Part shown: piece after piece, positions 1 to 39,456 of the stretch
How the letters are laid out: each line of letters starts with the position of its first letter
Numbering within the stretch: position 1 is the first letter of the stretch
Source of the DNA: Bacteroidota bacterium
GTDB lineage: Bacteria > Bacteroidota > Bacteroidia > UBA7662 > JAIXUI01
Length of the DNA: 39,456 nucleotides
Assembly (NCBI GenBank): GCA_027484125.1
Contig: JAIXUI010000123.1
Coordinates: 1-39,456 of the forward strand
Direction of reading: 5' to 3'
Notes under the pieces: generated by a model
What the model saw: only the letters and a program-made list of their open reading frames with translations
Databases searched by the model: none
What the model was told of the DNA's origin: nothing
Position numbers and translations under genes: made by a program

Positions 1-107
1 AACCAAATTACTACTGTTGCCCAAGTAGCTATCTTTACTGCATGAGCAGGAATGCTGCGCAACAAACCTGAGCTTACCCAAACTACAACCCAATAAACCT
101 ACCCAGT

Positions 108-498
108 ATGCCCCCTTCTAAGTTTCCGGATGAATGTTTTCAATACCTGAGTCAGCATACTTTAACCGGTATTCGAGTAGGAAAAAATCGAAGTCAGTTT
201 ACCTCGATTTGGGGGGGGTGATGTAGGCAACAGCTTGTTTGCCAGAAGTTGGAGTAAAAGCTTGGAAGGATGGATGGGTGAACGGTTAGCTGCTCAAGAA
301 GGTCAGATAAAGTTTGGGGATTTAATCCTGACTTGTCGCGCTGTCTTATTGTCTCCAACCGACGCAATTCATTCAGCCATTGACGAAGCTTATCTGAAGA
401 AATACACCCAACAAGAAAACTTACTTTACGCAAAAGGAATTGTTGAAGAAGAATATCGGAATTACACCATCGAGTTCTTTCCTGTCACTGAAAACTAG
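108..498 (+). pseudogene. DUF2255-like protein, interrupted by a frameshift in a G8 run
   Basis: Two overlapping reading frames together make one protein of about 129 residues. The first starts at the ATG at 108 and reads MPPSKFPDECFQYLSQ..., reaching a TGA just after a run of eight Gs at 211-218. The second frame continues from the G run with GDVGNSLFARSWSKSLEGWM and ends at 498. Removing one G joins them as ...FTSIWGGDVGNSLFARSW..., which matches my recollection of the small DUF2255 family (an N-terminal 'I..G......F..IW...V' part, then 'ARSW', then an 'IDEAYLKKY' segment near the end). The function of that family is unknown. The frameshift may be a homopolymer sequencing error, a genuine mutation or phase variation; the sequence alone cannot say. 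If only the second frame were used, translation would have to begin at a TTG at 235 and the first third would be lost. Confidence 0.55.
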
Positions 499-527
499 CT
501 TATCCATCTCTCGCTTATTCTACCGAA

Positions 528-2543
528 ATGCGCTACTTACTTACCCTTCTCTTGGCACTGCCGTTTTTGGGATATTCCCAAACAAAAACACCTCCCTTTG
601 ACCCCATTCAATACGTTAATCCATTTATCGGCACCGACGGAACCGGCCATACCTTCCCCGGTCCTTCTCACCCTTTTGGACTTGTTCAACCAGGCCCTGA
701 CAATGCCGATCATAGCTGGGCGTACACCTCAGGATACCAGTATAAAGACACCACCCTGCTGGGATTTTCGCAAACTCGATTGAGTGGAACCGGCATTCCG
801 GAGTTAGGAGATGTATTGCTTTTGCCATTTACCCCCGGCAAGGAATCACAAGCTCGAAGAATGCTCAAGCCAACAGAGAAAGCGCGGGTAGGCTATTATG
901 CAGTAACAACGTCTGCTCAAATTCAATGCGAGCTAACTTGTACTCCTCGCGTTGCACTTCATCGTTATCGCTATCCGAAAGGAACAAAAGCGGCGCTGAT
1001 GCTCGACCAAGGTCATGGATTAAGGTTTCTCAACGACTCATTGGTGATTAGTTCGGCCCAATACTTCCCAAGTAAAAAGCGAATCACCGGTTGGGCGAGA
1101 ACCCGCAATTGGGTAAAACGCTATTATGCCTTTTGTGTGGAGCTAAGCAGTCCGTGGGTACGGCTTGAAAAAACAGCTAAAACCGGGGAGCAGACTTCTA
1201 TTTTAAGCATGCACTTCGGAGCATTGCCCAATCGCCAATTGATGGTGAAGGTGGCACTTTCAACCACCGGAATAGCCGGTGCAAAAGCCAACCTACATGC
1301 GGAGCTTCCTCATTGGAACTTTGACCAAACTGTGGCGGAATGCCAAGCTGCATGGAAAAAATACTTGCTACGTACAAGCCTTATCGCGCCTGACAGTCAT
1401 CGCATTAAATTCTACACGGCCTTTTATCATCTTTTGTTGCAACCAGCCAATATCGCCGATGTAGATGGCCGCTACCGCGGAGCCGATGATAGTGTTCGCT
1501 TAAGTAGTGACAAAACCTATTACAGCACGCTTTCTATTTGGGACATTTACCGAACAGCTTTTCCCTTACTTCAAAAGCTGGTGCCGGAACGAGTTCCCGG
1601 CATGCTCAATAGCCTACTTCTCCACCATGAAGCGGCAGGGTTTCTTCCTATTTGGACGGCTTGGGGTCAAGACAATTATTGTATGATTGGCAATCACAGC
1701 ATTCCGATGCTGGTTGGTGCTTGGAAAGATGGCTTTCTACCCCATGAGGGAGAGCGTATAATGCGGGCCATCAAAGAAACCTCGCTCCGTTCGCATCCCC
1801 ATTCCGACTGGGACCTATACCTCAAGCATGGCTTCTATCCCTACGACAAAGTTTCCAATGAAGCCGTATCGCGGTCGCTGGAGACTTGTTTGGATGATGC
1901 CAGTGTGGCTATGATGGCAACTTGGCTAGGAGATAGCAGTACAGCCCAACAATTTCGCCACCGGGCTTCGTTTTACCGAAATTTGTATGATGCAGAAAGC
2001 CGTCAGTTTAGGGGGAAAGACAGCCGCAATCAATGGCGAACACCGTTTGATCCGCTTACTCCCACTTCGCCCTTGAACAACCCGGGCGATTACACCGAAG
2101 CGAATGCCTGGCAGTACTTCTGGACGCCTGCTCAGCACGATTTCCCGGGATTGGTGGCCTTGCTGGGTGGTGAAAATGCTACAGAAGCCAAACTTGACTC
2201 TTTCTTTAGTCTTCCCATGAAGCAAGCCAATGCCTACTTGGGTCAGGAAGGTTTGATTGGGCAATATGCCCATGGCAATGAACCCGGTCATCATGTTCCG
2301 TGGTTGTATGCACTGTTGGGAAAACCGGAAAAAAGCAAGTCGTTGATTCGTCGCATTATCGATGAGAACTATGGAATTGGGCCTAATGGCCTCCTCGGAA
2401 ATGACGATTGTGGCCAACTTTCGGCCTGGTTGATGGCAGCTTACTTAGGGATGTACCCCGTTTATCCAGCGAGTAACCAATGGCTTCAACTTCAAGCACT
2501 GGATTACCAGGCCACGATTAGGCCCTTTAAACGGGAATATTGA
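528..2543 (+). CDS. GH92 family glycosidase (alpha-mannosidase-like), secreted
   Basis: A 671-residue protein with an N-terminal signal peptide (MRYLLTLLLALPFLGYSQ). GH92 enzymes are calcium-dependent exo-acting alpha-mannosidases that trim glycans in the periplasm or on the cell surface. Family signatures appear in order: the N-terminal beta-domain motif VNPFIGTDGTGHTFPGPSHP with FGLVQPGPD, GFSQTRLSGTG, then the (alpha/alpha)6 domain with SIWDIYRTAFPL, GNHSIPMLV, NEAVSRSLETCLDD, EANAWQYFWTPAQHD (E524 is the likely general acid), NEPGHHVPW and GNDDCGQLSAW (D626/D627 region, probable general base). The length is at the lower end for the family but no core motif is missing. It stands alone with no SusC/SusD pair nearby, so it is not part of an obvious polysaccharide utilisation locus. 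The exact mannoside linkage cannot be predicted. Its 3' end converges with the hydrolase gene on the other strand. Confidence 0.9.
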   Translation: MRYLLTLLLALPFLGYSQTKTPPFDPIQYVNPFIGTDGTGHTFPGPSHPFGLVQPGPDNADHSWAYTSGYQYKDTTLLGFSQTRLSGTGIPELGDVLLLPFTPGKESQARRMLKPTEKARVGYYAVTTSAQIQCELTCTPRVALHRYRYPKGTKAALMLDQGHGLRFLNDSLVISSAQYFPSKKRITGWARTRNWVKRYYAFCVELSSPWVRLEKTAKTGEQTSILSMHFGALPNRQLMVKVALSTTGIAGAKANLHAELPHWNFDQTVAECQAAWKKYLLRTSLIAPDSHRIKFYTAFYHLLLQPANIADVDGRYRGADDSVRLSSDKTYYSTLSIWDIYRTAFPLLQKLVPERVPGMLNSLLLHHEAAGFLPIWTAWGQDNYCMIGNHSIPMLVGAWKDGFLPHEGERIMRAIKETSLRSHPHSDWDLYLKHGFYPYDKVSNEAVSRSLETCLDDASVAMMATWLGDSSTAQQFRHRASFYRNLYDAESRQFRGKDSRNQWRTPFDPLTPTSPLNNPGDYTEANAWQYFWTPAQHDFPGLVALLGGENATEAKLDSFFSLPMKQANAYLGQEGLIGQYAHGNEPGHHVPWLYALLGKPEKSKSLIRRIIDENYGIGPNGLLGNDDCGQLSAWLMAAYLGMYPVYPASNQWLQLQALDYQATIRPFKREY

Positions 2544-2597
2544 TAGAAGAAGCGGACTCGCTACCAATCCAACAAATCGAGATTTACACGGCTCAGG

Positions 2598-3362
2598 TTA
2601 TGGTGTCAAAAACTTGAGTATGAAAGACTGAATTTCTGCTTTCTGGCGCTCACTCCCTTGGTCACTCATCTCATGGTGGGAAGTTTGAGCCAGTTTTACC
2701 AAACGAATAGGAAATACCTCAAGCTCTTTTATGTTGGGCAAAACTCCTTCGTCGGCAGGTTGATCACAAGAGCGTAAGCTTAAAACCGGAAGATGCCTAT
2801 TTCGTGGAAGTGCCATTCTCCGGTTATCAAGGGTAATCAGTTGATTGACCTGATTGGGATGAAGCTTAGCGAATAAAGCCGACATATCGCCACCGTTAGA
2901 GTGACCAAGGAGCACAATGGGCAGGTTGGATGGAAGTTCATTGCGCTGACGAAGGGTTTGTAGGACGAAGTAAATATTGGCAGCGCCTCTTTCCCAAAAG
3001 GGTAGCCTCACCATTTGGGGTTTTCCAGCAGTTGGCATAAAACTGTCTGTGGGCAATTCATGTTGGATACTCACCACCCAATAGCCTTTATTAGCAAGAA
3101 ATTCAGCTAAATACCGATAGGATAGATAAGCCATAGGATGGTTTTCGGCATAACCATGACTAAGTATCACCAGCGCTTTGGGCTCATTCGTTATTTCTGG
3201 CAGATAACAGGCAATAGGAATAGCGCGCATCCGGGCAGCATCCCACAAAGTGAGGGTGTCGGGTGGGGAAGTTGCAAAAGCCAACGTGTTGTACGCCTGA
3301 AGCAGCGTAAATAAAAACGCTACCCGAAAGAGTAGCGTTTTTAGGAGGTCATAAAGAAACAT
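2598..3362 (-). CDS. Secreted alpha/beta hydrolase
   Basis: A 254-residue alpha/beta-hydrolase fold protein with a probable signal peptide (residues 5-30, ending ...NTLAFATS). The nucleophile elbow GHSNGG places the catalytic serine at S155; ILSHGYAEN (about residues 67-74) forms the oxyanion region, and SHHEMSD (H229/H230) supplies the likely catalytic histidine. The fold resembles platelet-activating-factor-acetylhydrolase or dienelactone-hydrolase-like enzymes, but the substrate cannot be named. The first 17 codons overlap a perfect intrinsic-terminator hairpin that probably ends the upstream murB transcript, which makes the start unusual. I keep the ATG at 3362 because a convincing signal peptide depends on it; the next in-frame methionine (residue 45) would remove the signal. 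Confidence 0.75.
   Translation of the reverse strand: MFLYDLLKTLLFRVAFLFTLLQAYNTLAFATSPPDTLTLWDAARMRAIPIACYLPEITNEPKALVILSHGYAENHPMAYLSYRYLAEFLANKGYWVVSIQHELPTDSFMPTAGKPQMVRLPFWERGAANIYFVLQTLRQRNELPSNLPIVLLGHSNGGDMSALFAKLHPNQVNQLITLDNRRMALPRNRHLPVLSLRSCDQPADEGVLPNIKELEVFPIRLVKLAQTSHHEMSDQGSERQKAEIQSFILKFLTP
3313..3342 (-). terminator. Intrinsic terminator downstream of murB, overlapping the hydrolase start
   Basis: The arms AAAAACGCTAC (3313-3323) and GTAGCGTTTTT (3332-3342) pair perfectly over 11 bp around an 8-nt loop, and a T-rich tract is present in both orientations. It lies about 40 nt past the murB stop codon. Unusually it is inside the 5' coding region of the next gene on the same strand, covering codons 7-17 of the hydrolase signal peptide. 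Confidence 0.8.
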
Positions 3363-3380
3363 GGAGTGGAAAGAGTGAGC

Positions 3381-4388
3381 TCACCGAATCACATTCACTT
3401 CCGGCTCTAGCCTTACGCCAAATTGGTGTTCAACTGACCCGATGATGCGCTGGGCATGTTCCCAGATCTCGTTTCCTGTAGCGTTTCCGTGGTTCACCAA
3501 CACCAGCGCATGATGCTGGTAAGTGCCTGTATTGCCTACCACCTTTCCTTTCCAACCGGCTTGCTCGATCATCCAAGCTGCGGACACCTTGATTTGGCCA
3601 CTAGGCATGGGCCAGTTAGGCAGATTGGGATGGTGAGCGAGCAATTCAACCGCAGCCTCGCGTGGCAATTCCGGGTTCTTGAAGAAACTTCCGGCATTGC
3701 CGATTTGAGAAGGGTCGGGGAGTTTACTTACCCTCACCTTACCAACCATTTCGCTGACTTGCCGGATAGTAGGATGGGTGATGCCCTCTTTCGCCAGTGC
3801 TTCGTTGAGACTACCGTAGTTGAGTTTAAGCGCATGGGGGGCTTTAGAAAGCTTGAACCAAACCTTGGTGATGAAAAAATCGGTTCTAAGTTTTCGTTTG
3901 AAGATGGAATCGCGGTAGCCGAAGTGGCAACCTTCCTTGTCGAAGAAGTGAAACTGCCGGTCGCGGCAATCGTAACCACGCAGTCTGTGAAACACATCGG
4001 CAACTTCCACTCCGTAAGCTCCGATGTTTTGAATAGGCGCAGCGCCTACAGTTCCGGGGATCAGCGAAAGATTTTCAAGACCGCCGAGGTCATGTTGAAG
4101 GGCAAATTGAACCAGGTCGTGCCAGACCACGCCGGCACCAGCAGAGACAATGGCGAAATCTTCGTTATCTTCTTCAATCTGGATACCTGGGATAGCCATA
4201 CGGACTATCCACCCGGGAAAGTTATTGACAAAGAGCATGTTGCTTCCGCCGCCCAAGATGAGGTAAGGGTCGTCGGCGATAGCGGTAAGCACTCCCGGCA
4301 GTTCTTCCTCATGATGAACATGAACCAAGCGGGAGGTGTAGGCTTCAACATGAAAGGAGTTAAAAGGCTTCAGTGAAATAGGGTCCAT
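3381..4388 (-). CDS. murB: UDP-N-acetylenolpyruvoylglucosamine reductase MurB
   Basis: A 335-residue cytoplasmic flavoenzyme that uses NADPH to reduce UDP-GlcNAc-enolpyruvate to UDP-MurNAc in peptidoglycan precursor synthesis. FAD-binding motifs of the type I MurB family are visible: LILGGGSNMLF near the N-terminus, then SLIPGTVGAAPIQNIGAYG, the YRDSIFK segment, and GNAGSFFKNP, whose serine is the proton donor in characterised MurB. The C-terminal LEPEVNVI carries the conserved glutamate. Its length fits the E. coli-type enzyme. It starts 3 nt after the stop of the cytochrome b5-like gene, so the two are almost certainly co-transcribed, and possibly translationally linked, with purQ upstream. 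Confidence 0.96.
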   Translation of the reverse strand: MDPISLKPFNSFHVEAYTSRLVHVHHEEELPGVLTAIADDPYLILGGGSNMLFVNNFPGWIVRMAIPGIQIEEDNEDFAIVSAGAGVVWHDLVQFALQHDLGGLENLSLIPGTVGAAPIQNIGAYGVEVADVFHRLRGYDCRDRQFHFFDKEGCHFGYRDSIFKRKLRTDFFITKVWFKLSKAPHALKLNYGSLNEALAKEGITHPTIRQVSEMVGKVRVSKLPDPSQIGNAGSFFKNPELPREAAVELLAHHPNLPNWPMPSGQIKVSAAWMIEQAGWKGKVVGNTGTYQHHALVLVNHGNATGNEIWEHAQRIIGSVEHQFGVRLEPEVNVIR

Positions 4389-4391
4389 AGA

Positions 4392-4640
4392 CTAACCAAG
4401 TAAAATTCCAATGGGAGTAAATCGTTCAAAAACACGTTCAGTATGCGGCGCAGCGGAAAGTTCAGGAGTAAGATCCTGTCCGGCCCAATGCTCATAGTGG
4501 CGACCATTGCGCCATAAGCGGCTGTTCGTCATATCATAAATATAGCCATTATAAGCGACCCAGATTTCATCTCGGTCCTGTCCATTTCGCAGTGCAAGTT
4601 GGGCACGCGAAAAGGCCGGCAGTGGGTCGGTTGCCGACAT
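4392..4640 (-). CDS. Small cytochrome b5-like heme/steroid-binding domain protein
   Basis: An 82-residue protein made almost wholly of a cytochrome b5-like domain: FSRAQLALRNGQDRDEIWVAYNG, then YIYDMTNSRLW and RNGRHYEHWAGQDLT, with a C-terminal ERFTPIGILLG. It resembles the short predicted heme- or steroid-binding proteins of bacteria. Histidines H48, H51 and H66 could serve as ligands, but the classical HPGG heme motif is absent, so heme binding is uncertain. There is no signal peptide or membrane segment, so it should be cytoplasmic. It sits 8 nt downstream of purQ and 3 nt upstream of murB; the context suggests co-expression but gives no direct role. Confidence 0.75.
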   Translation of the reverse strand: MSATDPLPAFSRAQLALRNGQDRDEIWVAYNGYIYDMTNSRLWRNGRHYEHWAGQDLTPELSAAPHTERVFERFTPIGILLG

Positions 4641-4648
4641 GAATAGAA

Positions 4649-5344
4649 TTAGTGCTTATGGGCAAGTTGGAGCGCCCATTCGAAAAGGCGAAGGCCGTCT
4701 GTATTTCCAAGAACAGCATCGGCAGCACGCTCAGGGTGTGGCATCATGCCGAACACATTTCGGCCTTCGTTGCAGATGCCGGCTATATTTTCAAGGGAGC
4801 CATTGGGATTGGCCTCATCGGTTATTTGGCCTGATGCATCGCAGTAGCGGAAAAGTACTTGGTCGTTGTCATTGAGTTTTTTCAACTCGTCGGACTCCAT
4901 ATAAAATCTTCCTTCGCCGTGCGCAATTGGGATTTGCAAGACTTCATCAGGCTGAAGTGCCGAGGTAATTAACGAATTAAAGGATTGCGCTTTAAGATGA
5001 ACAGGTTTACTGGCAAAGAGCCTGCTGGTATTCCTCAGCAATGCGCCGGGAAGTAAGCGGGCTTCCGTAAGAATTTGAAAACCATTGCAAATACCCATTA
5101 CATAACCGCCGCGATCCGCATGCGCGATCACTTCTTGCATGATGGGCGCGAAGCGAGCAATGGCTCCGGAGCGAAGGTAATCGCCATAAGAAAAACCGCC
5201 GGGAAGAATGATGAAGTCGCAGCCTTCCAGGTTGTGGCTTTTGTGCCAAAGTGGGACCGTTTCAACCCCAAGTAACTGATTGCCTAAGTACAAGGTGTCC
5301 CGATCGCAGTTTGAGCCGGGAAAGACAACGACGCCGATTTTCAT
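4649..5344 (-). CDS. purQ: Phosphoribosylformylglycinamidine synthase subunit PurQ
   Basis: A 231-residue class I glutamine amidotransferase. As the small subunit of FGAM synthase (with PurL and PurS) it releases ammonia from glutamine for the fourth step of purine synthesis. The start reads [17 protein letters not shown] as in PurQ; the nucleophile is C86 in GICNGFQIL and the rest of the triad is H203/E205 in [25 protein letters not shown] is a typical PurQ motif. Length fits the family. A TATTTTTG -7 box ends 4 nt before the ATG, so it may have its own promoter in addition to read-through from the membrane-protein gene upstream. PurL and PurS genes are not in the window. Confidence 0.96.
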
Positions 5345-5348
5345 GCTG

Positions 5349-5356
5349 CAAAAATA
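5349..5356 (-). promoter_or_regulatory. Candidate -7 box for purQ
   Basis: TATTTTTG on the minus strand matches the Bacteroidota TAnnTTTG consensus. Only 4 nt (CAGC) separate it from the purQ ATG, which would make the mRNA leaderless or nearly so. A TTTG at 5381-5384 could act as a -33 element, but its spacing of 24 is longer than the usual 19-21. Confidence 0.5.
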
Positions 5357-5371
5357 ACAGCCTTGTTGGCA

Positions 5372-6340
5372 TCAGCGCGTCAAAATAAACGCAACTGCAA
5401 AAGGAAGCACTAATTGTAAAATAGAAGCGGTCTCGAATGCCCAATTTTTACCAAGTTGTCGCAATAATCGGGAGTTGAAATATGCCAAAGGAATAAAACA
5501 GAAGATGAGTGCCCTGCTTCCTTGGTTGGGAACTGTAAATACTAATATGGTAAGCAGAGCAATTAATGCCCAATGAAGTTGATTGTATATCTGAAACTGA
5601 ACCTCTATCCGGCGTTGGCTGCGAAACCATAAAGCAAGCACCAAGGTAACGCCATACGCTACAGAAATAGGAAACCACATGCGTTTATCGGGCAGCTCAA
5701 GGAGATAATGACCTGAAGAAAGGCGTGCTGTAACCGCCAAGAAAGCGTCGAGCTCATTGAACAGATAAAGCGTTCCTCCTGCTAAGTATAGCGGACTTGC
5801 AAAGCCTAACCAGCCCACTATAAATAGCCTAAAACTCATGGCCCCTGCTAAAAGCATGCATAGCTGAAGGGCAGGAAACACAAGGATAATGGGCTTATAA
5901 AAGAGGAATGCAATAGCCAGTTTAAGGCCCATATTGAAAGAATAGCCGGCTTTTCCTTGGCTATACACGGCTTTTAAATCCATTAATGACCAAAGCAGAA
6001 AAGTCTGGGCCATGAACACATCTGAAGTTACACGCATGGCTGGCGCTAGTAGGGCCATGGTACCGTATGAAAAAAGAAAAAGGCTGTCTTTATCCTCACT
6101 TAAACCTTGAACCAAGTGAAGCCGATGAAATTGCCACGTCTGAAAGAAAATTCCTACAATCCATAGCAACGACAGCAGTCTTTGTTCATCGACGTAATGC
6201 ACCATCAGCAACGACAGTGGACCTGATTCTGTGGTAAGTTTCATGGCTTGTGCTGGAAACAGCCCAATTCCAACGCTGCTGACGAGCAGAAGCATAATGG
6301 CCGGAAAGGCGGAGTCTCTTTTCAACAAAAACTGAAACAT
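5372..6340 (-). CDS. Polytopic membrane protein, probably DUF6427 family
   Basis: A 322-residue hydrophobic protein with about eight or nine predicted membrane spans, including AIMLLLVSSVGIGLF near the N-terminus, LAIAFLFYKPIILVFPALQL, FIVGWLGFASPLYLAGGTLY, WALIALLTILVF and the C-terminal ILQLVLPFAVAFIL. Charged residues lie in short loops. The layout and size match the Bacteroidota-specific DUF6427 proteins, which have no established function; that assignment is from memory of the family and not from a search. It precedes purQ by 27 nt and may be first in a four-gene unit with purQ, the cytochrome b5-like gene and murB. The hydropathy pattern resembles polyisoprenyl-linked glycosyltransferase or polymerase membrane proteins, but no catalytic motif is visible. 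Confidence 0.65.
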   Translation of the reverse strand: MFQFLLKRDSAFPAIMLLLVSSVGIGLFPAQAMKLTTESGPLSLLMVHYVDEQRLLSLLWIVGIFFQTWQFHRLHLVQGLSEDKDSLFLFSYGTMALLAPAMRVTSDVFMAQTFLLWSLMDLKAVYSQGKAGYSFNMGLKLAIAFLFYKPIILVFPALQLCMLLAGAMSFRLFIVGWLGFASPLYLAGGTLYLFNELDAFLAVTARLSSGHYLLELPDKRMWFPISVAYGVTLVLALWFRSQRRIEVQFQIYNQLHWALIALLTILVFTVPNQGSRALIFCFIPLAYFNSRLLRQLGKNWAFETASILQLVLPFAVAFILTR

Positions 6341-6356
6341 CTGAAAGAAGTGCGTT

Positions 6357-6364
6357 CAAAAATA
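6357..6364 (-). promoter_or_regulatory. Candidate -7 box for the DUF6427-purQ-murB unit
   Basis: TATTTTTG on the minus strand matches TAnnTTTG and lies 16 nt before the ATG at 6340, as expected for a short 5' leader. No clear TTTG is seen 19-21 nt upstream, so the call rests on the -7 element alone. Confidence 0.45.
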
Positions 6365-6718
6365 GGAGATGTGCAGGAGGAATTGCGTGTTTATGGCGCC
6401 TACTTGCAAGTGCTACTATCAGTTTTTTTCGTCGAAGGCATAAATTCATCGTGAATTCAATCCTAAATTGAAAGAAATCGATTGCACTATTTCCTTTTTT
6501 TTTGACTTATTTTCTCATCATCCTCCAGTTTTAAGCATGTCAAAAAATCAATTTCTGAAAGTTTAAAAAAAGGGAATAAGACCGTTTGATGGATATATTT
6601 TGATGTTTTTATCAAGTTTCTACAAGAAAAGCTAGACTTTTTGTTCTTGTTAAGAACCGGGAATAATATCAATTATTCTTCAATTCATTTTATTAATTCA
6701 AGAGAGAAATAACGCCCT
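6365..6718. other. AT-rich intergenic region
   Basis: This stretch between divergent genes carries no supportable coding sequence. Short open frames here have low-complexity, Lys/Phe/Ser-rich translations driven by A/T runs. It holds the upstream part of the divergent promoters and long A and T tracts (for example around 6485-6500). I see no RNA gene in it. Confidence 0.6.
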
Positions 6719-6748
6719 TTTGGGGCTAAAATGAGGCATTTAGCTTTG
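6719..6748 (+). promoter_or_regulatory. Sigma-ABfr-type promoter for the smORF / M16 protease unit
   Basis: TTTG at 6719-6722 and TAGCTTTG at 6741-6748 are separated by 18 nt, close to the Bacteroidota consensus TTTG-N19-21-TAnnTTTG. Transcription would start near 6755, giving a leader of about 14 nt before the small ORF at 6769 and covering the M16 gene downstream. Confidence 0.7.
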
Positions 6749-6768
6749 CATCAAACTTCAAAAGCCCC

Positions 6769-6864
6769 ATGAAAGCGTTGTTTAACCTCTTTAAAAAACT
6801 GCCTTACTTAAATCGGTTTTTTAAAAAACCGGAAGGTTACAAACCGAAAATCATCATGATGTGA
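6769..6864 (+). CDS. Candidate 31-aa cationic small protein or leader peptide
   Basis: An ATG-started frame of 31 codons sits at the expected distance from a good promoter and ends 13 nt before the M16 protease start. The peptide begins MKALFNLFKKLPYLNRFFKK and ends with a PKIIMM tail. It is rich in Lys, Phe and Leu, and its first 20 residues could form a cationic amphipathic helix. An 18-bp perfect palindrome (6814-6831, CGGTTTTTTAAAAAACCG) lies within it and encodes the RFFKKP part. I recognise no family. It may be a real small membrane-active protein, a translated leader, or an untranslated 5' region that happens to be open; the promoter spacing is the main support. Confidence 0.4.
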   Translation: MKALFNLFKKLPYLNRFFKKPEGYKPKIIMM

Positions 6865-6877
6865 TGACCTTTGCCGC

Positions 6878-8101
6878 ATGAAGCAAGAAGTCCTTGAACT
6901 TCGTGGCGGCTATAGGCTGGTTTACAAAGAAAGTGCGTCGATGGTGGCGCATTGTGGGTGGGTGATTCAAGCCGGTACCCGCGATGAACAAGAAAACGAA
7001 GCCGGATTGGCGCACTTTCTTGAACATATGTTGTTTAAAGGCACTCAAAAGCGCTCTGCTTTTCACATCCTCAACACCTTAGAACTGGTTGGTGGTGAGC
7101 TTAATGCTTATACCACTAAAGAAAAAACCACCGTATATGCCTCCGTCATGGACCAATATGTGCCCAAAGCCATTGACTTGCTTTCGGACATTGTCTTTAG
7201 AGCTTCTTTTCCAGAAAAAGAGTTACAAAAGGAGAAAACGGTAGTTATTGATGAAATTAAAACCTACCTCGACATACCGGAGGAATTGGTTTATGATGAA
7301 TTTGAAGCGAAATGCTTTCCCGCTCATCCGCTGGGACATTATATACTCGGCACCGAAGCCCAAGTTCAAGGTTTCACCCAAACGCAATTAAACGACTTTA
7401 GGTCGAGACTTTATTTGCCCCATCAAATGGTTTTTAGCTATTGCGGACCGCGGAAACCGGAAGAAGTGATGAAATTATTGGAACGTCATCTTCCTTCAGA
7501 TAGCTCCTTGAATACTCCGCATAAGCGCCATAGTCCTCTGTCGATTGTCCCATTTCAAGAAGAAGTAAGTTGGCAAGGCCAGCAAGCCTATCAAGTTTTG
7601 GGCTATGAAGCTCCTTCTTTGCACAGTGACCTCAGGCCGGCGCTCATGTTGTTGAACAACATCCTCGGTGCCGATAATATGAATTCTCGCCTCAACTTAA
7701 GCATTCGAGAACGTGAAGGGTTGGTGTATGCCATTGATAGCAGCTATACGCCTTTTTCGGATTCTGGTTTAGTAACCATATACACCTGTTGTGATCCCGG
7801 TAAACTCAAAAGGGTCAATCAGTTGATACGTCGTGAACTTGATAAACTGGCTGGTGAGCCCATGAAGCCCAAAGTGTTTACGCAAGCCGTGCGTCAATTT
7901 CAGGCACGCATTGCTATGGCGGAAGAAAGCCGGCAATCGCTCATGCTGGCTTTGGGAAAAAGCCTGCTCGATTATCAACGTGTGGATACCTTGGAAGAGC
8001 TTATGGCGAAACTGGAGGCGGTTACCGCAGAACAGATACGTTCGATAGCAGAGCAGATTTTTGCCGAAGAAAGGCTTTGTAAGTTGGTTTTTCGTCCCTG
8101 A
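6878..8101 (+). CDS. M16 family zinc metallopeptidase (processing-peptidase-like)
   Basis: A 407-residue single-unit M16 peptidase. The inverted zinc motif HxxEH is H46-FLE-H50 in LAHFLEHMLFKGT, and the third ligand is E126 in TVVIDEIKTYLD, at the usual distance. The second half carries the inactive M16_C-type domain, including NMNSRLNLSIREREGLVYAIDSSY with the conserved R...Y segment. No signal peptide is visible, so it is probably cytoplasmic like the YmxG/PepR or mitochondrial-processing-peptidase-beta group. The ATG follows CTTTGCCGC; a second weak -7-like box GACCTTTG (6866-6873) directly precedes it. The TerB/J-domain gene begins 28 nt downstream, so the two probably share a transcript. 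Confidence 0.92.
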   Translation: MKQEVLELRGGYRLVYKESASMVAHCGWVIQAGTRDEQENEAGLAHFLEHMLFKGTQKRSAFHILNTLELVGGELNAYTTKEKTTVYASVMDQYVPKAIDLLSDIVFRASFPEKELQKEKTVVIDEIKTYLDIPEELVYDEFEAKCFPAHPLGHYILGTEAQVQGFTQTQLNDFRSRLYLPHQMVFSYCGPRKPEEVMKLLERHLPSDSSLNTPHKRHSPLSIVPFQEEVSWQGQQAYQVLGYEAPSLHSDLRPALMLLNNILGADNMNSRLNLSIREREGLVYAIDSSYTPFSDSGLVTIYTCCDPGKLKRVNQLIRRELDKLAGEPMKPKVFTQAVRQFQARIAMAEESRQSLMLALGKSLLDYQRVDTLEELMAKLEAVTAEQIRSIAEQIFAEERLCKLVFRP

Positions 8102-8129
8102 ATGTGGGGATAGTCTGCATCTTTGCGGC

Positions 8130-8879
8130 GTGAATTGGATCCGGCTTTTTTTGACTTTGCTTGGTTTCGCGCTCGGCGGAATGCCCGGCGCTTTGATTGG
8201 GCTAATGGTCGGATTATTCGCTACACGTGCCAGCTACGTGGACGATGGTCCTCCCCCGAGGCGGCCATATGCACAGCCCAATGCTGAACCTACTCCTCGT
8301 TCAAGGGATATCAGCATGCCCATTCTTGTGTTAAGTGCTGCTGTTATGAAAGCCGACGGACGTGTGGTACATGCCGAACTCGATTTCATGAAGGCATTTT
8401 GCATCAATCAGTTTGGTGAGATGCGCGCTCGCGAGCGCCTGCTTCGTTTGAGGGAAATTCTCAAACGAGAGATACCCGTTCACGATGCTTGTTTCCAGAT
8501 AAAATCTACTATTTCCTATTCCGCTCGACTTGATTTGCTTCAAGTGCTCTTTCGGTTAGCGGTGGCCGACCAACGGGTAAGTAAGGCTGAAGCGGCCATG
8601 CTGGAGAGTATCGGTCGTTTGCTGGGTATTGCACAAGCTGAGTACAAACGAATAGCGCAAGTCTTTGTTCCTGAAACCGGTGATGCTTATCAACTACTGG
8701 GGCTGGATTCAAGCGCCAGTGATGAAGAGTTGAAAAAGGCCTACCGCCGCAAAGCGATGGAACTTCACCCTGATCGTTATGCCCAACAGGGAGAGGCGGC
8801 CCAGAAAGCTGCTAATGCGAAGTTTCAAGAACTGAACGCCGCTTGGGAGGCTATCAAACGAGAGCGCAGCCTTGACTAG
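8130..8879 (+). CDS. Membrane-anchored TerB/J-domain protein (DjlA-like)
   Basis: A 249-residue protein with three parts. Residues 3-30 (IRLFLTLLGFALGGMPGALIGLMVGL) form a glycine-rich membrane anchor, the middle (about 55-165) is a TerB-like all-alpha domain (VMKADGRVVHAELDFMKAF ... VADQRVSKAEAAMLESIGRLL), and the C-terminus is a J-domain (YQLLGLDSSASDEELKKAYR followed by the HPD motif in MELHPDRY) that should stimulate a DnaK-type chaperone. This is the order seen in DjlA. I chose the GTG at 8130 because it begins exactly at the anchor and follows CATCTTTG by 4 nt; the frame stays open upstream to 8061, but that would overlap the M16 gene. It may help fold or monitor proteins at the inner membrane. 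Confidence 0.85.
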   Translation: MNWIRLFLTLLGFALGGMPGALIGLMVGLFATRASYVDDGPPPRRPYAQPNAEPTPRSRDISMPILVLSAAVMKADGRVVHAELDFMKAFCINQFGEMRARERLLRLREILKREIPVHDACFQIKSTISYSARLDLLQVLFRLAVADQRVSKAEAAMLESIGRLLGIAQAEYKRIAQVFVPETGDAYQLLGLDSSASDEELKKAYRRKAMELHPDRYAQQGEAAQKAANAKFQELNAAWEAIKRERSLD

Positions 8880-9018
8880 TTTCAAGTAGTTGAACTTTCA
8901 TGCCATTCAGCCATTGTGCGCTCTTTGTACCCATCTTGAGTTTTAGCAACTTTATAGGATAGGCTGTGAGGATGAGGAGGTTTACTGGCCATACACCAGA
9001 CACAGCTCAAGTTTCTTC

Positions 9019-9465
9019 TTACAACTTCCTCCGCATTTTCACATGCATGATGGCCGCTTCTTCAAAATGAGGCCCTTCTGGAATAAATCCTAATTTTTCG
9101 TAGAAGCCGGCAGCTTGTAACTGAGCATGCAAGTAAACTTCTTTACCACTCAATCTGGATTCGGCTAGCATATGCTCCACCAGTTTTTTCCCAAAACCAT
9201 GCATGCGCCAATCGGCAGCAACTGCCATACGCTCCAGTTTATACGTGCTGCCACTTGGACGAATTCGTGCCGTTGCAACCGGAATTTCGCCTTTTTGCAA
9301 CACATAATGCGAACATTGCACATCTAGCCCATCGTATTCTTCCTCTTCACTTACTTGCTGTTCTTCAATGAACACACGGTTGCGTAAAAGACGAGCGGCC
9401 TCAGGCGCTTCGCCGCCTTCCTGAATCATCAGGCTAAAACCATCGGGTAAAGGGTAAATGGTCAA
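9019..9465 (-). CDS. GNAT family N-acetyltransferase
   Basis: A protein of about 148 residues with a GNAT fold related to the ElaA/YjcF group. Visible elements are ARLLRNRVFIEEQQVSEEEE, EYDGLDVQCSHYVL, PVATARIRPSG, then the acetyl-CoA loop KLERMAVAADWRMHGFGKKL (motif A with R..GFGK) and YLHAQLQAAGFYEKLGFIPE (motif B). The final strand is EAAIMHVKMRRKL. The substrate is unknown. The longest frame needs a TTG start directly after an in-frame stop; the next methionine (residue 13) would cut into the first beta-strand, so TTG is preferred but not certain. The gene is divergent from fbaB. Confidence 0.85.
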   Translation of the reverse strand: MTIYPLPDGFSLMIQEGGEAPEAARLLRNRVFIEEQQVSEEEEYDGLDVQCSHYVLQKGEIPVATARIRPSGSTYKLERMAVAADWRMHGFGKKLVEHMLAESRLSGKEVYLHAQLQAAGFYEKLGFIPEGPHFEEAAIMHVKMRRKL

Positions 9466-9478
9466 TGCGATTTTCTGT

Positions 9479-9486
9479 TAGCTTTG
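9479..9486 (+). promoter_or_regulatory. Candidate -7 box for fbaB
   Basis: TAGCTTTG matches TAnnTTTG exactly and lies 26 nt before the ATG. A -33 TTTG at the right spacing is not obvious. The same octamer is used in front of the small ORF at 6769. Confidence 0.55.
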
Positions 9487-9512
9487 CACAACATAAAAAC
9501 TAATTCTGACAC

Positions 9513-10571
9513 ATGGCGCAGCATAAAATCCTCGATTTGCTCGGCAATCAGGCGGACTACCTCCTGAACCACGTTTCTAACACTGTAGACAAAGACTTGC
9601 TCCACCTCCCTGGGCCTGATTTTATCGACCGTGTTTGGTTAAACTCCAACCGTAATCCACAAGTGCTTCGCAGTTTGCAAACACTTTACGGAACAGGCCG
9701 CCTCGCTAACACCGGATATGTGAGTATTCTTCCGGTTGACCAAGGCATCGAGCACTCAGCAGGAGCTTCTTTCGCGCCAAACCCGCTTTATTTTGAGCCC
9801 GAAAACATCGTGAAATTGGCCATTGAAGCTGGATGTAACGGCGTTGCCTCTACCTACGGAGTATTGGCCTCTGTGGCTCGCAAATACGCTCACAAAATTC
9901 CTTTCATTGTGAAAATCAACCACAATGAATTCCTCTCATACCCTAATAAATACGACCAAATCATGTTCGGCTCTGTAGAAGAAGCTTGGAACATGGGTGC
10001 AGTTGCCGTAGGTGCAACCATTTATTTCGGTTCTGAAGAGTCTGCCCGTCAGATTCAGGAAGTCTCAGCCGCATTTGAGCGCGCTCACGAACTCGGAATG
10101 GCCACCATCCTCTGGTGCTACCTCCGCAACCCAGGCTTCAAGAAAGATGGTAAAGACTACCACACTTCCGCTGACTTAAGCTCTCAAGCTAATCATTTGG
10201 GCGTAACCATCCAAGCTGACATCATCAAGCAGAAACTGCCAACCAATAACGGCGGTTATTTGGCTACCGGTCATGGAAAAACCCATGCTAAAGTGTACAG
10301 CGAACTCAGCTCTGACCACCCTATCGACCTTTGCCGCTACCAAGTAATCAATTGCTACATGGGCCGGGCAGGTTTAATTAACTCTGGCGGTGAGTCTAAA
10401 GGAGCTTCTGACTTAAGCGAAGCTGTTCAAACAGCCGTTATCAACAAACGTGCTGGCGGTACAGGGCTCATCTTAGGTCGTAAAGCCTTCCAAAAGCCAC
10501 TTAAAGAAGGGGTTGAATTGATCAATGCTGTTCAAGATGTTTACCTCGATGGTGGAATTACCATCGCGTAA
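9513..10571 (+). CDS. fbaB: Class I fructose-bisphosphate aldolase (FbaB/DhnA type)
   Basis: A 352-residue aldolase of the archaeal/DhnA type, which cleaves fructose-1,6-bisphosphate into DHAP and glyceraldehyde-3-phosphate through a Schiff base, with no metal needed. Characteristic stretches are [27 protein letters not shown]-like [40 protein letters not shown] and [14 protein letters not shown], where K239 is the likely Schiff-base lysine. The C-terminal phosphate-binding glycines lie in INSGGESKG and [13 protein letters not shown]. It ends before a strong terminator and appears monocistronic. Codon use is strongly biased, as expected for a highly expressed glycolytic gene. Confidence 0.94.
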
Positions 10572-10592
10572 CACAATTCACAAGTAAAAACC

Positions 10593-10623
10593 AAAGCCGG
10601 GCAGAGTATATTTGCCCGGCTTT
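10593..10623 (+). terminator. Intrinsic terminator after fbaB
   Basis: AAAGCCGGGCA (10593-10603) pairs with TGCCCGGCTTT (10613-10623) around a 9-nt loop, followed by more Ts to 10626. It is a strong GC-rich stem. The loop and right arm also contain a TATATTTG -7 box that suits accD. Confidence 0.92.
10607..10614 (+). promoter_or_regulatory. Candidate accD -7 box inside the fbaB terminator
   Basis: TATATTTG is an exact TAnnTTTG match, 23 nt before the accD ATG. It occupies most of the terminator loop and the first bases of the right arm. No TTTG is seen at the -33 position. Confidence 0.5.
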
Positions 10624-10637
10624 TTTATCTTCAACGT

Positions 10638-11483
10638 ATGTCATGGTTTAAAAGAAATAAAGAAGGCATCACAACTTCTACCGAGCAAAAGAAGGAAGTT
10701 CCTGATGGCATGTGGTTCAAATGTCCTTCCTGTAAAGCAACCCTGCTGACTAAGGACCTGGCAGAAAACCGCTATGTGTGCTCCGATTGCAGCTACCATT
10801 GCAGAATAGGCTCAGAAGAGTATTTCGAAATCCTGTTTGACCATAACGAATTCACCGAGCTTGATGCGAACATGACCTCCGGTGATCCATTGCAGTTTCA
10901 GGATACGAAGTCTTATTCCTCCCGTTTAAAAGATGCAATCAACAAAACAGGCCTTAAAGATGCCCTGCGCACCGCGCATGGTAAAATCAATGGTCAGGAC
11001 TTGGTCGTTTGCTGCATGGACTTCGAGTTTATCGGTGGTTCGATGGGTTCTGTAGTAGGTGAAAAAATTGCCCGCGGTATCGATTACAGCCGCAAGCATC
11101 GCTATCCTTTGATGATTATATCGAAGTCAGGAGGTGCTAGGATGATGGAGTCAGCCTTCTCACTCATGCAGATGGCGAAAACCTCAGCGAAATTGGCCTT
11201 GATGCACGACGAGAAAATCCCCTACATCTCGCTCATGACTGACCCAACCACTGGTGGCGTAACCGCTTCTTATGCCATGCTCGGCGACTTAAACATCGCG
11301 GAACCAGGTGCAATGATTGGCTTCGCCGGACCAAGGGTGATCAAAGAAACCATCAAGAGAGACCTTCCGAAGGGATTCCAAACGGCTGAAACCGTGCTGG
11401 AAACAGGCTTCCTTGATTTTATCGTAGATAGAAGGGAGCTGAAAGAAAAAATCTCGACTTTAATCCGACTGTTTGCAAACTAA
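10638..11483 (+). CDS. accD: Acetyl-CoA carboxylase carboxyltransferase subunit beta
   Basis: A 281-residue AccD. With AccA it transfers the carboxyl group from carboxybiotin to acetyl-CoA to make malonyl-CoA for fatty acid synthesis. The N-terminal four-cysteine zinc ribbon is complete (C29, C32, C48, C51 in [11 protein letters not shown] and YVCSDCSY). The crotonase-like core follows: [40 protein letters not shown] and [19 protein letters not shown], ending with [20 protein letters not shown]. Length and order are typical. accA is not in the window, which is usual when the subunits are encoded apart. Confidence 0.96.
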
Positions 11484-11502
11484 TTAAGAGTCGCTATATT
11501 TG
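11472..11502 (+). promoter_or_regulatory. Sigma-ABfr-type promoter of rpsO
   Basis: TTTG at 11472-11475 and TATATTTG at 11495-11502 are 19 nt apart, a perfect match to TTTG-N19-TAnnTTTG. The leader to the rpsO ATG would be about 25 nt. The -33 element lies in the last codons of accD. Confidence 0.85.
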
Positions 11503-11532
11503 CGCTCGCTCAAAACAGAGCCACAATCAACG

Positions 11533-11802
11533 ATGTACCTCAATACCGATAAAAAACAAGAGATTTTCAGCACTTACGGCAAAGGTGCTACCGATACAGG
11601 ATCGGCTGAAGCTCAAATTGCGCTGTTTACTTACCGCATCAAACACTTGACCTCTCACCTGAAGAACAATCGTAAAGACTTTTCTACTCAGCTTTCACTC
11701 GTGAAACTCGTAGGTAAGCGCCGCGATTTGCTCAATTACCTCCGCAAAACAGAAATCTCCCGTTACAGGGCGATTGTGGAGAAACTCGAGCTTCGTAAGT
11801 AA
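11533..11802 (+). CDS. rpsO: 30S ribosomal protein S15
   Basis: An 89-residue S15, which binds the central domain of 16S rRNA early in 30S assembly. The sequence MYLNTDKKQEIFSTYGKGAT leads into the conserved DTGSAEAQIALFTYRIKHLT, HLKNNRKDF and GKRRDLLNYLRKTEISRYRAIVEKLELRK. The frame is open further upstream to a TTG, but that region contains the promoter -7 box, so the ATG at 11533 is the start, and this gives the usual S15 length. It lies upstream of pnp as in many bacteria, though separated here by a strong terminator. Confidence 0.98.
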   Translation: MYLNTDKKQEIFSTYGKGATDTGSAEAQIALFTYRIKHLTSHLKNNRKDFSTQLSLVKLVGKRRDLLNYLRKTEISRYRAIVEKLELRK

Positions 11803-11834
11803 GCATATCCGGAATTTATATTCCATTTCATGAC

Positions 11835-11872
11835 AAAAAGGGGGCCTTTGGAGAAATCCAGACCCCCTTTTT
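11835..11872 (+). terminator. Intrinsic terminator between rpsO and pnp
   Basis: AAAAAGGGGG (11835-11844) pairs with CCCCCTTTTT (11863-11872). Inside is a second short stem TGGA/TCCA (11849-11852 with 11857-11860) capped by a GAAA tetraloop. The structure should stop most rpsO transcripts, with any read-through feeding pnp. Confidence 0.9.
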
Positions 11873-11897
11873 GCTTTTAATCTAACTCAAAATACCT

Positions 11898-14123
11898 ATG
11901 ATACCGCAACCTAAATCCGTCAGTTTCAAGCTGCAAGACGGAAGAGAAGTAACCATCGAGACCGGAGTACTGGCACGCCAGGCCGACGGTGCTGTGGTGG
12001 TTCGCTGTGGCAAAACGATGTTGCTCGCCACAGTAGTTTCCAACAAAGAGGCCAAAGATGACCTCGATTTCCTCCCGCTTTCCGTTGATTACCAAGAGAA
12101 ATTTGGTGCAACAGGCCGCATCCCTGGAAGTTTCCAACGCCGCGAAAGCCGCCTCTCTGATTACGAAGTGCTTATCTGCCGCCTCGTTGACCGCGCCCTT
12201 CGCCCGCTGTTCCCTGAAAACTACCACGCTGATACCCAAGTGATGATTTCGCTCATCTCTTCTGAGCGTGATATGGCCCCAGACTGCCTCGCTGCTCTGG
12301 CTGCTTCTTCTGCACTCGCCGTTTCTGACATCCCTTTCAATGGCCCGATTTCAGAAGTGCGCGTCGCGAAAATTGATGGACAATTTATCATCAACCCACT
12401 CATCGTTGATCAAGAACGTGCCGATATCGACTTAATCGTAGCGGCTACTATGGATAACGTTGTGATGGTGGAAGGCGAAGCCAACGAATGTTCGGAAGAC
12501 GAACTCGCAGAAGCTATCGGAATTGCCCATGAAGCCATCCGCGATCAGGTGAAAGCTCAGCTCGAACTTCGCGCTTTAGTAGGCAAAGGTGTGCGTGAGT
12601 ATAACCACGAGCGCGCGGATGAAGACTTGAAGAAAGCCATCTACGATGCTTGTTACGATAAGGTTTATACCGTCGCCAAATCAGGCCAATCTAAAAAAGA
12701 CCGTGGTGTGGCGTTTAAGCAAGTACTTGCCGATTTTCTCGCTACTTTCCCAGAGGACCAGCAGCCCGACAGCTTCCTCACCAAAAAATACTTCCATGAG
12801 GTAGAATACGATGCCATGCGTCGTATGATTCTTGACGAGAAAATCCGCCTCGATGGCCGTAAACTCGATCAAGTTCGCCCCATCTGGTGCGCGGTAGATT
12901 ACTTGCCTACAGCCCACGGTTCTTCTGTTTTCACCCGTGGTGAAACTCAGTCGCTAACCACTGTGACTTTAGGAAGTAAAGAAGATGAGCAGATTGTTGA
13001 CGGGGCCATTTTCGATGGCATGAACCGCTTCCTGCTGCATTACAACTTCCCCGGATTTTCTACCGGTGAAGTTCGTCCAAACCGCGGCCCCGGCCGTCGT
13101 GAGGTAGGCCACGGAAATTTGGCCATGCGCTCGCTGAAGAAAGTACTTCCCGAAAATCTGGAGGAAAATCCATACGTCATCCGCATTGTATCAGATATTT
13201 TGGAATCTAACGGTTCCTCTTCTATGGCTACCGTTTGCGCAGGTTCTCTTGCGCTGATGGATGCCGGAGTGAAAGTTCGTTCCGCTGTTTCCGGAATCGC
13301 CATGGGGCTTATCACCGATGGAAACGACTTTGCAGTGCTTTCCGATATTCTTGGTGATGAAGATCACTTGGGAGATATGGACTTCAAAGTAACCGGAACC
13401 TCTAAAGGAATTACGGGTTGCCAGATGGACATAAAAATCAACGGACTTCCATCAGAAGTGTTGTTGAAAGCGCTTTATCAGGCACGTGAAGGCCGTTTAC
13501 ACATCCTGAACATCATGAATCAGGTGATCGATGCGCCAAGAGGAGACTACAAACCACATACTCCACGTATCGTGACTCTGTACATTGAGCGCGAGTTTAT
13601 CGGTGCAGTAATCGGTCCTGGTGGAAAAATCATTCAGGAAATGCAGCGCGAAACTGGTGCTACCATCAACATTGATGAAGTAGGTGACCAAGGAGTTGTT
13701 CAAATTTATTCTGACAATAAAGAAAGTTTGGATGCGGCAGTAGCTCGAATCAAAGGCATTGTAGCGAAGCCTGAAGTTGGAGCTGTTTACGAAGGGAAAG
13801 TGAAAACCATTCAGCCCTTTGGTGCATTTGTGGAATTCATGCCGGGGAAAGACGGACTGCTTCACATTTCTGAAATCAGCTATGAGCGTTTGGAAACCAT
13901 GGATGGCATTTACAAAGAAGGCGATATGGTTCGCGTTCAGTTGTTGGAAGTGGATAAGAAAACAGGTAAATACCGCTTGTCTGCCAAGTCGTTGTTGGAG
14001 CGCCCGGAAGGCATGCCTGAGCCGGCTCCACGTCGTCCACGTCCGGAAGGTGACCGCCGCGATGACCGCCGCGACGATCGCAGAGGCGGTGGCAACCGCG
14101 ACCGCGGCCCACGCCGCGACTAA
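11898..14123 (+). CDS. pnp: Polyribonucleotide nucleotidyltransferase (PNPase)
   Basis: A 741-residue PNPase, a trimeric phosphorolytic 3'-5' exoribonuclease of mRNA decay. It has two RNase PH domains (about 10-145 and 320-470; the first contains [20 protein letters not shown] and the second [19 protein letters not shown] with catalytic acidic residues) separated by an alpha-helical domain. A KH domain follows ([14 protein letters not shown], about 565-580), then S1 ([20 protein letters not shown], from about 628). The tail after residue 705 is rich in Arg, Asp, Pro and Gly ([15 protein letters not shown]), a disordered RNA- or protein-binding extension not found in E. coli PNPase. No good TAnnTTTG box precedes it, so expression may depend on read-through from rpsO or an unrecognised promoter. 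Confidence 0.97.
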
Positions 14124-14136
14124 GCGTACATTGAAT

Positions 14137-14164
14137 AAAAAAGGCTCCTTCGGGAGCCTTTTTT
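14137..14164 (+). terminator. Intrinsic terminator after pnp
   Basis: AAAAAAGGCTCC (14137-14148) and GGAGCCTTTTTT (14153-14164) form a perfect 12-bp stem closed by a C(TTCG)G tetraloop, a textbook terminator. It can work in either direction, but no minus-strand gene reaches it. Confidence 0.95.
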
Positions 14165-14276
14165 ATGAAAGAAATTTTCAATGGACTTTGCTCAATACGG
14201 TCTTTTTTCAACCAAAGCAATAATCGCATGAAATGAAACATTTGCTCATTCCACAGAAAAAAGCAAGATTAGAATC

Positions 14277-15194
14277 ATGATTCGTTATTTCGCTTTGATC
14301 CTCTTCTGCTGGTTGCCTTTCAATTCCATTTATGCACAAAAACTGGCCGGAGGCAAACTCATTCGCATTCCTCAGTTTGCTTCCAAAGAAATAGCTCCCC
14401 GTCAGGTGGATATTTGGCTGCCGGATGGATTTAGCAGAAAGCAGCGATATCCTGTGCTTTATATGCATGATGGCCAAATGCTCTTCGACTCCTCTTCAAC
14501 CTGGAACCATCAGGAGTGGGGCGTTGATGAAACCGCAAGTCGGCTAATTAAAAGTAAAAAGGTAAAACCATTCATTATCGTAGCAATTTGGAATATTCCT
14601 GAAACCCGTCATCTCGATTATTTCCCTGAAAAAGCTTGGAAAGCCTTAAATGAAGAGGAAATGGGCCGATTAAAAAGTTTGCACCAGGATCAACGAACCA
14701 ATTCGTTTATGGAAAAAGGCCCTCAATCGGATGCTTACCTCAAGTTTTTGGTGAAAGAATTGAAGCCCTATGTAGATGCGAACTATCCTACTTTAAGCGA
14801 TGCAAAAAATACTTCCATGGCAGGTTCCAGCATGGGTGGCTTAATATCGCTTTACGCTTGGTGTGAATATCCGCAAGTGTTTGGGAAAGTAGCTTGTTTG
14901 AGCACCCATTGGCCGGGCATCTTTACTTTGGAAAACAATCCTATTCCCACAGGCTTGTTTCGGTATTTAGAACAGCATTTGCCGAAACCGGGTAGCAATC
15001 GCATTTGGTTTGATCATGGAACAGCCACCTTAGATGCCCTTTATCCCGGCCTTCAACGAGAAGCAGATAGCCTTTTAACCGTAAAAGGCTTTACCGCGAA
15101 GCAGTGGAAAACAAAAGTTTATCCCAATGCCGATCACTCTGAGAAGGCTTGGGCTGAAAGGCTGGGTGAGGTGATGGGGTTCTTAATGAAATAA
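14277..15194 (+). CDS. Secreted esterase, alpha/beta hydrolase (esterase D / Fes-like)
   Basis: A 305-residue protein with a signal peptide (MIRYFALILFCWLPFNSIYAQ). The fold is that of the putative-esterase family (enterochelin esterase, feruloyl esterase, S-formylglutathione hydrolase relatives): RQVDIWLPDGF, YPVLYMHDGQMLFD, PFIIVAIWN and YVDANYPT, with the nucleophile elbow AGSSMGGLISLY (S185). The likely acid is D246 in WFDHGTATLD and the histidine H287 in YPNADHSEKAW. It should act in the periplasm or outside the cell on an ester of unknown identity. It stands alone between the pnp terminator and a gap of about 95 nt before the next gene; no good promoter box was found. Confidence 0.85.
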   Translation: MIRYFALILFCWLPFNSIYAQKLAGGKLIRIPQFASKEIAPRQVDIWLPDGFSRKQRYPVLYMHDGQMLFDSSSTWNHQEWGVDETASRLIKSKKVKPFIIVAIWNIPETRHLDYFPEKAWKALNEEEMGRLKSLHQDQRTNSFMEKGPQSDAYLKFLVKELKPYVDANYPTLSDAKNTSMAGSSMGGLISLYAWCEYPQVFGKVACLSTHWPGIFTLENNPIPTGLFRYLEQHLPKPGSNRIWFDHGTATLDALYPGLQREADSLLTVKGFTAKQWKTKVYPNADHSEKAWAERLGEVMGFLMK

Positions 15195-15290
15195 ATCAGC
15201 GAAACGAGCCAATACTGTCGAAAAATTGTCCAATTAATTTTTAAATAAATTTCATCCGTTTGTCCTACTTTAGAAGAACAAATGTGATGT

Positions 15291-17588
15291 ATGAAGTTTT
15301 TTACTAAGTTTTTAACTAGAAGATTAGTCTTTTTTAGTTTGTTGTTTTTTGCTGAATCCTATTCTGCTTCTGCACAATGGATTGATTTAAACCTCAATCA
15401 GGCGGATTCGAGGTTTGAGTTTAGCGGAAAGCGCTATTGGTCCAAGTTAGGTGGATCAGAGGAATACCGATTTTACGTAAGAAACCTCACCAATGATACC
15501 TACCGTTTGGTGGTACGTGTGAACCTAGACTTAGCTTGCGTAGGTCAAAAGAGCTTCTTGCTTGGCGTAAACAAAGTGGTTTACATGAAAGGAGGCGAAT
15601 CTTTTGATGCATTTAAAGACGACTGGGTACACATTTATACGAGCGGTGCTGATAATTTCAAGAGCTGCCGATTGACGGATGGAGATACCTATACCCTGCT
15701 AAAAGGAGTGAGGTACACCATTGAGAAGATTGAGAATGTAACCCAAATGGAGGCTGCCGCAGCCGATAAGAAGAAGAAAGACGATGAAGCCAAGCAGAAA
15801 ATCATCGATGATAAGAAGAAGGCTGAGGCTGACGCCAAGAAAAAGGAAGACGATAAGAAGAAAGCGGACGATGCTAAGAAAAAGGATGCAGAAGGAAAAT
15901 CAGCTTCTAAAGATACCAAGAATGAAAAAGAGGACGAGAATACCAAGAAGGATTCCGGCAATGAGTCGGCCCGTTCAGCTCCAGTAGATAATGGCCCAAC
16001 CAAAGAAGAGCAAGAAGAAATAGCTCGCCAAAAAGCGATTAAAGACGAAGAAGATCGCAAGAAGCGCGTTCAGGAGTGGAGAGATAAGAAAAATCAGGAA
16101 ACCTCTGACAACGAAGACATGGCCACAAACTTTCTGATTCAGGCTGCTTTGGCCTATTATGGGATTGGAAATTTGATTTATAGCGGTTTTGAGCCGTTGG
16201 GTGTATTGGAAGAATACACGGGTATGAGCAGTAGGCTACGCATGCATTTAGGGTATGAGATTTCCGGCACTCCGATGTACACCAACTCTATCATCGAAGA
16301 TTATAATGGAAACAGTACCACTTTTGAGCGTAAATCTGAAGATCACGATTCCTACAACTTTAACTTAGGTGCAGGTATGGAGTACTGGCCACTTTACCAT
16401 AAAAATTTCGGTTTCGGCATGCATGGTGGTGGGTCATTAGGTCATGGTTTTACATTCGAAGATTTTTCGCTCACCTATCAATATGGTTTGAAAACCCATT
16501 GGCATCCTGGCAAGTTGGGAATGGTTGCCGAATACACCCAAGGTGGACGAGAAATTGACCATAGTCCATGGATTGAATCTACCGAAAGTGGCGGTGGAAA
16601 CATAGCCTATACCTACGAACGAATAGGAGTAGGGCCAAGCATTCGTTTTGATACTGATTGGGATGGAGTTTCTGAAAGTCGTTTTGATTTGATGGCCATT
16701 TTTGAAAGGCCTTCGTTTTCGAGTCCTGCTATCGCTGCTGGTTCTACCCTAGACCCCGCCGTTTCAACCTGGCAAAATGGCTTTCGCGCCAATCTTAGTT
16801 ACAGCAATCGGTTAGACTTTTTCCTAGAGTATTTCCCTTCTTACCAACGTGATGGCGTTAGAGACTTTGGATTAGCGCTTTCAAGTTCCAGTTTTGCAGG
16901 TTCAATGTTTCGCTTTGGCATTCATCGCAATTTTGACTTTTTCGGTGAAGGTGGTAACAACTCCGCGGATTCTAAACATCGTACTAATCGGGAGATGAGC
17001 AATAGAAGCATACTTTACATCGTAAGTCCAGGTTTATCCTGGATGCAAAACACCCCTGGAAAACGCTTTGGCAATTACTATCGCTTCAACATCACACCTA
17101 TTGCTTTTGAGCAAGAAATAGACCTTACTCGGAACGTTGCCTTGTATGCGGGTGTAGGGGTGAATGTGTTGGAAGGTGGTGAGCTTGAGGGATACAGCAA
17201 CTCCCCATTTGGAGCGGGAAATAAGGTAAACATCGAATACGTCAATGTGAGCATTCCGGTAGGATTAAGGTTCCGTTCTTCGCTCACAGAAAGTCATTTT
17301 TGGTGGATAAAAGCTGGCCTTGGAAACATGCTTCCGGTGTATCAGGCGTTGTACTTAGATGGGTCAAGTGAAGCAGCAGAAGAAGATGAAATCATGGCAA
17401 GGGCTAATGGTGAAATGTTGCCGGGCTATTTCAATAGCACCCAAATAAGCGTAGGTGCCGATTTCGCTACCGGAAGTAACATCATACGCTGTGGAATTGA
17501 ATATTCTGTAACCAATCAGGATTTACTTCATAGCCTTGGTATTGGCAAAATGCAAGGGGTTCGTTTTCTCATTGGTTTAACCCTTTAA
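15291..17588 (+). CDS. Envelope protein with TolA-like charged linker and predicted outer-membrane barrel
   Basis: A 765-residue protein I cannot assign to a named family. Residues 1-28 are a signal peptide ending in SASAQ. Residues 29-150 look like a beta-sandwich domain (SRFEFSGKRYWSKLGGSEEY, YRLVVRVNLDLACVG, with two cysteines). Residues 153-276 are a very charged, alanine-containing helix-former built from repeats such as DKKKKDDEAK, DDKKKAEADAKKKEDDKKKA and DDAKKKDAEGK, much like the TolA periplasmic rod. From about 290 to the end the sequence alternates aromatic and polar residues (LRMHLGYEIS, YNFNLGAGMEYWPLY, KNFGFGMHGGGSLGHGF, VRFLIGLTL at the C-terminus), as expected for a transmembrane beta-barrel. 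Only 10 nt separate it from the next gene, so they probably form an operon. Confidence 0.7.
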   Translation: MKFFTKFLTRRLVFFSLLFFAESYSASAQWIDLNLNQADSRFEFSGKRYWSKLGGSEEYRFYVRNLTNDTYRLVVRVNLDLACVGQKSFLLGVNKVVYMKGGESFDAFKDDWVHIYTSGADNFKSCRLTDGDTYTLLKGVRYTIEKIENVTQMEAAAADKKKKDDEAKQKIIDDKKKAEADAKKKEDDKKKADDAKKKDAEGKSASKDTKNEKEDENTKKDSGNESARSAPVDNGPTKEEQEEIARQKAIKDEEDRKKRVQEWRDKKNQETSDNEDMATNFLIQAALAYYGIGNLIYSGFEPLGVLEEYTGMSSRLRMHLGYEISGTPMYTNSIIEDYNGNSTTFERKSEDHDSYNFNLGAGMEYWPLYHKNFGFGMHGGGSLGHGFTFEDFSLTYQYGLKTHWHPGKLGMVAEYTQGGREIDHSPWIESTESGGGNIAYTYERIGVGPSIRFDTDWDGVSESRFDLMAIFERPSFSSPAIAAGSTLDPAVSTWQNGFRANLSYSNRLDFFLEYFPSYQRDGVRDFGLALSSSSFAGSMFRFGIHRNFDFFGEGGNNSADSKHRTNREMSNRSILYIVSPGLSWMQNTPGKRFGNYYRFNITPIAFEQEIDLTRNVALYAGVGVNVLEGGELEGYSNSPFGAGNKVNIEYVNVSIPVGLRFRSSLTESHFWWIKAGLGNMLPVYQALYLDGSSEAAEEDEIMARANGEMLPGYFNSTQISVGADFATGSNIIRCGIEYSVTNQDLLHSLGIGKMQGVRFLIGLTL

Positions 17589-17598
17589 TCCTACTAAA

Positions 17599-18384
17599 AT
17601 GAAAAGAATAAGTTTATTCCTCATCCTTGGCCTTTTAGGAGGGTTTTCAAAAGCTCAATCAACAAATGAGTATTTACGCGAAGTAAAAATTAGATTTTTC
17701 TTACGGCCAGCGGCCAATTTAATGTACACGCCTACACGGTTAAACAATACGGAGTTCAATAATGGAAGCTCAACCTCTGAAATTACAGATGGATTTACGC
17801 TGACACCAGGTTTGTGCCTCAACTTCGGGCTGAATGTTATTGAAAGTCCGTGGCTAACGGCAGGGATTTTTCAAGAATACAGCGAAGGCTGGTTGTTCGG
17901 AGAATCTCATTCTTATAACCATCAAGGTATTAGGCTTAGAGCAGGTCTTCCAAATTTTCAAGTTACTGCTGAATGGTCACGTTTTCCATTCAGGAAGGTG
18001 ACCGGCTTTTTTGTTGAATACAGTGAAGGAAACAAATACAATCGCTCTTTCCAAAATTCTAACTACGACAACATCTTCCGTAATCAGTATGGATTAGCTT
18101 TTAAAACCGGTAATCAAACATGGTTGGAGCTGGCTTATTTGGAAGACAGTTTTCAGGGAGCTTGGATTAGCGGAAAAAAAGCACAAGGTTTTGTGATTGG
18201 CTTAAATAAAAATGAGGGCTGGTTTTTAAACCTGGAGGTTTTGTTTAATCATCCTGTTCGTGGTAGCACCGTAAGCGGCGTGGCAGTGCCAGCAGAGTTA
18301 AAATCCGAGGATTTATTCTTCAACTTTAAATTCGGCACCAACCTAAGCGAGGCGATTAAAATAGGGCAGTGGTTGGTTCGTTAA
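17599..18384 (+). CDS. Hypothetical secreted, outer-membrane-barrel-like protein
   Basis: A 261-residue protein with a signal peptide (MKRISLFLILGLLGGFSKAQS). The mature part is rich in aromatic residues and alternating hydrophobic strands (IRFFLRPAANLMYTPTR, LTPGLCLNFGLNVIE, WLTAGIFQEYSEGWLFG, GIRLRAGLPNFQVTAEW, DLFFNFKFGTNLSEA), consistent with a small barrel of about 10-12 strands. No family is recognised. It follows the TolA-linker protein by 10 nt and is presumably co-expressed with it; the two may act together in the outer membrane, though that is inferred from position only. Confidence 0.65.
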   Translation: MKRISLFLILGLLGGFSKAQSTNEYLREVKIRFFLRPAANLMYTPTRLNNTEFNNGSSTSEITDGFTLTPGLCLNFGLNVIESPWLTAGIFQEYSEGWLFGESHSYNHQGIRLRAGLPNFQVTAEWSRFPFRKVTGFFVEYSEGNKYNRSFQNSNYDNIFRNQYGLAFKTGNQTWLELAYLEDSFQGAWISGKKAQGFVIGLNKNEGWFLNLEVLFNHPVRGSTVSGVAVPAELKSEDLFFNFKFGTNLSEAIKIGQWLVR

Positions 18385-18484
18385 GACTTCTACTGCTGAA
18401 AATGATTGGCGCTTCATAGATTGATTTCACATGGGCGAGAGGTGCTTAGGAAATTCCGTGTGAAAAGTTACTTCTAAAAAGTAA

Positions 18485-18519
18485 AGTCGTATGGGTGATT
18501 GAAACACATCCATACGACT
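18485..18519. repeat. Inverted repeat between convergent genes
   Basis: AGTCGTATGG (18485-18494) and CCATACGACT (18510-18519) are perfect inverted repeats separated by 15 nt, with an extra GTG/CAC pairing inside (18495-18497 with 18505-18507). There is no T tract on either side, so it is not a standard intrinsic terminator. Its position between convergent genes suggests a bidirectional transcript-end hairpin or a protein-binding site. Confidence 0.6.
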
Positions 18520-18607
18520 AATTCATCGCGACTTTTCCTGAGAAAACCTTTTTGAAAGAAAAAGATAGCGCATGGATTGAACTAGGAAGAAGGAGTTCGA
18601 TGCAGCG

Positions 18608-20320
18608 TTATCGTTGACGTTTTTGATAATCAATGGGTTGCATACCAGTAATAGCTACAAAACCTTTGTAGAAAGAAGTGACCGAATTAAACCCACAACT
18701 TGCGGCTATTTGCTCAGAATTCATCCACGCAGATGCGGGGTCATCCAGTAAATCTGAAGCATAATTGACCCTGTATTGAAGGATCAAACGTTCAATAGAT
18801 ATCCCCCAAAGATGTTGTATAACGGTTTCTAAATGAAGCTTAGGTATGCCTATTTCTTGAGCGAATGTATGAGATGTAAACTTGGCAGATTTCCATTTTT
18901 TATCCTTCTCCAGCAGGTAGAGAATGCGATTTTCTAAGGCCAAAGCCTGTTGGGCAAGTTGTTCTGGATTGACCTCTTGCTTGGTGTTCTTATTTGCCAT
19001 TAAACGGGGTAAAACGAAGAAGACAACAAGCAACGAAACAGCAAATAATGCCAATAGTGGAATTAAAAATTTATCCCATGGTTGTTTCTTATTCGTTTTT
19101 GCTTGAGCAAATTTTAAACGATTAGGACCTACGCTTTCGCTATTGACTAAAAGTGAATCTTCGGAAGGATTATTGATTTGAGCACGCATGGCTTCTTGTT
19201 CTTTCCACCAGTGATGATTTTTATTCTTGCCTACTGCGTTGGTAATAATTTCTTCTCTGTTATCCAGTATTTGGTGGCCACGCGCAACAATGTCATTGTT
19301 TATTAAAAAGTTAAATGAAGAATCAATCAATTTTACGGCTTCTTTATAGTTTTTTTGTCGAAAGCGAATCATGGCCAGTTCGCTTAATACATATCCTTCA
19401 GCAATTTTGATTTGGAATAACCTTGCATCTTTTAAAATTCTAAAATAATCGGATTCAGCCTCCTTAAGCTTACCTTGTTTTTGTTTGATATTAGCCTGAT
19501 TAAAAACCGATCTCATGATGCCGGTTTTGTTATTTTTCATGCGAAATATCAACTCAGATGCGATGTAATTATTAAGTGCAGAGTCAAGGATGTTGGAAGC
19601 ACTATAACAAGTACCAAGATTGTTTAGAATTTCGGCATAAGCTAAAGAAGACGGTTTGTTAGCCAGATATTCTTTTGCCAACAGATAATATCTGATGGCA
19701 TCTTTGTTTTTACCCTTCAGTTGATAATTGAAGGCAATGTTTTGGTGAATAAACGCAAGATTGGAAGAATCTTTTAATTCAATTGCTTCAGGAATCAGTT
19801 TAAAGTATAACTGTTGCGATTGGCCTATTTTATTTTGACTGGAGTATGCATTGGCCAATCCAAAAGTGGCTTTAAAACGTAATTCACGCAACTTGAGCTT
19901 TTCTGCTATGTTTAAGCATTTTAAATAGTTTGCTTCAGCAGAGTCAACTTGTTCTAAATCTTGATGCAATTGTGCCTTTGTAAGGCGAATAGTGAGTAAG
20001 GAAACAGAGTCTTTGATGATGGTTTCAGCCTGAAGTACTTGGTTTAAGAGTGCATGTGCGGAATCGTACTGACCCTTATCATGCCAGCATTCAGCCAATC
20101 TGCACACCACTAAGATGCGGTCTTTCGGTTTAACTGCCTCTAGCTGATGGTAGAGCGTGCGATAGTTCGGGATAGCTTGCGTACCTGATTTTTCAAAAAG
20201 GCTATCAGCTATATAGAGTTGTTGCTTTATCGATAGGGAGTTGGCTTGTTCTTGATTTTGCTTTGGGTTACAAGCCCAAGCGAGCCACGCAAGCGATACA
20301 ATCAAAAAGAGCCATTTCAT
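18608..20320 (-). CDS. TPR-containing membrane-bound AraC-type regulator (paralog 1)
   Basis: A 570-residue protein. The N-terminus (MKWLFLIVSLAWLAWACNPK) is a signal sequence or anchor with a cysteine at 17, lipobox-like but not canonical. Residues 30-340 contain TPR-like helical repeats (AIPNYRTLYHQLEAV, LNNLGTCYSASNILDSALNNY, KEAESDYFRILKDARL). One membrane span follows at 418-441 (FLIPLLALFAVSLLVVFFV), and the C-terminal ~95 residues carry an AraC-type helix-turn-helix (SEQIAASCGFNSVTSFYKGF with ITGMQPIDY). The expected topology is periplasmic TPR sensor, one span, cytoplasmic DNA-binding domain: a one-component membrane regulator common in Bacteroidota. It lies 123 nt downstream of a clear paralog on the same strand. 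The ligand and targets are unknown. Confidence 0.85.
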   Translation of the reverse strand: MKWLFLIVSLAWLAWACNPKQNQEQANSLSIKQQLYIADSLFEKSGTQAIPNYRTLYHQLEAVKPKDRILVVCRLAECWHDKGQYDSAHALLNQVLQAETIIKDSVSLLTIRLTKAQLHQDLEQVDSAEANYLKCLNIAEKLKLRELRFKATFGLANAYSSQNKIGQSQQLYFKLIPEAIELKDSSNLAFIHQNIAFNYQLKGKNKDAIRYYLLAKEYLANKPSSLAYAEILNNLGTCYSASNILDSALNNYIASELIFRMKNNKTGIMRSVFNQANIKQKQGKLKEAESDYFRILKDARLFQIKIAEGYVLSELAMIRFRQKNYKEAVKLIDSSFNFLINNDIVARGHQILDNREEIITNAVGKNKNHHWWKEQEAMRAQINNPSEDSLLVNSESVGPNRLKFAQAKTNKKQPWDKFLIPLLALFAVSLLVVFFVLPRLMANKNTKQEVNPEQLAQQALALENRILYLLEKDKKWKSAKFTSHTFAQEIGIPKLHLETVIQHLWGISIERLILQYRVNYASDLLDDPASAWMNSEQIAASCGFNSVTSFYKGFVAITGMQPIDYQKRQR

Positions 20321-20443
20321 TTCTGTCTTGCCTTATTGCAATCAAAAATGCGGACAACAGATAGAATTGCCTAGATATTTTATGAAAAAAATTATAAATA
20401 AATTAGTCTTATAATTATTCTAAGGATTTCATTATTTATTCCT

Positions 20444-22168
20444 CTATTCGGTTTTTTTATTCCAATATTCATAAGGCTGCATGCCCGTAATGGATAAAAA
20501 TGCTTTGTAAAATTGAGAAGTATGTTCAAAACCTGCTTCGCGTGCTAAGTCATCCATCGAAGGCATTTGCTGATGGTCATTGTCTAGTTGCTGGCAGGCA
20601 AAGCTTATCCGTCTTTTATTGATAACTTCTTGCGCAGCTTGGTCAAAGTAAAAAGAACATAGCTGGTTGAGCATGTCCACATCGATTGAAAGCTTTTTGG
20701 ATAGCATGGAGGGGGTGCAAGCCGGATTTTTCCATATGAACTCTTCTTCAAATAATATTTTGAACCTCTCAGGGAATTCCGACCAAGTTGTATGGCCTTT
20801 TAGTGCATCAGCAGGAGAGGAAACTCTTTTCTTTCTTATCTGCCAAATTAATAGACTTATCAATAAAGTAGAAGTAAATCCGATGAAGGTGAGTTTCCAG
20901 GTTTTGTCTGAAACTTTTGATTCAGACTCTTTTTTAGTTAAAGCTTTACTAGGGTAAATTTCCTTTTTTAGTTGCTTTAATACTGAATCATCAGATGCAA
21001 CTGCAAATTGTAATTCATACTCTCGTTGCTTTTTATATTCAATATGGTTTGTATCAAGCCTCAATTTGTTTTTAATAAGATTAACTCGATTGGATACTAT
21101 ATTAGTACCCAAGTATTTCATATTATTTTTTAATAAGTGATTGAGGGAAGAGTCAAATAAAGCAAGAGCAAGTGGGTAATTACCTTGAAGTTCTTTTACT
21201 TCAGATAATGAATTTAGTACATAGAATTCTCCAACGGTAATGTTGTATTTCTTTACTTCTTCTAAAATGCTAATAAATTCAATTTCTGCTTCTTTTAATT
21301 TTCTTTGTTTTAATTTAATGTTGGCCTGGTTAAATCTTGTTCTAATAATTCCTTGAGGGTTTTTTAAGCCACGATGAATTCTTTCTGAAGCTAAATAGCA
21401 TTGCAAGGCTGAGTCAACCCTGTCTGTGGAGCTGTAATAGGCGCCAAGGTTATTGAGCATTTCGGCATAGCTTTCAGACTGGATTCCTTTACGGTTATAG
21501 GTTAACGCATGTCTTTGATAATCAATGCTGGTTTCATAATCTTTTTTATGGTAATAAACCAACGCAATGTTTTGATATGTAACCGCCAAAACATCAGAGT
21601 CATTCAGGATTTGTGCCTCTGAAAGTACTTTTTTAAACTCTTTGATAGCACGTGGAAATTGATTTAATCCAAAAAGACTGGTTGCTAAACCTTGTCGAAA
21701 TCGAATAATATACCGCTGATCACCAACTGCTACTGCATGCTTTAAGCCACGTTCGAAGACTTTTCTAGACTCGTTATTCTGATCTCTTTTAATGTAAAAA
21801 TTGCCTCCAAGGATGAGTATTTTTAGAATTTCAGAGGTGTCTTTCTTCAATACTGCTTGCTTTTCTAATTCCTGAATGTCTTTTATAGCTTCTAATTGTT
21901 CTCCAGTGGAAAAACGGCACTCCGCCATTCCCATTTTCACTTTTAATAGCTGTTCAGGGTTAAGTTCTTTTTCTGTGGATACTATTTCTTTATAAAATGC
22001 TAATGCGGAATCCGGTGCACGAATGGTTAAATTTTCGGCACTATCTAATTTAGCCTTAACCTTTTTTTCGTTTAGGCTTTTCTCTGAAGCGTTGTTACAA
22101 CCAGTATTGAAGAAGTTGACAAGAAGAAAAAAAGTAATGACGCTTAGTGGTAAGTTGAATTTTACCAT
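20444..22168 (-). CDS. TPR-containing membrane-bound AraC-type regulator (paralog 2)
   Basis: A 574-residue paralog of its downstream neighbour with the same order: signal or anchor (MVKFNLPLSVITFFLLVNFF, then NTGC, cysteine 24), TPR-like repeats (LNNLGAYYSSTDRVDSALQCY, RFNQANIKLKQRKLKEAE), one span near 423-444 (WKLTFIGFTSTLLISLLIW) and a C-terminal AraC-type HTH (MDDLAREAGFEHTSQFYKAF with ITGMQPYEYW). The frame is open 11 codons further upstream, but that would overlap asd; starting at the ATG at 22168, 7 nt after the asd stop, gives a proper signal sequence. Bases are visibly AT-richer than in asd. Tight spacing suggests read-through from asd, but no metabolic link is apparent. Confidence 0.85.
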   Translation of the reverse strand: MVKFNLPLSVITFFLLVNFFNTGCNNASEKSLNEKKVKAKLDSAENLTIRAPDSALAFYKEIVSTEKELNPEQLLKVKMGMAECRFSTGEQLEAIKDIQELEKQAVLKKDTSEILKILILGGNFYIKRDQNNESRKVFERGLKHAVAVGDQRYIIRFRQGLATSLFGLNQFPRAIKEFKKVLSEAQILNDSDVLAVTYQNIALVYYHKKDYETSIDYQRHALTYNRKGIQSESYAEMLNNLGAYYSSTDRVDSALQCYLASERIHRGLKNPQGIIRTRFNQANIKLKQRKLKEAEIEFISILEEVKKYNITVGEFYVLNSLSEVKELQGNYPLALALFDSSLNHLLKNNMKYLGTNIVSNRVNLIKNKLRLDTNHIEYKKQREYELQFAVASDDSVLKQLKKEIYPSKALTKKESESKVSDKTWKLTFIGFTSTLLISLLIWQIRKKRVSSPADALKGHTTWSEFPERFKILFEEEFIWKNPACTPSMLSKKLSIDVDMLNQLCSFYFDQAAQEVINKRRISFACQQLDNDHQQMPSMDDLAREAGFEHTSQFYKAFLSITGMQPYEYWNKKTE

Positions 22169-22175
22169 TGTTCTG

Positions 22176-23168
22176 TTAATGTAAGCCTCTAAGACCTGCA
22201 ACCAGCCAAGCTATTTGGACTGCATTGGTAGCAGCTCCTTTTCTTAGATTGTCTGCCACAACCCAGAAGTTTAACGTATTGGGTTGAGTTTCGTCGAACC
22301 TGATTCGGCCTACAAAGACTTCATCTTTGCCTTCTGCAAAGCGTGGCATCGGATATTCTGCTTCTCCAGGATTGTCTAGCACTTGGATGCCCGGCATCTC
22401 TTCCAGAAGGCTATACACTTCTTTCAAATCAGGTGCTTTCGCAAATTCGGCGTTGATCGATTCTGAATGTCCGCCCACGGTTGGAATACGAACGCAGGTA
22501 GCCGTTACGCGGATGCTATCATCGCCCATGATTTTGCAGGTTTCTTGGATCATCTTCATTTCCTCTTTGGTATAACCGTTGGGTTGGAAGACGTCTATTT
22601 GCGGGATGGCATTTTTATCGATGGGGTAGCGGTACGCCATTTCTCCTTCAATACCATTTCGTTCGTTTTCAAGCTGGCGAACTGCTTTTACTCCCGTGCC
22701 TGTCACACTTTGGTAAGTAGAAACCACGATTCGCTTAAGTTGATAAACATCATGCAGGGGTTTCAGTGCCATCACCATCTGGATGGTAGAGCAATTGGGA
22801 TTGGCAATGATTAAATCGTTTTTGGTTACGACGTGTCCATTAACTTCCGGCACAACCAGCTTTTTTTCCGGATCCATTCGCCAAGCGGAAGAATTATCAA
22901 TCACCACGCAACCTGTTGTTGCAAACTTGGGTGCCCACTCAAGGGAAACGCTGCCACCTGCTGAAAACAGCGCAATATCAGGCTTTAGGTTTACGGCTTC
23001 TGCCATTGATACCAAGGAGTAAGTTTCTCCTTTGAACTTGATTGGCTTCCCTACAGACCGCTCAGAGGCAACAGGAATGAAGGTGGTGACCGGAAATCCT
23101 TGCTCTTCGAGTACTTGACACATCACCTGGCCCACGAGGCCGGTGGCTCCCACAACCGCTACTTTCAT
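22176..23168 (-). CDS. asd: Aspartate-semialdehyde dehydrogenase
   Basis: A 330-residue NADP-dependent enzyme that converts aspartyl-4-phosphate to aspartate semialdehyde, the branch point to lysine/diaminopimelate, threonine and methionine. The N-terminal Rossmann motif is VAVVGATGLVGQVM, the active-site cysteine is C126 in IANPNCSTIQM, and the catalytic His region is VGGHSESINAEF. Other family stretches are FSAGGSVSLEWAP and DNSSAWRMDP. Length fits the family. It is divergent from the lamin-tail-domain gene, with 51 nt between the start codons, and immediately upstream of a regulator gene. Confidence 0.96.
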   Translation of the reverse strand: MKVAVVGATGLVGQVMCQVLEEQGFPVTTFIPVASERSVGKPIKFKGETYSLVSMAEAVNLKPDIALFSAGGSVSLEWAPKFATTGCVVIDNSSAWRMDPEKKLVVPEVNGHVVTKNDLIIANPNCSTIQMVMALKPLHDVYQLKRIVVSTYQSVTGTGVKAVRQLENERNGIEGEMAYRYPIDKNAIPQIDVFQPNGYTKEEMKMIQETCKIMGDDSIRVTATCVRIPTVGGHSESINAEFAKAPDLKEVYSLLEEMPGIQVLDNPGEAEYPMPRFAEGKDEVFVGRIRFDETQPNTLNFWVVADNLRKGAATNAVQIAWLVAGLRGLH

Positions 23169-23219
23169 ACTAAGAGATAAATGTGGTTAAAATTAGTATA
23201 TTATCGAAAGTCTTATTTT

Positions 23220-25517
23220 ATGAAAAACACCTTAATTCTCTTAGTACTTCTATTTCGCGCCATGGCGTGCTACTCCCAATGGCCGATGCATTTCGATTCC
23301 GGAACTTATCCAACTAACCCCATTTGGCATGGAGATACCGGAAGTTTTCAGCTTTCTGGAGGGTTGTTACAGCTCAAAGCCACAACTTTTTTTCAACCTG
23401 CTCGAATTGCGACGTTACTTCCTCCAACTTTGGGGGATACGTTAACCTGGCATCTTTGGTTGAGACTGGGTTTTTCACCTTCCTCTTCCAATCAATTCAG
23501 GTGGTACCTCTGGCAAGATCAACCTGTTGTGAGTGATTCTATCGGCGAGTCTTATTACCTGCAAGTGGGTGAAACGGGCAGTTTGGATGCGCCGGAATTG
23601 TATCACCAGGTGGGTACGCAGCATACCTTACTTGGACGAGGCCGATCGGGTGGATGGTCACGCTCAGACAACAGGCTGAGGCTCCAGGTTCTGGCCTTGC
23701 CTTCCGGCCAATGGATGCTTCGCTGTGACACGCTTGCAGGCTATCATTTCGCCGACACATTATGGCAACCGCCAGGCTTGCATCGGCCAACAACCGGAGG
23801 ATACGGTGGTTTTTGGGCGAAGTTTACCTCTAGCAATGCCCAGCGATTTTGGATCGATGAGTTTCATTGGGGGGATTGGCCTTCTACTCCGGTTCAATCT
23901 GCTTCATGTCGTTCGCCGTTATCCCGCGAGATTGTGTTCAATGAAGTTATGGCAGATCCTTCCCCCGCCCTATTTTACCCCGAAGCAGAGTGGTTGGAAT
24001 TGAAAAACCGAACTGACGATACGCTTTGTTTGCAAGGTTTAGGAATTGCTGATACCCGCGACACGGTAACGCTGCCTGATTTTAAGCTTTTGCCTCACCA
24101 AGAGCTTGTTTTAAGTACTGTTTCCATAGTTCCTGGGACATTGATCTTGCCGCGGTTACCTTCATTAAATAACGAAGGGGATTCATTGGTGCTACTTAGT
24201 CCTGATAAAGTGGTTATTGATCGCTTGATTTATCGTGTTTCGCAGTTTGTTAGTAGTTGGAAAGCCAATGGCGGCTGGTCATTGGAACGTATCAATCCTG
24301 ACAGATTATGTCGGCAAATGGAGAATTGGGCAGAGTCGGTGAGTGAAACAGGGGCAACGCCAGGCTTGAACAATAGTCGCCTGGCCTCTCTGCCCGATAG
24401 TGGTTTAATTCGTATGGTGAATGTGTTTCCGGACCAGATGAACACCTTGCGCATCACCTTTAGTGAACCACCAGAGGAGGCGGTACCTGCTTTTGAATTG
24501 GAGGCCTTTTCCGGCACTTGGAAATGGGAGGGAACTTTAAGCAATCGCCCCCATGAAGGGCGTTTGACGTTGAGCGATGAACTTCAATTCGGTAAATACT
24601 ATCGCATTAAGCTAAAGAGCCTAGGAGTTTGCGGATTAGCCGCAGATACTGCTTCCTTGTTACTGGCGCTACCTGAAGCACCGGATTCGGGCAAGGTTCA
24701 AATCAGTGAAATTTATTTCAAACCTGAAAATGGAGAGGACGAGTTTATTGAATTGGTTAATAATGGGGATAAAGTTGTGGATTTGTCTTGGCTTACAATT
24801 ACCAAGAGTCAGGATGTTCAAATCCCCGATGAGGTGGTGAGAATGGCCGAACAGGGGCGATTGTTCTTCCCAGGTGAAAGATTGGTGCTCACTGCCTCCA
24901 AAGCATCCGGAAGATGGAATGGCTGTAATTCGGAAGTGTTGGTTGTTCCAAACTTTCCAAGCCTCACCGACGATGGCGCTTATCTAGGCGTTGCGAGGTG
25001 GTCGGGGCCTTGGTTAGACTTAGTTGCTTATCGGGAAGACTGGAAACATCCGGCGTTATCAGACATCAGGGGGATTTCCTTGGAGCGCCTCGACTTTAAT
25101 CAATCCGGTCTTTTGAGAAGCAGTTGGCTTTCCGCTTCTGACCAAGCCCGAAAAACGCCGGGTTGTCCCAATTCTCAAACCGGGTTTCAGTCTTCTGCTG
25201 GGAAATTTCAATTGTCGTCCCGCTACTTCACACCGGGAACCAATGGAGCGTTAGATTTCTTGGAGATAACTTATCAGCCGCCTTCTGCGGGATTTAGTTG
25301 TAAGCTGAAATTGGTGGATTTAAGTGGTAGAGTCCTCATGGAGTGGCCGGAGTTATTGGGAGGGGAGCAGGTAAAATGGAGATGGGAAGGATTTACCGGC
25401 TCTGGTTCACCGGTTCAAGCGGGCTGGCTGATAGCGGTGCTGGAAGCCAATCATCCGAACGGCACCACTGATCAAGCCGGAGCTGCTTTCGCAATAATTC
25501 CGGATGGCAATCCTTAG
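23220..25517 (+). CDS. Secreted lamin-tail-domain (LTD) protein
   Basis: A 765-residue exported protein (signal peptide MKNTLILLVLLFRAMACYSQ). The ATG at 23220 is preferred over an in-frame ATG 13 codons upstream, because only the later start puts the signal at the N-terminus. The first ~220 residues look like a concanavalin-like beta-sandwich (WPMHFDSGTYPTNP, AGYHFADTLWQPPG). Two LTD-type immunoglobulin folds follow: REIVFNEVMADPSPALFYPE through SLNNEGDSLVLLS, and VQISEIYFKPENGEDEFIELV through FPSLTDDGAYLGVA. The C-terminus (KLKLVDLSGRVLMEWPE ... AGWLIAVLEA) resembles a FlgD-type Ig fold. LTD proteins of Bacteroidota are often large surface or extracellular proteins, sometimes type IX cargo. 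Its stop codon overlaps that of the convergent porQ gene. Confidence 0.8.
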   Translation: MKNTLILLVLLFRAMACYSQWPMHFDSGTYPTNPIWHGDTGSFQLSGGLLQLKATTFFQPARIATLLPPTLGDTLTWHLWLRLGFSPSSSNQFRWYLWQDQPVVSDSIGESYYLQVGETGSLDAPELYHQVGTQHTLLGRGRSGGWSRSDNRLRLQVLALPSGQWMLRCDTLAGYHFADTLWQPPGLHRPTTGGYGGFWAKFTSSNAQRFWIDEFHWGDWPSTPVQSASCRSPLSREIVFNEVMADPSPALFYPEAEWLELKNRTDDTLCLQGLGIADTRDTVTLPDFKLLPHQELVLSTVSIVPGTLILPRLPSLNNEGDSLVLLSPDKVVIDRLIYRVSQFVSSWKANGGWSLERINPDRLCRQMENWAESVSETGATPGLNNSRLASLPDSGLIRMVNVFPDQMNTLRITFSEPPEEAVPAFELEAFSGTWKWEGTLSNRPHEGRLTLSDELQFGKYYRIKLKSLGVCGLAADTASLLLALPEAPDSGKVQISEIYFKPENGEDEFIELVNNGDKVVDLSWLTITKSQDVQIPDEVVRMAEQGRLFFPGERLVLTASKASGRWNGCNSEVLVVPNFPSLTDDGAYLGVARWSGPWLDLVAYREDWKHPALSDIRGISLERLDFNQSGLLRSSWLSASDQARKTPGCPNSQTGFQSSAGKFQLSSRYFTPGTNGALDFLEITYQPPSAGFSCKLKLVDLSGRVLMEWPELLGGEQVKWRWEGFTGSGSPVQAGWLIAVLEANHPNGTTDQAGAAFAIIPDGNP

Positions 25518-26581
25518 TAGGCGTCGAGGGGAATTCCGAGGCTGAAGGTGTTGGTAGAACCTGCCAAGGTGAAGAGCGCATGGCCATAATCAAGGCGAAA
25601 CTTCTTCGTTTTTATGCCAAATCCCCAGGAAAAACCACTGAGTGCAGCCCGGTTGGGAATGGTGAGCTCTTGCCTGCGTTGATGGTTGTAACCGAGGCGC
25701 ATGGTAAGGGCTTTCCCTAGAAGAATTTCACCGTTAAGGACTACATGATTGAGCACTTCTTCTGCCAGGTTGGGAGCTGCTACAGGTTCAGGTTCGTTGC
25801 TTCCAAGCAATTGAACCTGTTCCCTGAAAACCCTGTCGGTAGGGTCATAATAGGCAGTATTCCAGCGATTTAAGCTATGAAGTACAATTCCATAGCGAAA
25901 GGGTAAATGTTTGAGTTTTTTGCTTACTGCAAGCTGAATGTCTAAAGGAAGTGGCTCCAGTTCGTTTTGATAAGCGGTAAGTTGACGTCCGGCATTGCGA
26001 ATAATTCCGGTTACGTTGATTTGCTGAGCCGAGTCTCTCCAGGTTACGGCCAAGTCAGCCGCAAGGCCGGTAGAGTGAAAGGCTTGAAACCCGGAGTAAA
26101 TCAGTTTCAGATTGGCTCCAACAGTCCAATGCGCGTTGAGTGTTTTGCCCCAGCCTGCTTGTAAGTTTAATTCATTGGCAGAGAAGGTGCCCAAGACTTC
26201 GTTTTGCTCATTGGTTTGGGTAAAAGTGCCGTATTGGACAAATTGAAGACCTGCACTGACAGTGCCCCACCTTGGGTTGAGGAACTTGGCGTATTGCACC
26301 AAGCCATGTTTAATATCAGAGAAGTGATTGGAAAAACTTAGCGACAATTGGTTGTTGAACAAGCTGTCTAAAAGTGCCGGATTTTGCCAGGCCAAGCCTA
26401 AATCTACATCACGATGCCCGGTAGCCCAGCCTCCTAAAGCGGAAGCTCGTGCCGATGGTTGTAAGTTAAGGAAGTTGAAAACAGCTTTTCCACCCGCGGC
26501 TTGCTGAGCAATTGTGGGATTTGCAAATCCTGTAATGAGGAATAAACAGAGAAGGCGTAAGCGAAATAGCGGCTTTTTCAT
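25514..26581 (-). CDS. porQ: Type IX secretion system protein PorQ
   Basis: A 355-residue outer-membrane barrel protein with a signal peptide (...LLCLFLITGFANPTIAQQ). The segment GGKAVFNFLNLQPSARASAL followed by GGWATGHRDVDLGLAWQNPALL is typical of the PorQ/PorV/FadL-like barrels, and the short length with the FNFLNL motif points to PorQ. In Porphyromonas gingivalis PorQ belongs to the PorU-PorV-PorQ-PorZ attachment complex, which removes cargo signals and anchors cargo on the surface. The gene starts in the last codon of the O-antigen ligase gene (ATGA overlap), so the two are translationally coupled. Distinguishing PorQ from other PorV-like barrels would need a profile search. Confidence 0.8.
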   Translation of the reverse strand: MKKPLFRLRLLCLFLITGFANPTIAQQAAGGKAVFNFLNLQPSARASALGGWATGHRDVDLGLAWQNPALLDSLFNNQLSLSFSNHFSDIKHGLVQYAKFLNPRWGTVSAGLQFVQYGTFTQTNEQNEVLGTFSANELNLQAGWGKTLNAHWTVGANLKLIYSGFQAFHSTGLAADLAVTWRDSAQQINVTGIIRNAGRQLTAYQNELEPLPLDIQLAVSKKLKHLPFRYGIVLHSLNRWNTAYYDPTDRVFREQVQLLGSNEPEPVAAPNLAEEVLNHVVLNGEILLGKALTMRLGYNHQRRQELTIPNRAALSGFSWGFGIKTKKFRLDYGHALFTLAGSTNTFSLGIPLDAY

Positions 26582-28239
26582 TCAAAAACAGAGCTCGAAG
26601 TAACGGTCTTTTCTTCGGATTTATTGAAAGCAATACAGAAAATCAGGCAGTAAAATCCTAAAACATAGCTAACCCCGGCCTGAGTGGCGAGCGTAGAATC
26701 GGTGAGCATAGAAAGCACCACCAAGATGCTATGCAAGTACATGGGCAAACGCATAGCCGGAGGACATTTAATCAGCATGGTTACTAAGCAGATAAGGAAA
26801 AGGAGGCTGCCTGGAATTCCATATAATAACTGAATTTCAAGAAATTGATTATGTGGTCGTTGAAATTCCAACCCTGGCAATTCTTGATGAAATACCTGTA
26901 TAGCCTCTGCTTTTAGATCGCCCATTCCGACACCCAAAACCGGATGGTGAGCGACTACTCTTCCGAAAATGCGATAGTAAGCCATTCTGAGGCCGATAGA
27001 ACTGTGGCGCAAATCGTTCGGATGGAGCATTTGTTGGCCTTGATGAAGTTCTTTCCAAGCTTCTTGGTAGCGTTCTTTTACCGCTGGGTGCTGCGTGCTT
27101 AATAGCAAAACAGCTAAAATGCCAGGGAAAATCCAGCGACTAAGGCGGTCGGAGGCTTGCTGTTTCCACCGAAGCCCTACCCAAACAATCCCGCCAAGCA
27201 AAGCGCCCACCTGCCCGATTCGGCCTCCCATGAGGACAAGACCGATGAGCATGAGTGCTGCCACCAAGGCCAATATCCAGGAAGGGATTCCCGCAACTCG
27301 GAAGCCGGAATCGAAAACCAAGAGCAAGCTGGCTAAAAGGCTGAAAGCGAAAAAAAGGCTTGCTCTTGGGCGTTGCTCAAAGGGAGAGGTTAATCTGAAA
27401 GCCTGGAAGCCATATCCTCGCCGAACTTCTCCCCGTTCATTTCGAATTTCTAATGCTCCCGAATAGTTATTTGACTGAAAGTTTCTTCCGGTTAAATAGA
27501 AGCTCCAAGTGCGTTGAGTTAGGCTGTCGGGTAAGGTAAACGCAGCTTTAAGCCACTGCCATTTATCTGAACTGATGATGGGTTGTGAAGTAAGATGCAG
27601 GTGGGGATGTTCCTGCATAGCGCTGATACTCAGGGTGTCGCCACCGCCCATGACTGGTACAGCAACGCTGATGCGGGATGTTCCTGGAATAGTTTTGATG
27701 GTTGGGCCATAAGGGGCGCTTCCATTAATCAGCAACACTGGCTTCCCATCCGGACTGGGGGTGAGTTGCATTTGGTCGTCCACCACCCCTTGAAAGGCGA
27801 GGGTCAAGGAAACGCCTAACACGATGAGGTTGCCTAAGATAAACCCTCCGAGCGCAAGCTTAAAGTGGCCGATACGAAATGGAAGTTGCACCGCCAAAAG
27901 CGGTAAAGTAAGCAGGGAATGTTGGAGGTTAATTTCTGACAGCATCTCTCCCGGCTGTTCAGTCCAGAAAAAAGAAGTGAGCATCCAGAGGGCTAAAACA
28001 CCCCAGATGAGCAGCCATTTGCGCTCTTTGAGTCTTCTCCACCGTTCGTGACGGTGGATTGGATTAAACTGTCCGACGAACCAAGCGGTGTAAGCTGCTC
28101 CTTCAGAAAGGCTGGAAATGGCTTTAGAAAGCGGGATAGTGGCCAGGAAAAGGAGAAAAAACACCATAGCCCAGTCATCCGAATTTCGGGGGAGCCAAGC
28201 CGGATTACGGAGGCTTGCTGATGAGGTTTGGCTATTCAT
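26578..28239 (-). CDS. O-antigen ligase family membrane protein with an extra periplasmic domain
   Basis: A 553-residue polytopic protein of the Wzy/WaaL O-antigen ligase or polymerase superfamily. N-terminal spans ([58 protein letters not shown]) are followed by an unusual soluble beta-rich stretch at about 152-292, then more spans and the large family loop with [20 protein letters not shown] and [20 protein letters not shown], whose PHNQ histidine lies in the usual catalytic region. It should attach or polymerise undecaprenyl-linked glycans at the periplasmic face. I prefer the ATG at 28239; the frame is open 10 codons further. It overlaps porQ by 4 nt and is divergent from ribBA. Confidence 0.82.
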
Positions 28240-28245
28240 CCACCT

Positions 28246-28253
28246 CAAAAATA
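28246..28253 (-). promoter_or_regulatory. Candidate -7 box for the O-antigen ligase/porQ pair
   Basis: TATTTTTG on the minus strand matches TAnnTTTG and ends 6 nt before the ATG at 28239, so the transcript would be leaderless or nearly so. No -33 element is evident. Confidence 0.4.
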
Positions 28254-28272
28254 AAAGCCCCCTCGGCATTCC

Positions 28273-28280
28273 TATCTTTG
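28273..28280 (+). promoter_or_regulatory. Candidate -7 box for ribBA
   Basis: TATCTTTG matches TAnnTTTG and lies 9 nt before the ATG at 28290. It excludes the longer frame that starts at 28215 and supports 28290 as the true start. Confidence 0.5.
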
Positions 28281-28289
28281 CCAGCGAAA

Positions 28290-29522
28290 ATGAATGCTTC
28301 AGAACCCATTCGTCTCGATAGAATCGAGGACGCTATCAACGACATCCGCCTTGGGAAAATGATCATCGTAGTGGACGATGAAGACCGGGAAAATGAAGGC
28401 GACTTGCTATGTGCAGCACGAACCGTAACGCCTGAAATTATCAACTTCATGTCAAAATACGGGCGTGGGCTCATTTGCGCACCTGTTGTTGAAGACCGCT
28501 GCGAAGAGCTAAAACTAGACCTGATGGTCTCTGAAAATACCACCTTGCACGAAACGCCATTTACCATTCCTATTGATTTGAAGGGCAGTGGTGTAACGAC
28601 CGGCATTTCTGCGGAAGACCGGGCCAAAACCATTCTCGCCATTATCAATCCGGCAACCAAACCAGAAGATTTTGGACGTCCCGGCCATATTTTTCCTTTG
28701 CGGGCGCGTAGGGGTGGCGTACTTAGAAGGGCAGGACATACTGAAGCCGCCATTGACTTCGCCCGACTTGCCGGTTTTGAAGGTGCGGGGGTGATTTGTG
28801 AAATCCTTGATGAGGATGGTACCATGGCCCGTTTACCTCGCCTTCGTGTTATGGCTGATGAGTTTGGCTTAAAGCTCGTTTCCATTAAAGATCTCATCGC
28901 CTATCGCATCAGCCAGGAGAGTCTTATAAAACGAGAAATCGAAGTGGATATGCCCACCCAATGGGGGCATTTTCGGCTCATTGCCTACCGACAAATTCTC
29001 ACCGACCAAGAACACCTTGCGATTGTAAAAGGCCATTGGTCAGAACATGAGCCCGTATTGGTGCGGGTGCATTCGTCCTGCATGACCGGCGACATCTTCG
29101 GATCGTGCCGTTGTGATTGTGGTGAGCAATTACATCGTGCCATGGAGCAAATAGAAAAGGCCGGTCAAGGAGTGATTGTTTATATGAATCAGGAAGGACG
29201 AGGGATAGGATTGATGAATAAACTTAAAGCCTATAAACTTCAGGAAGAAGGCTTGGATACGGTTCAAGCTAATCTTGCGCTTGGCTTTAAAATGGATGAA
29301 CGGGATTATGGAATCGGAGCACAGATTATCCGTGATTTGGGTATCCGAAAGATGCGTCTTATGAGCAACAATCCTAAAAAGCGCGCCGGCCTTATTGGCT
29401 ATGGGCTCGAAATTGTAGAACGTGTTCCGCTCGAAATACAGTCGAATCCCCACAACAAGGCTTATTTAGAAGCCAAGCGTGATAAAATGGGACATCAAAT
29501 TATGTCTGGCAAAAACGATTAA
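28290..29522 (+). CDS. ribBA: Bifunctional DHBP synthase / GTP cyclohydrolase II
   Basis: A 410-residue fusion enzyme that feeds both precursors into riboflavin synthesis. The N-terminal RibB half makes 3,4-dihydroxy-2-butanone-4-phosphate from ribulose-5-phosphate; its acidic motif is [15 protein letters not shown], followed by [20 protein letters not shown]. The C-terminal RibA half opens GTP; its zinc ligands lie in [20 protein letters not shown] and its GTP-binding segment is [18 protein letters not shown]. Both sets of active-site residues look intact. The upstream extension to 28215 is not coding because it covers the promoter box. A GT4 gene follows after 2 nt, so they are co-transcribed. 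Confidence 0.95.
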
Positions 29523-29524
29523 AA

Positions 29525-30682
29525 ATGCCTGATAAACCCCGAATCGCGCTGCTTGGGCCTTGTTATCCTTACCGAGGCGGCAACGCCCTTTTCATGGGCC
29601 ATCTATACGAAAAGTTGAGTGTGCACTTTCAAACTGTGCTCATCAATTACAAGTTGCTCTATCCTTCCTTATTGTTCCCTGGTTCTTCCCAGTTCGATAA
29701 AAGCCATGAAGTGATAACGCCGGTGCCTTCGCAAAGAATGATGAGTTCCATCAATCCGATAAGTTGGTACCAAACCGCTGCATACCTGAATAAGGAAAAG
29801 TTTGATTTGGTGGCTTTCGATTGGTATAACCCATTCTTTGGTCCAACTTTGGGAACCATTGCTCGTTTGCTAAGTGACCATTATCGGGGGAAGAAGCTTT
29901 TCATCACGGAGAATGTAATTTCTCATGAAGCCCGTTTGCCCGACAAGCTGCTTACCAGTTATGCACTCCACCAGGCGGATAGTTTTCTTACGCTTTCAGA
30001 TAAGGTAGTTGAACAATTGCAGCCATGGTTAGGCCAAAAGCCGGTATATCGCTCAGAGCTTCCGGTTTACGATTGTTACGACCTGAGCAGTTCCGAGTCA
30101 TCTAGTGCACTTATCGCAGAAACAGGTCTTCAGCCTGATCAGGACGAGATTTTGCTGTTCTTTGGCTATATCCGTGCATACAAAGGACTCGATTTGTTGA
30201 TTGAGGCCATGCCGGCAATACTTCAGCAGCGTCCTAAAGCCAAATTGTTGGTAGTTGGGGAAAGCTATGAAGATATCAAGCAGTACGAAGGGCAAGTTGA
30301 AAAGCTAGGGCTGAAAGGGAAAGTAGTAATCGTTCATCGTTTTGTTCCCAATGAAGAAGTGGGGCCATATTTCCGGGCATCGAAGCTGGTGGTATTGCCT
30401 TATCGATCGGCTACACAAAGCGGTATTCTGAATATCGCTTATGGTTTCGGTAAACCGGTAGTGGTAACTCCGGTAGGTGGATTAGGAGAGTTTGTAAGTC
30501 CGGGTGAAACCGGATTAATTGCCGACGCCGCGACGCCGGAAGCCATCACGCGTGCGGTCTTACATTTTTTCGACATTTCCTCGAAAACGGACTTTACAGG
30601 CGCAATTCGGCGACGAGTTGAACAAAATGGTTTCGGAAGAATTCACGAAGTGTTCACAAAAATTTTGAAATCCGAATTTTAG
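29525..30682 (+). CDS. Glycosyltransferase family 4 (GT-B fold)
   Basis: A 385-residue cytoplasmic GT-B enzyme. The N-terminal acceptor domain begins RIALLGPCYPYRGGNALFMG, with the glycine-rich loop of the GT4 family. The donor domain has EILLFFGYIRAYKGLDLLIE, PKAKLLVVGESYED, RFVPNEEVGPYFRASKLVVL and GFGKPVVVTPVGGLGEFVSPG, ending in GLIADAATPEAITRAV. The first glutamate of the usual EX7E motif is not obvious: SATQSGILNIAYGFGKP occupies that site. It should transfer a sugar to a lipid or glycan acceptor; donor and acceptor are unknown. It starts 2 nt after the ribBA stop. Confidence 0.9.
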   Translation: MPDKPRIALLGPCYPYRGGNALFMGHLYEKLSVHFQTVLINYKLLYPSLLFPGSSQFDKSHEVITPVPSQRMMSSINPISWYQTAAYLNKEKFDLVAFDWYNPFFGPTLGTIARLLSDHYRGKKLFITENVISHEARLPDKLLTSYALHQADSFLTLSDKVVEQLQPWLGQKPVYRSELPVYDCYDLSSSESSSALIAETGLQPDQDEILLFFGYIRAYKGLDLLIEAMPAILQQRPKAKLLVVGESYEDIKQYEGQVEKLGLKGKVVIVHRFVPNEEVGPYFRASKLVVLPYRSATQSGILNIAYGFGKPVVVTPVGGLGEFVSPGETGLIADAATPEAITRAVLHFFDISSKTDFTGAIRRRVEQNGFGRIHEVFTKILKSEF

Positions 30683-30729
30683 GTATAAAATTGGGTCATT
30701 ACTGAGGACTTTATCAAGATTTCATATTC

Positions 30730-32034
30730 ATGACCCAAAAACCGCGTCTCACGTTCTGGGAAATCTGGAACATGAGCTTTGGCTTTCTCGGCATTCAGTT
30801 TGGTTTTGCGCTGCAAAATGCTAACGTTAGCCGCATCTTCCAGACTTTAGGGGCAAACCCTGAAGATCTACCCTTGTTTTGGATTGCAGCCCCACTAACC
30901 GGACTGCTGGTTCAGCCGATAATCGGGTACCTCAGTGACCGAACCTGGCATCCATTCTGGGGGCGCCGTCGTCCTTTCTTTTTTGTTGGCGCTATTTTGT
31001 CTTCTATGGCGCTGTTCCTTATGCCCAACTCATCGGTTTTGTGGATGGCCATTGGGTTGTTATGGTTGATGGATGCCTCTATCAATGTTTCTATGGAGCC
31101 TTTTCGCGCTTTTGTTGGAGATAAACTCCCCGCCGAACAACGTACTGCCGGTTTTGCCATGCAAACGTTCTTCATAGGACTTGGTGCCGTTATTGCTTCT
31201 TTGTTACCGTATCTTTTTACCAATTACCTCGATATTTCAAACGAGGCTCCAGCTAACCAAATTCCTGATTCAGTAAAGTACTCTTTTTACATTGGTGCTT
31301 TGGTCTTTCTTACAGCAGTGATGTGGACCGTGTTTACCACGAAAGAGTTTCCGCCAGATGATATTCAAACGTTCGAGCGTGAAAAACTCGGGGGAAGCAA
31401 AACGGAAGAAGGGTTTAAGGAGATTTTTACCGGCATTTTTAGTATGCCGAAAACCATGGTCCAATTGGCGATGGTTCAATTTTTTAGTTGGCTGGCATTG
31501 TTTGCGATGTGGATTTACACCACACCGGCTGTTGCGGAAAATGCTTTTGGCACCAAAGACCCGATGTCGATGGAGTTTCAGGAAGCAGGCAACTGGGTAG
31601 GGGTCATGTTTGCTGTTTACAATGGCGTTTCTGCCCTTGCGGCTTTTGCACTTCCTTGGTTAGCGGCTCGGCTCAACCGCAGATTGGTGCATAGCATCTG
31701 TCTTTTCATCGGCGGAATCAGCCTTGCTTCCATCTTTTTCCTGCATGACAAGGAGGCTTTCATTCTTCCTATGATAGGAATTGGTATTGCATGGTCCTCT
31801 ATCTTAACGATGCCATATGCCATCCTGGCAGGTGCATTGCCTGCTGATAAAATGGGTTACTACATGGGCGTTTTTAACTTTTTTATTGTACTTCCACAAG
31901 TAGTTGCTTCGGCAGTGCTGGGATATATGGTAGGAAAAATTGGTGGTGGTGCTTCAACTTCTGCACTACTTATCGGTGGATGCTCCATGGCATTGGCCGC
32001 TATCCTCTGTTTCCGGGTGCAAGACGAGCATTAA
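30730..32034 (+). CDS. MFS sugar transporter, SUT/GPH-like
   Basis: A 434-residue protein with about 12 membrane spans. The cytoplasmic loop 2-3 reads LSDRTWHPFWGRRRPFFFVG, very like the D-R-T...GRRRPF signature of sucrose/maltose:H+ symporters (SLC45/SUT, GPH group). MNVSMEPFRAFVGDKLPAEQ-like SINVSMEPFRAFVGDKLP and GFAMQTFFIGLGAVIASLLP continue the pattern. It likely imports a disaccharide such as maltose or sucrose with protons; the substrate cannot be fixed here. It lies 47 nt after the GT4 gene and ends before a strong terminator, closing the ribBA-GT4-MFS run. Confidence 0.88.
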   Translation: MTQKPRLTFWEIWNMSFGFLGIQFGFALQNANVSRIFQTLGANPEDLPLFWIAAPLTGLLVQPIIGYLSDRTWHPFWGRRRPFFFVGAILSSMALFLMPNSSVLWMAIGLLWLMDASINVSMEPFRAFVGDKLPAEQRTAGFAMQTFFIGLGAVIASLLPYLFTNYLDISNEAPANQIPDSVKYSFYIGALVFLTAVMWTVFTTKEFPPDDIQTFEREKLGGSKTEEGFKEIFTGIFSMPKTMVQLAMVQFFSWLALFAMWIYTTPAVAENAFGTKDPMSMEFQEAGNWVGVMFAVYNGVSALAAFALPWLAARLNRRLVHSICLFIGGISLASIFFLHDKEAFILPMIGIGIAWSSILTMPYAILAGALPADKMGYYMGVFNFFIVLPQVVASAVLGYMVGKIGGGASTSALLIGGCSMALAAILCFRVQDEH

Positions 32035-32106
32035 GCTCATTTTTCAAACACAACGTGTACGAACTGCCAGACTTGACCGGCGTATCCTGACTTCTAACTA
32101 CGTTAT

Positions 32107-32145
32107 AAAACAAAAGCGGGGCTTATTAAGCCCCGCTTTTGTTTT
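32107..32145. terminator. Bidirectional intrinsic terminator between MFS gene and rhodanese gene
   Basis: An 18-bp perfect stem (32107-32124 with 32128-32145; core AAAAGCGGGGCTT) with a 3-nt loop, A-rich on the left and T-rich on the right, so it works in both directions between convergent genes. Confidence 0.95.
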
Positions 32146-32172
32146 AACTAACAAGCAATAACCGGATTGAAA

Positions 32173-32484
32173 TCATTTCAGTTTGCTTGCCAATCCGTAC
32201 CAACCTCCGCCATTGACGGCTTCAATGCCCGCAATTCGGAGTTGAGATGCGGCACTGGAAGAACGCATACCGGAAGCACAGCAGGTGATAACCGGCTTAC
32301 CGGTTTGTTTCAGGTTACTTATTTGCTGTCTAAGTTGCGGGAGCGGGATGTTTTTAGCTCCATCGATATGGCCTGTGGCGTATTCTTGTGGGCTGCGAAC
32401 GTCGATGATAACGGCTCCGTTGGCTAACATGGTTTTATAATCGACCGTTTGACCGAAAAGAAGGTTCTTGAGTTGTTGTAGCAT
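32173..32484 (-). CDS. Single-domain rhodanese-like protein
   Basis: A 103-residue protein consisting of one rhodanese domain: NGAVIIDVRSPQEYATGHID, GAKNIPLPQL and the active-site loop PVITCCASGMRSSSAASQL. The second cysteine (C-A-S-G-M-R, CX4R) fits the catalytic position for carrying sulfur as a persulfide. The frame is open to a TTG at 32502, but that codon lies inside a TAGGTTTG -7 box, so the ATG at 32484 is the start. It may act in sulfur transfer or cyanide detoxification; nothing nearby narrows this. Confidence 0.88.
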   Translation of the reverse strand: MLQQLKNLLFGQTVDYKTMLANGAVIIDVRSPQEYATGHIDGAKNIPLPQLRQQISNLKQTGKPVITCCASGMRSSSAASQLRIAGIEAVNGGGWYGLASKLK

Positions 32485-32499
32485 GGCTGAAATTTTCAA

Positions 32500-32507
32500 C
32501 AAACCTA
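32500..32507 (-). promoter_or_regulatory. -7 box of the rhodanese gene
   Basis: TAGGTTTG on the minus strand matches TAnnTTTG and leaves 15 nt to the ATG at 32484. It indicates the gene is not solely dependent on the PhoH transcript upstream. Confidence 0.55.
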
Positions 32508-32539
32508 ACTAGGCTAAAAATGGAGTAAAGTAACCTAGG

Positions 32540-33883
32540 TTACAAAAGCTCGTTGGCAAGGTTTGCCAACTCTGATCGTTCGCCTTTTTCTAAGGTTACG
32601 TGTGCGAATAATGGCTGTCCTTTCAAGCGTTCAATCAGGTAGGAGAGTCCGTTGGTTTGAGCGTCGAGGTAAGGGGTATCGATTTGGTGAATATCGCCGG
32701 TGAAGATAATCTTGGTTCCTTCGCCAGCTCTGCTGATGATGGTTTTCACCTCATGTGGCGTTAGGTTCTGTGCTTCATCCACAATAAAACAGATGTTGGC
32801 AAAGCTTCTTCCCCTAATGTAAGCCAAAGGCGTAATCACCAATTTTTCGCTATCCAACAGCTCATTGATTTTTTGGAAATCCTTATCGTTTTCGTGGTAT
32901 TGATTCTGAATAAACTTCAAATTGTCGAACAGCGGTTCCATGTAGGGGCTAATCTTTGTGTTAACATCGCCCGGAAGAAAACCAATGTCTTTATTGGACA
33001 AGGGTACAATAGGTCTTGCGAGAAAGATTTGTTTGAATTCTTTTCTTCGCTCTAGAGCTCCTGCCAGCGCCAGCAATGTTTTGCCGGTTCCTGCTACCCC
33101 TTGGAGGGTAACCAGCTTGATGGAGGGTTGCATGACTGCATCTAAAGCAAAAGACTGCTCCGCATTGCGTGGCCTGATGCCATAGGCTGTGGCTTTATCA
33201 ACCCGTATGAAAGCATCGAGAAAGCTATCATAGCGAGCCAACACGGAATTGCTTCCTTGTTTGAAGATGTAGTAATGATTGGGAATTTTTTCTTTGATTT
33301 TCACCGGTTCAGCCGGTATTCTTCCCACCGCATAAAGCTGATCTATCTGAGTTTTTAGTGCTTTTTCAAAGGCGGTAATGCCTTTGTATAGGCTGTCTAA
33401 ATCCTGAATTCTGCCATGCTTATAGTCTTCAGCAGCTAAGTTCAGGGCTTTTGCTTTGATTCTTAGGTTGATGTCTTTGGTTACCAGGATTACCTGCCGA
33501 TTGGGGTAATCTTCCTGCACACTGAGGGCGGTGTTCAGAATTCTGTGGTCGGCCTTTTTATCCGCAAAAATCTTGGTGGCATCACGCTGCGGTTCATGGT
33601 CCATCATGGCTACTCGCAGCTTTCCACCTTGGCTGCCTATGGGAATCCAGTTGTTCAGCGCCGAGGTGCCGGATAGTTTATCGATAAAGCGAATAAACTC
33701 TCTCGCTTCAAAGTTGAGTGTATCGTTGCCTTTTTTGAAATTGTCCACCTCCTCCAATACCGTGATGGGGATAATTACATCATGTTCATGGAAGTTTTTC
33801 ACTGCCTGATGGTCATGAAGAATCACTGAAGTGTCGAGTACGAAAATCTTGTTAAGGATTTCGGCTTTTTTGGTTTTGGCCAT
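32540..33883 (-). CDS. PIN-PhoH family protein (PhoH2-like)
   Basis: A 447-residue protein joining an N-terminal PIN ribonuclease domain (about 10-150; IFVLDTSVILHDHQA with D17, then PITVLEEVDNFKKG and LVTKDINLRIKA) to a C-terminal PhoH ATPase domain. Walker A is LQGVAGTGKTLLALAGAL near residue 260-268, and the Walker B-like segment is ICFIVDEAQNLTPHEVKTII. In mycobacteria, such PhoH2 proteins unwind and cleave RNA using ATP. The enzyme is cytoplasmic. It starts 12 nt after the hybrid kinase gene and may be co-transcribed with it. A 14-bp palindrome, GTAACCTAGGTTAC, overlaps its stop codon (32530-32543). Confidence 0.93.
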   Translation of the reverse strand: MAKTKKAEILNKIFVLDTSVILHDHQAVKNFHEHDVIIPITVLEEVDNFKKGNDTLNFEAREFIRFIDKLSGTSALNNWIPIGSQGGKLRVAMMDHEPQRDATKIFADKKADHRILNTALSVQEDYPNRQVILVTKDINLRIKAKALNLAAEDYKHGRIQDLDSLYKGITAFEKALKTQIDQLYAVGRIPAEPVKIKEKIPNHYYIFKQGSNSVLARYDSFLDAFIRVDKATAYGIRPRNAEQSFALDAVMQPSIKLVTLQGVAGTGKTLLALAGALERRKEFKQIFLARPIVPLSNKDIGFLPGDVNTKISPYMEPLFDNLKFIQNQYHENDKDFQKINELLDSEKLVITPLAYIRGRSFANICFIVDEAQNLTPHEVKTIISRAGEGTKIIFTGDIHQIDTPYLDAQTNGLSYLIERLKGQPLFAHVTLEKGERSELANLANELL

Positions 33884-33895
33884 TGGGGGTTGGTG

Positions 33896-36358
33896 TTATG
33901 CGGGTCTGGTGTTTTGTACCAGAGCATGATAAAGTTCTTCTAACTTGAAAGGCTTGGTGATAAAGTCATTCATGCCAGTTTCTATAGCAGTTTGCCGGGT
34001 TTCATAGAAGGCATCAGCAGTAAGTGCGATGATGGGCACTTCTTTGTTGATGTTAGGGTTTTCTCCTGAACGAATGGCCAAGGTAGCTTCATAGCCATTC
34101 ATCACCGGCATTTGAAGGTCCATTAAAATTACGTCGTACTGATTGTTTTCCAGCATCATGAGCGCAATCTGGCCATTTTCAGCAACAGCTGGGGTGATTT
34201 CAAGCTTCTTCAGCATTTGCTTAGCTAAAGCCTGATTGATTTTATTATCTTCTACCAACAGGACTTTGAGGTTGCCGGTGAGCGAAAGATTAAATGATTC
34301 GTGGGTGTGTGCTTGGCTGATGTTTTCATCGCTCATCATGAATGGCATAATAAAGGTGAACACCGAGCCTTTGCCCGGCTCAGAGCGAACGAAGATTTTT
34401 CCATTTTGTAGTTCAACAAGCTTTTTAGTGATGGCCAATCCAAGGCCTGTTCCGCCAAATTGACGGTTGTTATCCTCATGGACTTGCCTGAAGGTTTCAA
34501 AAACCGATTGAAGTTTTTCAGCCGGTATACCGATTCCGGTGTCTTCCACTTCGAATTTGATAAATACCTGGTTGTCGATTAAGTCGGTTTTCTGCACCTT
34601 CAAGGTTACACTTCCTTGAAGCGTGAACTTCACCGCATTAGAAAGCAAGTTGATGAGGATTTGATTGAGCCTAACTGAGTCTCCTTTAATTTGCAAGGGC
34701 AGGTTAGGGTCTTTTTCTATGTGAATCTCCAGCTGTTTCTCTTTTGCTCTAACCTGAATCATGTTATGAGCATTGTTCAGGATGTCTTCGAGCTGGAAAG
34801 AATGTTGAGAAAAAGTGAATTTGCCGGATTCAATTTTAGAAAAGTCAAGAATTTCGTTGATGATATCGAGCAGAAAATCGGCTGATTGTTTGATCGACAA
34901 GATGTTGTCTCGATAAGATTTGGGTAAATCTTCACTTAAGAGTAGCTCAGAAAAACCGATGATGGCGTTCATAGGAGTTCTGATTTCATGACTCATGTTA
35001 GAAAGGAAAGATGATTTGGCACGATCTGCATTTTCAGCAGCATTCTTGGCCATGATTAACTCATTCTCGATAAGCTTGCGTTGGCTAACATCAAGGAAAG
35101 TACCGATGATGGACGCTAACTGTCCATATCGATTAAAGATGGGTTTGGCGGTTACCTGAACATCTCTGAGCTGACCGGAGGGCAGTTGGAAGCGTATGTC
35201 GGTTTGTTGAATTTCCTTTAAACGAACAGCCCTGTTCATTAAATGCTCAAAAGCGGTTAAGTCTTCCGGATAAATGAGGGATTTTAGTTTTGCAATGTCA
35301 ATTCGAGCATCCGGGCTCAACCCTAGAATTCGGGTAGTTTCGTCGCTCCAAGAGAGTTTATTATTGAGGTGTTCGTATTCCCAGCTGCCATTATGCGAGA
35401 TGCGCTGGGCTTCCTGAAGGCGCATTTCTGCGCGTTTAAGGCTGTCACGCATGGAGATTAGGGCATAACCAAGGTCATCATCTTCAGAAAGAGGCCGATA
35501 TTCAACATCGAAGTTTCCCGATTCAATGCTTTCAGCAAAGCGGGTTGTTCTTTCCATCGAATCGATGAGCCTGTTCACTGAACGATAGATGTCTGAAATC
35601 TCTGTTTCTTCTTCAATATCCGGCAGCTTGTTAAGTCGGCCATTGGCCAAGTCAAAAATGGAGTCTTTCAGGCCGCGTACAGGTTCTGTGATAAGGCGCG
35701 AGAAGTATTTAACTACAAGAAGTGATGCCCCAATGGCTGCAATTATTACTACCAGCAAGATGAAATCTATTCTGGCTCTGTCTTTAATCACAGCGTTTTG
35801 CTTGACTAAGCGTTGTTCATTTAGTCTCTCCTCGATGGTGTGTATCAATCGGAGTGTGCCATCTGCAATTGGATATATTCGGTTTTCTAGCAGGTCTTCT
35901 GCTTTGAAAAGCTCTTCCGGATTGTCATAAGATTCAAAGTCACTGAGCAGGCCCATGATAATTTTCTGCTCTTCCATCATTTCGATGCTGCCTTGAAAAA
36001 CAAATTCAACGGAATCAACGAGCGTCGGTGTTTCCCAAAGGCGCGTTAAACCCCGTATTCTTTGCTGAAGCTCCGGAAACTCTTTAAGTTGAAGTTGTTT
36101 CAAGGCTTTTTTATCAGCTTCATTTCGGCGCAAATACACCCAATTGGTCCCGTACATCCTTGACTTTAACAACAGCTGCTCCATTTCGCGCATGCTTTTG
36201 ATGGAGGGTTCTAGGACGTTATTCACGTGTTCTGAACTCGCGTCACTTTTGTTCAAGGTGAAGTAAACTACCAGGCTAGTAGCCAGATTGAGCGCAACAA
36301 TAATCGAAAGCGCCAGTGTAATTCGCTTATTGATGCCGAAATACCGCAGGTTGATCAT
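33896..36358 (-). CDS. Hybrid sensor histidine kinase/response regulator (HAMP-PAS-HisKA-HATPase-REC)
   Basis: An 820-residue inner-membrane kinase. TM1 (about 12-35) and TM2 (198-219) enclose a ~160-residue helical periplasmic sensor domain. HAMP follows (219-270), then a second HAMP-like linker, a PAS domain (about 310-430: [20 protein letters not shown]), HisKA with H457 in [20 protein letters not shown], and the ATPase (N-box [30 protein letters not shown]). The C-terminal REC domain has D747 in [18 protein letters not shown] and the conserved K in ITKPF. No output domain is present, so signal must leave through a phosphotransfer partner or another regulator not seen here. Its start overlaps the TonB receptor stop (ATGA), placing it third in a coupled operon with the YfiR-like gene. 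Confidence 0.95.
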
Positions 36359-38304
36359 AGGCGGTCCAAGCTTTTGGTGAAACTGAGAACCAGCTCACGC
36401 CCTAGGCTCCGAAACGGTGAAATATACCCGCTGAAGGCTTGTATGGTAGATAGCCGAGTATTGAATAAATCGTTGACTCCTGCCTGAAGCATCCAACCGG
36501 ATTGGCTCCATTTTTTACTGAACATCAGACCGCTGACCCATTGTGCTTCTATTTTTATCGGTACCAACCCGAGATTTTGGCTGAATCGTTCTGACCAGAA
36601 CTGCTGAGTAAGTTGGATAGACCAACCTGAAATTACCGGTATATTCAGGCGAGCATTGATTCTATGCTTGGAGAATGCAACAAAATTATTGGGGTTATTA
36701 ATCAAGCTGAATAGTTCAATTCGGTTTTCGTGTGGAAGCGTATAAGCATAGTTGAAAGCCCAATTCCATTGCTCGTATTGGCCGTAATAGTCGAGCTCTA
36801 TACCTTTTGATCCTATCCTTGTGTCATTGCGATAGGTGTCGAAACCTCCACTGGTTTGGGTGTAGATTACGGGGTCATACAGGTTGTTTAAATACATGTT
36901 GACACTTACACGGTGATTTTTACTCAAATAGCCGATTTCTGTTTCAAAAGTCTCTAAAAACTCCGGCCTTGTTTCGGGGAAAATCTTAAGGTTATATAAC
37001 GAAGGGGTTCGGTAAGCATTGGAGTAAAGCAGCTTAAGGTGCCATGGCCCGAATATTTTGGTATATCCAAATCGAGGCACAAAGAAAGTTCCGAAGAAAC
37101 TGTTTTCATCGAGTCTTGCTCCAGCGGTGAATGTTCCAATCACGCTTTTGTAAAGAGCTTGACTGAAAACGGATAGATTTTGAAGCATAAAATGAATAGG
37201 ACGATTCGGATCCAAAGGATTTAAATTGATAAAATCCTGGTCATCGTGATACACTTCAGCTCCGGCAGTTAATTCCAAATGCTTAGGAGCTTGATAGCGA
37301 AGAATCGTTCTAAATCCCAACCTGAAATTTCGCACGTTGTCTAAATACTCATTGGCGGAATCCTTCGCCACATTCCATGGGGTGGCATACTTGTAGTTGG
37401 CTTGAGATTTTAGTTCGAGCCTTTCGTTGATGTTCCAAGTGTTACTCAGCAAAAGGCTGTGCATGTTTTGCTGATAAGTAACCTTTCGGTAAGAAGGATG
37501 TTCATATTGATTGCCAAGCCATTTCAGGTCCCATTTTTTCCAGTTGAGGTGAACTCCTGCCATTAAATCGCGGGTTCCCGCGGATTCCGAGAGGTTTTTT
37601 GTGATAGAATCTCTTCCACTTTCACCGGATAAAACAATGTTGCCGGTTCCGTATCTACTCTGCGATGCAGATAAAAAGGCTTTTAATCTAAAGTTGCGGT
37701 ATTGAAAAGCAGATTCTGCGTTCAACCTGCTTCTTGAAATGCCATCGGCATTTATTCTTCCTTGCGCATTGACTTGTATAAGAGGGCTTTTTTCTGCTGA
37801 ACTAGTTGTAATGTTGATGACAGAAAGGGCTGCATTCCCTCCATATGCAACTGAGCCAGGCCCTCGAATTATTTCAATGCGTTCAATGGTGCTTGATGGA
37901 TATCGCCCGGCCAATTGATAGCCACCGTAAGCAGTTTCCTGCATTTCATGGCCGTCAATAATTAACAACACTTTGCCCTCTTGCCCCCACAATCCTCTTA
38001 CGCTGATGCTGAGCGCCATCTCAACATCGTGTGCAATTTCTAGACCTGGTACCCAACGAAGTACATCCACTAAGTCTATGGCTTGAAGTTTTTCAATGTC
38101 TTTTCTAGTGAGTACGGAAACAATGCCCGGTGTTTCTCTCGCTGATTGCTCAGAAAGTGTGGCTATGGTAACTTTTACATCCATAAGTTGCTCAAGCGAC
38201 AGCGAATCAAGGGAATCTGGATTTTCTGTGGCAGGAGATTGAGCCTTAAGTCCAATGCTCAGCAGCAAGGTGCAGATTGTTGTCAGTGGGATTAAGTGCT
38301 TCAT
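36355..38304 (-). CDS. TonB-dependent receptor
   Basis: A 649-residue outer-membrane receptor with a signal peptide ([22 protein letters not shown]). The plug domain (about 35-165) shows [52 protein letters not shown] and [20 protein letters not shown]; the barrel runs to the C-terminus. There is no carboxypeptidase-like N-terminal domain and no SusD partner, so it is of the smaller BtuB/FepA-like type. It overlaps the YfiR-like gene at its start and the hybrid kinase at its end, 4 nt each (ATGA). This suggests that receptor, periplasmic protein and kinase work together, perhaps to sense an outer-membrane or imported signal. The ligand is unknown. Confidence 0.93.
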
Positions 38305-38876
38305 GGGGTGCTGGAGATTATTGCCAAACGCTTTAATTCGCCGGCAATTTGAATGGATTTTCTTTGTAGCCTCGAAGGATTAAGTTCAAAGCGGAGTCGG
38401 TCTTCGCGAATTACAAAATTGATGTCAGCTCCTTGTGCTATGCTGCCGGGGTATTCACTAACAATCACAACAGGTTCGTTGTAAACGGCTTTCGCAAGGC
38501 TTTCAAGTTGGTCATGTTCTTTTTCTGCCAGAAATACCAATTCACATTTTTCGGCCTCAGCAATTTGATTGACACTTCGAACCTCAAGAGGCCTATCCTC
38601 TATTTTTTTTCCTGCGCATGCTTGTGTAAGCTCTGTAAGCATGGGTTTATTTCCCCAAACTCCCAAAATGAAAGGTTCTTTCGCATTTCCTTTGAAAGGT
38701 TGAGGCCAGTTGAGGTATTTAACGAAATGATAAACGAATCGGGCATGAACAGCATAGTTCAAATTTTCTTTGCTTACTCCTGTGCGATACCCACACAGTA
38801 CAAAAAAGAGTAAGAGTAACAGCAAAGAAGCTCCTCGGCTTTTTATGGCCATAACCTGTGAAGCAAACCCAGTCAT
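38301..38876 (-). CDS. YfiR-like (DUF4154) periplasmic protein
   Basis: A 191-residue exported protein. After a hydrophobic signal segment (GASLLLLLLFFVLCGYRTG), the mature part reads AVHARFVYHFVKYLNWPQPF, ILGVWGNKPMLTEL, AEKCELVFLAEKEHDQLESL and IAQGADINFVIREDRLRFELN, followed by SIQIAGELKRLA. This is the YfiR pattern, from the N-terminal 'K..Y...F..Y..WP' to the C-terminal 'INF..E..RLRFEIN'. In Pseudomonas YfiR is a periplasmic repressor of the diguanylate cyclase YfiN. The start is set at the ATG at 38876 because a -7-like box (TACTTTTA, 38886-38893 minus) precedes it; a TTG further upstream and an ATG at 38852 are alternatives. It is first in an operon with a TonB receptor and a hybrid kinase. 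Confidence 0.82.
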   Translation of the reverse strand: MTGFASQVMAIKSRGASLLLLLLFFVLCGYRTGVSKENLNYAVHARFVYHFVKYLNWPQPFKGNAKEPFILGVWGNKPMLTELTQACAGKKIEDRPLEVRSVNQIAEAEKCELVFLAEKEHDQLESLAKAVYNEPVVIVSEYPGSIAQGADINFVIREDRLRFELNPSRLQRKSIQIAGELKRLAIISSTP

Positions 38877-38940
38877 TCTTTCGCCTAAAAGTACGGAAAA
38901 ACAGCGGGAAGGCGTAACTTGACAGCACGATAAATACAAC

Positions 38941-39456
38941 TATGCGCTATTTGATTCTCAACGAAGGGGAGCTAGAGCCTCGAGTTAGCCTGTTGCCGGA
39001 GTCGGCTATTGCCATTTTTGGCCAATCGTTTACCGGTATGGTGGAGCGAGGCGCGGGGCTCCATGCTAGCAGGTCAGATACGGATTATTCGTCCTTAGGT
39101 ATTCAAGTGGTTTCCCGTGAAGAAGGGCTGAAACAGGCTGACCTCGTTTTGGGCATTTTACCTTTGTCGGAATCTGATTTGAATCTTTTGGCTGAAGGTA
39201 CTTCGGTATGGGGGATGTATCAGCCTCAGTGGCATCCGGAACGCTTAACACATTTTGAAAAAAGAAGGCTAAATCTTTACAGTTTAGATTGTATTCCAAG
39301 AATTTCCAGGGCTCAGTCTATGGATGTTTTGAGTTCTATGGCTACCGCTTCCGGTTATCAAGCTGTCTTGGAGGCTGCTGCTGCCTTGCCTCGCTTTTTT
39401 CCGATGCTGATGACTGCCGCCGGCACCATCGCTCCTGCTAAAGTACTAGTTATCGG
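38941..39456 (+). CDS. pntA: NAD(P) transhydrogenase alpha subunit, 5' part (runs off the window)
   Basis: The frame opens with MRYLILNEGELEPRVSLLPE and stays open for 172 codons to the window edge. IPRISRAQSMDVLSSMATAS and then RFFPMLMTAAGTIAPAKVLV are diagnostic of the NAD(H)-binding domain I of transhydrogenase PntA, which is close to alanine dehydrogenase; in PntA the next residues form the Rossmann GAGVAG motif, lost here. VERGAGLHASRSDTDY is the N-terminal family motif. PntA with PntB uses the proton gradient to reduce NADP+ with NADH. The gene is divergent from yfiR, with about 64 nt between start codons. Confidence 0.9.

Follow-up and report, generated by a model that had tools for sequence, protein, structure and literature searches.

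Three adjacent genes on the minus strand of a Bacteroidota contig are proposed to form a three-layer envelope signalling unit, in which a TonB-dependent receptor supplies the input, a YfiR-like protein acts as adaptor and a histidine kinase, controlled via a four-helix-bundle (4HB) sensor, feeds a phosphorelay. We put the probability of this reading at about 60%. It is based on gene layout and domain content in the window (the whole analysed stretch of 39,456 nucleotides), on the association of YfiR with the sensor and of TonB receptor, YfiR and kinase with each other, on the absence of GGDEF domains from the genome and on a predicted sensor fold. Signalling from outer-membrane receptors to the cytoplasm without a FecA-type domain is poorly known, and one such route would, if true, be provided by YfiR as the link between TonB receptors and phosphorelays. 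On a wider scale, the chances are about even that YfiR serves as a general periplasmic adaptor and is not confined to c-di-GMP systems. Within Bacteroidia it would be devoted for the most part to an unnamed 4HB sensor that kinases, SpoIIE phosphatases, chemoreceptors and GAF proteins have all come to carry. Either a TonB receptor or a secreted TPR protein could fill the place of the outer partner, and the window operon would be the TonB-receptor/phosphorelay form in a GGDEF-free genome. The link of YfiR to one defined sensor on kinases, phosphatases and chemoreceptors makes the adaptor idea testable; if true, it would explain why a GGDEF-free bacterium retains YfiR.

The genes for YfiR, the receptor and the hybrid histidine kinase are joined by two ATGA overlaps, read directly from the sequence at 38301-38304 (yfiR/receptor) and 36355-36358 (receptor/kinase). 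Together with the domain matches, these junctions confirm the genes, coordinates and overlaps of the original prediction. A gene for a PhoH/PIN protein (32540..33883, minus strand) follows the stop codon of the kinase at a distance of 12 bp; it is possibly co-transcribed with the trio and is outside the conserved module. An alanine dehydrogenase gene diverges from the operon at 38942. Neither of these neighbours had been mentioned before.

yfiR (38301..38876, minus strand) encodes a secreted periplasmic protein with a signal peptide and a mature domain that belongs to the YfiR/HmsC family (DUF4154; PF13689, E 1.3e-33); alternative starts are possible at TTG 38939 or ATG 38849. NCBI holds curated families for a YfiR-like/TonB receptor pair, TOL_0243 (NF053591) and TOL_0244 (NF053590). 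Against NCBIfam NF053591 the window YfiR scores 120.2 bits, below the curated cut-off of 125, and the window receptor reaches 93 bits against NF053590, far under its cut-off of 645. The modelled fold of a homologue (locus L119) matches solved YfiR structures with a TM of 0.77 of target. In Foldseek searches the YfiR fold also shows a weak resemblance to a substrate-binding protein (8wgl, 5z6v), and the TorS-TorT structure 3o1h is a weak match only.

The receptor (36355..38304, minus strand) has a BtuB/CirA-like plug (Plug, E 5.7e-20). CirA and BtuB are the closest solved structures over the plug, and the alignment to them begins at the TonB box. Just there, at 38161..38199 (minus strand), motif comparison reveals an N-terminal signature, SLEQLM, followed by a TonB-box-like stretch, DVKVTIA. 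The signature is present in 26 of 33 YfiR-linked receptors and in none of 18 other receptors parsed from the window genome. A domain search for an STN signalling domain matched Plug alone, which rules out a FecA-type receptor. Neither a SusC-type N-terminal domain nor a SusD neighbour gene was found; a SusC-type receptor is thus ruled out as well, in line with the initial description of a receptor without SusD partner.

The third gene (33896..36358, minus strand) encodes, by domain search, a 4HB periplasmic sensor, HAMP, PAS, HisKA, HATPase_c and REC; with HisKA, HATPase_c and REC in a single protein it is a hybrid histidine kinase. Its four-helix-bundle (TNW) sensor spans about residues 36-190 (35789..36253, minus strand; AlphaFold, Foldseek) and is predicted to consist of helices with no strands (pLDDT 94.8). 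Foldseek retrieves MCP2201-type 4HB domains, and among solved folds the sensor comes closest to 4HB domains that bind small ligands. The bundle is placed between two transmembrane helices, and by model and Foldseek the sensor belongs to the 4HB_MCP superfamily (PF12729), which Pfam supports weakly (16.1 bits for the window sensor vs a cut-off of 27; E < 0.01 for 24 of 47 members). The two tips of the sensor that lie away from the membrane are somewhat more conserved (2.2-2.4 bits vs 1.5-1.8 in helices 2-4), and because the gain is modest we build no binding-site claim on them. The domain search found no CHASE8 in the window kinase; the comparison kinases L033 and L036 carry it. The proposed analogy to the periplasmic domain of YfiN therefore fails structurally, since YfiN has CHASE8/PAS and the window kinase an unrelated four-helix bundle. 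The REC domain (33920..34264, minus strand; PF00072) carries no DNA-binding output, and candidates for the partner expected elsewhere are present in the genome (one Hpt, 34 REC domains).

TonB-receptor/YfiR/kinase groups recur across Bacteroidia and also on an alphaproteobacterial plasmid, and because equivalent groups recur the trio is not a chance arrangement. The conserved adjacency in Bacteroidota that had been anticipated thus exists, and the order YfiR-receptor-kinase of the window is also found at two other loci (L089, L107). DUF4154 is patchy within the order of the window genome (1 of 21 genomes, the window genome itself; the cluster is absent from the other 20) and widespread in the class, where 152 of 395 Bacteroidia genomes have it. 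In these 395 genomes, YfiR occurs in 152, the sensor in 145 and both in 134, counts which ignore kinship. A yfiR lies within 4.5 kb of at least 92 of the 106 sensor genes that were checked; about five genomes have strong sensor matches and no YfiR. Beside YfiR, the sensor is linked to a kinase, a SpoIIE phosphatase, a chemoreceptor (MCP) or a GAF output, and the window sensor is homologous to those of the YfiR-linked SpoIIE, MCP and GAF proteins. As the same sensor adjoins YfiR under such varied outputs, we regard YfiR plus sensor as the conserved unit. The YfiR tree groups largely by partner sensor type, with three YfiRs of sensor kinases placed on the CHASE8 side. These three count against the proposed reading, as do sensors with no YfiR in the neighbourhood or genome and YfiRs with no sensor gene close by. 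A TonB receptor is usual beside kinase outputs, in 18 of 23 cases, but not beside SpoIIE, in 3 of 43. A search of plasmids for the sensor gave no match, and scans of named genome contigs yielded no informative relative.

It is improbable that the three envelope genes merely share regulation, being co-transcribed with no physical signalling link. phoH, which lies outside any module, is likewise found within 12 bp, and none of the order's 20 other genomes has the cluster, as shared regulation would allow; against it, the co-occurrence is repeated across differing gene orders, strands and output contexts, and in Pseudomonadota.

Somewhat less unlikely, though still doubtful, is that YfiR serves the receptor as a periplasmic acceptor or partner for its cargo, and that the 4HB domain of the kinase is itself the direct sensor of a small ligand. 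MCP2201 and NarQ sense small ligands directly by a 4HB domain, and domains of this kind are the nearest solved folds of the sensor. The weak resemblance of YfiR to a substrate-binding protein points in the same direction, as do several sensor kinases without a YfiR neighbour. Of 90 YfiRs, 17 have no sensor gene nearby; 11 of these adjoin a TonB receptor, and such pairs also speak for this reading. However, the commonest layout (YfiR, TPR, sensor-SpoIIE; about 40 loci) keeps YfiR and sensor together without a TonB receptor, and natural YfiR-transmembrane-SpoIIE fusions exist at two loci (L046, L047).

YfiR-sensor contact was addressed by AlphaFold with a read-through of YfiR and sensor at locus L119, where the stop codon between the adjacent genes was read as Gln; the construct is artificial and not a real protein. 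Each domain was modelled confidently, but with a pTM of 0.56 their relative placement was unset and the model offered no usable interface. Mirror-tree distance correlation across 35 SpoIIE loci, with sensor distances close to saturation, gave no excess for YfiR-sensor (partial correlation 0.12 vs 0.35 for YfiR-SpoIIE). Neither analysis thus lends support to direct contact.

In the proposed unit, the outer input would come from the TonB receptor of the outer membrane, with receptor state or a ligand as the signal. Secreted YfiR would be the soluble periplasmic adaptor and may contact the four-helix-bundle sensor of the kinase. The signal would pass from sensor to HAMP, PAS and HisKA, reach the fused REC through a phosphorelay, and go from there to a response regulator elsewhere, most likely via the single stand-alone Hpt of the genome. 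By YfiBNR-like logic, the outer partner would bind or release YfiR, and YfiR would restrain, presumably not activate, the inner-membrane transducer. Besides this Hpt, the genome holds one YfiR, one 4HB sensor of the kinase's type and no GGDEF domain; with GGDEF absent, a diguanylate cyclase is excluded as the target of YfiR here. A classical YfiBNR/HmsCDE c-di-GMP module, with YfiR restraining a diguanylate cyclase encoded elsewhere, is suggested by YfiR itself, the repressor that defines these systems. This reading is extremely improbable: the genome is rated 99.7% complete, so that it is ruled out unless GGDEF is encoded in the small part of the genome that was not assembled, and the cluster has no YfiB and a kinase as transducer. 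The original suggestion that YfiR may gate a histidine kinase gains from the conserved adjacency and the lack of GGDEF, but the idea is not new, as Malone et al. (2012) had already proposed modules in which YfiR is combined with a kinase, HPT or MCP output (PMC3375315).

These modules and the NCBI family pair are the known part; the four-helix-bundle sensor, where known YfiR partners use CHASE8/PAS, distinguishes the window trio. YfiR and HmsC each bind a transducer of the inner membrane at its periplasmic portion, and a partner in the outer membrane counteracts them (PMC3375315, PMC5550408). Like YfiBNR of Pseudomonas aeruginosa and HmsCDE of Yersinia pestis, the window combines a YfiR-family protein with a partner in the outer membrane and a HAMP transducer in the inner membrane. 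In the window, however, a TonB receptor replaces the OmpA/Pal-type outer-membrane lipoprotein YfiB (HmsE), the 4HB sensor replaces CHASE8/PAS, and a hybrid kinase with phosphorelay replaces GGDEF and c-di-GMP. The Bacteroidia YfiR, TPR, 4HB-HAMP-SpoIIE operons share the sensor domain adjoining YfiR, but have a SpoIIE-type phosphatase output and a secreted TPR protein in place of the TonB receptor. TorT-TorS follows the same general logic, in that a hybrid kinase whose sensor is helical answers to a protein of the periplasm; TorT, however, is one of the periplasmic binding proteins and has no relationship to YfiR, and a TonB receptor is absent. Among open-licence papers, we found none on YfiR with SpoIIE and none treating YfiR, TonB receptor and kinase as a single system. 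Plasmid pSRL1 of Sphingobium indicum carries a cluster of TonB receptor, YfiR and CHASE8 hybrid kinase; this TOL_0243/TOL_0244 type overlaps as in the window, where, in contrast, YfiR comes first and the kinase sensor is 4HB. OmpS of Alcanivorax dieselolei and TOL_0244 of Thalassolituus oleivorans are TonB receptors reported for long-chain alkane detection or uptake (PMC6304351); the receptor family paired with YfiR takes TOL_0244 as its reference, and the window receptor is only distantly similar.

Three minus-strand genes encoding a YfiR-like protein (38301-38876; Pfam DUF4154, E 1.3e-33), a TonB-dependent receptor (36355-38304; Pfam Plug, E 5.7e-20) and a hybrid histidine kinase (33896-36358; Pfam HAMP, PAS, HisKA, HATPase_c and REC) are linked by two ATGA overlaps. 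Direct reading of the sequence and Pfam thus agree with the original prediction, which had described this arrangement. The receptor, claimed to have no SusD partner, indeed has no SusD gene among its neighbours, and by Pfam domain search it carries neither a SusC-type extension nor an STN signalling domain. Starting 12 bp downstream of the kinase stop, phoH (32540-33883, minus strand; PIN and PhoH ATPase domains) may share a transcript with the trio; it is not a kept part of the module and was not seen at the related loci examined. Elsewhere in the window, a 778-residue protein with lamin-tail (LTD) domains is encoded at 23181-25517 (plus strand).

The periplasmic region of the kinase matches no Pfam family above cut-off. 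Searches from this region or from the equivalent region of the SpoIIE phosphatase at locus L055 reach the same 48 proteins. AlphaFold, run on a 47-row sensor alignment, predicts a strand-free fold of four helices (pLDDT 94.8, pTM 0.83). The best Foldseek matches, none of them with E < 0.001, are four-helix bundle (4HB) sensors of chemoreceptors and kinases, among them 4k0d and MCP2201, the latter with a target TM of up to 0.82, and 24 of the 47 members of the sensor family match 4HB_MCP_1 at E < 0.01. Because of these structural and profile matches, the sensor is predicted to be a divergent 4HB sensor, whereas YfiN and the CHASE8 kinases have a CHASE8/PAS sensor. Its conserved motif gave it the name TNW used here, and three positions (P51, W73, Y144) do not vary.

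Among 395 genomes of the class Bacteroidia, 152 encode a YfiR (DUF4154), 145 the sensor and 134 both, an odds ratio of 157 with kinship ignored. Where the genome has a YfiR listed, 92 of 106 sensor genes lie within 4.5 kb of one, and at least three of the remaining 14 adjoin YfiR too (L129, L130, L133). Sensor genes without a YfiR neighbour were also found (L120-L128, L132, L134), as were about five genomes that match the sensor strongly and lack YfiR. The pairing is strong, not exclusive, and the sensor may bind other ligands. A phylum-wide sample, its make-up by class not given, yielded a single match outside the class, a weak one (E 7e-9). Behind the YfiR-adjacent sensor stand kinases, about 43 SpoIIE phosphatases, one MCP, and GAF or GAF/PAS proteins. 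In a tree of 90 YfiRs, all 16 CHASE8-paired members fall in one group of 23, and 51 of the 55 that are 4HB-paired lie on the other side of a branch with support 96/85. Three YfiRs of sensor kinases (L058, L079, L115) are placed on the CHASE8 side. Genomes G025 and G207, with both kinds of sensor, have YfiRs on both sides.

Neighbours were annotated with profiles built here at 80 YfiR loci of the class and 20 sensor loci. Because one part of this set was picked by YfiR and the other by sensor, its fractions are descriptive only. In it, 55 of 90 YfiR genes adjoin a gene with the window-type sensor, 16 of 90 a CHASE8 kinase, and 2 of 90 YfiRs are fused to a SpoIIE phosphatase; the other 17 of 90 lack all of these, and 11 of them lie next to a TonB receptor. 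A TonB receptor accompanies 18 of 23 kinase outputs vs 3 of 43 SpoIIE outputs (Fisher p 5e-9, kinship ignored). The order YfiR, receptor, kinase recurs at L089, the locus of the nearest YfiR on the tree, where the kinase likewise carries REC, and at L107, where receptor and kinase are each split in reading frame. On plasmid pSRL1 of Sphingobium indicum, genes for a TonB receptor, YfiR and a CHASE8 hybrid kinase form an overlapping row; on pPBSW1, a Pseudoalteromonas plasmid, the third member beside receptor and YfiR is a CHASE8-HAMP-GGDEF-EAL protein. The arrangement thus extends to Pseudomonadota, and the adjacency of the trio is conserved (L089, L107, pSRL1).

A single DUF4154 copy is present in the genome, which comprises 3.33 Mb and is 99.7% complete; among the 21 genomes of its order this one alone has the domain. 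It contains no GGDEF domain; therefore a diguanylate cyclase is ruled out as the target restrained by YfiR here. Genome-wide there are 34 REC domains, 35 HisKA matches and a single Hpt, stand-alone and unlinked to the trio, an obvious candidate for the phosphorelay partner expected elsewhere in the genome.

In Pseudomonas aeruginosa, YfiN is bound by YfiR, which outer-membrane YfiB sequesters; in Yersinia pestis, HmsC has HmsD as its binding partner and HmsE as its antagonist (PMC3375315, PMC5550408). The same three positions are held in the window by YfiR, the TonB receptor and the 4HB hybrid kinase. We consider it somewhat probable (roughly 0.6) that YfiR controls the kinase, on which it would act through the 4HB sensor, with the receptor as the putative outer input. 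In an AlphaFold prediction of a read-through of adjacent YfiR and sensor (L119), both parts fold well and their relative placement is of low confidence (pTM 0.56); a distance-correlation test gave no YfiR-sensor excess. YfiR with kinase outputs was already proposed in 2012 (PMC3375315), and the YfiR/TonB-receptor pair is already among the NCBI curated families. Two points are new within the literature searched: YfiR is associated with a 4HB sensor bearing several outputs, and this association takes a TonB-receptor/phosphorelay form where the genome lacks GGDEF.

A periplasmic SLE-x-LM motif precedes the plug in 26 of 33 YfiR-linked receptors and in none of the 18 others that were parsed from this genome; it is possibly a contact for YfiR or TonB, or merely a subfamily mark. 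The curated family's reference receptor, TOL_0244, increases on long-chain alkane and is similar to OmpS, a reported alkane detector (PMC6304351). Since the window receptor is distant from TOL_0244, alkane is only a hint to its possible ligand.

Other YfiR arrangements were observed. A widespread Bacteroidia operon (L055 and about 40 related loci) encodes YfiR, a secreted TPR protein and a 4HB-HAMP-SpoIIE phosphatase; our literature search found no paper on it. Natural fusions of YfiR, coiled coil, transmembrane helix and SpoIIE, one with a PAS domain, occur at L046 (7905-9779, plus strand) and L047 (450-2831, minus strand), and here YfiR itself takes the periplasmic sensor role. A chemoreceptor with an MCP signalling domain and the same 4HB sensor adjoins YfiR at L118 (6961-8700, minus strand). 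In family f17 (L065, L074, L078), a BtuF-like metal/cobalamin-binding protein follows YfiR, with no transducer there. At L036 (5488-11228, plus strand), four genes in a row encode a PD40-OmpA protein, YfiR, a CHASE8 hybrid kinase and an Hpt that stands alone, giving a full phosphorelay together with an OmpA partner resembling YfiB.
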